Both the position numbers and the translations under genes were made by a program. This document shows, piece by piece, positions 1 to 64,000 of a stretch of 64,000 nt of DNA. The notes below the pieces were generated by a model. That model did no database searches. It was given only the letters and a program-made list of their open reading frames with translations, and had not been told where the DNA came from. Source of the DNA: Lysobacter lycopersici (lineage in GTDB: Bacteria > Pseudomonadota > Gammaproteobacteria > Xanthomonadales > Xanthomonadaceae); the NCBI RefSeq assembly GCF_007556775.1, contig NZ_CP041742.1, positions 1,355,002 through 1,419,001 of the forward strand. Direction: 5' to 3'. Position 1 is the first letter of the stretch; every line of letters begins with the position of its first letter.

Positions 1-360
1 GCCGCGCCGCGACAGCGCGTTCAGGCGCACTTCGACTTCCTGCAGCGCGAACGGCTTGATCAGGTAGTCGTCGGCGCCGGAATCGAAGCCGGCGAGCTTG
101 TTCTCGAGCGTGTCGCGCGCGGTCAGCATCAGCACCGGCGTCTGCTTGCGCGCGTCGTTGCGCAACTTGCGGCAGACCTCGAGCCCGTCCATGCCGGGCA
201 GGTTGAGGTCGAGCACGATCGCATCGAAGTCGTTCACCACCGCGAGGTGCAGGCCGGTCACGCCGTCCGCGGCGAAGTCCACGGTATGCCCGCGTTCCTC
301 GAGGTAATCGCCGAGGTTGGCGGCGATGTCCTGGTTGTCTTCGATGACGAGGATGCGCAT
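1..360 (-). CDS. OmpR/PhoP-family response regulator, receiver domain (C-terminus outside window)
   Basis: Only the first 120 codons are present; the gene runs off base 1. The visible part is a complete CheY-like receiver domain: acidic pocket E7-D8, phospho-acceptor D51 in IVLDLNLPGMDG, T80 of the LTA motif and K102 in the YLIKPF motif. The linker then begins, so a winged-helix DNA-binding domain is expected beyond the edge, but it is not seen. It should take phosphate from a sensor kinase and regulate transcription; the signal is unknown. The ATG at 358-360 is the natural start because the receiver fold begins at residue 2. rimK lies 104 bp upstream in the same direction. Confidence 0.9.
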   Translation of the reverse strand, partial: MRILVIEDNQDIAANLGDYLEERGHTVDFAADGVTGLHLAVVNDFDAIVLDLNLPGMDGLEVCRKLRNDARKQTPVLMLTARDTLENKLAGFDSGADDYLIKPFALQEVEVRLNALSRRG

Positions 361-464
361 TCAGTGGCTCCATGGAATCCGGGGTTCGACCGCCGCCAGC
401 GGCCGCGGTTCCGCACTCGAACGCCGGATTCTGGCACAGCCCCGCGAAAGGCCCCGCGAAGGGC

Positions 465-1379
465 TCAGGCGGCGCGGCGGCCGCGGCGGCGCGCGGCCGG
501 ACGCGGGCTGCTGGAAGCGGCCGAGTGCTCGATGATCGCACGCGCGATGTCGACGCCGGTCGCCGCCTCGATGCCCTCCAGCCCCGGTGAGGAATTGATC
601 TCCAGCACCAGCGGGCCGCGCTTCGAGCGGATCAGGTCCACGCCGGCCACGCCGAGCCCGACGACGCTTGCCGCGCGTACCGCGACTTCCTGCTCGATGC
701 GCGAAGGCACGATCGCCTTCGCGCTGCCGCCGCGGTGCAGGTTGGAACGGAAATCGCCCTTCGGTGCCTGCCGGCGCATCGCCGCGACCACCTTGCCGCC
801 GACGACGAAGCAGCGCAGGTCGGCGCCATGCGCCTCGGCCACGAATTCCTGCACGAGGAAATTCGCGTACAGCCCGCGCAGCGTTTCGACCACGCTGCGC
901 GAGGACGACAGCTTTTCCGCCAGCATCACGCCGGTGCCCTGCGTGCCTTCGTTGAGCTTGATCACGTGCGGCGGCGGCCCGAGCATCGACAGCAGGTCGG
1001 CGGTGTCGTCGGGGTTGTCGCCGAACACCGTCACCGGCAAGCCGATGCCCTGCGCCGCGAGCAGCTGGTGGCAGCGCAGCTTGTCGCGCGCGCGCGCGAT
1101 CGCGTCGGACGGGTTCGGCGTGTAGCTGCCCATCAGTTCGAACTGGCGCAGCACCGCGGTCCCGTAGCGCGTGATCGACGCGCCGACGCGCGGGATCACC
1201 GCGCCGTAGCCGGCGATGGGCCGGCCCTTGTAATGCATGTCGAAGCCGTCGCTGCTGATGCGCATGTAGCAGCGCAACGGGTCGAGCACGCGCACGCTGT
1301 GGCCGAGATCGCGCGCGGCCTCGACCAGGCGCCGGGTCGAATACAGCTTGGCGTTGCGCGAGAGGATGGCGAGTTTCAT
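465..1379 (-). CDS. rimK: RimK-type ATP-grasp glutamate ligase (ribosomal protein S6 modification)
   Basis: This 304-residue protein has the usual RimK length and layout: an N-terminal pre-ATP-grasp domain ([18 protein letters not shown]), a central ATP-grasp region with [11 protein letters not shown] and FVQEF-type segments, and a C-terminal metal/ATP motif [13 protein letters not shown]. In the family these enzymes add glutamate residues to the C-terminus of ribosomal protein S6, using ATP. The C-terminal 15-20 residues are an Arg/Ala-rich tail without recognisable function. The start ATG overlaps the stop of the upstream retropepsin-like gene (ATGA at 1376-1379), so the two are translationally coupled. 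Confidence 0.93.
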
Positions 1380-1804
1380 GCGCGGACCGGCCTCGGGTGG
1401 AGGAAGGAGCGTGCCGGATCGACCGTGAACGCACCGCCCAACGCGCTGCGCCCGACCAGCAACGGGAACAGCATGCTCCCGCGATCGGTCAGGTTGATTT
1501 CAACCGGCCGCGCCTGCCCGGCCAGCCAGAGCGTGGTACGCAGGAACGGACGCAGGCCGCGATGCCCGCCGGAATCCACCACCTCGCGCTCGTCGACCAG
1601 CGGCGCCGCCGCCTCGACCGTGCGGATGCGCTTGCGACCGGAACTCACCCGGAATCCGACCCAGGGCGCGCCGGCCTCGACGAACCGCCAATGCGCGTCG
1701 ACGTGCAGCGCCGAGGTGCGCGCGCCGGTGTCGATCTTGGCGCGCATCCGCGGCAGGCCCAAGTCCGGCAACACCGCCCATTCGCGCCAGCCCAGCTCGA
1801 TCAT
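1376..1804 (-). CDS. RimK-associated retropepsin-like protein (putative ATP-dependent zinc protease family)
   Basis: The protein is 142 residues if it starts at the ATG at 1802-1804 (MIELGWREW); an in-frame start 9 codons upstream would give 151. An aspartic-protease-like motif, [12 protein letters not shown], lies near residue 25-35, and RSALGG follows near the C-terminus, as in the family often annotated as putative ATP-dependent zinc protease (COG4067). These genes are commonly linked to rimK. Here the gene precedes rimK and shares ATGA with it. Whether it is proteolytic, and whether it acts on glutamylated S6, is inference from context. Confidence 0.85.
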
Positions 1805-1867
1805 GCGTCGCCTCCGTTCCCGGAAACGCAAGGCGGCGGACCCGAAGATCCGCCGCCTGCGGCGATG

Positions 1868-1941
1868 TGGAGCGGGTGAAGGGAATCGAACCCTCGTCAG
1901 TAGCTTGGGAAGCTACAGCTCTACCATTGAGCTACACCCGC
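1868..1941 (-). tRNA. tRNA-Gly (anticodon CCC)
   Basis: The reverse complement folds into a complete cloverleaf of 74 nt. The 7-bp acceptor stem GCGGGTG/CACCCGC is perfect, the D-arm is GTAGCTCAATGGTAGAGC, the anticodon stem GTAGC/GCTAC closes the loop TTCCCAA (anticodon CCC), and the T-arm contains GGGTTCGATTCCC. The discriminator base and CCA are encoded. The anticodon arm closely resembles known bacterial tRNA-Gly(CCC) genes. It stands alone between the retropepsin-like gene and the autotransporter. Confidence 0.97.
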
Positions 1942-2015
1942 GCGGGGCGGCAGTCTAGGACCGCTGCGCGGCGCTGGCAACGCGGCGCGGATCGTCCGCG
2001 CCGCGCTGGTTCGGT

Positions 2016-3848
2016 TCAGAACCCGCGGCCGATGGTGACGAACGCGCTGGCGTTGTCGGCGCTGTCCTGGCCGAGCGTACCGGTCACGCCGAAGTCGGCG
2101 TCGAAGCCCGCGAGATGGGTGCGCGCGCCGACCAGCAGGGTCGCATAGTCCTTGTCCTGCGACAGGCCCGGCACTGCGTACTCGCCGGCCGTGCCCAGCG
2201 TCTGCGACTGCGCGAACGCCTCTTCCGGCGCGTCCTCGAACTGGCGGTTCCAAGCCACGCGCGCATACGGCTGCACGCGGTCGTTGATCGCGTAGCTCGC
2301 CTGCCAGCCGACGCTGCCGATCAGCGAATCGAACTTCTGGTCGGGATAGGACAGCGAAGTGGAGAGCGTCGGATCGCTTTCGGCGAAACCGTCCACCTTG
2401 ATCGTCTGCGACAGCAGGCCCAGTACCGGTCCGTTGCGGAAGGCGCCGTCGCCGAAGGTCCAGCCGGCCTGCACGCCCGCGGTGATATTGCTGCCGCCCG
2501 GGGAACCGTCGTGCGTGCGCGTCGCAGTGCCGAGGATGATGTCGCGGTGGGTCTTGAAGTCGAGGTTGGTGTAGCTGAGTTGGCCGGTGACCCAGCCGTT
2601 CGTGCCGTTCCAGCCGACGAAGCCGCCCAGGGTCGCGTCGGTCTGGTCGAAATCGCCGCTGTCGTGGCCCCAGTCGATGCCCTGCCGGCCGATGCCGCCG
2701 AACACGCCGTAGGCGAGCGCGCCGCTACGCCAGTCGACGCCGCCGGTCACCGCCGGGCCGCCGCCACCGTACGCGTTCTGCTCGCTGCTCGAATGCTGGA
2801 AATCGCCGCGCGCGTTGCCCCACCAGTGCATGCCGTCGCCCTGCACGCCGGTGGCGTGGCCGAAGACGGTTTCCGCGCGGGCGCGACCGACCGCGTCGGC
2901 CGAAACCGGCAGCGCCGCGATCTGGCGCGGGCCTTCGATCATCGAGATCGCGTAGCTCGCGAGTACCGCATGCGCGGTCGTGGTCGGGTGCACGCCGTCG
3001 GCGAACACGTAGCCGCTCACGTCCGCGGCGACGTAATCCAGCGGGCTGCACAACTGCGAGGACACCATGCCGCAGGCCGGCGTCGTGGTGTTGGTGAAGC
3101 CGTAGGCGCCCGGGTTCGAAACGATTTCCTGCAGCAGGTGGAAGGTGTCGAGCGGGATCACGCGCAGGCCCGCCGCCGCCAGCGACGAGAACAGCGCGTC
3201 GTTGTACGAGGTCGTGAGCTGCGTGCCGAGCGCCGAATTCGCGCCCGCATAGGCCGGCGTCAGGCCGATGTCGGGCACCGTCGCGACCATCACGTACTTC
3301 GCGCCCGCCGCTTCGAGCTGGGACACGATGCCGACTTCCGAAGTCACCGCCTGGCCGATGATCGTCGGTGCGGTGGTCGGATCGGTCACCGCGAAGATGT
3401 CGTTCGCACCGCCCCAGACCGTGTACAGCGCGTTCGGGTCGACCGTGTTGCTGGACAGGTACATCGCCAGCTGCGTGTTCATCGACAGCGAGGGGTTGCC
3501 CAGCGCATCGGTACCGACGCGCGCGCCGCCGATGGCGTAGTTGGTGCCGCCTTCCGGAACCACGCCGGTGCCGGTGAAGCCGAGCGCGGGATCGGCATTG
3601 GTGCCGAAATAGTTCGCCATGTATTCCGACCACACCAGTCCGGGATTGGTGGTGAAGCGCCCGACCAGCGCGCCGTTCGGACCGGCCTGGCTGATGATGT
3701 AGGGACGGAAGTAACCGGAATCGGTCAGGCTGTCGCCGAAGAACCAGGTGTTGCTGAAGATGTTGTCGCCGGCGAAGGCCGGAGTGGTTGCGGACAGCGC
3801 GAGCGCGGCGGCCAGCAGGCTGCGCATGGGTCGGAACGGCTTGCTCAT
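2016..3848 (-). CDS. GDSL esterase/lipase autotransporter (EstA-like)
   Basis: 610 residues, starting at MSKPFRPM behind a strong ribosome site (GGGAGGGG). A signal peptide ends at AFA, residues 24-26. The passenger is a GDSL/SGNH hydrolase: block I FFGDSLTDSG with nucleophile S40, GGANDIF (block III) and DGVHPTTTAHA (block V, catalytic Asp/His). From about residue 330 onward alternating Gly/aromatic strands and a terminal Phe (TIGRGF) indicate an autotransporter beta-barrel. By analogy with EstA-type proteins it would display a lipolytic esterase on the outer membrane. It is monocistronic. The open frame extends far upstream, but nothing there resembles the family. Confidence 0.92.
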   Translation of the reverse strand: MSKPFRPMRSLLAAALALSATTPAFAGDNIFSNTWFFGDSLTDSGYFRPYIISQAGPNGALVGRFTTNPGLVWSEYMANYFGTNADPALGFTGTGVVPEGGTNYAIGGARVGTDALGNPSLSMNTQLAMYLSSNTVDPNALYTVWGGANDIFAVTDPTTAPTIIGQAVTSEVGIVSQLEAAGAKYVMVATVPDIGLTPAYAGANSALGTQLTTSYNDALFSSLAAAGLRVIPLDTFHLLQEIVSNPGAYGFTNTTTPACGMVSSQLCSPLDYVAADVSGYVFADGVHPTTTAHAVLASYAISMIEGPRQIAALPVSADAVGRARAETVFGHATGVQGDGMHWWGNARGDFQHSSSEQNAYGGGGPAVTGGVDWRSGALAYGVFGGIGRQGIDWGHDSGDFDQTDATLGGFVGWNGTNGWVTGQLSYTNLDFKTHRDIILGTATRTHDGSPGGSNITAGVQAGWTFGDGAFRNGPVLGLLSQTIKVDGFAESDPTLSTSLSYPDQKFDSLIGSVGWQASYAINDRVQPYARVAWNRQFEDAPEEAFAQSQTLGTAGEYAVPGLSQDKDYATLLVGARTHLAGFDADFGVTGTLGQDSADNASAFVTIGRGF

Positions 3849-3870
3849 TTCCCCTCCCAGGGATGCTTCC

Positions 3871-3887
3871 GGGGGCGATACGCCCCC
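3871..3887 (-). promoter_or_regulatory. 5'-leader hairpin upstream of the esterase gene
   Basis: GGGGGCG, loop ATA, CGCCCCC is a perfect 7-bp stem 22 bp upstream of the esterase ATG. It sits within the presumed leader, immediately before the ribosome-binding site. It could affect translation or mRNA stability; no promoter elements are clear. It is equally possible that it has no function. Confidence 0.35.
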
Positions 3888-3974
3888 GCATGGCGCGATG
3901 GTTTCACGAAGCCGCCATGCCCACAAGTCGCGAAAGGCTGTCGCGGCGACGCGCGTCGCGCCACACTGTCGGGC

Positions 3975-4175
3975 ATGGAAATCCTGCTGAATGGCCAGCC
4001 CTGCCAGGCCCGCGACGGCGCCACCCTCGATGACCTGCTGCGCGAGCAGGGACTGGCGGAACGCCGGGTCGCAATCGAAGTGAACGGCGAGATCGTGCCG
4101 CGCGGACGGCGTGCCGAACATGTCCTGCTTCCGGCCGACCGGGTCGAAATCGTGCACGCCTTGGGCGGCGGCTGA
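3975..4175 (+). CDS. thiS: Sulfur carrier protein ThiS
   Basis: 66 residues, the standard size for ThiS, starting MEILLNGQ and ending in the diagnostic Gly-Gly (HALGGG). This ubiquitin-fold protein is adenylated and then thiocarboxylated at its C-terminal glycine and donates sulfur to ThiG for the thiazole half of thiamine. thiG follows after an unusually long spacer of 315 bp. I found no thiamine pyrophosphate riboswitch signature upstream on the coding strand. Confidence 0.93.
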   Translation: MEILLNGQPCQARDGATLDDLLREQGLAERRVAIEVNGEIVPRGRRAEHVLLPADRVEIVHALGGG

Positions 4176-4490
4176 GGCACGACGCACGAACCCCTCGCGA
4201 CCGCCCACGGCGGGATCGCCACCCCGGAATGCACGGTGCGATTCGCGCGACAGGCAACCCGGCGATCGCCGGCCACACGGGCATGGCCGGGATCCGTGGC
4301 TTTGCGGCCCCGGCTTGCGCCGGGTGTGCGTTTTGGCTGGCGCGCGAATCGCCCCGCGCGCGAGCGGGCAGCCTTGGGCGGCGTTCGGGGGTTCACCGCG
4401 CGCAGCAGGCCCACTCCACCGGCTCAACGCAGCCTGTCGCGCGAACCGGACATGGGCGGCCCCGCCGCTGGCCCGCGGTAACATGTGCCG
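4176..4490. other. Gene-poor spacer between thiS and thiG
   Basis: No ORF here looks like a protein family member. It contains several GC-rich inverted repeats: a 14-bp palindrome CCGGCGATCGCCGG at 4259-4272 and a hairpin CCCGGC-TTGC-GCCGGG at 4309-4324, plus alternating GCGCGC runs near 4342-4365. The second hairpin resembles the GC-rich stems in other intergenic repeats of this window. It could attenuate or process the thiS-thiG transcript, or simply be a decayed repeat insertion. No function can be assigned from sequence. Confidence 0.4.
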
Positions 4491-5282
4491 ATGATCGAAG
4501 CCGCCGCAGACCCGCTCGTCATCGCCGGGAAACCCTACCGTTCCCGCCTCCTCACCGGCACCGGCAAGTTCAAGGACCTGGACGAAACCCGCCGCGCCAC
4601 CGAGGCCGCCGGCGCGCAGATCGTCACCGTCGCCATCCGCCGCACGAACATCGGACAGAACCCGGGCGAGCCCAACCTGCTCGACGTGCTGCCGCCGGAC
4701 AAATACACGATCCTGCCCAACACCGCCGGTTGCTACACCGCCGACGACGCGGTGCGCACCTGCCGGCTCGCGCGCGAATTGCTCGATGGCCACAAGCTCG
4801 TCAAGCTCGAAGTGCTCGGCGACCAGAAGACGTTGTACCCCGACGTCGTCGCCACGTTGGCCGCGGCGGAAACGCTGGTGAAGGACGGCTTCGACGTGAT
4901 GGTCTACACCAGCGACGACCCGATCCTGTGCAAACGCCTGGAAGACATCGGCTGCGTGGCGGTGATGCCGCTGGCCGCGCCGATCGGTTCCGGGCTTGGC
5001 GTGCAGAACAGGTACAACCTGATCGAGATCGTCGAGAACGCGAAGGTGCCGATCATCGTCGACGCCGGCGTCGGCACCGCGTCGGATGCCGCGATCGCGA
5101 TGGAACTCGGCTGCGACGGGGTGCTGATGAACACCGCCATCGCCGGCGCCAGGGATCCGGTGTTGATGGCGAGCGCGATGCGAAAGGCCATCGAGGCCGG
5201 GCGCGAAGCGTTCCGCGCCGGGCGCATTCCGCGCAAGCGTTTCGCGTCGGCGTCGAGCCCGGTCGACGGATTGATCGGTTGA
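4491..5282 (+). CDS. thiG: Thiazole synthase ThiG
   Basis: 263 residues from the ATG at 4491; a GTG two codons upstream (4485) is an alternative. The N-terminal block [20 protein letters not shown] is characteristic. [10 protein letters not shown] carries the Schiff-base lysine, and the C-terminal part contains [20 protein letters not shown] and [15 protein letters not shown], the phosphate-binding end of the TIM barrel. ThiG joins deoxyxylulose 5-phosphate, dehydroglycine and ThiS-thiocarboxylate to give the thiazole phosphate of thiamine. trmB begins one base after the stop codon, so the two are probably co-transcribed. Confidence 0.96.
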
Positions 5283-5283
5283 G

Positions 5284-6036
5284 ATGACCGATCCGTTTTC
5301 GAGCGAAGGCCGCAAGGCGCCGCCAAAACCCTTCACCGTCACCGAAGGCCAGCGCAAGGTGCGCAGCTTCGTGCTGCGCCAGGGCCGCTTCACCGAGGCG
5401 CAGCAGCGCGCGTTCGACGAACTGTGGCCGCGCTTCGGCATCGACTACGCCGGCGAGCCACGCGATTTCGACGCCACGTTCGAACGCAAGGCGAAACGCA
5501 TCCTCGAAATCGGCTTCGGTAACGGCGAGGCGCTGCGCTTTTCCGCGCAACGCGATCCGGACCGCGATCACATCGGCATCGAGGTGCATGCACCCGGCGT
5601 CGGCCGGTTGTTGAACGCGCTGGCCGCGGACGATGCGCGCAACGTGCGCCTCTACCACCACGACGCGGTGGAAGTGCTGCAGAACGAAATCGCCGACGCA
5701 TCGCTCGACGAAGCGCGCATCTACTTCCCCGATCCCTGGCACAAGAAGCGCCACCACAAGCGGCGGCTGGTGAACCCGGAATTCGCCGCGCTGCTGGTGC
5801 GCAAGCTCGCGCCGGGCGGCCGCTTGCACCTCGCCACCGATTGGCAGGACTATGCCGAACGAATGTGGGACGTGCTGGATGCCACGCCCGGCATCGCCAA
5901 TCGCGCGGGGGAGCGCGGAGCTGTGCCGCGTCCGGACTGGCGCCCGCAGACCCATTTCGAGACCCGCGGACAACGCCTCGGCCACGGCGTCTGGGACCTC
6001 CTCTACGACCGCACGCTTCAAGACGGAATGAGCTGA
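5284..6036 (+). CDS. trmB: tRNA (guanine-N7-)-methyltransferase TrmB
   Basis: 250 residues. The SAM-binding motif [10 protein letters not shown] lies at residues 73-82, and the family signature [17 protein letters not shown] at 147-163 contains the conserved Asp and the basic tRNA-binding segment. The C-terminal part ([11 protein letters not shown], then the TKFE-like [12 protein letters not shown]) also matches. The enzyme forms m7G46 in tRNA variable loops. It starts one base after thiG and ends 7 bp before the SLC13-type transporter gene, an arrangement suggesting one transcription unit. Confidence 0.96.
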
Positions 6037-6043
6037 CGGAACG

Positions 6044-7888
6044 ATGGACACCACGCTGACGCTCACCACCGACATGAAGCTGGTGCTCGGTCTGGTGCTG
6101 CTGACCGTGGTGCTTTTCATGTTCGAGCGCCTGCGCGCCGACCTGGTCGCGCTGGTGGTGCTGGTGTTGCTCGGCCTCACCGGACTGGTCGCGCCCGAGG
6201 ACCTGTTCAACGGTTTCTCCTCGAACGCGGTGATCTGCGTCATCGCGACCATGATCCTCGGCGCGGGCCTAGACCGCACCGGGGCGCTCAACCGCCTCGC
6301 CGGCTGGCTGCTGCGCCGCGCGCGCGGCATGGAGAAGCGCCTGCTGCTGCTCACCACCACGATCGCCGGGTTGAATTCGCCGCTGATGCAGAGCCCGGCG
6401 GTGATGGCGCTGTACCTGCCGGTCGCCTCGCGGCTGTCCTCGCGCACCGGCCTGCCGCTGTCGCGCTTCCTGCTGCCGATCGCCGCGGCGATCATCATGG
6501 GCAGCAGCTTGACGATGGTCGGCAGTTCGCCGCTGATCCTGCTCAACGACCTGCTGGTCTCGTCGAACAGCAACCTGCCCTCGGGCACCGCGGTGCTGCA
6601 TCCGCTGAAGATGTTCGCGCCGCTGCCGGTCGGGCTCGCGTTGTTGTTGCTGTGCCTGGCCTACTTCCACTTCTTCGGCGACCGCCTGCTCGGCAACGGC
6701 GAGGAGAAATCCGCGGTCACGCCGGCGCGCACGCAGAGTTATTTCGCCAAGTCCTACGGCATCGAAGGCGATGTGTACGAACTGACCGTCGGCGCGGAGA
6801 GCCCGCTGGTGGGCATGTCGCTGGGCGAAGCCGAGGCCAAGCACGGCGCGCCGTTGCTGCTCGCGCTCAAGACCGGCAGCGACGACTCGCGGCTGGCGCC
6901 GCCGGCGGATGCGCGCATCTGGGTCGGCAGCGTGATCGGCGTGATGGGCCCGAAGCAGGAAGTCGCCGATTTCGCCCAGAACAACTTCCTGCGCATGAGC
7001 GCTCGCTTGCGCGAGTTCGGCGACCTGTTCAACCCCAGCCGCGCCGGCATCTCCGAGGCGGTGGTTCCGCCGAACTCGCGCTTCATCGGCAAGACCGCGG
7101 GCGAACTGCAGTTGCGCCGCCAGCAGCGGCTCAGCCTGCTCGCGATCAACCGCGACAAGGACGTGATCGGCGAAGACGTGCGCAACGTCAAGTTGCACGC
7201 CGGCGACATGCTGGTGCTGCACAGCATCTGGACCGACCTCGCCGCGGCCGCGCGCAGCCGCGACTTCGTCGTCGTCACCGACTACCCCAAGGCCGAGCAG
7301 CGCCCGCACAAGTTCAAGATCGCGATGACGATCTTCGCGATCACGATCCTGGTCGCGCTGAGTTCGCGCATCCCGATCTCGATCGCGCTGATGACCGGCG
7401 TCGCCGGCATGCTGGTCTGCGGCGTGCTGAAGATCGACGAAGCCTATTCCGCGATCAGCTGGCGCACCGTGTTCCTGATGGCGTGCCTGATCCCGCTGGG
7501 CTGGGCGGTGGATTCCACCGGCGCCGCGGCCTGGGTCGCCGGCGGCATGCTCGACAAGCTGCCGGACAACCTGCCACCGTGGGTGCTGGAAGCGGCGATC
7601 GCGGTGATCACCAGCGTGTTCGCGGCGATGATCGGCAACGTCGGATCGACGATCGTCATGGTGCCGTTGGCGATCAACCTCGCCATCGCCAGCGGCGGCA
7701 ACCCGACCGCGTTCGCGCTGGTCGCGGCGCTTTCGGGTTCGAACAACATCGTGACCATGTCCAACCCGGTAGTCGCGATGGTTGCCGGACCTGCCGGTTA
7801 CACCACGACCAAGCTGTTGCGCGTCGGCCTGCCGCTGGTGCTGGCCTACATCGCGCTGACGGTGGTTGCGGTGAATTTGTTGTATTGA
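6044..7888 (+). CDS. SLC13-family anion/cation symporter with two central TrkA-C domains
   Basis: 614 residues. The N-terminal half has hydrophobic segments and conserved NSPLMQSPAVMALYLP (residues about 107-122) and MGSSLTMVGSSPLILLND; the C-terminal half repeats the fold with GNVGSTIVMVPLAINLA and SGSNNIVTMSNPVVAM, an inverted-repeat architecture typical of the divalent anion:Na+ symporters. Two cytoplasmic RCK_C/TrkA_C domains interrupt it (about residues 238-320 and 329-410). Related proteins move sulfate, carboxylates or other anions; the substrate cannot be read from sequence. It lies 7 bp behind trmB. Confidence 0.88.
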   Translation: MDTTLTLTTDMKLVLGLVLLTVVLFMFERLRADLVALVVLVLLGLTGLVAPEDLFNGFSSNAVICVIATMILGAGLDRTGALNRLAGWLLRRARGMEKRLLLLTTTIAGLNSPLMQSPAVMALYLPVASRLSSRTGLPLSRFLLPIAAAIIMGSSLTMVGSSPLILLNDLLVSSNSNLPSGTAVLHPLKMFAPLPVGLALLLLCLAYFHFFGDRLLGNGEEKSAVTPARTQSYFAKSYGIEGDVYELTVGAESPLVGMSLGEAEAKHGAPLLLALKTGSDDSRLAPPADARIWVGSVIGVMGPKQEVADFAQNNFLRMSARLREFGDLFNPSRAGISEAVVPPNSRFIGKTAGELQLRRQQRLSLLAINRDKDVIGEDVRNVKLHAGDMLVLHSIWTDLAAAARSRDFVVVTDYPKAEQRPHKFKIAMTIFAITILVALSSRIPISIALMTGVAGMLVCGVLKIDEAYSAISWRTVFLMACLIPLGWAVDSTGAAAWVAGGMLDKLPDNLPPWVLEAAIAVITSVFAAMIGNVGSTIVMVPLAINLAIASGGNPTAFALVAALSGSNNIVTMSNPVVAMVAGPAGYTTTKLLRVGLPLVLAYIALTVVAVNLLY

Positions 7889-7907
7889 CGGGTCGCGACT
7901 TCCATCG

Positions 7908-7985
7908 CTCTTGCAAAACACCTCGCCAGTCGCGGCCAGTTCCGCTCCTGCAAAAGCTGGTCGCGCCCCTACGGTGCGCTCCTAC
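7908..7985 (-). repeat. Degenerate GTAGGAGCG-type intergenic repeats
   Basis: Read on the minus strand, the interval contains GTAGGAGCG, GTAGGGGC, GCAGGAGCG and GCAAGAGCG heads, with intervening CTGG and GCGAC blocks. A hairpin GCGCCCC-TAC-GGTGCGC (one mismatch) occupies 7963-7979. This looks like partly decayed copies of the common GTAGGAGC-headed interspersed repeat of xanthomonads. It lies between convergent genes and could help terminate either transcript. Confidence 0.5.
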
Positions 7986-8332
7986 GGGTTCGCGAGGTGG
8001 ACGCTGCCGTCGCGCACTTCCACCGCGACCGCGCGCAGCGATTCGCCGCGGCAGGGCCCGGCGACGCATTCGCCGCTGGCGAGTTCGAAACTGGCGCCGT
8101 GCGCGGCGCAGACCAGCAAGCCGCCGCTGCGCAGGAATTTCCCCGGCGCCCAGTCGAGGCGGCGCCCGGCGTGCGGGCAGACGTTGAACCAGGCGCGCAC
8201 GCGTTCGCCGTCACGATGCAGGATCAGCGATTCGGCATCGCCCTCGACGCTGCCCTCGACTTCGACCAGGCCGCCGTCCTCGATGGCATCCAAGGCGATC
8301 AACGCAGTGCGGGTGGTCGTGTCCTGGTTCAT
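7982..8332 (-). CDS. Rieske [2Fe-2S] ferredoxin-like protein
   Basis: 116 residues forming a single Rieske domain: C52-P-H54 and C75-x2-H78 are the four cluster ligands (VCPHAGRRLDW and LVCAAHGASF). There is no signal peptide or transmembrane helix, so this is a soluble Rieske ferredoxin. It may be an electron donor for an oxygenase or reductase, but none is adjacent. The neighbours are a convergent transporter gene and a divergent small membrane protein gene. The start ATG gives a normal-length N-terminus for the family. Confidence 0.88.
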   Translation of the reverse strand: MNQDTTTRTALIALDAIEDGGLVEVEGSVEGDAESLILHRDGERVRAWFNVCPHAGRRLDWAPGKFLRSGGLLVCAAHGASFELASGECVAGPCRGESLRAVAVEVRDGSVHLANP

Positions 8333-8413
8333 CGCTTAACGAAATCCTTGCAAATGCGGCAGGGCCAATCGGGATACTCGCCTTCCCCGCGCCACGATTG
8401 TGTCACGCCGCCG

Positions 8414-8674
8414 ATGCGATTCCGCCATGTGTTCTTCCGTGTCGCCGCGCCGCGCAAGCCGCGCCATCGCTTGCTGCGGCTGCTGCTCGGCGTACTCGGC
8501 CTCGCCTTGCTGCTGGTGCTGATCGCCTTCGGCGTCTTCGTGGGCGCGGCCATGCTCGCCGCCGGCGCGCTGTTGCGGCTGTGGACGCTCAAGCGCAAGG
8601 CGCCCGCGCGCAAGGACGAGGCGTTGCCGGGCGATTTCCGGGTGATTTCGAAACCGGCGCTGCCCGCGCGTTGA
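8414..8674 (+). CDS. Small membrane protein of unknown function
   Basis: 86 residues from ATG 8414. A basic N-terminus (RKPRHR) is followed by one long hydrophobic stretch, LLLGVLGLALLLVLIAFGVFVGAAMLAAGALL (about residues 22-56; shown here only as position, it is continuous), then a basic cytoplasmic-type tail. I do not recognise a family. Its TGA stop overlaps the TTG that best starts the next gene (TTGA at 8671-8674). The coupling suggests a real gene linked to the hydrolase-fold enzyme. Confidence 0.65.
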   Translation: MRFRHVFFRVAAPRKPRHRLLRLLLGVLGLALLLVLIAFGVFVGAAMLAAGALLRLWTLKRKAPARKDEALPGDFRVISKPALPAR

Positions 8675-9393
8675 ACGCCGACGTCGTTCCCGCCCTGCCC
8701 GTCCCGCGCGTGCCGGTGCGTGGAGGCGGCATGTTCCCCGTACACCGGATTTACTGCATCGGCCGCAACTTCGCCGAGCACGCGCGCGAAATGGGCGCGG
8801 CCGCGCCCGCATCGAAGGCCGAACGCGGCACGCCGGTGTTCTTCCTCAAGCCTGCCGATGCCGTGGTCGTCGATGGCGTCGTGCCCTACCCGCCCGGCAC
8901 GAACGACCTGCAGCACGAAGTCGAACTGGTGGTTGCGCTCGGCCGCGATGCGCCGCCCGGCGAACTCGATCCGCGCGATGCGATGGCGCTGGTGTTCGGC
9001 GTCGGCGTCGGGCTCGACCTGACCCGCCGCGACCTGCAATCGGCGGCCAAGGCCAAGGGCCTGCCGTGGGACACCGGCAAGGCCTTCGACCACGCCGCGC
9101 CGGTCTCCGCGCTGGTGCCGCTGGCCGAAGCCGGCGACCTCGCCGCGCTCGACCTCGCGCTGGACGTGAACGGCGAACAGCGCCAGCACGGCGAACTCTC
9201 CGACCTGATCTGGGACGTCGCCGACACCCTCCATGAGCTGTCGAAGCTCTACGGCCTGCGCGCTGGCGACCTGGTATTCATGGGCACGCCGGCGGGCGTC
9301 GCGGCGCTGGAGCGTGGCGATCGTTTTCACGCGCGCCTCGGTAGCATCGCCGCGCTCGAAGGCGTGGTCGTGGCGGGTCCGGCGACGGCGTAA
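8671..9393 (+). CDS. Fumarylacetoacetate hydrolase-fold protein (fumarylpyruvate hydrolase/oxaloacetate tautomerase type)
   Basis: 240 residues if it begins at TTG 8671; the first ATG is at 8731 (220 residues). I prefer the TTG because homologues carry some 15-20 residues of the type [10 protein letters not shown] before the conserved [17 protein letters not shown]. The metal-binding HEVE is at residues 82-85, followed by [14 protein letters not shown] and PWDTGKAFD, then [10 protein letters not shown] near the C-terminus. Family members hydrolyse fumarylpyruvate or acylpyruvates, or tautomerise oxaloacetate; which applies here is undetermined. Confidence 0.87.
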
Positions 9394-9451
9394 GCTTTGC
9401 CCCGGCGCAAGCAGCGCCGGTCCGTTCCATCCTCGACATGGGAGTGAATCG

Positions 9452-9853
9452 ATGGGCATGGTCAGCGAGTTCAAGGAATTCATCGCCAAGGGCAACGTGC
9501 TCGACCTCGCGGTCGGCGTGGTCATCGGCGCGGCATTCGGCAAGATCGTCTCGTCGCTGGTCGACGGCATCATCATGCCGCTGGTCGGCATCCTCACCGG
9601 CGGGGTGAACGTCAGCGACTGGAAGTACGTGCTCAGCCCGGCGCAACTCGATGCCGCCGGCAAGGAAACCGCGGCGGAGGTCGCGGTCAAGTACGGCGAT
9701 TTCCTGCAGCAGATCGTCAACTTCCTCATCATCGCCTTCGTGATCTTCCTCGTGATCAAGGCCTACAACCGCATGCGCGCGCCTGCCGCCGACGCACCGC
9801 CGCCGGAGGACGTGCTGTTGTTGCGCGAGATCCGCGATTCGCTGAAGAAGTAA
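9452..9853 (+). CDS. mscL: Large-conductance mechanosensitive channel MscL
   Basis: 133 residues, typical of MscL. It starts with the amphipathic helix [22 protein letters not shown]1 ([20 protein letters not shown]) is the glycine-rich pore helix, followed by a periplasmic loop with VNVSDW, TM2 ([16 protein letters not shown]) and a C-terminal cytoplasmic helix ending REIRDSLKK. The channel opens under membrane tension to relieve osmotic downshock. It is preceded by a short gap and followed by a hairpin that may terminate its transcript. Confidence 0.97.
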
Positions 9854-9894
9854 CCCGGCAAACCGGGCGAAACAAACTTCCGTCACATCGCAGT

Positions 9895-9924
9895 GAAGCC
9901 GCCAGCGGTTAGTCTGGCGGCTTC
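9895..9924 (+). terminator. Candidate terminator after mscL
   Basis: GAAGCCGCCAG and CTGGCGGCTTC form a perfect 11-bp stem around the 8-base loop CGGTTAGT, 41 bp after the mscL stop. Only a weak T-rich stretch follows, so termination may be inefficient. It ends 19 bp before the peptidase ATG, so it would then fall in that gene's leader. Confidence 0.55.
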
Positions 9925-9943
9925 GTCGTTTCCGGGAATCGCC

Positions 9944-11356
9944 ATGCGTTCCGCTTCGCTGCTGCTCGCGCTCGCCATCGCCCTGCCCACCCACGCGCAA
10001 CAGGCGACGACGACGATCCCGCAATCCGCGCTGGACCAGGTGCCCGCGCTGCGCGTACGCGCGCTCGCAGACCGCACCGGATGGAACGTGGTCGAATCGC
10101 TGACGACGGAAGTCGGCCCGCGCCTGGCCGGCAGCGAGGCCGATGCGCGCGCAGTGGAATGGGCGAAGGCGAAGTTCAAGGCGCTGGGCTACGACAAGGT
10201 CTGGACCGAGCCGGTGACGTTCCCGAAATGGGTGCGCCGCAGCGAGCATGCCGACGTACTCGGCGTGCACGCGCAGCCGTTGGTCATCACCGCGCTCGGC
10301 AACAGCCCCGGCGGCACCGTCGAGGGCGAGGTCGTGCGCTTCCCCGACCTCGCCGCGTTGGACGCCGCGCCCGAGGGTTCGCTCGCCGGCAAGATTGCCT
10401 TCGTCGATTACCAGATGCAGCGCTACCGCGACGGCCACGACTACGGCGTCGGCGGTGGCGGTGGCATCCGCGGCAAAGGCCCGTCGGCGGCGATCCGCAA
10501 GGGCGCGATCGGCTTCCTCATGCGTTCGGCCGGCACCGATACCTCGCGCGCGCCGCACACCGGCATGACCAGCTTCGAGGACGGATTGAAGCCGATTCCC
10601 TCCGCCGCGCTTTCCACCATCGACGCGGCGCAGCTCGCGCGCCTGGTCGCGCTGGATCCGCACACGCGCGTGCGCCTCGCGCTCGATTGCGGTATCGAGG
10701 GCGACTACACGTCGCAGAACGTGATCGGCGAAATCACCGGCCACGGCCCGCGCAAGGACGAAGTGGTGGTGATGGGCGGCCACCTCGATTCCTGGGACCC
10801 GGGCACTGGCGCCATCGACGATGCCGCTGGCGTCGGGCTTTCCATGGCCGCGGGCGCGCTGCTGAAGCCGCTGCATCCGCAGCGAACCATCCGCGTGATC
10901 GCCTTCGCCAACGAGGAACGCGGGCTGTTCGGCGGCAAGGCCTACGCCGCCGCGCATGCGAACGAGATCGCCAGGCACCAGATCGTGTCGGAAAGCGATT
11001 TCGGCGCCGGCCACATCTACAGCTTCAACACCAATGCGCCCGATTCCGCGAAACCGGCCGTCGACCAGATCGCCGTGGCGCTCAAGCCGCTCGGCATCGA
11101 CGTCATCGACGGCGAAGGCGGCCCGGAATCCGACGTCGGCCCAATTTCGCGGCTCGGCGCGACCTGGGCTTCGCTCAGCCACGACGGCACGAACTATTTC
11201 GATTACCACCACAACGCCGAGGACACGCTCGACAAGATCGATCCGAAGGATCTTGCGCAGAACGTCGCCGCCTACGCGGTGTTCGCGTGGCTGGCGGCGC
11301 AGGCGGATGGCGGTTTCGGCAGTGCGCCGAAGGCGGCGGGCGATGCAGGGGATTGA
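9944..11356 (+). CDS. Secreted M28-family zinc aminopeptidase
   Basis: 470 residues. A signal peptide (MRSASLLLALAIALPTHA) should be cut after residue 18. The C-terminal M28 domain shows GGHLDSWDPG (H280, D282), IDDAAG (D292 bridging), NEERGLFG (E324/E325 catalytic and metal), SESDFGAG (D352) and a final metal histidine in YFDYHHNAED. A PA-like insert precedes it (about residues 120-260). It is probably a periplasmic or secreted dipeptidase/aminopeptidase. ATG 9944 was chosen because it starts a signal peptide; the open frame extends 17 codons further upstream without one. Confidence 0.92.
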   Translation: MRSASLLLALAIALPTHAQQATTTIPQSALDQVPALRVRALADRTGWNVVESLTTEVGPRLAGSEADARAVEWAKAKFKALGYDKVWTEPVTFPKWVRRSEHADVLGVHAQPLVITALGNSPGGTVEGEVVRFPDLAALDAAPEGSLAGKIAFVDYQMQRYRDGHDYGVGGGGGIRGKGPSAAIRKGAIGFLMRSAGTDTSRAPHTGMTSFEDGLKPIPSAALSTIDAAQLARLVALDPHTRVRLALDCGIEGDYTSQNVIGEITGHGPRKDEVVVMGGHLDSWDPGTGAIDDAAGVGLSMAAGALLKPLHPQRTIRVIAFANEERGLFGGKAYAAAHANEIARHQIVSESDFGAGHIYSFNTNAPDSAKPAVDQIAVALKPLGIDVIDGEGGPESDVGPISRLGATWASLSHDGTNYFDYHHNAEDTLDKIDPKDLAQNVAAYAVFAWLAAQADGGFGSAPKAAGDAGD

Positions 11357-11587
11357 GTCGATGTCACCGGGCGCGCTCTGAACCATGAACCATCTTTCGC
11401 GGTTCGACCCCTCGTGCGGACGCTGCCGGATCGAACCGCATGCGCGCCATCCGCTTCGGCCCGCATGAAGTGCCACCACCGTCGCAATTCAATGGCACGC
11501 GCTTCGGCGATGATCGGGAATCGGCTCGCAACAACGAACATGTCTTCGCTGGATCGCTCATAACCCGACCGGAAGCATCTCGCCGCC

Positions 11588-12226
11588 ATGAAGATAGAGC
11601 CTCCGCCTCCATTACCCCCGGATCTCCTCGCGAGCCTCGAAGGCTTCGGCGAATCGAAGGACTTCGAGGCCGATGACCTCCTTGTCCGCGAGGGCGACGC
11701 CACCAACCACCTCTACATCCTCGTGTCCGGCGAACTCGAGGTCTTCACTGGCAAGGCGAACGGGCGCGAGCTGGTCTACAACACGCTGCGCCCGGGGGAA
11801 TATTTCGGCGAGCTGTCGCTGGACGGGAAGCCGAGGTCGGCGTCGGTACGCGCGGTCGCCCCTTCGCGCTGCCTGGTGATCCCCGGCGACATGGCGCGGA
11901 CGCTGGTGCAGACGCATCCGGAATTCGCCGGCCACTTGGTCGACAAACTCATCCACCTGCTTCGCCACGCCACCCACAAGCTCAAGGGCATGGCGCTGGA
12001 CGACGTCTACGAACGCATCGTGGACCTGATCGACGAAGAGGCCGTGCTCGAGGACGGGATCCTCTGCCTGCCGCGGGCGCTGACGCAGCAGGAAATCGCC
12101 AACCGCGTCGGCGCCAGCCGCGAGATGGTGAACCACGTGCTGCGCGAACTGAAGCGCGGTGGCTTCGTCGCCAAGCTGCCCAAGCGCGGGTTGGCGATCA
12201 GGAAGAACCTCCCGAAGCACTGGTGA
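11588..12226 (+). CDS. Crp/Fnr-family transcriptional regulator
   Basis: 212 residues. An N-terminal cyclic-nucleotide-binding jelly roll (about 15-130) includes the phosphate-binding-cassette-like PGEYFGELSLDGKPRSASVRA region, with the conserved Gly-Glu and Arg-Ser. A dimerisation helix follows, then a winged helix-turn-helix, ALTQQEIANRVGASREMVNH (about 164-183). No cysteine cluster of the FNR kind is visible, so it is more Crp-like. Its ligand and regulon are unknown. It stands alone after a 231-bp gap in which I see no clear operator. Confidence 0.9.
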   Translation: MKIEPPPPLPPDLLASLEGFGESKDFEADDLLVREGDATNHLYILVSGELEVFTGKANGRELVYNTLRPGEYFGELSLDGKPRSASVRAVAPSRCLVIPGDMARTLVQTHPEFAGHLVDKLIHLLRHATHKLKGMALDDVYERIVDLIDEEAVLEDGILCLPRALTQQEIANRVGASREMVNHVLRELKRGGFVAKLPKRGLAIRKNLPKHW

Positions 12227-12236
12227 CGCCGGGCGA

Positions 12237-13061
12237 TCAACGCCTTGCGCGCAACACCCACTGCGCTTCCGGCAATCCGCGTTCCGGATCGGAAATGCGC
12301 AGGGCCTCGGCTTCGGCTAAGCCGCAATCGCGCATCGCGTCGAGCAGGTCCCAGCCGAAATGGTGGAAGCACAGCACGCCGCCGCCGAGCGGATCGCCGT
12401 GGTATTCCGGCGGCTGTTGCAGGAAATCGATGCCGCCATCGGATCGCATCCGCGCGATCTCGCGGCTTTCGTCGTTCGTCCAATGCCACGGCACCGTCAG
12501 CAGCAATGCGCCCCCGGGTTTGAGCACGCGCGCGAACTCGCGCAATGCCGCGCGGAAATCCGGGACGTGCTCGAGCACGTCGAGGCACAGGATCGCGTCC
12601 AGCGACGCATCCGCGAAGCGCAACGCGGTCGCGTCGCCGTGCCGCACCCAGGCCCATGCGCGCTGACGCCACAACCATGTCGAGAGCTTCAATCGCCTCG
12701 CGAGCGATGGCTGGAATTCGCTGCCGCTCAATCCCGGGAAACGCCGCCGCAAGGCAATGAACAGCGGGCTCGCCTGCTCGGTGAGGTGGATGCGTGGCCG
12801 TGGTTTCGACGCGAGTTCCCGCAGCATCGCCCCGGTCGCCGCGCGCTGGCGAGAATTGCAGCCGCAGGCGGCGCAGCGGAGCGCTTCGCGCAGGGTTTGC
12901 GGCGGCTCGCCGTTCGTCCAGTCGACGACGAAACCGGATGCGTTCCCGCAGGCATCGCAGGTTCCCGGCCAGTGCCGTTGGGTGGCCGCGACCTGCGCAT
13001 GCATGGCGCCGGACGCCTGCCACGCGGCGAAATCGCGGTATGCCTCGACCGATGCGGCCAT
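12237..13061 (-). CDS. SAM-dependent methyltransferase with CxxC pairs
   Basis: 274 residues. A class I methyltransferase core runs through the second half: DASLDAILCLDVLEHVPD (motif II-like) and EFARVLKPGGALLLTVPW, followed by a Methyltransf_11-type tail. The N-terminal third has two cysteine pairs, CDACGN and CAACGC, 27 residues apart, which look like a structural zinc site. The usual glycine-rich SAM motif I is weak. The gene begins one base after the acyltransferase stop, so they are coupled; a shared role in modifying a sugar or lipid is inference. Confidence 0.78.
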   Translation of the reverse strand: MAASVEAYRDFAAWQASGAMHAQVAATQRHWPGTCDACGNASGFVVDWTNGEPPQTLREALRCAACGCNSRQRAATGAMLRELASKPRPRIHLTEQASPLFIALRRRFPGLSGSEFQPSLARRLKLSTWLWRQRAWAWVRHGDATALRFADASLDAILCLDVLEHVPDFRAALREFARVLKPGGALLLTVPWHWTNDESREIARMRSDGGIDFLQQPPEYHGDPLGGGVLCFHHFGWDLLDAMRDCGLAEAEALRISDPERGLPEAQWVLRARR

Positions 13062-13062
13062 G

Positions 13063-14148
13063 TCACTGCACCGCCGGCGCGACCCGCAGGTAGCGTTTGC
13101 GCAACCGCAGGAACGGCGATTCCACGAACCGGTAGCTGAGGTAGGCCGGGATCGCCATGAGCAGGAAGAACAGCAGCGACCATGCGCAGGCAACGTAGAA
13201 ATTCGGGATCGGGACGCCATGCTCGTACATCCAGCGGCCGATGCGCCCGGTGAAGAACACGTGCAGCAGGTAGATCGAATACGAATACTCGCCGATGCGG
13301 CCGACGAAACCGGAAACGCCGGTCGTGCCCGGCGAGAACGAATTGTCGTACCAGGCGATGCACACCGCGTAGGCGACCGCCTCGATCGTCGGCAGCACGA
13401 TCCACAGCGCGCTTGGAGACGGGTACGAGGGCATGTGGCGGAAACCGCCCTTCATGTCGAAATACCAGTAGAACAGCATGAAGGCGGTCGCCATCAGCAA
13501 GGCGAGCGCGTGGCGCTTGGCGAAGCACGAACGCAGTTGCCACGCGAGCATGCCCAGCGCGAACTGGTCGATGCGGCCGACCAGGGTGAAGTAGGCGAGC
13601 GACTGGACCTCGCCGTTGGCGTGGTGGAGGAACGCGCGCAGGGCAATGGCAACGGCCACGATGCCGGGCAGCCACCATCGCGACTTGCCCATGGCGAGGA
13701 CGAGCAGCGGCAGCAGCAGGTAGAAATGCGCCTCGACCGTGATCGACCAGCCGCCGTTGGGCAGGGTCGGCCAGAGCACGCCCTTGGCGACCGACAACGC
13801 GTATTCGTGCAGGTTCGCGCCGCTGGCATGCTTCAGCACGCCGACGATCGCGACCACGAACAGCAGCAGCGGGAGCAGGCGCAGCGCGCGGTTCCAGAAG
13901 AACGCCCGGTAGTCGACCGACTTGCCGTCGAGCAGTTTCGCGAACAGGTATCCGCTCAGCGCCATGAACAGGGCGACGCCGGTATGGCCTTCGTCCAGCA
14001 GCGCGAAGGGGAACAGCGGGACCGCGTCGTCCGGCACCGGGGGATGGCCCATGCCGAAGCGCAGGAAATGCCAGGAGAAGACCAGGAACGCCGCCAGTGC
14101 CCTGACATGGTCGAGGGCGATGTAGCGGATTCCGGAAGTGGATTTCAT
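13063..14148 (-). CDS. Acyltransferase 3 family membrane protein (OafA/YrhL-like)
   Basis: 361 residues with about ten hydrophobic segments. The N-terminal motif LDHVRALAAFLVFSWH contains the Arg and His conserved in acyltransferase-3 proteins. Further on are EAHFYLLLPLL and, near the end, a YSYSIYLLHVFF segment also typical of the family. Such enzymes acetylate or succinylate O-antigen, peptidoglycan or other extracytoplasmic glycans. It lies 57 bp after the RND pump gene in the same direction and is coupled to the methyltransferase downstream. Confidence 0.9.
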   Translation of the reverse strand: MKSTSGIRYIALDHVRALAAFLVFSWHFLRFGMGHPPVPDDAVPLFPFALLDEGHTGVALFMALSGYLFAKLLDGKSVDYRAFFWNRALRLLPLLLFVVAIVGVLKHASGANLHEYALSVAKGVLWPTLPNGGWSITVEAHFYLLLPLLVLAMGKSRWWLPGIVAVAIALRAFLHHANGEVQSLAYFTLVGRIDQFALGMLAWQLRSCFAKRHALALLMATAFMLFYWYFDMKGGFRHMPSYPSPSALWIVLPTIEAVAYAVCIAWYDNSFSPGTTGVSGFVGRIGEYSYSIYLLHVFFTGRIGRWMYEHGVPIPNFYVACAWSLLFFLLMAIPAYLSYRFVESPFLRLRKRYLRVAPAVQ

Positions 14149-14205
14149 TGCACCCGGCGTTTCGGCGACGACGCGGAAGCATAGTCGAAACCCCGGGTAC
14201 CGGCC

Positions 14206-17200
14206 TCAGGCATGCGGCGACGCGTCGACCGAGGGGATTTCGTGCGCGAGCGCTTCGAGTTTTTGCGCACGCTCCTCCGGCGGTCGCGTGAACGGGGCGA
14301 CGATCAGGTAGAACGCCGGCACCACGAACAGCGACAGCAGGGTCGAGAACGCCACGCCGAACACCACCACCACGCCGATGGAGGTGCGACTGGCGGCGCC
14401 GGCTCCGCTGGACAACATCAGCGGCAAGGCACCGAAGATCATCGCCACCGACGTCATCAGGATCGGGCGCAGGCGCACCGCGGCCGCATCGACGATGGCA
14501 TCGCGCACGCTGCGGCCGGCATCGCGCAACTGGTTCGCGAATTCGACGATCAGGATGCCGTTCTTCGCCGCCAACCCGACCAGCATCACGATGCCGATCT
14601 GCGAATACAGGTTCAGGCTGACGCCCCAGATCGACAGGCCGAGCAAGGCGCCGAGCATCGCCAGCGGCACCGTCAGCATGATCACCACCGGGTGCAGGAA
14701 ACTCTCGAACTGCGCGGCCAGCACCAGGAACACCACCAGCAGCGCCATGCCGAAGGTGAAGAACACCGCGCTGGTGGAACGCATGAATTCGCGCGACTCG
14801 CCGTTGTAGTCGATCTGCGCTTCGGGCGGCAGTTCCTGCGCCGCGATCCCGCGCAGGTATTCCAGCGCCTGGCCGACGGTGTAACCCGGCGCGAGGCCGG
14901 CGGTGAGGGTGATCGCGCGCATGCGGTTGAAGCGGCCGAGGGTTCCGGCTTCCGCGTTCTCGCTCAACTTCACCAGGTTCGACAACGGGATCAGCTGGCC
15001 ACTGGTGGTCGAGCGCACGTACAGGCCGTCGATGTCGTCGAAGCCACGGCGCTCCTGCAGCGGCGCCTGCATGATCACGTAGTACTCCTCGCCGTCCTTT
15101 TCATAGGTGCCGGCGCGCAGCGAACCGAGCATGGTCTGCAGGGTCGAACCGATCGCCTCCACCGGCACGCCGAGGTCGGCGGCGCGCTGCTTGTCGATGT
15201 CGACGCGGATTTCCGGCAGCGTTTCCTTGTAGTCCGAATCGACGTTGGTCAGGCCGGGGTTCTGCTGCATGCGCACGAGCATGCGGTCGCGCCACTGCAC
15301 CAGCGTTTCGTAGGTGGGCCCACGCAGCACGAACTGCACCGGGCGCCCGCCGCCGCGGATCAGGCCCTGCTGCACGTCGGCGGCGATGCGCACGCCGGGC
15401 ACGGCGTTGAGCTGCTTGCGCACCTTTTCCAGGAATTCCTGCGTGGTGACGCTGCGCTCGTCCCAGGGCTTGAGGAACACGGTCGCGCGGCCGCTGTTCA
15501 TCTGCGTGCTGCCAAAGCCGCCGGGCACGCGCGTGATCAGGCGATCCATCACCGCATCGTCGCCCTTGGTGTAGGCGAGCATCTGCTTCTCGATGCCGGA
15601 CATCTGCGCGCTCATCCAGTCGAAGCTGGCGCCTTCCGGGCCGGTGATGCTGACGTTGAAGTTGCCGCGATCCTCGGCCGGCGCCAGTTCCGACGGCACC
15701 AGCTTGAGCAGCACCCCGCTGATGGCGAACGTGGCGATCATCGCGCCCAGCAGCAGCCAGCCGCGGCCGATGAACTTGCCGACCACGCCGCGGTACCAGT
15801 TCGTCAGCATGTCGAGCCGGTCGTTGACCCATTCGTTGAAGCCGCGCTTGTGCGTGTGCGGCCGCAACAGGATCGAACACATCATCGGCGTGAGCGTCAG
15901 CGCAACAAAGCCGGAAATCGCCACCGCGCCGGCCATCGCGACCGCGAGCTCGCGGAACAGCCGCCCGGTATTCCCCTCCATGAAGGCGATCGGCAGGAAC
16001 ACCGAGATCAGCACGATGGTCGTCGCCATCACCGCGAACGCCACCTGCCCCGCCCCGCGCTGCGCGGCCAGCAGGCCCGGCTCGCCGAGGTCGGCGCGGC
16101 GCTGGCAGTTCTCCAGCACCACGATGGCATCGTCGACGACCAGGCCGATCGACAGCACCAGCGACAGCAGCGTCAGCTGGTTGATCGAGAATCCGCAGGC
16201 ATACAGCGCGATGAACGCCGCGGTGATGCACACCGGCACCGTCACCGCCGGGATCAGCGCCGCGCGCGCGCTGCCGAGGAACACGAACACCACCAGCAGC
16301 ACCAGCGCGATCGCTTCGGCGAGGGTCTTGTAGACCTCGTGCACGGCGGCGTCTGTGAACACGGTGGCGTCGTAGGCCACCGCCATCTGCATGCCCTTGG
16401 GCAGGGTCTTGTTCACCTTGTCGGACAGCGCGCGCACGCTCTGCGCGACCTGCAGCGAATTCGCGGTCGAGGTGCCGACGATGCCCAGGCCGACCTGCGG
16501 CACGCCATTGCCGTGGTAGTAGGCACGGCGGTCTTCCGAAGCCAGTTCGACCTTCGCCACTTCGCCCAGGGTGATGACATGGCCATCGGCGCCCTTGCCG
16601 ACCACCAGGCCCTGGAAACTTTGCGGCGACTGGTAGCCGCGCATCACCCGCAATGAAGTCTCGCGCTGCGCGGTCTCGATGCTGCCGCCGGGCAGTTCGA
16701 TGTTCTGCGCCAGCAGCGCCTGGTTGACGTCGTCGACGGTGAGGTCGCGCGCGGCCAGCGCCTTCGCATCCAGCCACACGCGCATCGCGTAGCGTTGCCC
16801 GCCGCCGATGTTGACCGAGGACACGCCGTCGATCGAGGCGAACTGGTCGACGAGGTAGCGGTCGGCGTAATCGGTCAGTTGCTCCGCGCTGAGGTCGGGA
16901 TCGCTGAGGTTGAGGTACATGATCGGCGTCGAATTCGCGTCCTGCTTCGACACCTGCGGCGGGTCCACGTCCTGCGGCAACCGCCGGGTGACGCGGCTGA
17001 TCGCGTCGCGCACGTCGTTGGCCGCACCCTCGATGTCGCGGCTGAGGTTGAAGGTGATGTTGATGCTGGAACTACCGTTGCGGCTGTTCGCGGTGATCAG
17101 GTCGACGCCCTCGATGCCGCTGATCGCGTCTTCCAGCACCTTGGTGATGCGGCTTTCGACCACCGCGGCGGATGCGCCGGTGTAGGTGGTGCTGATCGAG

Positions 17201-17334
17201 ACCACCGGCGGATCGACGTCGGGCAATTCGCGCAACGGCAGGCGGGTGAACGAGACCACGCCCAGCACGATCAGGATCAGCGACATCACCGTCGCGAAGA
17301 CGGGGCGCTTGATCGAAACATCCGACAGGAACAC
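14206..17334 (-). CDS. HAE1-family RND multidrug efflux permease
   Basis: 1042 residues, the full RND length. It starts MFLSDVSIKRPVFATVMSL and has the twin-aspartate proton relay in TM4 (LVVDDAIVVLENC), the GVAEKNGILIVEFANQL-type TM11 segment (GLAAKNGILIVEFANQL) and two large periplasmic porter loops. The start is GTG at 17334: the preceding codon but one is a stop and no ATG exists upstream. Only 3 bases separate it from the adaptor gene stop. No outer-membrane channel gene is adjacent, so it probably shares one encoded elsewhere. Substrates are unknown. Confidence 0.95.
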   Translation of the reverse strand: MFLSDVSIKRPVFATVMSLILIVLGVVSFTRLPLRELPDVDPPVVSISTTYTGASAAVVESRITKVLEDAISGIEGVDLITANSRNGSSSINITFNLSRDIEGAANDVRDAISRVTRRLPQDVDPPQVSKQDANSTPIMYLNLSDPDLSAEQLTDYADRYLVDQFASIDGVSSVNIGGGQRYAMRVWLDAKALAARDLTVDDVNQALLAQNIELPGGSIETAQRETSLRVMRGYQSPQSFQGLVVGKGADGHVITLGEVAKVELASEDRRAYYHGNGVPQVGLGIVGTSTANSLQVAQSVRALSDKVNKTLPKGMQMAVAYDATVFTDAAVHEVYKTLAEAIALVLLVVFVFLGSARAALIPAVTVPVCITAAFIALYACGFSINQLTLLSLVLSIGLVVDDAIVVLENCQRRADLGEPGLLAAQRGAGQVAFAVMATTIVLISVFLPIAFMEGNTGRLFRELAVAMAGAVAISGFVALTLTPMMCSILLRPHTHKRGFNEWVNDRLDMLTNWYRGVVGKFIGRGWLLLGAMIATFAISGVLLKLVPSELAPAEDRGNFNVSITGPEGASFDWMSAQMSGIEKQMLAYTKGDDAVMDRLITRVPGGFGSTQMNSGRATVFLKPWDERSVTTQEFLEKVRKQLNAVPGVRIAADVQQGLIRGGGRPVQFVLRGPTYETLVQWRDRMLVRMQQNPGLTNVDSDYKETLPEIRVDIDKQRAADLGVPVEAIGSTLQTMLGSLRAGTYEKDGEEYYVIMQAPLQERRGFDDIDGLYVRSTTSGQLIPLSNLVKLSENAEAGTLGRFNRMRAITLTAGLAPGYTVGQALEYLRGIAAQELPPEAQIDYNGESREFMRSTSAVFFTFGMALLVVFLVLAAQFESFLHPVVIMLTVPLAMLGALLGLSIWGVSLNLYSQIGIVMLVGLAAKNGILIVEFANQLRDAGRSVRDAIVDAAAVRLRPILMTSVAMIFGALPLMLSSGAGAASRTSIGVVVVFGVAFSTLLSLFVVPAFYLIVAPFTRPPEERAQKLEALAHEIPSVDASPHA

Positions 17335-17337
17335 GGC

Positions 17338-18396
17338 CTACGGGCCCTTCGCCGGGACCGCGCCCTGCTTCGCGCCGACGTCCTGGATGCTCGCGCCGTC
17401 GCGCAGCTTGACCGTGCCTTCGACCACGACGCGGTCGCCGGGCTTCAGGCCTTCGGTGATTTCGACCAGCCCATCCTGAGTTCCGCCGATCCGGACCGGC
17501 ACCTGTACGGCCTTGTCGCCGGCACCGACGCGATACACGCTCGATTGCGTACCGTTCTGCACCAATGCGATTTCCGGAACCGCGAGCGCCTGGTGGCTGC
17601 CGCGTTCGACCCCGACCTGCAGCAGCATGCCGGGGCGCAACTTGCCATCCGGGTTCGGCACTTCCGCGCGAATCGCGATCGCGCGGCTGACCGGATCCAC
17701 GCGCGCATCCACCGCAGCGATCCGACCGTCGAACGTTTCGCCCGGCCACGCATCGCTGTGCACGCGCACGCGTTGGCCGGCCTGCAGCAGCGGCAGCGTG
17801 GATTCGGGGAAGGTCGCGTCGACCTTCATCACCGACACGTCGTCGAGCGTGGTGATCTGCGTCCCCGGCGTGACCAGCGTGCCGGGACTAACCAGCCGCA
17901 GGCCAAGCACGCCGGAAAACGGCGCGCGGATCGAACGGTCGGCGACGGTCGCGCGCTGGGTCGCGACCTGCGCACGCGCCGCTTCCAGCGCGGCGCGTTG
18001 CGTGTCGAGGTCGGCGCGCGCGATCAGCTGCTGGTCGGCCAGCTTGCGGTTGCGTTCGTAGAGTTGTTCGGCATTGCGCAGGTTGGCCTCGGCTTCGGCG
18101 ACGCCCGCCGCCTGCTGGCCCTGCACCAGGGTCACCAGCGGCTGGCCCTTGCGCACGTATTCGCCGCTGTCGAATTCGACCGTGGCGATGGTCTGGCTGA
18201 CGCTGGCGGTGATCGTCACCGATTCGCGCGCACTCGCGGTGCCCAGCGCCTGCAGCTCGTCGCTCCATTGCGATGGCTGCACGACCTGCGTGGTCACCGT
18301 CACTGGCGCGTCCTTGCGTTCCTGCTGGCCGGACTTGCCGCAGGCGACGAGCAACAGGATCGCGGCGGCGAGGGGAACGAGGCGGCGGATCGGCAT
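17338..18396 (-). CDS. RND efflux periplasmic adaptor, lipoprotein
   Basis: 352 residues. A lipobox LLLVAC puts the lipidated cysteine at residue 19, so the protein should be anchored in a membrane. The membrane-fusion layout follows: lipoyl halves (YVRKGQPLVTLVQGQ ... RAPFSGVLGLRLVSPG) flanking a helical hairpin of about 60 residues, then beta-barrel (DATFPESTLPLLQAGQ) and membrane-proximal domains. It connects the RND permease to an outer-membrane channel. It is the first gene of the adaptor-permease unit; 205 bp separate it from the divergent cysteine synthase gene. Confidence 0.94.
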   Translation of the reverse strand: MPIRRLVPLAAAILLLVACGKSGQQERKDAPVTVTTQVVQPSQWSDELQALGTASARESVTITASVSQTIATVEFDSGEYVRKGQPLVTLVQGQQAAGVAEAEANLRNAEQLYERNRKLADQQLIARADLDTQRAALEAARAQVATQRATVADRSIRAPFSGVLGLRLVSPGTLVTPGTQITTLDDVSVMKVDATFPESTLPLLQAGQRVRVHSDAWPGETFDGRIAAVDARVDPVSRAIAIRAEVPNPDGKLRPGMLLQVGVERGSHQALAVPEIALVQNGTQSSVYRVGAGDKAVQVPVRIGGTQDGLVEITEGLKPGDRVVVEGTVKLRDGASIQDVGAKQGAVPAKGP

Positions 18397-18601
18397 CGAA
18401 AGGCAGGCCCGACGGGGGGAATTGCCGATTCTAACGGCGCGGCGTGACGGGCCCATGTGCCATCGGGCCCAACCCCGCGCGGTCAACCGCTGGCGGAGGC
18501 GTGCGTTACGCGGCACATTGGCCGGGCGCCGGCCGCGGCACGTTGTCCGTTTCCGGCGCGCCGATGCGTCTTTCCTTCCGTCCCCCATGCGGAGCCAATC
18601 C

Positions 18602-19558
18602 ATGATCCACGACAGCATCCTCGACACCATCGGCCGCACCCCGGTCGTCCGCCTGCAACGCATCGCCCCGTCAGGGGTCGAGCTCTACGCCAAGGTGGAA
18701 TCCTTCAATCCCGGCGGTTCGGTCAAGGACCGCCTCGCCATCGCCATCATCCTCGACGCGGAAGCCAAGGGCCTGCTCAAGCCCGGCGACACCGTGATCG
18801 AAGCGACTTCGGGCAACACCGGCGTCGCGCTGGCGATGGTCTGCGCCGCGCGCGGCTACAAGTTCGTCGCGGTGATGGCCGATTCGTTCTCCATCGAACG
18901 CCGCAAGCTGATGCGCGCCTATGGCGCGAAGGTGATCCTCTCGCCCGCCGCCGAACGCGGCACCGGCATGGTGCGCAGGGCCGAGGAGCTGGCGAAGAAG
19001 CACGGCTGGTTCCTCGCCCGGCAATTCGAGAACCCGGCCAACCCCGAATACCACCGGCAGACGACCGCGGCGGAGATCCTGCGCGATTTCGCCGGACGCC
19101 GGCTCGATCATTTCGTCAGTGGCTGGGGCACCGGCGGCACCCTCACCGGCGTCGGCGGAGTGCTCGCGGTCGCACGCCCCGGGGTGAAGGTGCACGCGGC
19201 CGAACCGGAAGTCGCGGCACTGCTGCAGGGCAAGGACTGGTCGCCGCACAAGATCCAGGGCTGGACCCCGGACTTCGTGCCGCAGGTGCTGAACCGCGAT
19301 GTCGCCGCGCAGGTGCTGTCGATTTCCGACGCCGATGCCATTGCCACCGCGCGCCGATTGGCGCAGGAAGAGGGCCTCTTCGTCGGCATTTCCGCCGGCG
19401 CGACAGTCGCCGCCGCGCTACGCGTCGCGAAGGATGCGAAGGATGGCGACGTGATCCTCGCGATGTTGCCTGACACCGGCGAACGCTACTTCTCGACGCC
19501 GTTGTTCGAAGGCGTGCCGGACGGTTCCGACGATGAGTGGTTGGCATCGCTCGGCTGA
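18602..19558 (+). CDS. Cysteine synthase (O-acetylserine sulfhydrylase family)
   Basis: 318 residues from ATG 18602; another ATG lies five codons upstream (18587). PLP lysine K42 is in the family motif ESFNPGGSVKDR. The phosphate and cofactor sites EATSGNTG and SGWGTGGTLTG are intact, and PDTGERYFSTPLF closes the protein. It condenses O-acetylserine with sulfide, or thiosulfate, to make cysteine. It resembles both CysK and CysM; the subtype cannot be decided by eye, so no symbol is given. Confidence 0.94.
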   Translation: MIHDSILDTIGRTPVVRLQRIAPSGVELYAKVESFNPGGSVKDRLAIAIILDAEAKGLLKPGDTVIEATSGNTGVALAMVCAARGYKFVAVMADSFSIERRKLMRAYGAKVILSPAAERGTGMVRRAEELAKKHGWFLARQFENPANPEYHRQTTAAEILRDFAGRRLDHFVSGWGTGGTLTGVGGVLAVARPGVKVHAAEPEVAALLQGKDWSPHKIQGWTPDFVPQVLNRDVAAQVLSISDADAIATARRLAQEEGLFVGISAGATVAAALRVAKDAKDGDVILAMLPDTGERYFSTPLFEGVPDGSDDEWLASLG

Positions 19559-19566
19559 ATGCTTTT

Positions 19567-19619
19567 CCCCTCTCCCCTTGAGGGAGAGGGACGACGCGCG
19601 AAGCGCGCAGGGAGAGGGG
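19567..19619. repeat. CCCCTCTCCC...GGGAGAGGGG inverted-repeat element
   Basis: A perfect 10-bp outer stem CCCCTCTCCC (19567-19576) / GGGAGAGGGG (19610-19619) encloses a second GAGGGAGAGGG stretch and a CGCGC-GAA-GCGCG mini-hairpin (19595-19607). This is a purine/pyrimidine-rich interspersed element of the kind often seen between xanthomonad genes. It begins only 8 bases after the cysteine synthase stop. Confidence 0.65.
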
Positions 19620-19626
19620 CAAACAA

Positions 19627-19650
19627 AAACGCCGGCTTGCGCCGGCGTTT
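19627..19650 (+). terminator. Intrinsic terminator after cysteine synthase gene (possibly bidirectional)
   Basis: AAACGCCGGC, tetraloop TTGC, GCCGGCGTTT gives a perfect 10-bp stem with a short T run on the plus side and AAAAA/TTTTT on the other. It lies between convergent genes (cysteine synthase and aldolase), so it could stop transcripts from both sides. Confidence 0.8.
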
Positions 19651-19691
19651 CGCTTTGCTTCGTCATACACAGCCATTCGGCTGTGAAAGAT

Positions 19692-19767
19692 GCCGGCGAA
19701 AGCCGGAATCCAGCTTTACTCGCATGAACCATGAAAGAGCTGGGCCCCGGCTTCCGCCGGGGTGACG
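19692..19767. repeat. Inverted pair of GCCGG(n)CCAGC-type repeats
   Basis: Two related units face each other. One has the hairpin CCGGC-GAAA-GCCGG (19693-19706) followed by AATCCAGC. The other has CCCCGGC-TTCC-GCCGGGG (19745-19762), whose complement reads GCCGGGGCCCAGC. The arms are imperfect inverted copies joined by a 30-base A/T-richer linker. It ends close to the aldolase stop and resembles the GCCGGAATCCAGC repeats common in proteobacteria. Confidence 0.6.
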
Positions 19768-19777
19768 AGACGTTAGG

Positions 19778-20788
19778 TCACGCAGCCTTGGTCCACTGCC
19801 CCAACGCGGCAAGCCCATTCGCCTTCGCGCGTTCGAACACGGTCTGCTGCGCCTTGGCGTAGTTGCCGGCCATGTCCTGCGCCCACAGCTTGAGCGCGGC
19901 CTGCTGCATGGCGCGACCGTAGCTGAAGCTCAGCGGCCACGGGTTCGGGCCCATGCGGTTCATCGCGTCGAGGTGCGCGGTCGCGGCCTCGTCGCTCTGC
20001 CCGCCGGACAGGAACACGATTCCCGGCAGGATCGCCGGCACCGCGGACTTCAGGCACATCAGGGTGGATTCGGCCACTTCCTCGACGCTGGCCTGCTCGT
20101 CGCAGCCCTTGCCGGGCACGACCATCGACGCCTTGAGGATGGTGCCTTCCAGCATCACGTTCTGGTTGTACAGCGCGTCGAACAGCGAACGCAGCACGAC
20201 TTCGGTGACTTCGTAGCAGGTCTCGATGTCGTGGTCGCCGTCCATCAGCACCTCGGGTTCGACCATCGGCACCAGGCCCTGTTCCTGGCACAGCGCGGCA
20301 TAGCGCGCCAGCGCGTGGCTGTTGGCCTCGATGCAGGTACCGGACGGGATGTCCTCGCCGATGTTGATCACCGCGCGCCACTTGGCGAAGCGCGCGCCGA
20401 GCTTGTAGTACTCGGCGAGGCGGTCGCGCAGGCCGTCGAGGCCCTCGGTCACGACTTCGCCGGGGAAACCGGCGAGGTTGTGCGTGCCCTTGTCGACCTT
20501 GATGCCCGGGATCATGCCGTGGTCGGCCATGTATTTGGCGAACGGCACGCCGTCCTTGGTCTTCTGGCGGATGGTTTCGTCGAACAGGATCGCGCCGGAG
20601 AGGTATTCGTTCGCGTTCGGCGCGGTCAGCAGCAGTTCGCGGTAGGCGCGGCGGTTTTCCTCGATGTTCTCGATGCCGACGCCGGCGAAGCGCTTGGCGC
20701 AGGTCGCGGAGGATTCGTCGATGGCGATGATGCCCTTGCCCGGCGCGACCATGGCGCGGGCGGTTTCGGCGAGTTGTTCGATGCTCAT
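19778..20788 (-). CDS. Class I fructose-bisphosphate aldolase
   Basis: 336 residues. The Schiff-base lysine is K219 in GTILKASMVVPG; K136 (FAKWRAV) and E178 (MVEPEV) are the conserved catalytic partners, and IAIDESSATCAKRF near residue 22 is the typical N-terminal block. It therefore uses lysine chemistry rather than zinc. The C-terminus ends QWTKAA and lacks the terminal tyrosine of animal aldolases. It splits fructose 1,6-bisphosphate in glycolysis or makes it in gluconeogenesis. Pyruvate kinase, phosphoglycerate kinase and GAPDH genes lie upstream in the same direction. Confidence 0.95.
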   Translation of the reverse strand: MSIEQLAETARAMVAPGKGIIAIDESSATCAKRFAGVGIENIEENRRAYRELLLTAPNANEYLSGAILFDETIRQKTKDGVPFAKYMADHGMIPGIKVDKGTHNLAGFPGEVVTEGLDGLRDRLAEYYKLGARFAKWRAVINIGEDIPSGTCIEANSHALARYAALCQEQGLVPMVEPEVLMDGDHDIETCYEVTEVVLRSLFDALYNQNVMLEGTILKASMVVPGKGCDEQASVEEVAESTLMCLKSAVPAILPGIVFLSGGQSDEAATAHLDAMNRMGPNPWPLSFSYGRAMQQAALKLWAQDMAGNYAKAQQTVFERAKANGLAALGQWTKAA

Positions 20789-20820
20789 GGAAAGGCGTCC
20801 GGCGGCGGAAAAGAGCCGGA

Positions 20821-20826
20821 ATTATA
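20821..20826 (-). promoter_or_regulatory. Candidate -10 element for the aldolase gene
   Basis: The minus strand reads TATAAT here, a perfect -10 hexamer standing out in very GC-rich DNA, 32 bases upstream of the aldolase ATG. No good -35 hexamer is found at 16-18 bp spacing, so this is a partial match only. Confidence 0.45.
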
Positions 20827-20868
20827 GCCTTTCCCGCGGCCCGGCCCCGGGGTCGGGATTCGCGGCTC

Positions 20869-20982
20869 GTAGGGCGGAACCGCCAAAGGCGATTCCGCCG
20901 TCGTGCGCCGCAATCGGCTTCTTCGATGGTGGGCGGGATGGAGAAGGCGATGGCGGAAACCGCTTCGCGGGTTCCGCCCTAC
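20869..20982. repeat. BIME-like pair of inverted REP elements (GTAGGGCGGAAC family)
   Basis: The left REP (20869-20899) reads GTAG, then GGCGGAA, CCGCC, AAA, GGCG and TTCCGCC, a stem with one mismatch. The right REP (20952-20982), on the other strand, also starts GTAGGGCGGAAC and has the stem GGCGGAA-CCCGC-GAA-GCGGT-TTCCGCC. A 52-bp linker joins them. The GTAG head plus hairpin is the REP hallmark. The palindrome differs from that next to the RAYT at 42.4 kb. Confidence 0.75.
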
Positions 20983-20987
20983 AGTTC

Positions 20988-21509
20988 TCAGGTCGAGCCT
21001 TGGGTTCCAGCGTAACGCAGCCGATACAGGATCGCGGCCAAGCCGCGTCCGCCGAGGATCAACGCCACGGAAATAACCGCTTCAAGCACGCATCCGGCGA
21101 TCTGACCCTTGAGGGAAGCGAGTACGTCAGCGGCACTTACGCCAGCAACGATCTGGGTTTGCGCCCACAGCCTGAAGCCCTGCATCAGAGCATCGAAAAG
21201 GTGCCAGACGCCGATCGTCGCAATCATGAGTCCAAACCACGTCGATGCATCGAGATCGCTTTCGAACACGTGGTCGGACGGGCGCGTCAATGCGAGGCGC
21301 GCTATCTTGTCGGCGAAGATCCATAACAGCGCCATGACGACGAACAGCACGGAAAACAAGAGGAAAAGCTGGCCCGGTGTGAAGAACCCGGATTGATTCC
21401 TACTGGCGAGCAGCAACATCGGCAGGCCGATCACGATCTGCAACACCGACCAGAGGGCAATCGCGCGGATCACCATGCACAGCAGCGAAAACGCATTTGT
21501 TTTCGTCAT
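20988..21509 (-). CDS. Four-helix membrane protein of unknown function
   Basis: 173 residues from the ATG at 21507-21509 (MTKTNAFSLLCM). Hydrophobic stretches lie at about 7-33, 45-68, 95-115 and 145-165, giving four transmembrane segments, with a charged loop RPSDHVFESDLDAS between the second and third. The layout recalls small DUF2975-like or other 4-TM inner-membrane proteins, but I cannot name the family. It lies 28 bp downstream of the pyruvate kinase stop in the same direction and is followed immediately by the BIME. Composition is slightly less GC-rich than its neighbours. Confidence 0.7.
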   Translation of the reverse strand: MTKTNAFSLLCMVIRAIALWSVLQIVIGLPMLLLASRNQSGFFTPGQLFLLFSVLFVVMALLWIFADKIARLALTRPSDHVFESDLDASTWFGLMIATIGVWHLFDALMQGFRLWAQTQIVAGVSAADVLASLKGQIAGCVLEAVISVALILGGRGLAAILYRLRYAGTQGST

Positions 21510-21537
21510 GTGGATTCCCCTTTTGCAAACTGCTTCG

Positions 21538-23004
21538 CTACAACTCCCCCAACCCCTCGGCCTTGCCGTCGTCGCCCACTTGCAGCAAACGCAACGTGTT
21601 GGTCGCGCCATGCGTCTCCATGTGCTCGCCGCTGGTGAACACCACCCGGTCGCCGGCGGCGAGCAGGCCCGCCCCGACCAGCGTGCGGATGCTGCCGCGC
21701 GCGGCCTCGCGCGGGGTCTGGCCACGGCTGTCGTAATCCCACGGGAACACGTCGCGCATCAGCGCCATCCGCCGGCGCGCGCCGTCGTGGCGCGAGAACG
21801 CGTGGATCGGCACGTTGGAACGGAACCGCGACAGGAAGCGCGCGGTGCCGCCGGATTCGGTCATCGCCACGATCGCGCCGACGCCGATGTGCTCGGACAG
21901 GAACATTGCCGCCATGGCGATGGCCTGGTCGGCGCGCTCCAGGTCGCGCTGCGCGGCCTCGAAATCGGTGTCGCGCTCGAAACTGCGCTCGGCGCCGAGG
22001 CAGATGCGCGCCATCGCCTCGACCGCGGCGACGGGATGCTGGCCAGCCGCGGTTTCCTGCGACAGCATCACCGCATCGGTGCCGTCGATCACCGCGTTCG
22101 CGACGTCGAGCACTTCGGCGCGGGTGGGAATCGGGTTGTCGACCATCGACTGCAGCATCTGCGTCGCGGTGATCACCACGCGTTCGCGCGCCAGCGATTC
22201 GCGGATGATGCGTTTCTGCAGGCCAGGCAGTTCGGCATCGCCGATTTCCACGCCGAGGTCGCCGCGCGCGACCATCACCACGTCGCTGGCGTCGATGATC
22301 TCGCCGAGGTTTTCGATGGCCTCGGTGCGCTCCACCTTCGCCACCAGCGCGGCATCGCTGCCGGCCGCCTGCGCGACGCGACGCGCCTCGTGCATATCGG
22401 CGGCGTCGCGACAGAACGACACCGCGATGAAGTCCGCGCCGATGCGCGCGGCCACGGCGATCAGTTCGCGATCGCGTTCGGTGATGGCGCCCAGCGACAG
22501 CCCGCCGCCCTGCTTGTTCAGGCCCTTGCGATCGGACAGCACGCTGTCGTTGAGCACGGTGTTGACGATGCGCGCGCCTTCGACTTTTTCGACCCGCAAT
22601 TGCACCAGCCCGTCATCAAGCAGCAGCACGTCGCCGGGCACCACGTCGCCGGGCAGACCGAGGTAGCTGACGCCGACCTGGCGTTCGTCGCCGGGCGGCG
22701 CATCCGCGCTCGCGACCAGGTCGAAGCGCGTGCCGGCTTTCAACGCAACCTTTCCGGTTGCGAATTTCTCGACCCGGATCTTCGGCCCCGGCAGGTCGGC
22801 GAGGATGCCGACTTCGCGGCCGAGCTTCGCGGCGACTTCGCGCACCTGCGCGGCGCGCGCTTCCTGCGCGGACGGATCGCCGTGCGAGAAATTCAGCCTG
22901 ACCACGTCCACGCCCGCGTTGAACAGGCGTTCGAGCACGCCCGGCGCATCGGTCGCGGGGCCCAGCGTGGCGAGGATCTTGGTGCGTCGGCGTCGATCGG
23001 TCAT
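21538..23004 (-). CDS. pyk: Pyruvate kinase
   Basis: 488 residues. The N-terminal TKILATLGPATDAP and VVRLNFSHGD are standard. LADLPGPKIRVE is followed by the B domain, and the active-site cluster FIAVSFCRDA, VAKVERTEAIENL and VMVARGDLGVEIG is intact. ITATQMLQSM and GTDAVMLSQETAAGQHP also match, and the C domain ends normally. It makes pyruvate and ATP from phosphoenolpyruvate. ATG 23002-23004 gives the family start MTDRRRRTKI. Only 43 bp separate it from the divergent acetyltransferase gene. Confidence 0.96.
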   Translation of the reverse strand: MTDRRRRTKILATLGPATDAPGVLERLFNAGVDVVRLNFSHGDPSAQEARAAQVREVAAKLGREVGILADLPGPKIRVEKFATGKVALKAGTRFDLVASADAPPGDERQVGVSYLGLPGDVVPGDVLLLDDGLVQLRVEKVEGARIVNTVLNDSVLSDRKGLNKQGGGLSLGAITERDRELIAVAARIGADFIAVSFCRDAADMHEARRVAQAAGSDAALVAKVERTEAIENLGEIIDASDVVMVARGDLGVEIGDAELPGLQKRIIRESLARERVVITATQMLQSMVDNPIPTRAEVLDVANAVIDGTDAVMLSQETAAGQHPVAAVEAMARICLGAERSFERDTDFEAAQRDLERADQAIAMAAMFLSEHIGVGAIVAMTESGGTARFLSRFRSNVPIHAFSRHDGARRRMALMRDVFPWDYDSRGQTPREAARGSIRTLVGAGLLAAGDRVVFTSGEHMETHGATNTLRLLQVGDDGKAEGLGEL

Positions 23005-23047
23005 GGCATGCTTCCCCTTCACCCGCACGCTAGCACAGCCACGCGAC

Positions 23048-23644
23048 ATGGCGACCGACCAACGCATCGACATCACCGCGACCCTCGGCGCGCTGCCCGC
23101 CTTCCCGCAGCTGCGCGGGAAGCGGGTGCGCCTGCGCGGACCGACGGCCGGCGACGCCGACGACCTGTTCGCGCTGTTTTCCGATCCCGAGGTGATGCGC
23201 TACTGGAGCCGCGCGCCGATGCGCGAACGCGGCGAGGCCGAGGGCCTCATCGGCGAAATCCTCGACGCCTTCTCGAAGCGCGAACTGCTCAACTGGGTGA
23301 TCGTCGATGCCGACGACCGCGTCATCGGCACCACGACCCTGTTCCGTTTCGATCCGCGCCACCGCCGCGCCGAAGTCGGCTACGCGCTGCGCTCCGACCA
23401 CTGGGGTCGCGGTCTCGCGTCCGAAGCGGTTTCCCTCGCCATCGACTGGGCGCTGCGCACGCTGGACCTGCACCGCGTCGAGGCCGACATCGACCCGCGC
23501 AACCATGCCTCGCGCCGCGTGCTCGAACGCCTCGGATTCCGCAGCGAAGGCGTGCTGCGCGAGCGCTTCTTCGTCGGCGATGAGGCCACCGATTCGGAAC
23601 TGTTCGGCGTGCTCGCGACCGAATGGCGCGAACGGCGCCGTTAG
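23048..23644 (+). CDS. GNAT-family N-acetyltransferase (RimJ/RimL type)
   Basis: 198 residues. The RimL-like start LRGKRVRLRGPTAGDADDLF is followed by SDPEVMRYWSR, and the acetyl-CoA-binding loop HWGRGLASEA sits near residue 120. The C-terminal NHASRRVLERLGFRSEGVLRE motif is typical of the group that acetylates protein N-termini or antibiotics; the substrate is unknown. It is divergent from pyruvate kinase and its TAG stop overlaps the stop of the convergent Sel1 gene (23641-23644). Confidence 0.9.
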   Translation: MATDQRIDITATLGALPAFPQLRGKRVRLRGPTAGDADDLFALFSDPEVMRYWSRAPMRERGEAEGLIGEILDAFSKRELLNWVIVDADDRVIGTTTLFRFDPRHRRAEVGYALRSDHWGRGLASEAVSLAIDWALRTLDLHRVEADIDPRNHASRRVLERLGFRSEGVLRERFFVGDEATDSELFGVLATEWRERRR

Positions 23645-25890
23645 TCGTTGGCCTCGTCCAGCACGTAGGGCTTGCCGGCCGCATACAGGTCGCGGCGTTG
23701 CAGGAACTGCTTGAGCGCGTCCGGGTCGTCCGGATTCCGGCGCTTCACCTTCGCGATCACGTCTTCCTGCAGCTTCGCCGCGCGCGCGTAGTCGCCGTTG
23801 GCCGCGTAGCAGGCGGCTTCGGTATCCATGGCTCCCGAACCGAGTTCGCCCGTCTTCGCCAGCGCCTCGATGACATCGAGCCCCGCCTTCGGGTCGCGGA
23901 CGGCCGGATCCGGAGAAACGCACTGGTACCAGGCGAGGTTGTTGGAGGATGTTTCATTGCCGAGTTCGATCGCTTTTTTCCAGGCTTCGATTGCCTGCCT
24001 GCGCGATTCCGGCGTCTTCTTGCGGTACAACCACGAGGCGTAGCTGTTCTGCGCGTCGACATCGCCGCCCTCGATCGCGCGCTTCAACCACTTGAGGCCT
24101 TCGGCCTCGTCCGGCTTGCCGAATTCGCCTTTGAGCAACGCCACGCCCAATTGCGTCTCCGAATCGTGGTCGCCTTTCTCGGCGTCCTGCAGCAACCAGC
24201 GCCGCGCCTGTTCCGGATCCTTCTTCATGCCGCGCCCTTCCAGCGCCAGCGATGCCAGTGCGCGGCGTGCCCGGGCGTAACCGGCACGATCAAGATTTCG
24301 ATAGATGCCGACGCCTTGCTCCTGGGTGGCGCGTAAACCGGGATGCTCGTCGACATACAGCCGGGCCAAATGCATCAACGCGTAAACATCGTCCGCGGCG
24401 GCGGCCTGCAGCAACCAGGCCTCCGCGTCCGCCCATCGAGAGTCGTCCTCGGCCATATACGCCAGATCGCCCATGGCGTCTGCGGATCCGCCTTGCGCAG
24501 CGCTTTCCAGCATTTGTCTGGCGGCATCATGGTCGACCTCGAGGCCGTGTTTGCCCGTATTGAGCATGTAGCCGTAGTAGGCTTGCGCGCCGGCATTTCC
24601 GTGCGCGGCCGCCTTGCGCATCAAAGCCAGCATTTGCGAGTCGTCGCCCCGGTCGCCATACCAGTCGGCCAGCTTTGCTTCGCCTCCACCCGCTTCGTTC
24701 GACGCCGGATCCGACAAGAATGCGATTTGGGCCGCGTCGAGCGAAGCCTTGGGATCGTCGGCAAGCACCTGGTCGATCTGCAGCCAACGCCAATAGCGCT
24801 GGGCATGGCCGGTCGCATGCTGCAATCGCTCCACCAGCGGCGCGGGCAGACTCGCCTTATCGTCCATGTCGTACAGGATCCGGGTGAACTGCTCGATCGC
24901 GCCCCCGCCCTCCCAATGTCGGTCGGCGGCGTCGAGCAATATCCATGCCTTGTCCGGATCGCGTTCGACGCCGATCCCCTGCAGGTACGCCATCGACAGC
25001 AACAGCAAAGGATAGGCTTGGTGCTTCTCCGCCCTCGGAAGCAACGCATCGATCATGCCGTCCGCGCAGTGCGCGGAACGTTGCGCCGAACAAACCACGA
25101 GCCACCAGTGAACCGACTCGACCCCGCCTGCCTCCGCGCCTTCGCGCAATGTAGCCAGCCTCTGGTCACCGGATTCGCCCGAGGCTTTCGCCACCGCTTG
25201 CGCATCCAATCCAAAAACCTGGTTCGTGGCGGCCGAACTCTGGATATATCCACTTGCAAGATGGTTGCGCAAGATCGGAAACCCGCGCATGGGATCCTCG
25301 CGGTCGATCGTGTAGTTGACATCGATGAAGTCAAAAGCCAAATGCCGTTCGATGCCGGATTCCGGATCGCGCGCGGCGATCGCCAGCGGGAAGTATCGTT
25401 CCGGATGAACCCACGGGTAGTAGAGATAGGCGACCTCCATGCCGCTGGATAGCACGAGCGCGCTGGCATCGACCGGCGTCAGCACCCTGATCGGCTTGTC
25501 CGCACCATCGGTGGGCGAATGCGACAAGGCTTCGCGCGAGAGCGCCGACAGGACCGTGATGGCCTGTTCTGCGCGTTCGACATCGCCCGTGGCCTGCGCG
25601 CACAGGTAATCTGCGCGCCGAATGGCGAGGCTGATCGGTGCGGCGGCGATGGATTGGGCGAGCGCGTCGGCGTTGGCCCGGCAAGCATCGGCGTCGACGC
25701 TGCTGCCGTCGTAGCTCAACTGGTCCAGCACGGCGTAGGCGCCAAAAACAGTCGACGCGTTTGCCGTCGCCAGGAAACGGTCCCATTCCGCCGCTGCGTC
25801 GAACGGGGCATCGGCCGCCGCGGCGCCGCCGAACGCGGCGGACAACGCCACGACCCATAAGGCGCGCCTTGCGCATTTGCCCGCCGTCAC
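23641..25890 (-). CDS. Secreted Sel1-repeat (SLR/TPR-like) protein
   Basis: 749 residues. A signal peptide ends around residue 26 (GGAAAA-DAP). From about residue 270 the protein is built of Sel1-like helical repeats, for example AYPLLLLSMAYLQGIGVERDPDKAW and LASLALEGRGMKKDPEQARRWL, and QLGVALLKGEFGKPDEAEGLKWL. Such solenoids bind proteins or peptides. The start is GTG 25890, overlapping the upstream gene's stop (GTGA at 25887-25890). A shared envelope role with the transglutaminase-like partner is inferred from coupling. Confidence 0.85.
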   Translation of the reverse strand: MTAGKCARRALWVVALSAAFGGAAAADAPFDAAAEWDRFLATANASTVFGAYAVLDQLSYDGSSVDADACRANADALAQSIAAAPISLAIRRADYLCAQATGDVERAEQAITVLSALSREALSHSPTDGADKPIRVLTPVDASALVLSSGMEVAYLYYPWVHPERYFPLAIAARDPESGIERHLAFDFIDVNYTIDREDPMRGFPILRNHLASGYIQSSAATNQVFGLDAQAVAKASGESGDQRLATLREGAEAGGVESVHWWLVVCSAQRSAHCADGMIDALLPRAEKHQAYPLLLLSMAYLQGIGVERDPDKAWILLDAADRHWEGGGAIEQFTRILYDMDDKASLPAPLVERLQHATGHAQRYWRWLQIDQVLADDPKASLDAAQIAFLSDPASNEAGGGEAKLADWYGDRGDDSQMLALMRKAAAHGNAGAQAYYGYMLNTGKHGLEVDHDAARQMLESAAQGGSADAMGDLAYMAEDDSRWADAEAWLLQAAAADDVYALMHLARLYVDEHPGLRATQEQGVGIYRNLDRAGYARARRALASLALEGRGMKKDPEQARRWLLQDAEKGDHDSETQLGVALLKGEFGKPDEAEGLKWLKRAIEGGDVDAQNSYASWLYRKKTPESRRQAIEAWKKAIELGNETSSNNLAWYQCVSPDPAVRDPKAGLDVIEALAKTGELGSGAMDTEAACYAANGDYARAAKLQEDVIAKVKRRNPDDPDALKQFLQRRDLYAAGKPYVLDEAND

Positions 25891-27932
25891 TTGCGCGCAC
25901 CTTCGTTCATGGCATCTCTGATCAGGTCCTGCAGCCGCTTGTCGCGTTCGCCAGCGTCGAGCGAAGCGGGAACGTGGTATTGCAGGCGCGCGGACAGGTT
26001 GTCGCTGGCCTTGCGCAGTTCCTTCAATTCTGCCGCCACGTCCGCGGCTGGCATCTCGTATTCGCGCACCTTCATGCGGTAGTCGATGGCGACGCCGTCC
26101 GCGCGCGGCTTCACTTCGCGCGTGTAGTCGAACGCGGCGGCCTTGTACTCCTCCGTTTCGCGGCCGAACTTCGCTTCCCAGCCCTTGGGCACGACCAGGT
26201 CGATGCGATGGCGGTACTCGCCCGGCACGGCGAGGTACAGCGGCCCGCTCCGCACCATCGACTTGGGCAGCGACGCCGGCGCGGACAACGCGTCCGCGTA
26301 CACGTCCAGCGCGCGCGTGTTCGCATCGAGGTCATCGAACGGGGAATCGAGCAGGTAATGCTCGGTGATGGTCAGCGTGTTCGAATCGCGGTCGTCGCGC
26401 ACCTGCAACGGCGCCGATTCCTGCAGCTGGCCGTAACGCTTGCGGTAGAAATCGGCGTAACCGCGCGAGATGTCGTCGAGTCGAGCGCTCGCGAAGCGGT
26501 CGCGGTTGCCGTTGGCCGAGGCGCCGCGGTACACGCTCACCACTTCCAGCGCGACCTTGCCGCCGTCCGCGGGCGACAGGCGTTCGCTGACATCGACGCC
26601 GGACGCATCGGGCGGATCCGGCGGCGCGATCGCCTGCAAGGCGTCGGTGCCGGCGAGCACCGGCAATGCATAGCCGTAACGGCTGAGGTCGGTGCTGCCG
26701 GCGGCGCCACCGGCCTGGTTCATGGTCGCGTCCACCCACACCGGCTTGCCGTCGAGCGTGGCGCGCACGATCACATGGTCGAACGCGGAGGCCGCGGGCG
26801 TGTACCCGCCGATCGATCGGCCGCGATCCATCGAGGTCAGTGCCGGCACCGCGGCGATGTCCATGCGCCGCAGGATCGTCGACAGCAGGTAGGCCTTGTC
26901 CTTGCAATCGCCGCGGCGGTTGCGCCAGGTGTCGGCCGGCGGCGCCGGCTTGTGCGTGTTCTCGCCCATTTCCACGCCGAAGTAGCGCACTTCGTCCTGC
27001 ACCGCGCGCAAGGCCGCGGTCAGGCGCTCGCGCGGCGTCGGCAGGCGCGACCATTCCGCGATGCGCGACTCGAGATCGGCGGGCAGCGCGCCGGGGTCTG
27101 GATACAACGGCAAGGCCCACGCGACCACGTCCGCCCAGCTGCGCCGCGCGCTGACCAACGCCATCGGATACGGCTGGTACCAGACCGGGTAATCGTCCTC
27201 GTTGTCGATCGCGGCGGAACCGTGGCGATGGAAGGCGATCTCCGCGGCGTCCGCGCGGTTCGACACCACGCCTTCCGGCGCGCCGTTCTCGAGGTGCGTC
27301 GCGAATTGCGTGCCGGGATCGGCGAGCACGCGCAGGTAGCTGTCGAGCACCGGGCTGCCCCAGGACAGGGTCGCGCCGTCGGTGAGCTGGTGGGCGAGGA
27401 TGGGGTTGCTGCCGGCCACGGTGAACGCGATGCGCACGACGTCGCCGACGCGCACGTCGTCGAGCACGATCAGCGCGCTCACCTCGCCGTCGGCCATGTC
27501 CTTCTCGAAGCCGGTCTCGCGCCGCGCCAGCGAGATTTTTTCGGGATCCAGGCGGTTCTGCCACTGCCCGCCGCGCCGCAGTTGCACGTCGTGGATGGTC
27601 AGGGTCTGGTAGCCGGGGTTGAAGTCGAGCTGGTAGCGGCCCGCCTCGCCGAGCAACGAGGCGGAATTGACCTCGTAGGCGTAGTCGGTGAACAGCAGGT
27701 CCCGACCGCTGCGCCGGTCGGCCTGGCGCTCGTAGAGCCAGAACCGCCACGGCGGCCGGTCGGCGCCCGCGGCCTTCGGGTCCCATTGCGCCGGGACTTC
27801 ATGCCGCTGCACGAAGGCCGGCACCGGACCGACCGAGAATTTGTAGTCGCCGCGCTGGTATTCGGTATCGCCGGCCCATGCCAAGCCGGACAGCAGCAGG
27901 CAGGCCGCCGCCAACAACATTCGCATCGCCAT
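25887..27932 (-). CDS. Secreted DUF3857/transglutaminase-core protein
   Basis: 681 residues with a signal peptide ending at AWA (about residue 20). The N-terminal half is DUF3857-like (YQLDFNPGYQTLTIHDVQLRRGG). A transglutaminase-like core follows: catalytic Cys in RRGDCKDKAYLL, His in FDHVIVRA and Asp in WVDATMNQ. The C-terminal part is DUF2569-like beta-rich sequence. Function is not known; family members are usually periplasmic or exported. It is translated just ahead of the Sel1 protein. Confidence 0.87.
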   Translation of the reverse strand: MAMRMLLAAACLLLSGLAWAGDTEYQRGDYKFSVGPVPAFVQRHEVPAQWDPKAAGADRPPWRFWLYERQADRRSGRDLLFTDYAYEVNSASLLGEAGRYQLDFNPGYQTLTIHDVQLRRGGQWQNRLDPEKISLARRETGFEKDMADGEVSALIVLDDVRVGDVVRIAFTVAGSNPILAHQLTDGATLSWGSPVLDSYLRVLADPGTQFATHLENGAPEGVVSNRADAAEIAFHRHGSAAIDNEDDYPVWYQPYPMALVSARRSWADVVAWALPLYPDPGALPADLESRIAEWSRLPTPRERLTAALRAVQDEVRYFGVEMGENTHKPAPPADTWRNRRGDCKDKAYLLSTILRRMDIAAVPALTSMDRGRSIGGYTPAASAFDHVIVRATLDGKPVWVDATMNQAGGAAGSTDLSRYGYALPVLAGTDALQAIAPPDPPDASGVDVSERLSPADGGKVALEVVSVYRGASANGNRDRFASARLDDISRGYADFYRKRYGQLQESAPLQVRDDRDSNTLTITEHYLLDSPFDDLDANTRALDVYADALSAPASLPKSMVRSGPLYLAVPGEYRHRIDLVVPKGWEAKFGRETEEYKAAAFDYTREVKPRADGVAIDYRMKVREYEMPAADVAAELKELRKASDNLSARLQYHVPASLDAGERDKRLQDLIRDAMNEGARK

Positions 27933-28008
27933 TCCCCTGCGTTCCCCTCGAACGACGGGACGAGGCTACAACAAGACCGTGTCGGCCGCAGTGGCCGCGA
28001 TGTCTCGT

Positions 28009-29181
28009 TCAGCCGCGCGCTTCCAATGCCGCCACCGCCGGCAAGATCTTGCCTTCGAGGAATTCGAGGAAGGCGCCGCCGCCGGTGGAGATGTAGGACA
28101 CGTTGGCTTCGATGCCGTACTTGTCCGCCGCCGCGAGCGTGTCGCCGCCACCGGCGATGGAGAACGCGTTCGACGCCGCGATCGCGCGCGCCAGGGTTTC
28201 GGTGCCCTTGCCGAACGCGTCGAACTCGAACACGCCGACCGGGCCGTTCCACACCACGGTGCCGGCCTTCGCGATCAACGCGGCGTACTGCTTCGCCGTT
28301 TCCGGGCCGATGTCGAGGATCATGTCGTCGGCGCCGACCGCATCGACCGGCTTGATCGTGGCCGGCGCGTTCGCGCTGAATTCGGGCGCGACCACCACAT
28401 CGACCGGGATCGGGATGTCCGCGCCGCGCGCCTTGGCGTCGGCCATGATCCGTTTCGCGGTGTCGACCAGGTCCATTTCCACCAGCGACTTGCCGACGGA
28501 ATGGCCCATCGCGGCGATGAAGGTATTGGCGATGCCGCCACCGACGATGAGTTGGTCGACCTTCGACACCAGCGACGACAGCAATTCCAGCTTGGTCGAG
28601 ACCTTCGAGCCTGCGACGATGGCGAGCAAGGGCCGCGCCGGCTTGTCGAGCGCCTTGGCCAGCGCGTCGAGTTCGGCCATCAGCAGCGGACCACCGGCAG
28701 CCTGCTTCGCGAAACGGATCACGCCGTGCGTGGACGCCTGCGCGCGGTGCGCGGTGCCGAACGCGTCCATCACGAACACGTCGCACAGCGCGGCATACTT
28801 TTTCGACAAGGCTTCGTCGTCCTTGCCTTCGCCGACGTTCATGCGGCAGTTCTCGAGCAGCACGAGTTCGCCGGGCTTCACCTCGACGCCGTCGAGGTAA
28901 TCCTTCACCAGCGGCACCTCGCGACCGAGCAGTTCGCCCAGTCGCTTCGCGACCGGCGCCAGCGAATCGGCTTCGCTCCACGTGCCTTCCTTCGGCCGGC
29001 CGAGGTGCGACACGACCATCACCGCCGCGCCCTTTTCGAGCGCGTGCTTCAGCGTGGGGATCGACGCGACGATGCGCTGGTCGGAGGTGACCTTGCCGTC
29101 GGCGACGGGGACGTTCAAATCCTGTCGGATCAGCACGCGCTTGCCGGCGAGGTCGAGGTCGGTCATGCGAAGGATGGTCAT
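28009..29181 (-). CDS. pgk: Phosphoglycerate kinase
   Basis: 390 residues. The N-terminal [14 protein letters not shown] and [11 protein letters not shown] motifs carry substrate residues; [13 protein letters not shown] and [15 protein letters not shown] are in the hinge, and the nucleotide side ends with GGGDTLAA and [14 protein letters not shown]. It catalyses the ATP-forming step from 1,3-bisphosphoglycerate. The ATG at 29179-29181 gives the normal family N-terminus. It is separated from gap by the diguanylate cyclase gene. Confidence 0.97.
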
Positions 29182-29233
29182 GGCGGCGGCGCGTGGAAAC
29201 GGGTGCGTATTGTCGCGGCCACTGCGCCGCGGT

Positions 29234-30928
29234 TCAAACCTCGGCGCGGTCGCGCCCCCGGGACTTGGCGCGGTACAGGGCGGCATCGGCCTGGGTCAGC
29301 AGCGTGCCGAGCGCGACCTGCTCGCCGGCCGCCATCGCCGCGATGCCGATGCTCGCGGTGACGCGCCCCAGTGGCGCCGCGGCGTGCGTGATGTCGGCTT
29401 CGCGCAGGCGTTCGCGGATGCGCGCCGCCGCCGCTCGCGCCTGCGTGATGGTCGCGCCCGGCAGCAGTACCGCGAATTCCTCGCCGCCCTGCCGTGCCAG
29501 CACGTCGTCGGCGTGCAGCAGCGCGCTGCGCACCACGCCGGCGAACCGCTTCAGCGCGCCGTCGCCGTGCAGGTGTCCGTAGTGGTCGTTGTAGGCCTTG
29601 AAATGGTCGATGTCGATCGCGAGCACGGCGAACGCATCGCACCGGTCGGATGCCGCCTGCCACAGGCGCAATCCCTCTTCCTGGAATCCGCGGTAGTTGA
29701 GGCAACCGGTCAGCGCGTCGGTGCGGCTGAGGCGATCGAGCTTCGCCACCGCATCGCTCAGTTCGCGGGTACGGTCGGCAATGGCGTGCTCACGCTGGTC
29801 CAGGGCCTCGCGCAGCTCGCCATAGGCCGCGTTCATGCGCGCCGCAAGGTCGCCGATGCCGCCTGCCAGCGGCTGCAACTCCTCCGGCATGCGCGAGAGC
29901 TGCGAGGGATCCATCGTCCCGCCGAGGGCATAGCCGTGCAGGCTCGACAGCAGGCGACCCATGTTGCTGGCCAGCAACCGGCGCATGCGCCCGAGCACCA
30001 GCAACACCCCGATCATGGTCGCCGCCAGCAGGCCGAGCATCAATCCGAGGCGCGGCAGGCTGGGCGTCAGCAGGCGCTGCTCCGGCGCGATCACCGCCAC
30101 CGTCCAGCCGGTGCGCATGCGCACCGCATCGACGTAGGCACGTTCATCGCCGGCCAGCAGTCCCGGCAGGATGCGCGCCCGTGCGACCTGCCCCGTCGCC
30201 GTCGCGCCGCGGAGAATATCGGCGCCGAGGGCGCCCAACGGATCCAGGAAGTGCCAGCGCAGGTTGCTGCTCGCAAACACGACGCGTCCGCCGCGGTCGA
30301 GCAGGAGCAGTTCGAGCCCGCGCCGGCGCAGGGTGTTGGCGCGCTCGCGCACGAGGCGTTCGACCGGCAGCGAGGCCTGCAGCACGCCATCGAATCGCCC
30401 CTCCCGGAACATCGGCGCAGACACGGCGATCAGCGCCTCATCGCCGTAGATGCGTGCGTGGTACCCTTCCGAAACATGCGGAAGCCCGCTGTCGCGGGGG
30501 GCGCGGAACCAGTCGCGGTCGGCGGCGTTTTCCTCGGCCCGCGCGGCTGGCCGGCCGCTGGCGCCGCGCGCGGCGACGATGTTCCCCTCCGCGTCCGTGG
30601 CGAGGGCACGCAGGAAGGAGGGATAGGCCTTCAGCAGGCGATCCAGTTCCGCATCGGGCCGTGGCGATGCGGATCCGGACGCCGGCGTGGCGGCGAGCAG
30701 GCGCACGCCGGCCAGGTGTCCATCGAGGAAATCGTCGAACGTGCTCGCGCTGCTTTGCGCGCCGGTGGACAGGCGCAGCATCAGGTCGTCGCGATCGCGC
30801 TGCCATTGGCCCACCAGCAGGGCGACGCCGAACACCAGCACCGGCAACAGCGCGGCGAGGACCAGCATCCGCGTCAGGCTGCGGCGCAGGCTCCAACTGG
30901 CGGCGCGGTTGTCGTCCGGTCCCGTCAC
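29234..30928 (-). CDS. Membrane diguanylate cyclase (sensor domain + GGDEF)
   Basis: 564 residues. TM1 at about 21-43, a dCache/PAS-like periplasmic sensor region (about 45-290) and TM2 near 295-315 precede a coiled linker and a GGDEF domain (from about residue 395: [29 protein letters not shown]). The signature is GGEEF ([12 protein letters not shown]), which is active in related proteins. The RxxD inhibitory site normally five residues ahead is not present (ADDVLAR). It should make cyclic di-GMP in response to an outside signal. Start is GTG 30928. It lies between gap and pgk. Confidence 0.9.
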
Positions 30929-30958
30929 GCAGCCGATCCTAGCCGTTCTGCCGTGAAA

Positions 30959-30986
30959 ACGAAGCCCCGCGGCTGCGGGGCTTCGT
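30959..30986 (-). terminator. Intrinsic terminator after gap
   Basis: A perfect 12-bp stem ACGAAGCCCCGC/GCGGGGCTTCGT closes a 4-base loop; on the minus strand it is followed by TTTT (CGTTTTC). It lies 23 bases past the gap stop codon and just before the diguanylate cyclase GTG, so that gene probably has its own promoter or depends on read-through. Confidence 0.85.
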
Positions 30987-31009
30987 GGAACCGCGATCGT
31001 GCCGGGCGA

Positions 31010-32957
<1,948 letters not shown>

Positions 32958-32961
32958 CGCC

Positions 32962-33828
32962 ATGCGTGCAGAGATCGCCCCGTTCTTCCACGCCGACAGC
33001 AATACCTGGAGCTACGTCGTCCGCGCACCGGGCGGAAACGCGGCGGCGGTGATCGACCCGGTGCTGGATTTCGACGCGAAATCCGCGCGAACATCGACTG
33101 CTTCCGCGCAGCGCATCATCGATTTCGTGCGCGAACGCGGGCTCGATGTTCGCTGGCTGCTGGAAACCCACGCGCACGCCGACCACCTCAGCGCGGCGCA
33201 CTGGCTGAAAACGAACCATTGGCCGGATGCCACGCTCGCCATCGGCAGCGGCATTCGCGAGGTGCAGAAGACCTTCCGCCCGATCTTCAACCTCGGCGAG
33301 CATTTCCCGGTCGACGGTTCGCAGTTCGACCGCCTGTTCGACGACGGCGACGCCTTCGCGATCGGTGGGCTGGAAGCGCGGGTGATCGCGGTGCCCGGCC
33401 ACACCAGCGACAGCAATGCCTACCTCGTCGGCGACGCGCTGTTCACCGGCGATTCGCTGTTCATGCCCGACGGCGGCAGCGCACGCTGCGATTTCCCCGG
33501 CGGCGACGCGGCCACGCTGTATCGTTCGATCCGGCGCCTGTTCGAACTGCCCGACGCCACCCGCGTCTTCGTTTGCCACGACTACGGCCCGGGCGGACGG
33601 GAAGTCGCCTGCGAGACGACCATCGGCGAACAGAAGCGCGCCAACATCCACGTCCGCGACGGCATTTCCGAAGCGGAATTCGTGGCGATGCGTGAAGCGC
33701 GCGACGCGACCCTGGCGATGCCGGCGCTGATCCTGCCCGCGGTGCAGGTGAATATCCGCGCCGGCGCGCTGCCGGACGCGGAGGACAACGGCGTGCGTTA
33801 CCTGAAACTTCCCGTCGACCGGATCTGA
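32962..33828 (+). CDS. MBL-fold persulfide dioxygenase-like protein (ETHE1/Blh type)
   Basis: 288 residues. The metallo-beta-lactamase motif THAHADHL (H70, H72, D74, H75) is followed by VPGHTSDSN (H147) and LFTGDSLFMPDGGSARCDFPGG (D164), and then FVCHDYGPGGR. This arrangement and the DFPGG stretch match ETHE1-like persulfide dioxygenases, which oxidise glutathione persulfide to sulfite. It has no signal peptide and is probably cytoplasmic. It is packed between the nuclease and a secreted molybdopterin-oxidoreductase-like protein. Confidence 0.85.
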   Translation: MRAEIAPFFHADSNTWSYVVRAPGGNAAAVIDPVLDFDAKSARTSTASAQRIIDFVRERGLDVRWLLETHAHADHLSAAHWLKTNHWPDATLAIGSGIREVQKTFRPIFNLGEHFPVDGSQFDRLFDDGDAFAIGGLEARVIAVPGHTSDSNAYLVGDALFTGDSLFMPDGGSARCDFPGGDAATLYRSIRRLFELPDATRVFVCHDYGPGGREVACETTIGEQKRANIHVRDGISEAEFVAMREARDATLAMPALILPAVQVNIRAGALPDAEDNGVRYLKLPVDRI

Positions 33829-33830
33829 CG

Positions 33831-34304
33831 ATGCGCGCTTCCATCCTCCTCGGCCTCGCCTGCTGCTGCGCGTTTCCGGTGCATGCCGTCGATGCGGGCA
33901 TGGCCGCGAGCGCGACCACGGTTTCGATCCCGCTCGATGCGGCGACACTGGCCGCGTTGCCGCGCGAAACCGTTGACGCCGATTCCCACGGACATGCGCT
34001 GGCCTGCGAAGGCGTACCGCTGGTCGCGCTGCTGCGCAAGTCCGGGGCGATGCCGGACGGCGAACTGCGTGGCGTGCAGCTCGCGCGTTTCGTCGAAGCC
34101 GATGCGCGCGACGGCTATCGCGTCGTGTTCTCGCTCGGCGAACTCGACCCCGCCACCGGCGCTCGCCGCGTGTTCGTGGTCGACCGCTGCGACGGCAAGC
34201 CGCTCGGCGACGATGTCGGCCCGCTGCGCCTGCTCGTGCCCGACGACGGGCGTCCCGCGCGTTGGCTCCGCCAGCTCGAATCCATCACCGTGTCCACACC
34301 CTGA
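33831..34304 (+). CDS. Secreted molybdopterin-oxidoreductase-like small protein
   Basis: 157 residues starting two bases after the preceding stop. A signal peptide covers about residues 1-22 (CCCAFPVHA). The mature part resembles the central strands of the sulfite-oxidase-type molybdopterin-binding domain ([49 protein letters not shown]). It is much shorter than a full enzyme. Proteins of this kind often sit next to modABC, as here. Whether it binds a cofactor is unknown. Confidence 0.75.
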
Positions 34305-34314
34305 GGCGAATCGC

Positions 34315-35094
34315 ATGATCTCGTTCCGCACGCATGCCGCAACGCTGCTGCTCGCGCTGGTGTCCGTGTTCGCCTCGACCGTGCAGGCGGCCGACAAGCC
34401 GATCACCGTGTTCGCCGCCGCCAGCCTCAAGGAATCGATGGACGAAGCCGCGGCCAAGTTCGGCCAGGAAACCGGGCAGCAGGTCGTCGTCTCCTACGCC
34501 GCGAGTTCGGCGCTGGCGCGGCAGATCGAACAGGGCGCACCGGCCGACGTGTTCATCTCCGCCGACCTCGACTGGATGGACGAACTGCAGGGCAAGGGCC
34601 TGATCGACAATGCCAGCCGGCATTCGCTGCTCGGCAACACCCTGGTGCTGGTCGCGCCGGCCACGAGCACGCAACGCACGTTCGCGCTGCACAAGGGCTC
34701 GAACCTGCTGCCGCTGCTCGGCGCCGACGGACGCATCGCGCTGGCGTTGACCGCCAGCGTGCCGGCCGGCAAGTACGCCAAAGCCGCGTTCGAGAACCTG
34801 GGCATGTGGGACGCGCTGCAAGCGCGCGCCGCCGAAGCCGAGAACGTGCGCGCGGCGCTGCTGCTGGTCGCGCGCGGCGAAACCCCGCTCGGCGTGGTCT
34901 ACGGCAGCGACGCCAGGGCAGAACCGCGCGTGCGCGTGCTGGCGACGTTCCCGCCCGGTTCGCATCCGCCGATCGTCTATCCGGTCGCGCGCATCCGCGC
35001 CAGCAACCAGCCGCAGGCCGGCGCGTTCGTGCGCTGGCTGCAGTCTCCGCAAGCCGTCGCGATCTTCCGCGCGCACGGCTTCACCACGTTCTGA
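34315..35094 (+). CDS. modA: Molybdate ABC transporter substrate-binding protein
   Basis: 259 residues. A signal peptide ends around residue 25 (STVQA-ADK). The mature start [17 protein letters not shown] contains the oxyanion-binding Ser of ModA, and [27 protein letters not shown] the second contact. GVVYGSDA and [17 protein letters not shown] complete the type II binding fold. It captures molybdate (or tungstate) in the periplasm for ModBC. It is the second gene of the secreted-protein/modABC row, 10 bp after its neighbour. Confidence 0.95.
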
Positions 35095-35112
35095 CGGCAC
35101 GCGGCTGTTTCG

Positions 35113-35805
35113 ATGGCGCCGTTCTCGCCCGCCGAACTGACCGCGATCGCGCTCAGCCTCAAGGTGGCGACGGTCGCCGCGCTGGCGAGCCTGCCGTTCG
35201 GCATCGCGATGGGCTGGCTGCTCGCGCGGGGCGAGTTTTTCGGCAAGTCGCTGCTCGATGCGCTCGTGCACCTGCCGCTGGTGCTGCCGCCGGTGGTGGT
35301 CGGCTACGCGCTGCTGGTGCTGCTCGGCAACAACGGCGCGATCGGCGCGCCGCTGCGTGAATGGTTCGGCGTCGGCTTCGCGTTCCGCTGGACCGGCGCC
35401 GCGCTGGCGAGCGCGATCATGGGCTTCCCGCTGATGGTGCGCAGCATCCGCCTGTCGATCGAGGCCGCGGACCGCAAGCTCGAACAGGCGGCATCGACCC
35501 TGGGCGCGACGCCGTGGCGCGTGTTCCGCACGGTGACCTTGCCGCTGGCGTGGCCGGGCATCCTCGCAGGCGCGGTGCTCGCGTTCGCCAAGGCCTTGGG
35601 CGAATTCGGCGCGACCATCACCTTCGTGTCGGCGATTCCCGGCGAAACCCAGACGATCTCGTCGACGATCTACGGCCTGCTGCAGGTGCCGGGCGGCGAA
35701 CGCGGCGTGCTGCGCCTCGCCCTGGTCGCATTGGGCATTTCGCTGCTGGCCCTGCTCGCGGCCGAGGCGCTGGCGCGGCGCATGCGCCACGAGGCGCCGC
35801 GCTGA
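35113..35805 (+). CDS. modB: Molybdate ABC transporter permease
   Basis: 230 residues with about five transmembrane helices. PLVLPPVVVGYALLVLLG and the EAA-type coupling loop AASTLGATPWRVFRTVTLPL (about 130-150) are characteristic of ModB. It forms the inner-membrane channel of the molybdate importer. The start follows modA by 18 bp, and the TGA stop overlaps the modC ATG by one base (TGATG at 35803-35807). Confidence 0.95.
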   Translation: MAPFSPAELTAIALSLKVATVAALASLPFGIAMGWLLARGEFFGKSLLDALVHLPLVLPPVVVGYALLVLLGNNGAIGAPLREWFGVGFAFRWTGAALASAIMGFPLMVRSIRLSIEAADRKLEQAASTLGATPWRVFRTVTLPLAWPGILAGAVLAFAKALGEFGATITFVSAIPGETQTISSTIYGLLQVPGGERGVLRLALVALGISLLALLAAEALARRMRHEAPR

Positions 35806-36422
35806 TGTTCGACATCGACATCGATTTGCGACGGGGAACCTTCGCCCGCCGCGTGCGCATCGACGACGAGGCGCGGGTGATCGCGCTGACCGGGCGCTCG
35901 GGCGCGGGCAAGACTTCGGTGCTGCACGCCATCGCCGGATTGGTGGAACCGCGTTCTGGCCGCATCGTCATCGGCGAGCGCGTGCTGTTCGATGCCGTGC
36001 GCCGCATCGACCTGCCGCCGCACCGGCGCCGCGTCGGTTACGTGTTCCAGGACGCGCGCCTGTTCCCGCACCTCGACGTCGCCGGCAACCTGCGCTACGG
36101 CCGCCATCCCGCGCGCGAACGCCCGCGCTTCGGGTTCGACGCGGTGGTCGAACTGCTCGGCATCGCATCGTTGCTCGAACGTCGCACCGCGAATCTTTCC
36201 GGCGGCGAGGCGCAACGCGTGGCGATCGGCCGCGCCTTGCTGTCGCAGCCGGAAATCCTGCTGCTGGACGAACCGCTGTCGATGCTCGATGCCGAACGCC
36301 GCGACGAGCTGCTGCCCTGGCTGCGCCGGGTGCGCGACGAGGTGCGGCTGCCGATGGTCTACGTCAGCCACCAGGCCGAAGACGCGCGGCAATTGTCCGC
36401 GTCGATCCACGCGCTGGATTGA
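35805..36422 (+). CDS. modC: Molybdate ABC transporter ATPase, short form without TOBE domain
   Basis: 205 residues. The ATPase motifs are intact: Walker A TGRSGAGKTS, Q-loop VFQDARLFP, signature LSGGEAQR, Walker B ILLLDEP and switch-region H (YVSHQ). Classical ModC is about 350 residues with a C-terminal molybdate-binding TOBE (Mop) domain; here the protein stops right after the nucleotide-binding domain, and no continuation is seen in other frames. It powers ModB. It overlaps modB by one base. Confidence 0.93.
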   Translation: MFDIDIDLRRGTFARRVRIDDEARVIALTGRSGAGKTSVLHAIAGLVEPRSGRIVIGERVLFDAVRRIDLPPHRRRVGYVFQDARLFPHLDVAGNLRYGRHPARERPRFGFDAVVELLGIASLLERRTANLSGGEAQRVAIGRALLSQPEILLLDEPLSMLDAERRDELLPWLRRVRDEVRLPMVYVSHQAEDARQLSASIHALD

Positions 36423-36458
36423 CGCGGTGTTACACACCCAGGACTTAGGCTGCCGCGC

Positions 36459-38414
36459 ATGAGCGAACGCCCGGCCCCGGAACGCCTCGTCGACCTCGAC
36501 GCCGCCGTCGAGGCGATGCTCGCGCGTATCGCCGGCCCGCTCAAGCTCGGTGTGCCGCTGGGCATGGGCAAGCCGCACCGCCTGCTCAATGCGCTGTACG
36601 CGCGGGTGGAACGCGATCCGTCGCGGCCGTTGCACCTGTACACCGCACTGTCGCTGGATCCGCCGACCGCGGGTAGCGAACTCGAAGCGCGCTTCCTCGA
36701 TCCCTTCGTCGAGCGCATCTACGGCAAGGATTTCCCGCGCCTCGCCTACGTCGCCGCGCAGAAACGCGATGCCCTGCCCGCACACGTCGAGGTCGAGGAG
36801 TTCTACCTGCAATCCGGCGCGTTGCTGAAGTCCGCGCAGGCGCAGCGCCGCTACGCCAGTCTCAACTACACCCACGTCGCCGCCGCGCTCGCCGATCGCG
36901 GCATGAACGCGCTGGTGCAGAAGGTCGCGACCAACGCGGACGGCTCGCGCCTGTCCCTGTCCTGCAACCCGGACCTCACGTTCGACGCCATCGATGCCGT
37001 GGTCGCGCGCGGCCTGCCGCGGCCCTTGCTGGTCGCGGAGATCGATCCGCAGTTGCCGTGGATCGACGGCACCGCCGCGGTCGATGCGGACTTCTTCGAC
37101 ATCATCGTTTCGCCTCCCGCACCATATCTGCAACTGTTCGCGCTGCCGCGGCAGCCGGTCGGCGATGTCGACTACGCCATCGGCCTCTACGCCAGCGCGC
37201 TGGTGCGCGACGGCGGCACGTTGCAGATCGGCATTGGTGCGCTGTCCGATGCGCTCTGCCATGCGCTGGTGCTGCGCCATGTCGACAATGCCGCCTATCG
37301 GCGTGTACTGCAGGCGCTGGATCCCGGGATCGAATCGCATCCGGCGGTGGTCGCCAGCGGTGGGCTGGGTCCGTTCGAACAGGGCCTGTTCGGCTGCAGC
37401 GAAATGCTCAACGAAGGCTTCCGCCTGCTGGTCGAGCGCGGCGTGATCCGCCGCCTCGTGGTCGACGACATCGACGTCATGCGCCGCATGGCCGACGGCG
37501 ATGCGAGCGACGACGACCTCGCGCGGATGGAACGCGAAGGCCAGTTCCTGCACGGCGCCTTCTACCTCGGTTCGCCCGCGTTCTACGACTGGCTGCGCGA
37601 CATGCCGGAAGGCGAACGCCGCCGCATCGGCATGCGCCGGGTGAGCCAGGTCAACGACCTGTTCGGGGACGAGGCGCTGCAACGCCTGCAACGGCGTGAG
37701 GCGAGATTCTTCAATACCTGCATGATGGCGACCGCGCTCGGCGCCGCGATATCGGACAGCCTCGCCGACGGTCGGGTCGTGTCCGGCGTCGGTGGGCAGT
37801 ACAACTTCGTGGCGATGGCGCACGAACTGCGCGACGCACGCTCGGTGCTGCTGCTGCGCGCCTTCCGCGACGAGGGCGGCGACGCGGTTTCCAACATCCG
37901 CTGGAACTACGGCGCGACGACCATCCCGCGCCACTTGCGCGATCTCTACATCACCGAGTACGGCATCGCCGACGTGCTCGGCAAGGCCGACGAGGACTGC
38001 GTGATCGCAATGGCCGGCATCGCCGATTCCCGACATCAAGCGGCATTGATCGAACGTGCGAAACGCGAGCGCAAGCTGCGCGCGGATTTCGCGGCACCGG
38101 ACGCATGGCGGCGCAACACCCCCGAACGCCTGTGCGCGGCGCTGGCGCCGTTCCGCAAGGACGGCACCCTGCCCGACTATCCGCTCGGCAGCGATTTCAC
38201 CGAAGTCGAACAGCGGCTGGTGCGCGCGCTGCAATGGCTGAAGGCCGGAACCGCTTCGACCGGCGGCAAGCTGCGCACCATCGCTGCCGCGCTTGCAACG
38301 GGAAAGAGCGACGACCGCGAAGCGCTGCAACGCATGAAGCTCGATGCTCCGCGCGGATTGCGGGAATGGCTGGATGCGCGACTGGTATCGTTCGCGCTGT
38401 CGAAGACAGTCTAG
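36459..38414 (+). CDS. Acetyl-CoA hydrolase/transferase family protein
   Basis: 651 residues, longer than the usual 500-550. The CoA-transferase fold is visible: GVPLGMGKPHRLLNALYARV, and in the C-terminal half SGVGGQYNFVAMAHE (the GxGG motif) and DAVSNIRWNYGATTIPRHLRDLYITEYG. The enzymes hydrolyse acetyl-CoA or transfer CoA to acids such as succinate. It follows modC by 36 bp but a functional link is not evident. The TAG stop overlaps the convergent FMN reductase stop (CTAG at 38411-38414). Confidence 0.88.
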   Translation: MSERPAPERLVDLDAAVEAMLARIAGPLKLGVPLGMGKPHRLLNALYARVERDPSRPLHLYTALSLDPPTAGSELEARFLDPFVERIYGKDFPRLAYVAAQKRDALPAHVEVEEFYLQSGALLKSAQAQRRYASLNYTHVAAALADRGMNALVQKVATNADGSRLSLSCNPDLTFDAIDAVVARGLPRPLLVAEIDPQLPWIDGTAAVDADFFDIIVSPPAPYLQLFALPRQPVGDVDYAIGLYASALVRDGGTLQIGIGALSDALCHALVLRHVDNAAYRRVLQALDPGIESHPAVVASGGLGPFEQGLFGCSEMLNEGFRLLVERGVIRRLVVDDIDVMRRMADGDASDDDLARMEREGQFLHGAFYLGSPAFYDWLRDMPEGERRRIGMRRVSQVNDLFGDEALQRLQRREARFFNTCMMATALGAAISDSLADGRVVSGVGGQYNFVAMAHELRDARSVLLLRAFRDEGGDAVSNIRWNYGATTIPRHLRDLYITEYGIADVLGKADEDCVIAMAGIADSRHQAALIERAKRERKLRADFAAPDAWRRNTPERLCAALAPFRKDGTLPDYPLGSDFTEVEQRLVRALQWLKAGTASTGGKLRTIAAALATGKSDDREALQRMKLDAPRGLREWLDARLVSFALSKTV

Positions 38415-38971
38415 CTGCGCTTGTCGCCGGCAAACGCAGCGAACCCGCGCACGAACTCCGCAAGCTGCGCGCGCACCTTGTCGTCGACCAGCTCGCCGTT
38501 CGCATCGAAGGCCTGCCCGGCGCGCGAGACGTAGAGCCGGCTGCCGGCCCAGAGATCAACCCCGAGTGTCTTCAGCACCGGCAGCCAGTGGTTCTGCGAC
38601 AGGATGGTGCCGAAGCCGCCGGGCGAAGCGCCGATCAGCGCGAAGGGCTTGCCGCCGAACAGTCGCGGGATGTCGCCGGCCGGGCGCGACAGCCAGTCGA
38701 TGCCATTCTTGAACACGCCGGGCACGCCGTTGTTGTATTCGGGCGTCACCAGCAGCACGCCGTCGCTGGCCGCGATCTTGTCCTTCAATGCCGACGCGGC
38801 TTCAGGGATCCCGTTCGTCGCCTCGACGTCGCCGTCGTACAGCGGGATGCCGTGCAGGGTCGCCATTTCGAGTTCGAAGCCATCGCCTGCGACCTGTTGC
38901 GCGGCGCGCAGCAACGCAGTGTTGAACGAACCGGCGCGCAGGCTGCCGGAGATGCCGAGGATCCTGGTCAT
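38411..38971 (-). CDS. NADPH-dependent FMN reductase (flavodoxin-fold)
   Basis: 186 residues. The N-terminal ILGISGSLRAGSFNTALLRA is the phosphate loop of FMN reductases of the ArsH/chromate reductase type, and TPEYNNGVPGVFKNGIDWLSRP is the conserved flavin-binding segment. It should reduce flavins or quinones at the cost of NAD(P)H. The ATG overlaps the pirin stop (ATGA at 38968-38971). It joins a redox/stress cluster of pirin, OsmC and a second pirin. Confidence 0.92.
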   Translation of the reverse strand: MTRILGISGSLRAGSFNTALLRAAQQVAGDGFELEMATLHGIPLYDGDVEATNGIPEAASALKDKIAASDGVLLVTPEYNNGVPGVFKNGIDWLSRPAGDIPRLFGGKPFALIGASPGGFGTILSQNHWLPVLKTLGVDLWAGSRLYVSRAGQAFDANGELVDDKVRAQLAEFVRGFAAFAGDKRS

Positions 38972-39888
38972 GTCGAGGCGCCTTCGTCCGAGGCGGAGTT
39001 GCCGAAGCGCAGGTGCAGGCCGGCGACATCCGGGGCGACGAGGCGCCGCAGTTTGGTGCCGGGCACTTCGCCGAAACGCTCGCCGTGGTTCCAGTCCCGC
39101 GTGGCCTGGACCATGTCTTCGGCGGTGCGCCCGACGAAGTTCCACCACAGCAGCACGTGCTCGCCCAGCGGTTCGCCACCGATCAACAGCAGCCGCGCGC
39201 CGGAATCGCATTCGATGCGCAGCGATTCGCGGCCGCTGCCGAGGTAGAGCAGCGTACCCGGCGCCAGCGATTCGCCTTCGACCCGGATTTCGCCCTCGAG
39301 GCACACGACCGCGTGTTCGAACTCCGCTTGAAGCGGCAAACTCGCCGCAGCCGCAGCATCGGCGCGCAAATCCGCGCCGAGCAGCGGACTGAACACTTGC
39401 GCCGGCGAGGTCGCACCGAGCCAATCGCCGACCAGCAGCGTGACATCGAAACCATCGCGTTCGATGCGCGGCAGTTCCGGGCAATGCTGGAACATCGGCG
39501 CCCGTTCGCGTTCGCCATCGGGCAACGCGATCCACAGCTGCACCAGCTGGTTGCGCCCGGCGCGATCGATCGGCGATTCCTCGGCATGGCTGATGCCGTG
39601 ACCGGCGGTCATCACGTTGACCTGCCCGGGACGAATCGGCTGCCGGTTGCCGAGGCTGTCGCTGTGCAGGATCTCGCCTTCGATCATCCAGGTGAAGGTC
39701 TGCAAGCCGATGTGCGGATGCGGGCCGACCTGCACGCCGCCGCCGGCCGGATAATCGACCGGGCCGGCGTGGTCGAGGAAGCACCAGGCGCCGACCGTGC
39801 GCCGGTCGCGCGTGGGCAGCGTGCGCCGCACCGGAATGCCGCCGACATCGGCGATGTGCGCGGCGATGCGTTGTGTTTGCGGTTGCAT
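38968..39888 (-). CDS. Pirin-family bicupin protein
   Basis: 306 residues. The N-terminal cupin has the iron-binding set GPHPHIGLQTFTWMIEGE (HxH) and HGISHAEE. The second half (VCLEGEIRVEGESLAPGTLLYL) is the pirin C-terminal cupin. Pirins are iron-binding redox proteins, some with quercetinase activity. It is translated just ahead of the FMN reductase and is one of two pirin genes within 2.3 kb, too different to be a recent duplicate. Confidence 0.9.
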   Translation of the reverse strand: MQPQTQRIAAHIADVGGIPVRRTLPTRDRRTVGAWCFLDHAGPVDYPAGGGVQVGPHPHIGLQTFTWMIEGEILHSDSLGNRQPIRPGQVNVMTAGHGISHAEESPIDRAGRNQLVQLWIALPDGERERAPMFQHCPELPRIERDGFDVTLLVGDWLGATSPAQVFSPLLGADLRADAAAAASLPLQAEFEHAVVCLEGEIRVEGESLAPGTLLYLGSGRESLRIECDSGARLLLIGGEPLGEHVLLWWNFVGRTAEDMVQATRDWNHGERFGEVPGTKLRRLVAPDVAGLHLRFGNSASDEGAST

Positions 39889-39917
39889 GCGCGATTCCCC
39901 CGTGTTTCAGCGCGAGC

Positions 39918-40322
39918 TTACGCCAGCGCGGTGTCGATGCGGATTTCGCCGGTCAGCACCTTGTGGATCGGACAGGCGTTCGCCGCGAGCAGCAGGCGAT
40001 GCCGCTGCGCATCGTCGAGTTCGCCAAACAGTTCGACCCGACGGCGGATGTCGGTGCCCGCTTCCGGCTTGCCGTCGGGGTTGAAGGCGAGTTCCACCTT
40101 CACCCCGGTCAGCGGCCATTGCTTGCGCTGCGCATACATCGTCACCGTCACCGCGGTGCAGGTGCCGAGCGCGGACAGCAGCAGGCGTTCCGGACTCGGC
40201 CCCGCATTCGCACCGCCGATGTCCTCGGGCTCGTCGCCCAGCCAGCGATGGCCGAGGTCGTCGGACAGTTCAACGGTGTAAGGCGTCGAACCGATGCTGG
40301 CGTGGACGATCGAAATTCCCAT
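39918..40322 (-). CDS. OsmC/Ohr-family organic hydroperoxide protein
   Basis: 134 residues. The two redox cysteines are in the conserved [13 protein letters not shown] and [10 protein letters not shown] motifs; [16 protein letters not shown] is the common domain core. The family detoxifies organic hydroperoxides using a thiol cycle. It begins 14 bp after the second pirin gene and its stop is 29 bp before the first pirin, consistent with a single redox operon. Confidence 0.9.
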
Positions 40323-40336
40323 GTCGCGCTCCTCAT

Positions 40337-41203
40337 TCAATCCATTTGCCCGAACTTGCCGCTGTTGAAATCGGCGATGGCCTGGATGATCTCCTGCTGC
40401 GAGTTCATCACGAACGGCCCGTAGCCGACCACCGGCTCGTCGATGGGTTCGCCGGCGAGCAGCAGCAGTTTCGCATCGCCATTGGCTTCGATCACGACAT
40501 CCGTGCCTTCGGTCGACAGTGTCGCCGCCTGCTTCTCGCGCAACACCTGCTCGCCGTTGACCATCACCGTGCCGGCGAGCACGACCAGCAGCGCGGTCCA
40601 GCCTTGCGGTTGCGGCAATGCGACCGATTTGCCGGACTTGAGCCGCACGTCCCAGACGTTCATCGGGCTGAAGGTATGCGCCGGGCCGCGATGGCCGTCG
40701 TAGTCGCCGGCGATCACGCGCAGCGTGCCGGCGTCGTTCGGCAACGCGACCGCGGGAATGTCCGCATCGACGATGCCCTGGTAGCCGGGCGCGGCCATCT
40801 TGTCCTTGGCCGGCAGGTTCACCCACAGCTGCACCATTTCGAACGGGCCGCCGCGCTTGGCGTATTCGGTGGAATGGAATTCCTCGTGCAGGATGCCGCT
40901 GCCCGCGGTCATCCACTGCACGTCGCCGCGACCGATCACGCCGCCCTTGCCGGTGGAATCGCGGTGCTCGACTTCGCCGTCGTAGACGATCGTGACGGTT
41001 TCGAAGCCGCGATGCGGATGCTGGCCGACACCGCGGCGATGCGTGGTCGGCTCGAACGTGGTCGGCGCCGCGTAATCGAGCAGCAGGAACGGGCTGCGGC
41101 CGGGCACGCCCGGACCGTCGTAGCCGAACATTCCGTGCACCGGGAATCCGTCGCCGACCCAGTGCCGCCCGGGCGCGGATCTGACTTCGAGGATCTTCTT
41201 CAT
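40337..41203 (-). CDS. Pirin-family protein (YhhW/quercetin 2,3-dioxygenase-like)
   Basis: 288 residues from the ATG at 41201-41203 ([22 protein letters not shown]). The cupin iron site [21 protein letters not shown] and [11 protein letters not shown] is intact, and a second cupin ends [17 protein letters not shown], a pirin C-terminal hallmark. The frame extends 12 codons upstream, but those residues do not fit the family. It leads the pirin-OsmC-pirin-FMN reductase unit. Its 184-bp upstream gap is shared with the divergent orphan gene. Confidence 0.91.
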
Positions 41204-41387
41204 TGCGGGCTCCGATTTTGCTCCGGCCTTGGCCGGCAAGCCGGAACAATGCGGCTAGGGGCCGACGGAATCCAGCGTCAGGTGTGCGCCGGATCGTCCC
41301 ATGGCTGGAACGATACAGCTGGGAGGGTGCAAATGGCTGTTTCCAGCACGTTGCGGACCTTGAACCTTGTCGAGATACTCCTGACAA

Positions 41388-42299
41388 ATGGACAAATCCA
41401 ACGAACGCCGAGTGCACACCTTGCAGGCGATGCTGCTCGTGGGCACGTTTTCCGCATTGCCTTTGCTGGCAAACAACGCATGCAGCGATCCAATGCAACC
41501 CATGCCGAAGGTCGGCGATGAGCACGAAATCATCAAGAGCTATGAAACTTCCGAGCAGTCCAGCGAGGGTTCCACGGGAAGCTCTCGTGGACGAGACGCC
41601 ATCCTTGAGCGCGTGATCGGAATGCGCGATGGCGGTTTCGAGCTGGAATACGATCTTCCGAAAAGTGCCACGACAGATGACAGATCACGCAACTGGCAGT
41701 TTCCGGCACGTGTTTTCAGGTCGAAGAACGGTGCCATGCAGTTGGTCAACGACCGCGAGTTGGAAGCGCGTGCCGATGGTTGGCTCAAGGCAGCCGGATT
41801 GACTCACGACGCCTGCGGGCGATGGATTTTCACATGGGACGCGTTTCGTATCGAATGCGATCCGCAGTCGGTCCTCAAGACATTGGAAGCTTTCGATCTG
41901 AGCTCCGCTGTTATCCGGGAAGGCGCCTCTTACCAGGACATCGAAGCCAAAAGCGCCGGAACATTGACGAGAAAAGCAACTGGGCCAAACGGTTCGACCT
42001 ACACCGTTGTCATGGAGATCGATCCTGACGCGGTTCGTCGCGCTCGCGCCGATTCTGATGTCGTGGTCGGGGAGATCACGCAGAAACCAGTGACCCTCGA
42101 TGAAGCACTTCTGAAGCGGGCGAATGAAATCGTGACCGGGACCATTACAGTGACTTTCGATACTGACCTCACTGGAAATGTCCGGAGTCGAACCAAAGTG
42201 ACCAAGGTGGAGACCAAAAATCCGGATGGCCGATCCGAAAGCCGGACATCTACAGAGACCGTCGAACGCCGACTTGTTTCGGAGTCCACTTCTCCTTGA
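41388..42299 (+). CDS. Hypothetical secreted protein, AT-richer than neighbours
   Basis: 303 residues; I do not recognise a family. A hydrophobic segment at about 14-29 ([16 protein letters not shown]) looks like a signal peptide, followed by an acidic low-complexity stretch around residues 50-68 ([11 protein letters not shown]). The rest alternates beta-prone and charged segments, rich in Asp, Arg and Thr, ending ESTSP. It is visibly less GC-rich than the flanking genes, suggesting horizontal acquisition. A strong terminator lies downstream. It sits next to the RAYT. Confidence 0.6.
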
Positions 42300-42337
42300 C
42301 CAGAAATGTGGCCTGCTGGCCGATAGCGGATAAAAAA

Positions 42338-42365
42338 CAAAACGGCGCCCTTAGGCGCCGTTTTG
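42338..42365 (+). terminator. Intrinsic terminator after the 303-aa orphan gene
   Basis: CAAAACGGCGCC, loop CTTA, GGCGCCGTTTTG gives a perfect 12-bp stem followed by TTGTC. The T run within the stem end gives a good rho-independent signal on the plus strand, 38 bases past the stop codon. Confidence 0.85.
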
Positions 42366-42393
42366 TTGTCGCGAATACGGATCGATCAGAGCG

Positions 42394-42426
42394 AGGTAGG
42401 ATGGGTTGAGCGCAGCGATACCCATC
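42394..42426 (+). repeat. REP element, left copy beside the RAYT gene
   Basis: A 33-base unit with GTAG head and the hairpin GATGGGT...ACCCATC (7-bp stem around TGAGCGCAGCGAT). It ends one base before the last base of the RAYT coding region. An exact copy in inverted orientation lies on the other side of the gene. Confidence 0.9.
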
Positions 42427-42427
42427 T

Positions 42428-42958
42428 TCATGCTCTTTCTCCCATCGTGATTTCTTCGCAATCGCATGCCCAATCACACGGAAGGTCGCCGCGCTCGATG
42501 AATCGGTGGATGGACGAATGCGGCCAATCCGCCGCACGTGCCACATACCCATGCTTCACGGGATTGATGTGGATGTAATCCACGTGCCGTTGCATGTCAA
42601 TCGCATCGCGGATTTCATGCTCCCAATAGCGTCGTTGCCAGATGCCTCGCTCGCCCTTGGCCATGCGGCTCACCGACCGCCGCTCGGTCCTTGGCATGGC
42701 GCGTGAGAAGCGGGTCTTGATCAAGCGCCAGCGCAGCGCGTAGTCCGCGTCATCCGGTGGCATGGTCCATACGGCATGCAGATGATCCGGCATGACGACC
42801 ATGGCATCGATGACGAAGGGATGTGCCGCCATCACGGCAGCAAACGCTTTGCGCAGAACCTCGACATGCGAGGTCAACAGTTTGCTGCGTCGGTTGGACA
42901 GGTTCACCGTGAAGAAATAGGTGCTTCCCGGCGTCAGGCTGCGGCGATATTGGGTCAC
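42428..42958 (-). CDS. REP-associated tyrosine transposase (RAYT, Y1 HUH nuclease family)
   Basis: 176 residues from GTG 42958 (MTQYRRSLTPGSTYFFTVNL, a typical RAYT start). The HUH metal motif is H59-L-H61 in VMPDHLHAVW. The likely catalytic Tyr is Y128 in RHVDYIHINPVKHGYV. It has no accessory gene, as usual for these domesticated single-copy relatives of IS200/IS605 transposases. The family cuts REP sequences as single strands and is thought to spread them. Two identical inverted REPs flank the gene here, the expected arrangement. Confidence 0.92.
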   Translation of the reverse strand: MTQYRRSLTPGSTYFFTVNLSNRRSKLLTSHVEVLRKAFAAVMAAHPFVIDAMVVMPDHLHAVWTMPPDDADYALRWRLIKTRFSRAMPRTERRSVSRMAKGERGIWQRRYWEHEIRDAIDMQRHVDYIHINPVKHGYVARAADWPHSSIHRFIERGDLPCDWACDCEEITMGERA

Positions 42959-42972
42959 GCTTCAAGACTAGC

Positions 42973-43005
42973 GATGGGTATCGCTGCGCTCAACCCATCC
43001 TACCT
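42973..43005 (-). repeat. REP element, right copy beside the RAYT gene
   Basis: Exact reverse complement of the 33-base unit at 42394-42426, with its GTAG head pointing away from the RAYT in mirror symmetry. It lies 14 bp before the gene end of transketolase (stop at 43019). Confidence 0.9.
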
Positions 43006-43018
43006 TTCTGACTCACGA

Positions 43019-45007
43019 TCAGAGCGCCTTCGCGACACCCACCACCCGCTCGACGGTGAAGCCGAAATGCGGCATCAACGCCTCGATCGGCGCGGACGCG
43101 CCGTAGCGTTCCATGCCGACCACCGCGCCATCGAGCCCGACGTACTTGCGCCAGAAATCGGCGGTGCCGGCCTCGATCGCGACACGCTTGCGCACTGACT
43201 TCGGCAACACCGATTCGCGATACGCCGCATCCTGGCGATCGAACACGTCGGTCGAGGGCATGGACACCACTCGCACCTTGTCGCCGAGTTGCGCCGCCGC
43301 GCCCATCGCCAGGCCGACTTCCGAGCCGGTCGCGATCAGGATGACTTCCGGCGTTCCGACCGAATCCTTCAGCACGTAGCCGCCGCGCGCGATGTCCAGC
43401 AACTGGCCCTCGTCGCGCGGCTGGTGCGGCAACGTCTGCCGCGAGAACACCAGGCAGCTCGGGCCATCCTTGCGTTCGATCGCGCACTTCCACGCCATCG
43501 CCGATTCCACCGCGTCGCAGGGACGCCACACGTCATTGTTCGGGATGTAGCGCAGCGACGCGAGGTGCTCGACAGGCTGGTGGGTCGGGCCGTCCTCGCC
43601 GAGGCCGATGGAATCATGGGTGTAGACGTGGATCGCGTGCGCGCCCATCAGCGCGCTCATGCGCACGGCGTTGCGCGCGTAGTCGCTGAAAACCAGGAAC
43701 GTCGCGTCGTAGGGAATGAAACCGCCATGCAGCGCGAGGCCATTGCTGATCGCGGTCATCGCGAATTCGCGCACGCCGAAGTAGATGTAGTTCGCGTCCG
43801 CGTCATCGCTCGCGACCGACTTGCTGCCCTTCCACAACGTCAGGTTGGAATGCGCGAGGTCGGCGGAACCTCCGACCAGTTCCGGCAGCAGCGGCGCGAA
43901 CGCCTCGATCGCCATCTGCGAAGCCTTGCGCGAGGCGACGTTCGGGCCTTCGGCCTGCAGTTTCATCGCGTAGTTCAAGGCATCGGTGCGGAAACTTTCC
44001 GGCAGTTCCGCGTGCGAACGGCGGGTGAGTTCCGCGGCGGCGTCCGGATGGCGCTGCGCGTAGGCGTCGAACAGGTCGTTCCACTGGATTTCGCGCACCT
44101 TGCCGACGTCGCCGACCTTCCAGCCGTCGTAGATCGCCTGCGGGATCTCGAACGGCGCGTAAGGCCAGTTCAAGGCTTCGCGCGTCAACGCGATTTCGTC
44201 CTTGCCCAGCGGCGCGCCATGCGACGATTCCTTGCCGGCCTTATTCGGCGAACCGAAACCGATCGTGGTGCGGCAGCAGACCAGCGTGGGCTTGTCGGCC
44301 GACTTCAACGCGGTCTCGATCGCGGTCTTGATCTCGGTCGCGTCATGGCCATCGACGCCGCGGATCACGTTCCAGCCGTAGGCCTCGAAACGCGCCGGCG
44401 TGTCGTCGGTGAACCAGCCGTGCACGTCGCCGTCGATGCTGATGTGGTTGTCGTCCCAGAACGCGACGAGCTTGTGCAGGCCCCAGGTGCCGGCGAGAGA
44501 AGCCGCTTCATGCGAGACGCCTTCCATCAGGCAGCCGTCGCCGAGGAACACCCAGGTGCGGTGGTCGACGACCTCGAATTCGGGGCGGTTGAAGCGCTGC
44601 GCCAGCAGCTTTTCCGCGAGCGCGAAACCGACTGCGTTCGCCAGTCCCTGCCCGAGCGGGCCGGTGGTGGTTTCCACGCCGCAGGTCATGAAGTTCTCGG
44701 GATGGCCCGGCGTCTTCGATTCGAGCTGGCGGAAGCGCTTGAGGTCGTCGATCGACAGGTCGTAGCCGCTCAGGTGCAGCAGCGCGTACTGCAGCATCGA
44801 GCCGTGGCCGTTCGACAGCACGAAGCGATCGCGGTTGAACCAGCGCGGGTTCGCAGGGTTGTGCTGCAGGTAATCGTTCCACAACACTTCGGCGATATCG
44901 GCCATGCCCATGGGCATGCCCGGATGGCCGGAATTGGCGGCCTGCACCGCGTCGATGGCGAGGAAACGGATCGCGTTGGCGAGTTCGCGGCGGCTGGGCG
45001 TCGTCAT
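43019..45007 (-). CDS. tkt: Transketolase
   Basis: 662 residues. The N-terminal [25 protein letters not shown], the ThDP motif [20 protein letters not shown], and [20 protein letters not shown] are all present. The second domain has [19 protein letters not shown] and [15 protein letters not shown], and the C-terminal domain ends with [18 protein letters not shown]. It transfers two-carbon units between sugar phosphates in the pentose phosphate pathway. The ATG at 45005-45007 gives MTTPSRREL, the family start. It faces the vapBC module with 215 bp between. Confidence 0.97.
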
Positions 45008-45184
45008 GGGATGCGTGGGAACGGGCGGACGCGCATTGTCCCATTCCGGCCAAGGAAAACTCCCATTCGCCGAATCGCAAAACGCCGATCCTTTCGCGGA
45101 ACGGCACGCGGCAACCTTCATGCATGCACAACGCCACCCGCGCTTTCCGTACGGCCCCGCCGCCGACTGGACTTGGAACCGAAA

Positions 45185-45207
45185 TGGTTGTAATTTGGTT
45201 TCAACCA
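45185..45207. promoter_or_regulatory. Inverted repeat upstream of vapBC (candidate operator)
   Basis: TGGTTG and CAACCA form a perfect 6-bp inverted repeat spaced by 11 bases, ending 15 bases before the antitoxin ATG. It lies in the AT-richest stretch of the gap (TTGTAATTTGG) where a promoter would be. Ribbon-helix-helix antitoxins usually bind such a repeat to repress their own operon. Confidence 0.5.
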
Positions 45208-45222
45208 ACCAGAGGCACTGTC

Positions 45223-45468
45223 ATGCCCACGACGCTGACCCTGAAGAACATTCCCGACGAGGTGTACGAACGGCTCAAGGGCGCTGCAGCGATGCACCGC
45301 CGCAGCCTCAACAGCGAAGCCATCGTCTGCCTGGAAACGGTGCTGACGCCCGGCAGGATCGCGCCCGGGGAACGGCTGGCGCGCGCGCGCGCGCTACGCA
45401 CCGGGTTGAAGCCTGGCGCATTCGACGCGAAAGCCATCGATGCGCTGAAACGCCAGGGCCGCGCGTGA
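45223..45468 (+). CDS. FitA/VapB-type ribbon-helix-helix antitoxin
   Basis: 81 residues from ATG 45223 (MPTTLTLKNIPDEVYERLKG). The short beta strand, helix and RRSLNSEAI segment make an Arc-like ribbon-helix-helix DNA-binding domain at residues 1-42, and the C-terminal half is the toxin-neutralising tail. It overlaps the toxin gene by four bases (GTGA). An upstream ATG would add an N-terminus unlike the family. Confidence 0.88.
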   Translation: MPTTLTLKNIPDEVYERLKGAAAMHRRSLNSEAIVCLETVLTPGRIAPGERLARARALRTGLKPGAFDAKAIDALKRQGRA

Positions 45469-45860
45469 TCGTGGTGGATTCCAACGTGCTGGCCTACCTG
45501 TACCTGCCGGGCGAATTCACTCCGGCCGCGGAACGCCTGCTGGAAACCGATCCGGACTGGCATGCACCCGTGCTGTGGCGAAGCGAGTTCCGCAACATCC
45601 TGGCCGGATGCATGCGTCGCGGCACCCTGACCTTCGAGCAGGCCGCCACTATCCAGCACGAAGCCGAATCGCTGCTCGACGGCGCGGAACACGAAACCGA
45701 TTCGAGACAGGTGCTGGAGCTGGTGCGCGACAGCGATTGCTCCGCCTACGACTGTGAATTCGTTGCCTTGGCGAAAACGCTCGGCGCGTCGCTAGCAACG
45801 ATGGACAACAAGTTGCTCAAGGCGTTCCCGCAAATCGCAAGGCCGCTGGCGAGCGTCTGA
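45465..45860 (+). CDS. VapC-type PIN-domain toxin ribonuclease
   Basis: 131 residues from GTG 45465, overlapping the antitoxin stop. The PIN-domain acids are D5 (IVVDSNVLAYLY), E41 (WRSEFRNIL), D96 (SAYDCEFVALA) and D114 (ATMDNKLL), the expected set for a metal-dependent RNase. With the adjacent antitoxin it forms a type II toxin-antitoxin pair. It sits between transketolase and a convergent symporter gene, and the toxin looks intact. Confidence 0.9.
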   Translation: MIVVDSNVLAYLYLPGEFTPAAERLLETDPDWHAPVLWRSEFRNILAGCMRRGTLTFEQAATIQHEAESLLDGAEHETDSRQVLELVRDSDCSAYDCEFVALAKTLGASLATMDNKLLKAFPQIARPLASV

Positions 45861-45875
45861 CGACGCTGTTCCGCC

Positions 45876-47177
45876 TCAAGCCGCGGCGTGCGCTTCCTCG
45901 CCCTCGCCCTTGGACACCACAGCCGCCAGCATCAAATCGCCGGTGACGTTGAGCGTGGTCCGGCACATGTCGAGGAAACGATCGACGCCGAGGATCAGGC
46001 CGATGCCTTCCGGCGGCACCCCGACCATGCCGCAGATCAGCGCGACCACCGGCAGCGAACCGGCCGGCACGCCGGCAGTGCCGATGCCGCCGAGGATGCA
46101 CACGAACATCACCGTCACCTGCTGCGCCAACGACAGGTCGACACCGAAGAACTGGGCGAGGAACAGCACGGTCACGCCCTCGAACAGCGCGGTGCCGTTC
46201 TGGTTGGCGGTGGCGCCGACGGTGAGCACGAAGCGCGAGACGTTCTTCGGCAGGTGCAGTTTTTCCTCGGCCACGCGCAGCGACACCGGCAGCGTGGCGT
46301 TGCTCGATGCGGTGGAAAACGCCATCACCATCGCTTCCTGCACGCCGCGGAAGAATTTCGGCGGCGACCAGCCGCCGAGGAACTTCAGCATCAGCGAATA
46401 GACCACGAACAGGTGGATGGCCAGCGCCAGCACCACCACGCCGACGTAGGCGCCGAGCGAGCGCAACAGGTCCCAACCGAACAGCGCGGCGAGGTTGAAC
46501 ATGAAGCAGAACACCGCGTAGGGCGCGAGCCGGATCACCAGCCCGATCAGGGTCATCGACACGTCGAACAGGCCCTGGATGCCGCGCAGCAGGGTTTCGG
46601 TCGCCTGCGTGCGCGTGAGCACCAGGCCGATGCCGAGCATCAGCGCGAAGAACATCACCGCGAGGATGGTGTTCTCGGCCGCGGCCTTGACCACGTTGTC
46701 CGGCACGATGCCGAGCAGCATGTCCAGGCCCTTGGGCTGCGCGCCGGTGCTGCCGACGATTTCCTTCGCGCGTTCGGCGCCCTGCGCCAGCATCGATTGC
46801 GCGGTGACCGGATCGACGCCGCCGCCGGGACGCAGCCAGTTCACCAGCACCAGGCCGAGCACCACCGCGATGCCGGAAGCGACGACGGTGTAGCCCAGCG
46901 TCTTCCAGCCAACGCGGCCGAGCGAACGCACGTCGCCCATCTCGGCGACGCCGATGATCAGCGCCGAGAACAGCAGCGGGATCACCAGCATGAAGATCAG
47001 GCGTAGGAAGATGGTGCCGAGCGGCTGCGTGATCCACGTGGTCAGCCACTTCACCCAGCCCGCGTCCGCGCCCGAGGCGTAGTGCGCGATCAGGCCGAGG
47101 GCGAGGCCGGCGACGAAGCCGATCGCCATCTTCGCGTGCAGCGGCATGCGCTTGCGTGCGGTGGTCGTCTGTTCCAT
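45876..47177 (-). CDS. Dicarboxylate/amino acid:cation symporter (DAACS family)
   Basis: 433 residues. The N-terminal LHAKMAIGFVAGLALG, FSTASSNATLPVSLR (hairpin 1), GIGTAGVPAGSLPVV (hairpin 2) and DRFLDMCRTTLNVTGD (TM8, with the substrate Asp and Arg) are diagnostic. In TM7 the usual NMDGT reads NQNGT, so the conserved Asp of a sodium site is Asn. It should import C4-dicarboxylates or acidic amino acids. The ATG at 47175-47177 gives MEQTTTARKRM. It follows batD by 44 bp. Confidence 0.93.
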   Translation of the reverse strand: MEQTTTARKRMPLHAKMAIGFVAGLALGLIAHYASGADAGWVKWLTTWITQPLGTIFLRLIFMLVIPLLFSALIIGVAEMGDVRSLGRVGWKTLGYTVVASGIAVVLGLVLVNWLRPGGGVDPVTAQSMLAQGAERAKEIVGSTGAQPKGLDMLLGIVPDNVVKAAAENTILAVMFFALMLGIGLVLTRTQATETLLRGIQGLFDVSMTLIGLVIRLAPYAVFCFMFNLAALFGWDLLRSLGAYVGVVVLALAIHLFVVYSLMLKFLGGWSPPKFFRGVQEAMVMAFSTASSNATLPVSLRVAEEKLHLPKNVSRFVLTVGATANQNGTALFEGVTVLFLAQFFGVDLSLAQQVTVMFVCILGGIGTAGVPAGSLPVVALICGMVGVPPEGIGLILGVDRFLDMCRTTLNVTGDLMLAAVVSKGEGEEAHAAA

Positions 47178-47221
47178 GCGCGGCTCCGGGGCGAATGGCC
47201 GGAGCTTAGCAAACGCGGCGA

Positions 47222-48880
47222 TCAGCCCGGCGGATACAGCGGCGGCAGCAGTTCCTTCGCCTTGGCCGTCGCGGCCTTCCAGCGCGGCCCGCGCTTGAAC
47301 GCGGAACGCAACGCCGCAAGGGCCGATACAATGTTGCCATCGCCCCAGCGCGCGCGTTGCAGCGCATCGACCGCGGACTGCTGTGTGGCATCGTCGAGTT
47401 TCGCGCGCACGCCGTCGAGGTCGGGCGCATTCGCCGCCACGCACAAGGCTTGCGAAATCGCTTCAGGATCGCCCTTCGCCAATGCCTGTGCGAGCGCGGG
47501 CTTGTTCGAACGCGCAGCGTCGGGCTTCGGCTTCGCATCGACCTGCGCTTCGACCGGCGGCGTCGCGCGATGCAGGCCCCACCACAACGTGGCCAGCCAC
47601 AGGAATGCGAACACGACCGCCGCCAGCGCCCACGGCCGCACCGCACCCTGCACGAACGGCAAGCGCAGCCCGTCGCGCGCGGTGTCGTTCGCAGCGGGAT
47701 TCGCGGCAACCGGTGCCGCATTCGCCGCGTTCGGACCATTCGCGCCCGGCGCGACCCGCAGCACGATGTCCGGCAGGCTCGCGGTGCGCGCGACGCCCGC
47801 GCGCACGTCCCACCACGCGATGCGCGGCCCCGGGATGCGCAGCGTTCCCGCCCGTGCGGGCACGATTGAGAATTTCCGCGTCAGCTGCACCTGCGGACGC
47901 CCGCCGTCGAAGTTGTCGCGCGCCTGCACCGGATCGGCGAATACCTGCGCGCCAGCGGGCGCGGCCAGCGCGAGTTCCGGCATCTGCGCGGCGCTGGCGC
48001 CGTCGGCATCTGCTTCGACGGTGACGGTCGCGGCTTCGCCGGCGCGCGCCGATTGCGGCGTGGACAGGTAGCGCAGCGTGAGCGAGCGCAACGGCAGCCA
48101 CGGCTGCGGCGCGTTCGCCGGCGGCGGCTGCACCGACAGCACGCGTGGCGCGCCGTTGGTGCGCAGGTCCTTGCGTCCGTCGCCGAACAGGTCGTCGAAG
48201 AAACCGCCCACGCCCTGCCCGCTGAAACGCGCGCCGGGAATCGTCAGTGCGCCGCTGCGTTCCGGGATCAGCAGGAAGCGGCGTTCGACCACGGTGTAGC
48301 GACGCCCGCCGATCTCGCGCGTGTACTGCAGGTCGTCGCCGACGCGCTGCATGGTCGCGCCGTCGGGCGGATCCTGGTCGAGTTGCCCGGAGACCAGCGG
48401 CGCGGCCGAATACAGCCGCAATACGTAGCCAACCGCTTGCTGCACGTAGGGCGATTGCGCGTCTGCCTCGGCTTCGATGAAAACGGCATCGCCGGCATGC
48501 GCGACCGGCGAGGCCGCGGCCGGCGTGACGATCAGGCTCAGCGGCTGCGTGCGCTCGCGGCCGACGATCAGCGCGGGAATGCCGATCACGCCATCGCGGT
48601 GCGGCTGCAGCGCGACCGCGAACAGCACCTTGGTGGTGCTGGTGCCGTTCACCATTTCGAACTGGCGGCTGCTGCTGTTGCCGCTGACGTCGAAATCCGC
48701 GGTGAGCGGCGAATAGTCGGGCGAATCCAGCGTCGCCTGGTCGGTCTCGATGTTCAGCGTCGCGGTTTCGCCCGCGGCGATGCGGTCGCGGTCGAGCCAT
48801 GCGCGCGTGGTCGCCTGCGCGGCGAACGCGCACAGCGCGAGCATCGCGCAAAGCAGCAGGCGCATTCCGTGCTTCGCCAT
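47222..48880 (-). CDS. batD: BatD-like protein (oxygen-tolerance family)
   Basis: 552 residues from the ATG at 48878-48880. A signal peptide ends near residue 23 (FAAQA-TTR), the mature part is beta-rich with repeated immunoglobulin-like units (AWLDRDRIAAGETATLNIETDQ; YSAAPLVSGQLDQDPP), and a TM segment (ALAAVVFAFLWLATLWWGL) lies near residue 440, with a C-terminal cytoplasmic helical region. This fits BatD of the aerotolerance operon. Its ATG overlaps the preceding gene's stop by one base. Its molecular role is unclear in the literature. Confidence 0.85.
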   Translation of the reverse strand: MAKHGMRLLLCAMLALCAFAAQATTRAWLDRDRIAAGETATLNIETDQATLDSPDYSPLTADFDVSGNSSSRQFEMVNGTSTTKVLFAVALQPHRDGVIGIPALIVGRERTQPLSLIVTPAAASPVAHAGDAVFIEAEADAQSPYVQQAVGYVLRLYSAAPLVSGQLDQDPPDGATMQRVGDDLQYTREIGGRRYTVVERRFLLIPERSGALTIPGARFSGQGVGGFFDDLFGDGRKDLRTNGAPRVLSVQPPPANAPQPWLPLRSLTLRYLSTPQSARAGEAATVTVEADADGASAAQMPELALAAPAGAQVFADPVQARDNFDGGRPQVQLTRKFSIVPARAGTLRIPGPRIAWWDVRAGVARTASLPDIVLRVAPGANGPNAANAAPVAANPAANDTARDGLRLPFVQGAVRPWALAAVVFAFLWLATLWWGLHRATPPVEAQVDAKPKPDAARSNKPALAQALAKGDPEAISQALCVAANAPDLDGVRAKLDDATQQSAVDALQRARWGDGNIVSALAALRSAFKRGPRWKAATAKAKELLPPLYPPG

Positions 48881-50631
48881 CAATCGCCTCCCTGGCCGTG
48901 CCTGCGTTCGTATTCCAGCCGGAACTTCGCGCGCAGCAATCCGCCCGGATCGTCCGGGACGCGCCGCAGCCACGCCTCGCTGGCGATGCGGCGTTCGCGC
49001 TCGGCTTCGGTTTCCGGATGCTCGCGCGGCTGCGAATCCGGTTGCCCGGCCTTCGCCTTGCGCTGCAACGCCTGCTGCATCCGCTGGCGTTGCGCTTCGT
49101 CGGCGCGTTGTTGTTCCTGCGGGTTTTCCGGCTTCTGTTGCTGCGCCGGTTGTTGCTGGTTGCCGTTGGCTTGTTGCTGATTCTTGTTCGGATTCTGTCG
49201 CTGCTGTTGCGGCTTTCCGTTCTGCTTTTGCGGATCGCCCTGTTCGTCCTGCCCCGGGTTCGGCTGGCCTTGTTGTCCCGGCTGCTTGTTCTGCTGCTGT
49301 TGCTGCCTATCGCCCTGCGGGGGCTTGCGCTTCAACGCCGCTTCCACTGCGTTGCGGTTGGCGATGGCGTCGGCCATGCCGGGATCGAGCTTCAAGGCAC
49401 GATCGTAGGCGGCGATGGCCTGTTCGTAATCGCCCTGCTTCGCCAACGCATTGCCATAGTTGTACTGGCCCTGCGCATCCGGCACCCCGCCGTAGGATTT
49501 GGCCGCACCGACGTAATCGCCTTTGCGATAGGCCTCGGCGCCCTGTTGCATGCGCGAATACGCCTGCTGGTCGGTGCGTTTCCACAACGTACCGCCCGAC
49601 GGCAGGCCATCCGCCGCATGCGCGGGCAGCATCGGCAATGCGAATGCGCAGGCGAGCACCACTGCAAACGCGCCGCCGCGGCGGAACAGCAGCAGCGCGA
49701 GCAGCAGCAAGGGCGGCAGCAGCCAGAAACCGCCATCGATGCCGATGCTGGATTTCTTGCCCTGCGCGGCCATCGCGCCGGCCTGTTGTGGATCGAGTAT
49801 GCCGAGCGAACGCAGGTCGTCGTCGCCGGCTTCCGCGGCGGCGTAGCGGCCGTTGCCCGCGGAGGCAAGCGCTTGCAGGCTGCCCGCATCCAGTGCGCTG
49901 TGGCCGATGCTGCCGTCGGGGCGTCGGTAGGCCGCGCCCGCAGCGGTGCCGAGGCCAAGCACCGACACGCGATAACCCGCGCGCGCCGCGTTCGCGGCTT
50001 CGGACTTCGCGTCGTTGTCCGCGGCATTGCTGAGCAGCAGGATGTCGCCCTCGGTGAAGCCGGCCTGCTTCAGCAAGGAGACCGATCGCGAAATCGCATC
50101 CGCGGCATGGCTGCCATCGACCGGCATGACGTCCGGCGACAGCGCATCGAGGAACAGCGCGACATTCGCCGCATCGTCGGTGAGAGGCGCGACGGTATAG
50201 GCCTCGTTGGCGTAGGCGACCAGCGCGACCTGCCCGCCCGCGCGTTCCTTCAGCAGTTCCGCGATCTTGGCTCGTGCCTGCAGCAGTCGCGATGGCGGCA
50301 GGTCGTTGGCGAGTATCGGACTCGACAGGTCGAGCGCGACCACCAGCGGCGCGCGCGTCTGCCACAACGGCTGTGCGCGCTGGCGCCAGCTCGGGCCGGC
50401 GAGCGCGAGGATGGACAACGCGAGCACGGCGAGCGCGAGCCACGGTGCGCGCGCATCGCGTCCGCCTTCACCTTCGAGCAAATGCGAAAGCAGATGTGGA
50501 TCGACCACGTCGCGCCAACCGCTGCGCTTGCGTTGCCGCGCGCGCCATACCCAGACGATCAGCGGCAACACGAACAACGCCAAAAGCCACCACGGGCGCA
50601 GGAACTGCAATGTCGGCATGAACGCGCTCAT
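48880..50631 (-). CDS. batB: BatB-like VWA protein fused to TPR (BatC-like), with Gln/Pro-rich tail
   Basis: 583 residues. Two N-terminal TM segments precede a von Willebrand A domain (ARAPLVVALDLSSPILAND), a further TM pair near 310-345 and tetratricopeptide repeats (about 355-430: AYRKGDYVGAAKSYGG, QYNYGNALAKQGDYEQAIAAYDRAL). A long Gln/Asn/Pro-rich segment (about 435-520) follows. The MIDAS is DLSSP instead of DxSxS, so metal binding may be lost. It starts at 50631 with ATGA overlap on batA. VWA and TPR parts are separate genes (BatB, BatC) in some bacteria. Confidence 0.86.
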   Translation of the reverse strand: MSAFMPTLQFLRPWWLLALFVLPLIVWVWRARQRKRSGWRDVVDPHLLSHLLEGEGGRDARAPWLALAVLALSILALAGPSWRQRAQPLWQTRAPLVVALDLSSPILANDLPPSRLLQARAKIAELLKERAGGQVALVAYANEAYTVAPLTDDAANVALFLDALSPDVMPVDGSHAADAISRSVSLLKQAGFTEGDILLLSNAADNDAKSEAANAARAGYRVSVLGLGTAAGAAYRRPDGSIGHSALDAGSLQALASAGNGRYAAAEAGDDDLRSLGILDPQQAGAMAAQGKKSSIGIDGGFWLLPPLLLLALLLFRRGGAFAVVLACAFALPMLPAHAADGLPSGGTLWKRTDQQAYSRMQQGAEAYRKGDYVGAAKSYGGVPDAQGQYNYGNALAKQGDYEQAIAAYDRALKLDPGMADAIANRNAVEAALKRKPPQGDRQQQQQNKQPGQQGQPNPGQDEQGDPQKQNGKPQQQRQNPNKNQQQANGNQQQPAQQQKPENPQEQQRADEAQRQRMQQALQRKAKAGQPDSQPREHPETEAERERRIASEAWLRRVPDDPGGLLRAKFRLEYERRHGQGGD

Positions 50632-51644
50632 GCACGCCTCCGCCGCGGCCAAGCGACCGCGAGCAGACCGCAGGCCAGTGCCGCACCCAGCGGCCACGGA
50701 TAGCGTTCCACCCGCGGGCGTACCGCTTCGCCGGGGCGATCCACCGGTTCGATGCGTTCGATTTCGCGATAGATCCCGGCGAGGTCGTCGGTGTCGCGCG
50801 CGCGGAACGCCTTACCGCCGGTGAGGTCGGCGATGCGCTTCAAGCCGGCTTCGTCGGTGGTGTCGTCGCCGCCCGGCATCTGGATCGGCACGCCGAATAC
50901 CGACAGGCCCGCGCCGTAGCCGCCGAAGGCGATGGTGTGGATGCGCACGTGGTTGTCGCGCGCGAGTTCGGCGGCCTTCGTTGGATCGAGCATGCCCGCG
51001 GTGTTGACGCCGTCGGTGAGCAACACCACCACGCGTTCGCCCGCAGGCTGTTTCGCCAAGCGCTTCACCGCGAGGCCGATCGCGTCGCCGATGGCGGTTT
51101 CGCGCCCGGCCATCGCCACCGCGCTGTCCTGCAATTGCTGGCGCACGGTGTCGTGGTCGAGCGTGAGCGGCGTGAGCACATAGGCGCGCAGGCCGAACAC
51201 GATCAGCCCGATGCGGTCGCCGGCGCGGCGCTGCAGGAAATCCGCGATCACCGCCTTGGCCGCGGTCAGGCGATCGACCGTCGTTCCGCCGAGCGCCATG
51301 TCCTCGTCGCTCATGCTGCCTGAGAGATCCACCGCGAGCATGAGGTCGCGTCCTTGCTGCGGCGGCTGCAGCACCGGGCCGAGTTGCTGCGGCCGCGCCG
51401 CAGCCACGCACAGCAGCGCCCACGCCAGCCACGCGAGCAAGCCGATGCCGCGCGCGATCGCCGGCCCACGCGTGCCGGCGATCGCGGACAGGCGATCGCC
51501 GTACGGAACCTTCAATGCCGCACCCGCATCGCGTTTCGGCGGCAGCAGGCGACGCGCGATCCACGGCAGCGGCAAGGCCAGCAACCACCATGGCCAGGCG
51601 AAGCCCGCGAACGACGGCAGCAATGCGGACAGCCACGCGCTCAC
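50628..51644 (-). CDS. batA: BatA-like VWA-domain membrane protein
   Basis: 338 residues from GTG 51644, overlapping the upstream stop (GTGA). Two TM segments near the N-terminus and one at the C-terminus bracket a VWA domain with a complete MIDAS: D-x-S-x-S in LAVDLSGSMSDEDM, T in HDTVRQ region and D in LLTDGVNTAG. It is a BatA/YegL-like inner-membrane protein of the Bat operon, followed by BatB through an ATGA overlap. Confidence 0.88.
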   Translation of the reverse strand: MSAWLSALLPSFAGFAWPWWLLALPLPWIARRLLPPKRDAGAALKVPYGDRLSAIAGTRGPAIARGIGLLAWLAWALLCVAAARPQQLGPVLQPPQQGRDLMLAVDLSGSMSDEDMALGGTTVDRLTAAKAVIADFLQRRAGDRIGLIVFGLRAYVLTPLTLDHDTVRQQLQDSAVAMAGRETAIGDAIGLAVKRLAKQPAGERVVVLLTDGVNTAGMLDPTKAAELARDNHVRIHTIAFGGYGAGLSVFGVPIQMPGGDDTTDEAGLKRIADLTGGKAFRARDTDDLAGIYREIERIEPVDRPGEAVRPRVERYPWPLGAALACGLLAVAWPRRRRA

Positions 51645-52099
51645 TTGCGCGCCCCCATCCAGCGCAGGAAGCGATCGCGCACGATTTCGCGCAGGCCTTC
51701 GATTTCCGTTTCGCCGACATCGCGGCGGAAACCGCCATCGCGCAGCAGCGCGCCGGCACCGGCGACGAACACCGGTTGCGGCAGGCCGCGATCGAGGAAG
51801 CGCAACCATTCCTCGCCTTCGAACCGATCTGCGTCCGGATCGATGCGGCGCGAGGCGCGGCGCAGTTGTTCCGACATCGCCGCGATCTTCGCGGCCGGGG
51901 TTTCGGCCGCTGAAACCGCATCGTCGAACAGGCGCGCGATGGCGGCGCGCCGCAACTTTTGTCGACGCCGCCACCACGCCCATGCGGCGAACGCGAGCAA
52001 CAACGCCGCGAACAGCATCCACCAGCCCGGTGCCGGCGGCCACCACGACGGCGGCGGCGGCTGGTGGATGTCGCGCAGGATGAGGGTCGGATCGCTCAT
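51641..52099 (-). CDS. DUF4381-family small membrane protein
   Basis: 152 residues. LRDIHQPPPPSWWPPAPGWW leads into a single TM (WMLFAALLLAFAAWAWW, about residues 27-43), then a basic cytoplasmic domain (RRQKLRRAAI ... LRFLDRGLPQPVFVAGAGALL). This is the pattern of DUF4381, usually found between DUF58 and VWA genes in Bat operons, exactly as here. Its ATG and stop overlap both neighbours (ATGA, GTGA). Confidence 0.84.
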   Translation of the reverse strand: MSDPTLILRDIHQPPPPSWWPPAPGWWMLFAALLLAFAAWAWWRRRQKLRRAAIARLFDDAVSAAETPAAKIAAMSEQLRRASRRIDPDADRFEGEEWLRFLDRGLPQPVFVAGAGALLRDGGFRRDVGETEIEGLREIVRDRFLRWMGARK

Positions 52100-53022
52100 G
52101 CCGCGCGCGCCCCGCCCAGCAGCGAGAGCCATGAATCGCTGGGCGCATCGCCGGCGAGCAACTGCACGCGCACCCCGCGCGCCGGCAATTGCTGCAAGGC
52201 GGCTTCCACCGGCGCCATGAAGGTCCCGTGCCAGCGCTGGCGTTGCGCCGCAGTCGCGAGGTCGAGTTCGATCCGCGCATGTTTGCCGCCGTCGCCGGTC
52301 GCGAACGGCAGCGCGGCCTGCGGCGGCTGGCGTTCCAGCGCATCGACCAGCAACAACAGGATCACTTCGTTGTGCGCGGTCAGCGCAGGCCAGCGTTGCG
52401 CTGGGATCGCGGCCACGCTCGCCGGATCGGCAAGCACGACCAAGCGCGAACCCGGACGCAGCAATCGGCGCGCATGGTCGAGCGCGACCGCGAGGCCGGC
52501 ATCGTCGTCCGGCGGCTTCGCGTACCAGCGCACCAGCGCGTCGAGTACGCGCAACGCACCGCGCGGACCCGCGGCAGGAGGAACCGGCGCTTCCCTGGTC
52601 GAACCGCGCAACGCGGCGATGCGGTCGCCGTCGCGCACCGCGATCCACGCCGCGACCGCACCGGCGCGCGCGGCCTGCACCGACTTGAAGCGCGTGCGCG
52701 TGCCGAAGTACAGCGAGGGCGCGGTATCGGCGACGAGCAGGGTCAGCCGTTCGCGTTCGGCCTGGAATAATTTCGTGTGCGGCTTGCCGCTGCGCGCGGT
52801 CAGGCGCCAGTCGATGTGGCGCGCGTCGTCGCCCTGTGCGTATTCGCGCGATTCGGCGTATTCCATCCCGCGCCCGCGCATTGGCGACAATGCTTGTCCA
52901 CTGGTGCCGTGGCGCCCGCGCTTCGGCGGCCGCCGCCCCAGCGCTGCGGCGCGCAGCGCAACCAGTTCGGCCAGCGTGGGTGTAATGCCGGGGTTGGGGG
53001 CTTGGGACTGGGGTCTGTTCAA
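52096..53022 (-). CDS. DUF58-domain protein of the Bat operon
   Basis: 308 residues in the open frame. The core is conserved: GRGMEYAESREYAQGDDARHIDWRLTARSGKPHTKLFQAERE, the DUF58 signature (two Arg/Asp contacts). The only workable start is TTG 53022, as no ATG or GTG precedes the conserved part; the next ATG would remove it. The first residues (NRPQSQAPNPG) come from an adjacent inverted-repeat element (52996-53114). DUF58 and MoxR proteins act together with VWA proteins; function is unproven. Confidence 0.83.
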   Translation of the reverse strand: MNRPQSQAPNPGITPTLAELVALRAAALGRRPPKRGRHGTSGQALSPMRGRGMEYAESREYAQGDDARHIDWRLTARSGKPHTKLFQAERERLTLLVADTAPSLYFGTRTRFKSVQAARAGAVAAWIAVRDGDRIAALRGSTREAPVPPAAGPRGALRVLDALVRWYAKPPDDDAGLAVALDHARRLLRPGSRLVVLADPASVAAIPAQRWPALTAHNEVILLLLVDALERQPPQAALPFATGDGGKHARIELDLATAAQRQRWHGTFMAPVEAALQQLPARGVRVQLLAGDAPSDSWLSLLGGARAA

Positions 53023-53114
53023 AGCTCAGTATCTCCGGCGAGCATCCCCGCGCGGACAATCGCGATGCGCGCGATTCCCGATCTCCAACCCCCAGATCCT
53101 GGTCCCGAGCCCCC
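52996..53114. repeat. MITE-like inverted-repeat element between moxR and DUF58 genes
   Basis: Arms at 52996-53017 and 53093-53114 are imperfect inverted repeats: on the minus strand one reads GGGGGCTCGGGACCAGGATCTG, the other, read in its own orientation, GGGGGCTTGGGACTGGGGTCTG (18 of 22 identical). The 75-bp interior contains CGCGCGCATCGCG and CGGGAATCGCG palindromic bits. Similar G/C-rich GGGACTGGGG motifs are common in xanthomonad intergenic repeats. The element spans the start of the DUF58 coding region. Confidence 0.6.
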
Positions 53115-53117
53115 GCT

Positions 53118-54110
53118 TCACGGCAGCGGTACCTGCCGCAGCAGTTCCGCAACGAGCTTCTCACCGTCCCAGCCTTCGGCGGTCGCCTCGTAGCTCGGCA
53201 ACACGCGATGGCGCAGCACGTCGGGCGCGATGGCGCGCACGTCGTCGGGTGTGACGTAGTCGCGGCCGGCGAGCCACGCACGGGCGCGGGCGCAGCGTTC
53301 CAGCGCGATCGAACCACGCGGGCTCGCGCCCCAGGCGATGCGCTCGGCCAGTTGCTTGTCGTAGCGCGCCGGCGTGCGCGAAGCGAGCACGAGTTCGACG
53401 AGGTAGCGTTCCAGCGCGGGCGCGACATGCAGGTCGAGCACGGCCTGGCGCGCGGCGAACACATCGGCCAGCGGCATGCGCGCTGGCGTCGGGTGGGTGG
53501 TCCGCATCGCCTCACGCGCGCGTTCGCGCGCGAGGCGCAGAATTTCGGTTTCGGTTTCGGCCTCGGGATAACCGATGCGCACGTACATCAGGAAGCGGTC
53601 GAGCTGTGCCTCCGGCAACGGGAACGTGCCTTCCTGCTCGATCGGGTTCTGCGTCGCCATGACCAGGAACAACGGCGGCAACGGATAGGTATGGCGCCCG
53701 ACCGTGACCTGGCGTTCGCCCATCGCCTCGAGCAGGGCGGACTGCACCTTGGCCGGCGCGCGATTGATCTCGTCGGCGAGCAGCACGGGATGGAAGATCG
53801 GACCCGGCTGGAATTCGAAGCGGCCTTCCTGCGGCCGCCAGACCTCGGTGCCGGTCAGGTCGGCTGGCAACAGGTCGGGGGTGAACTGCACGCGGGAGAA
53901 ATCCGCCTCCAGTCGCGCCGCCAGCGCGCGGATCGCGCTGGTCTTGGCAAGGCCAGGCGCGCCTTCGACCAGCAAGTGGCCATCGGCCAGCAGCGCGATC
54001 AGCAGGCGTTCGACCAGCGCGGACTGGCCGACGATCTCGGCGGACAATCCATCGCGCAAGGCGCGGAAAGCGTCGTGCAGGCGGGAGGTTTCGGGGCTGG
54101 AACTGTCCAT
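53118..54110 (-). CDS. MoxR-family AAA+ ATPase
   Basis: 330 residues. Walker A is VEGAPGLAKTSAIRAL (GAPGLAKT), Walker B LLADEINRAPAKVQSALLEAM, sensor I MATQNPIEQEGTFPLPEAQLDRF and sensor II RTTHPT. MoxR proteins are chaperone-like ATPases that act with VWA-domain partners; here the Bat operon genes follow directly. The ATG at 54108-54110 gives a normal N-terminus. Between it and DUF58 lies the inverted-repeat element. Confidence 0.94.
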   Translation of the reverse strand: MDSSSPETSRLHDAFRALRDGLSAEIVGQSALVERLLIALLADGHLLVEGAPGLAKTSAIRALAARLEADFSRVQFTPDLLPADLTGTEVWRPQEGRFEFQPGPIFHPVLLADEINRAPAKVQSALLEAMGERQVTVGRHTYPLPPLFLVMATQNPIEQEGTFPLPEAQLDRFLMYVRIGYPEAETETEILRLARERAREAMRTTHPTPARMPLADVFAARQAVLDLHVAPALERYLVELVLASRTPARYDKQLAERIAWGASPRGSIALERCARARAWLAGRDYVTPDDVRAIAPDVLRHRVLPSYEATAEGWDGEKLVAELLRQVPLP

Positions 54111-54242
54111 GCGCGGCGCTCGGGAACGTGGGGCGACGCGAAGACCGCGCCGGGGCCCAGTTTGACCCGTTCCCGCCGCGCGGGTTCCAGTGCCATCAGT
54201 CCGGGTTCATGTGCGATGGCCAGGACGGGACTACGGAAACGA

Positions 54243-54266
54243 CAACGGGCCGTTTCCGGCCCGTTG
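54243..54266 (-). terminator. Candidate terminator after pilQ
   Basis: CAACGGGCCG, loop TTTC, CGGCCCGTTG forms a perfect 10-bp stem, 22 bases past the pilQ stop. On the minus strand only TCGTTTCC follows, so it is a modest T-rich tail. It should end the pilMNOPQ transcript before moxR. Confidence 0.65.
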
Positions 54267-54287
54267 CATTCAAAGCGTTGGCGAACG

Positions 54288-56294
54288 TCAGTTCGGGCGC
54301 TGCGCGACGCGGATCACCTTCGGCGTCACGAACACCAGCAACTCGGCCTTGCTCTTGGTGTGGTTGCGGTTCTTGAACAGGTTGCCGAGGATCGGGATAT
54401 CGCCGAGGAACGGGATCTTCGACAACGAATTCTGGTCCTTGAACTCGTACACGCCGCCCACGACCACGGTCTGCCCGTCGTCCACCAGCACCGCGGTCGT
54501 CACCTCGCGCGTGGCGATCTGCGGTACCTGGCCGACGCCGGTGTTCACGTAACCAGACAGGTCGTCCTTCTGCAGGTCCATGTTGAGGAAGATGCGGCCA
54601 TCGTTGGTGATGGTCGGGGTGACCTTGAGCTGCAGCACCACGTCCTTGAACTGCACCTGCGGAACGTTGGCGTTGTTGCCCGCAGTGACGGTGATGTAGC
54701 CGATCTGGTCGCCCTGCTTGATCAGCGCTTCCTTCTGGTTGCTGGTCACGATGCGCGGGTTGGAGATGATCTCGCCGCGGCCTTCGGTCTGCATTGCGGA
54801 CAGCTCCATATCCAGGAGGTAACCCGCATTGAGGATGGAGAGCGCCAATGATCCGCTGCCAGCCAGCGCCGACGGCAGGCTGCTCATGAGCCCGCGGGTG
54901 ATGGTCGGGGACTGGAGGACCGGCGGGATCGGTGCCGAACCGCAATCGCCGCCGGTGCAGTTGTTGTAGGCATCCAGCGCGGCCTGGTAGGTATTCAGCG
55001 CGGCCTGGTTGGCCTGGTTCGTCGTGTATTGCGATGTGCGGGTGGCACTGTTCGCATCGAGATTGCCGCTGAAATAGGCATTGTTGTTGCTGCCACTGAC
55101 GCCGAACTTGGCGCCGAGTTCGCGCGCGAAGCTTTCGTTCGCGATCACGATGCGCGCCTCGATCACCACCTGGTCGACCGGCTTGTCGAGCTTGTTCACC
55201 AGGTCGCGGATCGCGGCCACGCGCTGCGGGATGTCGATCACCAGCAGGGTGTTGGTGCGGCGGTCGAAGCTGATGCTGCCGCGCGGCGAGAGGAAACCGC
55301 GCTGGGATTCGCCCGATCCGCCGCCGCCCTTGCCGTTCTTGGCGTCGTCGGTCAGCAGCTTGGCGATGTCCTCGGAGTTGCCGTAGTTGATCGGGATGTA
55401 CTCCGTGATCATCTCGGCGCTGTTTTCCAGCTTGACCCGCGCTTCGGCTTTGTCCTGCTCGTACTTGGCGATCTCGGACTGCGGCGCGACCCAGACGACG
55501 TTGCCGCTCTGGCGCTTGTCGAGGCCCTTGGCCTGCAGCACGAGGTCGAGCGCCTGGTCCCAGGGCACGTTGACCAGGCGCAGCGTGACATTGCCCTGGA
55601 CGGTATCGGCAGCGACCACGTTGAGGTTCGATTCCTCGGCGATCAGCTGCAGCACGGTGCGCACCGGCACGTCCTGGAAGTTGAACGTCACCGGGCGGCC
55701 GCTGTAGTGAGGGGCGCCATAGGCCGATGCCTGCGCGCCCGAAGCCACCGTGCCGGACACGGCGCCGACGGCGCGGTTCGCGTTCGGGGTGGCGGCTCGA
55801 GGCACGATTTCGACGATGTAGTCGCGGCCGGTCTGGTAGGCGAGCGATTCGAACTGCCCGCTCGTGCTCAATTGCAGTTGCGCGCCATGGCCGGTCTGGG
55901 CGGCATCGATGCGCTGGACCGGGGTGGCGAAATCGGTGACGTCGAGCGGTTTCTGCAGCGTCGCCGGCAACTGCGCGTTGCCGATGTCGACCAGCACCGA
56001 ACTGCCTTGCGTGCGCAGGTCGGGGGCGGCGCCGTCACCACTGAAGTGCAGGATGAGGCGGCCCGCGCCGCCATCGCCACGCTTGAAGTCGATGCTGGAG
56101 ATCGACACCGTCGACGGCAGGCTCTTGGCCGGGTCGACCGCGACGGCGTTCGTCGTCTGGTTGCCGGTAGCGGGCGCGGCCGAGGCGGTCGTGCCGAGCG
56201 CGGCGCACAAGCCGATCGCGATGCCGGCGAGACTTGCCCTCAGTGGCAGGGGACGCGCGGCAGGCCGCAGGCGTTGGACGTTGGTAACGGTCAT
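54288..56294 (-). CDS. pilQ: Type IV pilus secretin PilQ
   Basis: 668 residues with signal peptide cut near residue 39 (TTASA-APAT). Order: AMIN domain(s) (about 60-165), STN-like domain (about 200-260, VRTVLQLIAEESNLNVV), NolW/N1 region, secretin core (from about 450, with the conserved QTEGRGEIISNPRIVTSNQKEALIKQG and VPFLGDIPILGNLFK motifs). It forms the outer-membrane pore for the pilus. An insertion with a Cys pair, NNCTGGDCGSAPIPP, lies near residue 438. It is last in the pilMNOPQ operon. Confidence 0.96.
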   Translation of the reverse strand: MTVTNVQRLRPAARPLPLRASLAGIAIGLCAALGTTASAAPATGNQTTNAVAVDPAKSLPSTVSISSIDFKRGDGGAGRLILHFSGDGAAPDLRTQGSSVLVDIGNAQLPATLQKPLDVTDFATPVQRIDAAQTGHGAQLQLSTSGQFESLAYQTGRDYIVEIVPRAATPNANRAVGAVSGTVASGAQASAYGAPHYSGRPVTFNFQDVPVRTVLQLIAEESNLNVVAADTVQGNVTLRLVNVPWDQALDLVLQAKGLDKRQSGNVVWVAPQSEIAKYEQDKAEARVKLENSAEMITEYIPINYGNSEDIAKLLTDDAKNGKGGGGSGESQRGFLSPRGSISFDRRTNTLLVIDIPQRVAAIRDLVNKLDKPVDQVVIEARIVIANESFARELGAKFGVSGSNNNAYFSGNLDANSATRTSQYTTNQANQAALNTYQAALDAYNNCTGGDCGSAPIPPVLQSPTITRGLMSSLPSALAGSGSLALSILNAGYLLDMELSAMQTEGRGEIISNPRIVTSNQKEALIKQGDQIGYITVTAGNNANVPQVQFKDVVLQLKVTPTITNDGRIFLNMDLQKDDLSGYVNTGVGQVPQIATREVTTAVLVDDGQTVVVGGVYEFKDQNSLSKIPFLGDIPILGNLFKNRNHTKSKAELLVFVTPKVIRVAQRPN

Positions 56295-56309
56295 CGTGCT
56301 AACCCCCAG

Positions 56310-56843
56310 TCATTGATCTTCGAGCGCAAGCGTGGCGGGGCGTTCAAGCCAGCCCCCCGCCCCGTCCGGCACTAGTTCGACGAGTTCGATGCGGTCTTCG
56401 TGGATTGCGGTGATGCGGCCATCGTTCTGGCCCATGTAGGCACCAGGCCTCACGCGGTAGGTGACCTTGTCCGGCGCCATGACCAGCCCGATCATGCCGG
56501 GGCCGGTACCGATGGTCCCGACCATGTCGAGGCTGTCGAGCGGAAACTGCTCCAGCGCCTGCCTCGGCCGGTTCGGATCGGGTCGTGGGCCGCTGCCGCC
56601 GCTCTCGTCGGTAAAGGCGTTGCTGAAGGGATCGCGCAGGTTCTGCGCGGCATATTCGAAGGTTTCGAACTGCTGCATGACCGGCAGCGGATCGAGCGCC
56701 GGCGCCGGCCGCGCCTTCACGTCTGCAACCCACTTTTCGAGGTTCGGCGCGTTGCCCGGCGTGCTGTCGATGCCACGCGTGCACCCCGCGAGCGCCAACG
56801 CAGCCAGCATCAGGACGGGGATGCGCATGAGGATCTTGCTCAT
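56310..56843 (-). CDS. pilP: Type IV pilus lipoprotein PilP
   Basis: 177 residues. The signal sequence ends in the lipobox LALAGC, lipidated Cys at residue 21. The middle is proline-rich and flexible (RPAPALDPLPVMQQFETFEYAAQNLRDPF); the C-terminal half is the beta-sandwich that binds PilQ. It links PilNO to the secretin. One base separates its start from the pilO stop, and it overlaps nothing downstream (15 bp before pilQ). Confidence 0.93.
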   Translation of the reverse strand: MSKILMRIPVLMLAALALAGCTRGIDSTPGNAPNLEKWVADVKARPAPALDPLPVMQQFETFEYAAQNLRDPFSNAFTDESGGSGPRPDPNRPRQALEQFPLDSLDMVGTIGTGPGMIGLVMAPDKVTYRVRPGAYMGQNDGRITAIHEDRIELVELVPDGAGGWLERPATLALEDQ

Positions 56844-56844
56844 G

Positions 56845-57513
56845 TCACTTGCCCCCCTTCGGCTTGGGCTTTGACTTCGCGGCTTGCGCTTCCTGCGCCT
56901 TGGTTTCGTCTTCGTCGAGGTAGCGGTAGGTCTTCACCGTGCCCGCGAGTTCCAGCGCGGAATTGGGCTTGATCGAAGTGGATCCGTTCGCCGGCTTCAG
57001 GGCGATATCGTGCATGGTCAGGATCACCACGCGCGGCAACGAGGCCACGCCGCTCACGAACGCGCCGAACTGATGGTAAGTGCCGACGAGGCGCAACTGG
57101 ATCGGCTTCTCCGCGTAGAACTCCTTCGGCGTCTCCGTTCCCGGCTGGAACAGCTTGTTCTGCAAGCCGGTCGCCAGCGCGGTCTGCGAGATGTCGACGA
57201 TCAGGTCCGGCATTTCGGTCTTGCTCGGCAGCTGGCGCAGCATCTGCTGCAGTTGCTGCTCCATCTGCGCGAGTTGCTGCTTGAGCGGCTCCAGGTTCGC
57301 GGCGCGGCCCTGCTTGGTCTCGAACTCGGCGCGCAGACTGGCTTCCTGGGCATCCAGGTTGGCCAGTTCGTCGCGCTTGCCGGTGACCCAGAACCACCAG
57401 ACGAAGCCGATGATGACCAGGGCGAGCAACACGCAGAACCCGATCTTGAACTCGCGCGGCCATGCGCCGGTGTTGTTGAAGTCGAGGTCGCGGATCGACA
57501 TTTTCTTCTTCAC
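56845..57513 (-). CDS. pilO: Type IV pilus inner-membrane protein PilO
   Basis: 222 residues from GTG 57513, overlapping the pilN stop (GTGA); an ATG four codons later is possible. One N-terminal TM (about 25-45, IGFCVLLALVIIGFVWWFWV), a coiled-coil of about 50 residues (QLAQMEQQLQQML), then a ferredoxin-like domain (IQLRLVGTYHQFGAFVSGVASL) that pairs with PilN. It ends with a Lys/Ala-rich tail. Core inner-membrane platform component. Confidence 0.95.
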   Translation of the reverse strand: MKKKMSIRDLDFNNTGAWPREFKIGFCVLLALVIIGFVWWFWVTGKRDELANLDAQEASLRAEFETKQGRAANLEPLKQQLAQMEQQLQQMLRQLPSKTEMPDLIVDISQTALATGLQNKLFQPGTETPKEFYAEKPIQLRLVGTYHQFGAFVSGVASLPRVVILTMHDIALKPANGSTSIKPNSALELAGTVKTYRYLDEDETKAQEAQAAKSKPKPKGGK

Positions 57514-58225
57514 GATGCGGCTCCTCCCGTTGCGGGGGCGGCATTCGTGGCCGGGGCCGCGGGTGCCGGGGCCGCAGGCATCGTGCTCGCCGGCGTGGTC
57601 GCGGCGGGAGCGGCAGGCTGGGCTTCCGCCGCCGCTTCGGGCTGGTCGGGCACGCCGTCGCCGTCGCTATCCTTGGGCGCGTTCGGATTGGCCAGCGTCA
57701 CCGTCAGCCTGTAGACATACGGCAAGCCTGGGTCGTCGCCGCCCTTCGCCTCGATGATCGACAGTTCCGGCTTGGTCATCCAGCCCGCGCCCTCGAGGTT
57801 GCGCATGTAGGTGGAAACGCGCGCGTTCGATTGCGACCGGCCTTCGAGCGTGAGTTTGTCGCCATCTTGCTTGAGCGAAGTCAGGACCACCCCGTCGGGA
57901 ATGGTCCGTACCAGCGAATCGAAGAGGTGCACCATCTGCGAACGGTTCGCCTGCAACTGCTCGATCACTTCCTTGCGCGCCAGCAGCTTGGCCTTCTTCT
58001 GGTCCAGCTCCTCGATCTCCTTGATCTGCTTGTCGACCTGGGAGATCTGGTCCTTGACGTAGGCAATGCGCGCGTTTTCGCCGTCGATCTGGCGGTTGTA
58101 GTAGTTGACGAGCAGGAACGACAGCAGCACCGCGCCCAGCGCCGCGACGCCGAGCATGGCCGTGAATTCCTTCTGCCGCTGCTTGCGGCGCTCGACGCGC
58201 CATGGGAGGAGGTTGATCCGTGCCA

Positions 58226-58226
<1 letters not shown>
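57510..58226 (-). CDS. pilN: Type IV pilus protein PilN with calcium-type C-terminal motif
   Basis: 238 residues. The PilM-binding start MARINLLPWRVERR is intact, followed by one TM (about 24-42), a coiled coil and the ferredoxin-like periplasmic domain (to about residue 180). The C-terminus then carries DSDGDGVPD (186-194), a thrombospondin-type-3-like calcium motif, and an Ala/Pro-rich tail. Typical PilN is shorter. The ATG shares one base with the pilM stop (TGATG). Confidence 0.94.
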
Positions 58227-59383
<1,157 letters not shown>

Positions 59384-59464
59384 CTACCGCGCCCCTCGCC
59401 CAGATCCAACGCGACCCCGGGCCCCACTCGGCCGTCCCCCGGATCGGGCCTTGCGGCCAGACTC

Positions 59465-59470
59465 TATACT
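59465..59470 (+). promoter_or_regulatory. Candidate -10 element for the penicillin-binding protein gene
   Basis: TATACT (five of six to TATAAT) lies 33 bases upstream of the ATG 59503 in otherwise GC-rich DNA, without a clear -35 box. It is the best match in the region upstream of the gene. Confidence 0.4.
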
Positions 59471-59502
59471 GCCCCCCCTTGTTCCCTGCAATCCGAGCAC
59501 CA

Positions 59503-62007
59503 ATGCCCCGTTTTCGCAGTCTGCTCCGGTGGGCCTTGCTGGGCGCCCTCGGGCTGGCCGTCCTGGGCCTGATCGCCGTCGGCACCCTGTACTACATGGT
59601 TTCGTCCCGCCTGCCGGACGTGGCGACCCTGCGCAACGTCGAATTGCAGGAACCGATGTACGTCTATGCCCGCGATGGCCGGCTCATGGCCATCTACGGC
59701 GAAACCCGGCGCTACCCGGTGCGCATCGCCGAGGTACCCGAACGGGTCAAGCAGGCCTTCATCGCGGTCGAGGACAACCGCTTCTACCAGCACCACGGCG
59801 TCGACTACAAAGGCGTCGCACGCGCGGTCTGGTTGCTTGCCACCACCAACGACAAGCGGGTGCCCGGCGGCTCCACCATCACCCAGCAGGTCGCGCGGCA
59901 ATTCTTCCTGAGTTCGCAGTACAGCTACACGCGCAAATTCGCGGAAATGCTGCTGGCGATGAAGATGGAACGGGTGCTGTCCAAGGACGAGATCCTCGAG
60001 CTCTACCTCAACAAGAGCTTCTTCGGGAACCGCGCCTACGGCGTGGCCGCGGCTTCGGAGTTCTACTACGGCAAGCCGCTGGCGCAGTTGAGCCTGGACG
60101 AAGTCGCCTCGCTCGCCTCGATCCCGAAATTCCCCTCCAGCGGCAACCCGATCAGCAATCCCGAGCGCGCGCGGGAACGCCGCGATTACGCCCTCGGGCG
60201 CATGGCCGACCTCGGCTTCATCCCACGGTCGGAAGCGCAGGCGGCGCAGGCGGCGCCGATGCACGCCAGCCCGCACGAACGCAAGCCGGAGGTATACGCG
60301 CCCTACGTCGCGGAAATGGTCCGGCGCGAAATGCTCGCGCGCTTCGGCGGCGACGTGCTCAACAAGGGCTATCACGTCACCACCACCATCGACCCGGCGC
60401 TGCAGGCCGCGGCGGACAAGGCGGTGCGCGACGGCCTCACCACCTACGACCATCGCCACGGCTGGAACAAGCCAGAACAGCATTTCGAACTCGCCGACGG
60501 CGACGGCGCGGCCGAAGCCGCGGCGCGCATCCGCGCGGTGCCGGCGGAAGGCGGGCTGCTGCCCGCGGTGGTGTTGCGCAGTGCCGGCGGCGGCGTGGAA
60601 GTGGCGCTTGCCGATGGCAGCACCGCGATGGTCGGATCCGATGCCGCGCGCTGGACCGGCAAAAGCGCGGCATCGCTGGTGGCGCGCGGCGACCTCGTGC
60701 GCCTGCGCCCGGTGTTCGCCGCCGATGCGCCGGCCGGTTCCGCGCCCAGCGGTTACCAACTCGACCAGATCCCGCAGGCGCAGGCCGCACTGGTGTCGCT
60801 CGACGCCGACAACGGCGCGTTGCGCGCGCTGGTCGGCGGCTACAGTTTCGCCGGCAACAAGTTCAACCGCGCGACCCAGGCGCGGCGCCAGCCGGGTTCC
60901 AGCTTCAAGCCGTTCGTGTACGCGGCGGCGTTCGAACGCGGCTTCAACCCCGCTTCGATCGTGCTCGACGCGCCGGTGGTGTTCAAGGATCGTCGCGGCC
61001 ACATGTGGCGGCCGCAGAACGACAGCGGCAACTTCGCCGGCCCGATGCGCCTGCGCGAGGCGCTGGTGCAATCGCGGAACTTGGTGTCGGTGCGCCTGCT
61101 CGATGCGATCGGCGTGGATTACGCACGCAAGTACATCAGCCATTTCGGCATCGACGAATCCGCGCTGCCGCCGAACCTGTCGATGTCGCTGGGCACCGCT
61201 TCGCTCTCGCCGATCACCGTCGCCGGCGGTTACGCGGTGTTCGCGAACGGCGGCTTCCGGGTCACGCCGTGGTTCATCGACAACGTGCGCGACCGCGACG
61301 GCAAGGTCGTGTTCCAGGAAAAACCGCCGACCGCCTGCCGCAGTTGCGCGGTTGCCGCGCAACCGGGCGCGGCGCCGGTGCAGGTATCGAACGTGGTCGA
61401 TGGCTTCAACCTCGGCCCCGGCGGTTCGGCGCCCAAGCCGGCGACCGCGAAACCGCAGGCGAACGCGACCACGACGGCCACCGCCGAACCGGCAAAGCCG
61501 ACCGACGGCGTGCTCGCGCCGCGCGCGATCGACCCGCGCGTCGCCTACCAGATCGTGTCGATGATGCGCGACGTGGTCCAGCGCGGTACCGGCACCGCGG
61601 CGAAGGTACTCGGCCGCGAGGATGTCGCCGGCAAGACCGGTTCCACCAACGACCACCGCGACGCATGGTTCTCCGGGCTGGGCGGGCCGTACGTCACCAC
61701 GGTCTGGGTCGGTCGCGACGACTTCAAGTCGCTGGGCTACCGCGAATACGGCGGCAAGGCCGCGTTGCCGATCTGGATCGACTACATGCGCTCCGCGCTG
61801 AAGGACCAGCCCATCGCCGCCAACGATCCCCCCGAAGGCATGGTCAAGGTGTCGGTCAGCGCCGGCGGCCGGCTGCTGCCCGCGGGCAGCGGCGGCATCA
61901 CCGAGTACGTGAAGGCCGAGGACCTCGAGCGCATGGAAAGCGTGGTCGATTACGACCAGGAACAACAGGACGCGGCGCCGGACGAGGAATCGTTCGACAT
62001 CTTCTGA
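59503..62007 (+). CDS. mrcA: Class A penicillin-binding protein 1A (glycosyltransferase-transpeptidase)
   Basis: 834 residues. TM near 8-31, then the GT51 glycosyltransferase with catalytic E90 in [15 protein letters not shown], and [18 protein letters not shown]. An OB-like insertion follows. The transpeptidase has S466-S-F-K469 (SxxK), SRN (SxN) and K711-T-G in [10 protein letters not shown]. It polymerises and cross-links peptidoglycan. ATG 59503 was preferred over TTG 59479 as the first residues then form a normal cytoplasmic tail and TM. It is divergent from pilM, a common arrangement. Confidence 0.95.
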
Positions 62008-62074
62008 GCGGGCGTCACGCGCTTGCCGCTTCTCTTGCGCTACAGTCGTCTCCGGGTTCGACCGGAGACGCGCC

Positions 62075-62725
62075 ATGCACCGCGCACGCCAGCACGCCGA
62101 AACCCGCACCCACGAGCGCCGCACGCGCCTGGCCCAGGAAGCCGCGCGGTTGATGGCCGTCGGCGGCGTCCGCGACTTCCACCAGGCCAAGCTCAAGGCC
62201 GCCGAACGCCTCGGCATCCACGACGATGCCTCGCTGCCGCGCAACCGCGAGATCGAGGACGCGTTGCGCGAATACCAGCGCCTGTTCCAGGGCGACGCCA
62301 CCGCCGATGCGCTGCAACGGCGGCGCGACGCCGCGCTGCACGCGCTGGAGTTCTTCGCCGCGTTCGACGCGCGCCTGGTGGGGCCGGTGCTGGAAGGCAC
62401 CGCGGACGCGAACACGCCGGTCGCCTTGCATCTCTACAGCGACGATGCCGGCGCGGTCGCGCGCTGCCTCGACGAGCGCGGCATCCCGGCCGAGGCGCGC
62501 GGACGCCGCGTGCGCCTGGACCGCGAACGCGATTTCGACGCCGAGGTCTGGCTGTTCTCGGCTGATGGACTCACGTTCGACCTGACCGTGCTGCCGCGCG
62601 ACGCCTTGCGCCAGGCGCCGCTGTCGCCGGTCGACGAGAAACCGATGCGCCGCGCCTCGCTCGCGCAGTTGCGCGCATTGTTGGCGGAAGCGGAAATCGC
62701 AGGTTACGAAGGCGAATCCCGCTAG
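62075..62725 (+). CDS. Conserved hypothetical protein
   Basis: 216 residues with basic, helix-rich N-terminus (RTHERRTRLAQEAARLMAVGG) and a second half rich in Asp/Arg (RVRLDRERDFDAEVWLFSADGLTFDL). It resembles small proteobacterial proteins of unknown function found beside peptidase or penicillin-binding protein genes, often mis-annotated; no catalytic motif is visible to me. It has no signal peptide or TM. The TAG stop overlaps the convergent pepP stop (CTAG at 62722-62725). It follows the penicillin-binding protein gene by 67 bp. Confidence 0.75.
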   Translation: MHRARQHAETRTHERRTRLAQEAARLMAVGGVRDFHQAKLKAAERLGIHDDASLPRNREIEDALREYQRLFQGDATADALQRRRDAALHALEFFAAFDARLVGPVLEGTADANTPVALHLYSDDAGAVARCLDERGIPAEARGRRVRLDRERDFDAEVWLFSADGLTFDLTVLPRDALRQAPLSPVDEKPMRRASLAQLRALLAEAEIAGYEGESR

Positions 62726-64000
62726 CGCGCCATCAAGGCCTCGATCTCGTCGGCGCTGCGCGCGAGCTTCTGCGTGAGCACGCGATGGCCGTCGCGGGTG
62801 ATCGCGACATCATCCTCGGTGCGGATGCCGATGCCGCGCCACTTCGTGGCGACGCTCGCATCGTCCGGCATGACGTACAAACCGGGCTCGACGGTCAGCA
62901 CCATGCCCGGTTCGAGCAGGCGCGATTCGCCGTCGAGGCGGTAGTCGCCGACGTCGTGTACGTCCAGGCCGAGCCAGTGCCCGGTCTTGTGCCGGTAGAA
63001 ACGCTTGTAGCCGCCGTCGGCGATGTTCTTCTGCAACGTGCCCTTGAGCAGGCCAAGTTTCAGCAGGCCTTCGGTGAGCGATTCCACCGCGGCCGCGTGC
63101 ATGGCTTCGTACGGCACGCCCGGCCGCGCCTGCGCCAGCGCGGCGGCCTGCGCCGCGCCGACCACGTCGTGCAGCGCGCGCTGTTCCTTCGTGAATCGCC
63201 CGTTCGCCGGGAACGTGCGGGTGATGTCCGAGGCGTAGCCGCGATGCTCCGCGCCGGCATCGATCAGCACCAGGTCGCCGTCGCGGATCGACGCGTTGTT
63301 GGCGACATAGTGCAGCACGCAGGCGTTGGCGCCGGCGCCGACGATGCTGCCGTAGGCCGGCACCGCGTCGGCGCGACGGAATTCGCGTTCGAGTTCGGCC
63401 TGCAGTTCGTATTCCTGCATCCCGGGCCGCACCGCGCGCATCGCCGCTTCGTGCGCGACGATGGCGATGTCGGCGGCGCGCTGCATCAGCTTCAGTTCCT
63501 CGGCCGACTTGAACAGGCGCAGTTCGTCGAGCAGGTGGCCGAGTTCGAGGAATTCGTGCGGTGGTTGCGCGCCGTGGCGCACCTGTTCGCGCACGCGATT
63601 CAACCAGCCGATCAGCTTGAGGTCGAAATCGGTGTCGCGACCGAAGTGGTAGTAGGCGCGCGTGCGGCCTTCGAGCAGGCCGGGCAGGATGTCGTCGAGG
63701 TCGTCGATCGGATACGCGTCGTCGAAACCGAGCGCCTCACAGGCGCGTTCCGGGCCGAGCCGCGGTCCGTCCCAACCTTCGCGTTCCGGGTCGCGTTCGC
63801 GGCAGAACAGCAGCGCCTCGCCGTGCGCGCGACCGGGCACCAGCACCAGCACCGCGGACGGTTCCTCGAAGCCGGTGAGGTACCAGAAGTCGGAATCCTG
63901 CCGGTATGGGTAATGCGTATCGCGGCTGCGAATGCGCTCGGGCGCGGCGGCGAGCACGAGGATGGCGTCGTCGCCGGCGATGCGCATCAGCTGCTTGCGG
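62722..64000 (-). CDS. pepP: Xaa-Pro aminopeptidase (start outside window)
   Basis: The visible part is about 425 codons; the frame is open to the window edge and reads RKQL before the first ATG (63987), so the true start is probably beyond base 64000. The metallo-peptidase M24 motifs are intact: LIDAGAEHRGYASDITRTF (two Asp), HKTGHWLGLDVHD (His), VLTVEPGLY (Glu) and GIRTEDD (Glu). The N-terminal domain has RIRSRDTHYPYRQDSDFWYLTGF, typical of AMP_N aminopeptidases. It releases N-terminal residues ahead of proline. Confidence 0.94.
   Translation of the reverse strand, partial: RKQLMRIAGDDAILVLAAAPERIRSRDTHYPYRQDSDFWYLTGFEEPSAVLVLVPGRAHGEALLFCRERDPEREGWDGPRLGPERACEALGFDDAYPIDDLDDILPGLLEGRTRAYYHFGRDTDFDLKLIGWLNRVREQVRHGAQPPHEFLELGHLLDELRLFKSAEELKLMQRAADIAIVAHEAAMRAVRPGMQEYELQAELEREFRRADAVPAYGSIVGAGANACVLHYVANNASIRDGDLVLIDAGAEHRGYASDITRTFPANGRFTKEQRALHDVVGAAQAAALAQARPGVPYEAMHAAAVESLTEGLLKLGLLKGTLQKNIADGGYKRFYRHKTGHWLGLDVHDVGDYRLDGESRLLEPGMVLTVEPGLYVMPDDASVATKWRGIGIRTEDDVAITRDGHRVLTQKLARSADEIEALMAR

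Follow-up and report, generated by a model that had tools for sequence, protein, structure and literature searches.

In the window, the 64-kb stretch of DNA analysed here, a gene for a DUF58 protein follows moxR and a pair of inverted repeat arms occupies the junction between the two, raising the question of what supplies the start of the DUF58 protein. The features of the junction are given below in window coordinates.

52096..53022, minus strand: DUF58 gene (PF01882), codons 3-11 consisting of heptads, conserved from Gly12 (52987-52989)
52990..53017, plus strand: DUF58-side arm, four G-rich heptads (GGGGTTG GGGGCTT GGGACTG GGGTCTG)
53018..53025, plus strand: TTCAAAGC, adjoining the heptads and containing the complement of the TTG start
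53020..53022, minus strand: TTG start, the only ATG/GTG/TTG ahead of the conserved DUF58 N-terminus
53026..53072, no strand assigned: interior between the arms, with short GC-rich genome matches only
53026..53121, minus strand: possible 31-codon leader ORF in the DUF58 frame, GTG to TGA, putatively translated
53032..53036, minus strand: GGAGA, putative ribosome-binding site in the interior, about 10 nt ahead of the TTG
53073..53114, minus strand: moxR-side arm, six partly decayed G-rich heptads, the first unit 3 nt past the moxR stop
53118..54110, minus strand: moxR AAA ATPase (PF07726), the gene upstream of DUF58

The original prediction had described two 22-bp inverted arms, identical at 18 of 22 positions, bracketing a 75-bp interior at the moxR-DUF58 junction, and the same arms were recovered at 52996-53017 and 53093-53114, 75 bp apart and with the same match. 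When the 137-bp junction was dinucleotide-shuffled 300 times, the best match was 16, and of 300 stretches of this length taken at random from the window, one reached 18; a gapped inverted-repeat score did not reach significance for the junction (p = 0.20). Both arms extend beyond the 22 bp originally described, as they are parts of 7-bp tandem arrays. At lag 7, 16 of 21 positions agree in 52990-53017, a periodicity equalled by one of 2000 shuffles and by no other stretch of the 64-kb window. The moxR-side array reads GGGGGCT CGGGACC AGGATCT GGGGGTT GGAGATC GGGAATC on the minus strand. A G-quadruplex motif is present on the plus strand of the DUF58-side arm and a G-quadruplex-like motif on the minus strand of the moxR-side arm. 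The short sequence TTCAAAGC resembles, by eye, the inner tail (approximately CGNAARAGC) common to many arms in Luteimonas. An RNA hairpin as the main product of the element was considered and rejected; although the minimum-energy fold has the arms paired, its energy is ordinary (z = -0.70). The corresponding value for single-stranded DNA was z = -1.67.

The TTG at 53022 lies beside the heptads, with an in-frame TGA two codons ahead of it, and is the sole ATG/GTG/TTG preceding the conserved GITPTLAELVALR. The following such codons in the gene (45, 48, and 53) are all located behind residues 12-23, amongst which Gly12, Pro15, Leu17, Glu19, Leu20, and Leu23 are nearly invariant across 36 DUF58 sequences. 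The claim that this TTG is the only possible start is therefore borne out for ATG/GTG/TTG up to the conserved block, with no usual start found between the two, and initiation at TTG 53022 would be expected from the sequence. Read on the minus strand, the DUF58-side arm encodes residues 3-11 (RPQSQAPNP). In an AlphaFold2 model, residues 1-10 have a mean pLDDT of 40 and residues 11-30 of about 80, a weak indication of a floppy N-terminal tail because residues 33-89 are likewise below 50. At its other end the gene conforms to the short overlaps ascribed to the rest of the operon, sharing 4 bases (ATGA, 52096-52099) with the next gene downstream.

If the element provides these residues, relatives without the arms should be expected to lack them. 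Junction loci were gathered from one search over 60 genomes, of which 52 had a match, and from another that gave the best 80 of 299 named loci, for a collection of 109 loci with the conserved motif in all except L159. Many relatives have a DUF58 protein that begins M-S/T-D/E-G, and an ATG or GTG is present at the motif or no more than 20 codons upstream of it in 100 of the 108 loci (duplicates included); two loci (L055 and L059) possess a GTG at the same overlap with the moxR stop as a possible start. A six-frame search of the 109 loci for RPQSQ, PQSQAP, and QAPNP returned the window and a lone RPQSQ 5-mer in L047, and so did not refute the original prediction. With the heptad-encoded residues missing from relatives, and with an ATG or GTG close at hand in 100 of 108 loci, it is probable that the element provides the start codon and first eleven codons of DUF58, in support of the original prediction that the gene takes its start and first codons from the element.

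Similar fusions occur in other lineages. A heptad pair is present at the junction in six loci, those of the window, Luteimonas cucumeris, L. marina, L. salinisoli, L. suaedae, and L. endophytica, and in all six the frame of the codon corresponding to Gly12 is open through the C-rich arm, which touches that codon in most (the L. cucumeris arm stops about 8 nt short). The N-terminal peptides encoded by the heptads differ (RPQSQAPNP, SNHQSPITNH, and AIPDFRTP), the open stretch in L. suaedae is 12 bases longer with the frame kept, and in L. suaedae, L. salinisoli, and L. endophytica an interior ATG could start a longer leader. The open frames of the arms are weak evidence of selection, because C-rich heptads of these versions lack a stop in any frame. 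On a quick tree of 101 rows, for which eight of the 109 loci were left out (seven identical and L159, without the motif), the presence of the pair at the junction requires at least four changes. The five rows nearest to the window by tree path (L111, L032, L092, L033, and L091) have no heptad pair at the junction, and the placement of the window has modest support (90, quick method). The comparison with empty sites is one with other genera, as the window's genome is the sole representative of its genus in the sample. A special hot spot at the moxR-DUF58 junction is not claimed, as six of 101 distinct loci and at least four changes may be due to chance given 78-168 arm matches per genome; with arm matches this dense in some Luteimonas, recurrence at the junction could be mostly a matter of chance. 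Eight further loci (L034, L035, L040, L056, L093, L099, L111, and L158) have other inverted or repeat-like sequences at their junctions. As these sequences differ amongst the relatives, the junction appears to accept several kinds of insert.

The closest known counterpart is the G-quadruplex heptad repeat (GGGAATC or GGGGA(C/T)T) of Xanthomonas and Nostoc, for which the available text of Rehm et al. 2015 (PMC4692102) gives 186 and 183 GGGAATC repeats per Xanthomonas genome, with 70 and 75 inverted pairs, using a search criterion of at least one GGGAATC heptamer. According to the same text, these repeats lie near gene ends, on the sense strand when just past a stop and on the antisense strand when ahead of an ORF, 11% and 7% of them fall at least partly inside ORFs, and dnaE is marked as a repeat-associated gene. 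The window element is like the Xanthomonas repeat, as far as that text describes it, in its 7-bp G-rich units, its four-unit preference, its convergent inverted pair and its placement at gene ends. Its arms of four and six tandem units are above the two-unit minimum for the repeat of Rehm et al., the moxR-side arm begins 3 nt after the moxR stop with the G-rich strand past the stop, and GGGAATC is present as the sixth unit of the moxR-side arm and absent from the DUF58-side arm. Unlike the Xanthomonas repeats in the available account (PMC4692102), the window arms are partly decayed, and that account does not describe arms that encode an N-terminus or in-frame inserts of different versions at one codon position. 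For the latter, a likeness exists in the Rickettsia palindromic elements, which the available part of a MITE review (PMC10969869) describes as inserted in frame into protein genes, as the heptads appear by sequence to be at the DUF58 N-terminus, in icmF, and in dnaE. The Rickettsia elements of that account are about 150 bp with a conserved peptide (PMC10969869), whereas the units here are heptads and the peptides differ. In its sequence features the window element resembles the Xanthomonas heptad repeat and appears to act like the Rickettsia in-frame palindromes.

The explanation considered quite likely is that an old copy of the Xanthomonas paired heptad repeat or of a related repeat, by now partly decayed, settled between moxR and DUF58, after which the native start was lost, the TTG came to be used, and the resulting tail was tolerated. 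The G-rich array would have come to follow the moxR stop on the sense strand and the C-rich array to run directly into Gly12, the first conserved codon. The ancestral start, which was probably either that of an M-S/T-D/E-G N-terminus or a GTG at the overlap with the moxR stop, would have been lost, removed, or bypassed. Translation would now begin at the TTG beside the arm, aided by the GGAGA in the interior and perhaps also by re-initiation after the 31-codon leader. Such a leader would permit coupled re-initiation: its first codon, a GTG, lies in a 4-base overlap (GTGA) with the end of moxR, and its TGA precedes the TTG by two codons. The extra residues encoded by the heptads would form a tail that the protein tolerates, with the pair retained because this tail is harmless. 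TTG is a weak start codon, which counts against this explanation. We infer the use of the TTG, leader translation, the order of these events, and the manner of arm spread.

The element is unlikely to be a true MITE, with terminal repeats and a transposed interior inserted together by a transposase acting in trans. The terminal inverted repeats (18 of 22) and the dispersal of arms in genomes are as such an element would have them, but there is no second full copy in the window's genome, where the 139-bp query matched itself and 34 pieces of 14-37 nt, of which the nine inspected were mostly GC-rich with no common context; the interior of the window element is thus not common to other copies. At up to three mismatches, the heptad pattern had 56 forward and 56 reverse matches in the genome, compared to 38 and 32 for a reversed control, and inspection of some of these sites revealed, by eye, other inverted heptad pairs, in favor of the heptad-repeat explanation above: beside pyrD (300392), within icmF (763692), between genes for an ABC ATPase and a permease (1566203), after atpD (1578151), and after pth (2568270). 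A search of the genome for the arms, which had been proposed as a check, therefore found dispersed heptad pairs and no full second copy.

The icmF pair (contig coordinates 763692-763882; L061 1501-1700) lies in frame within a gene for a fused isobutyryl-CoA mutase, IcmF, identified from a truncated piece and hence below the full-length cut-off of the family. Its interior (DDEIAIGRMLSAIEDG...) is native coding sequence that is also present in loci without arms, which speaks against a transposed interior at icmF. Heptads occur at the same two icmF linkers in about six of 30 loci; a count gave two or more heptads on both sides in five of them (L195, L196, L199, L201, and L224), and the sixth (L197) was recognized by eye. 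The versions include GGGACTC (L195 and L224), GGGACCG, GGGATTC, GGGAATC, and GGGAATG, and both arms within one genome share a version.

Five orthologous sites (a1-a3, b1, and b2) were compared across L. suaedae, L. salinisoli, and L. endophytica. Two of the five are empty in L. endophytica, which lacks both arms and interior there, as unit insertion would predict; at b1 each of its arms is a single heptad, and the remaining two sites have arms as well. Interiors look common to three species at b2 and to two at a3, also in favor of a MITE, but a comparison of L. suaedae with L. salinisoli suggests unrelated interiors at a1-a3, some likeness at b2, and a doubtful case at b1, and no target duplication was seen by eye at the two empty sites, one of which has diverged flanks. 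Of the MITE-like character originally proposed, the inverted arms stand; no second full copy or shared interior was found in the window's genome, no target duplication was apparent by eye at the two empty Luteimonas sites, and the icmF interior is native. REP, BIME, and REPIN elements also have short dispersed inverted arms, variable spacers and positions at gene junctions, from which the window arms differ in being tandem heptads.

It is similarly improbable that the arms arose by simple-sequence expansion, with replication slippage enlarging a short G-rich seed and template switching across a hairpin making the second arm from the first. Tandem 7-bp arrays of variable number fit slippage, as do the icmF arms, which lie on either side of native DNA and are of one version in any given genome. 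However, in 36 Luteimonas pairs, picked via at least one arm matching one query arm and hence not a random sample, the two arms of one pair resembled each other no better than arms taken from separate pairs of that genome (within pairs, 22.5; permuted, 23.3; p = 0.96; four of 40 stretches left out with a best inverted arm under 22 bp), nor does slippage explain the inner tail common to many arms. The local concerted evolution of paired arms suggested by icmF was accordingly not found in these 36 pairs (p = 0.96). Luteimonas arms follow the genome-wide heptad version, with L. suaedae possessing GGTGATT arms at all five orthologous sites and L. salinisoli mostly GGGAATC or GGGAATG arms.

Least probable is that DUF58 starts at codon 13, an ATT, or at another unusual start and that the heptads are merely 5' untranslated sequence, since, despite an ATG or GTG at the position of codon 13 in L042, L048, and L049, Gly12 just ahead of it is nearly invariant in the 36 sequences, no ribosome-binding site is visible by eye ahead of the ATT, and the arm frame in Luteimonas is open to an upstream start.

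Beyond the single junction, the settled heptad pair favored above for DUF58 may be one case of a wider pattern. Site b1 lies within a 1193-codon ORF for the DNA polymerase III subunit alpha, dnaE (NCBIfam NF004226, above cut-off), and in a survey of 33 dnaE loci, five of which were unreadable by the pattern, a pair is in frame by eye in three of 28 (L267, L312, and L313), in three versions. In L267 the pair lies at about 2336-2416, with a TCA where the coding frame of the G-rich arm would give TGA, and the dnaE of the window's own genome (L329) has no heptad pair. A plausible, though tentative, reading is that a paired heptad family of the Lysobacteraceae repeatedly inserts, in frame, at a recurring set of tolerant sites in protein genes, namely the DUF58 start, two icmF linkers, and a dnaE loop. 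Because lineages carry different heptad versions at one position, occupied sites would, within this reading, be re-occupied or rewritten over time. If so, this would be a protein-building repeat like the Rickettsia palindromic elements outside of Rickettsia, one that in icmF lies on either side of the interior instead of bringing it in. Gene ends in these bacteria may then consist in part of a dispersed repeat, such that predicted starts and N-termini there need care. The different versions at the same icmF or dnaE position would provide a natural series for working out how heptads spread and change, and a repeat tolerated in DNA polymerase III alpha would indicate which loop of an essential enzyme accepts inserts. 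Amongst the literature matches listed, none was found by title to concern in-frame heptad inserts in Lysobacteraceae genes, which is no proof of absence.

Two minor observations relate to the arrays themselves. The dnaE of L310 has, by eye, a remnant palindrome. In the window's genome, the TAG stops of pth (L002 1513-1515) and of the ABC transporter ATPase (L070 1507-1509) fall within the heptad arrays of such pairs.
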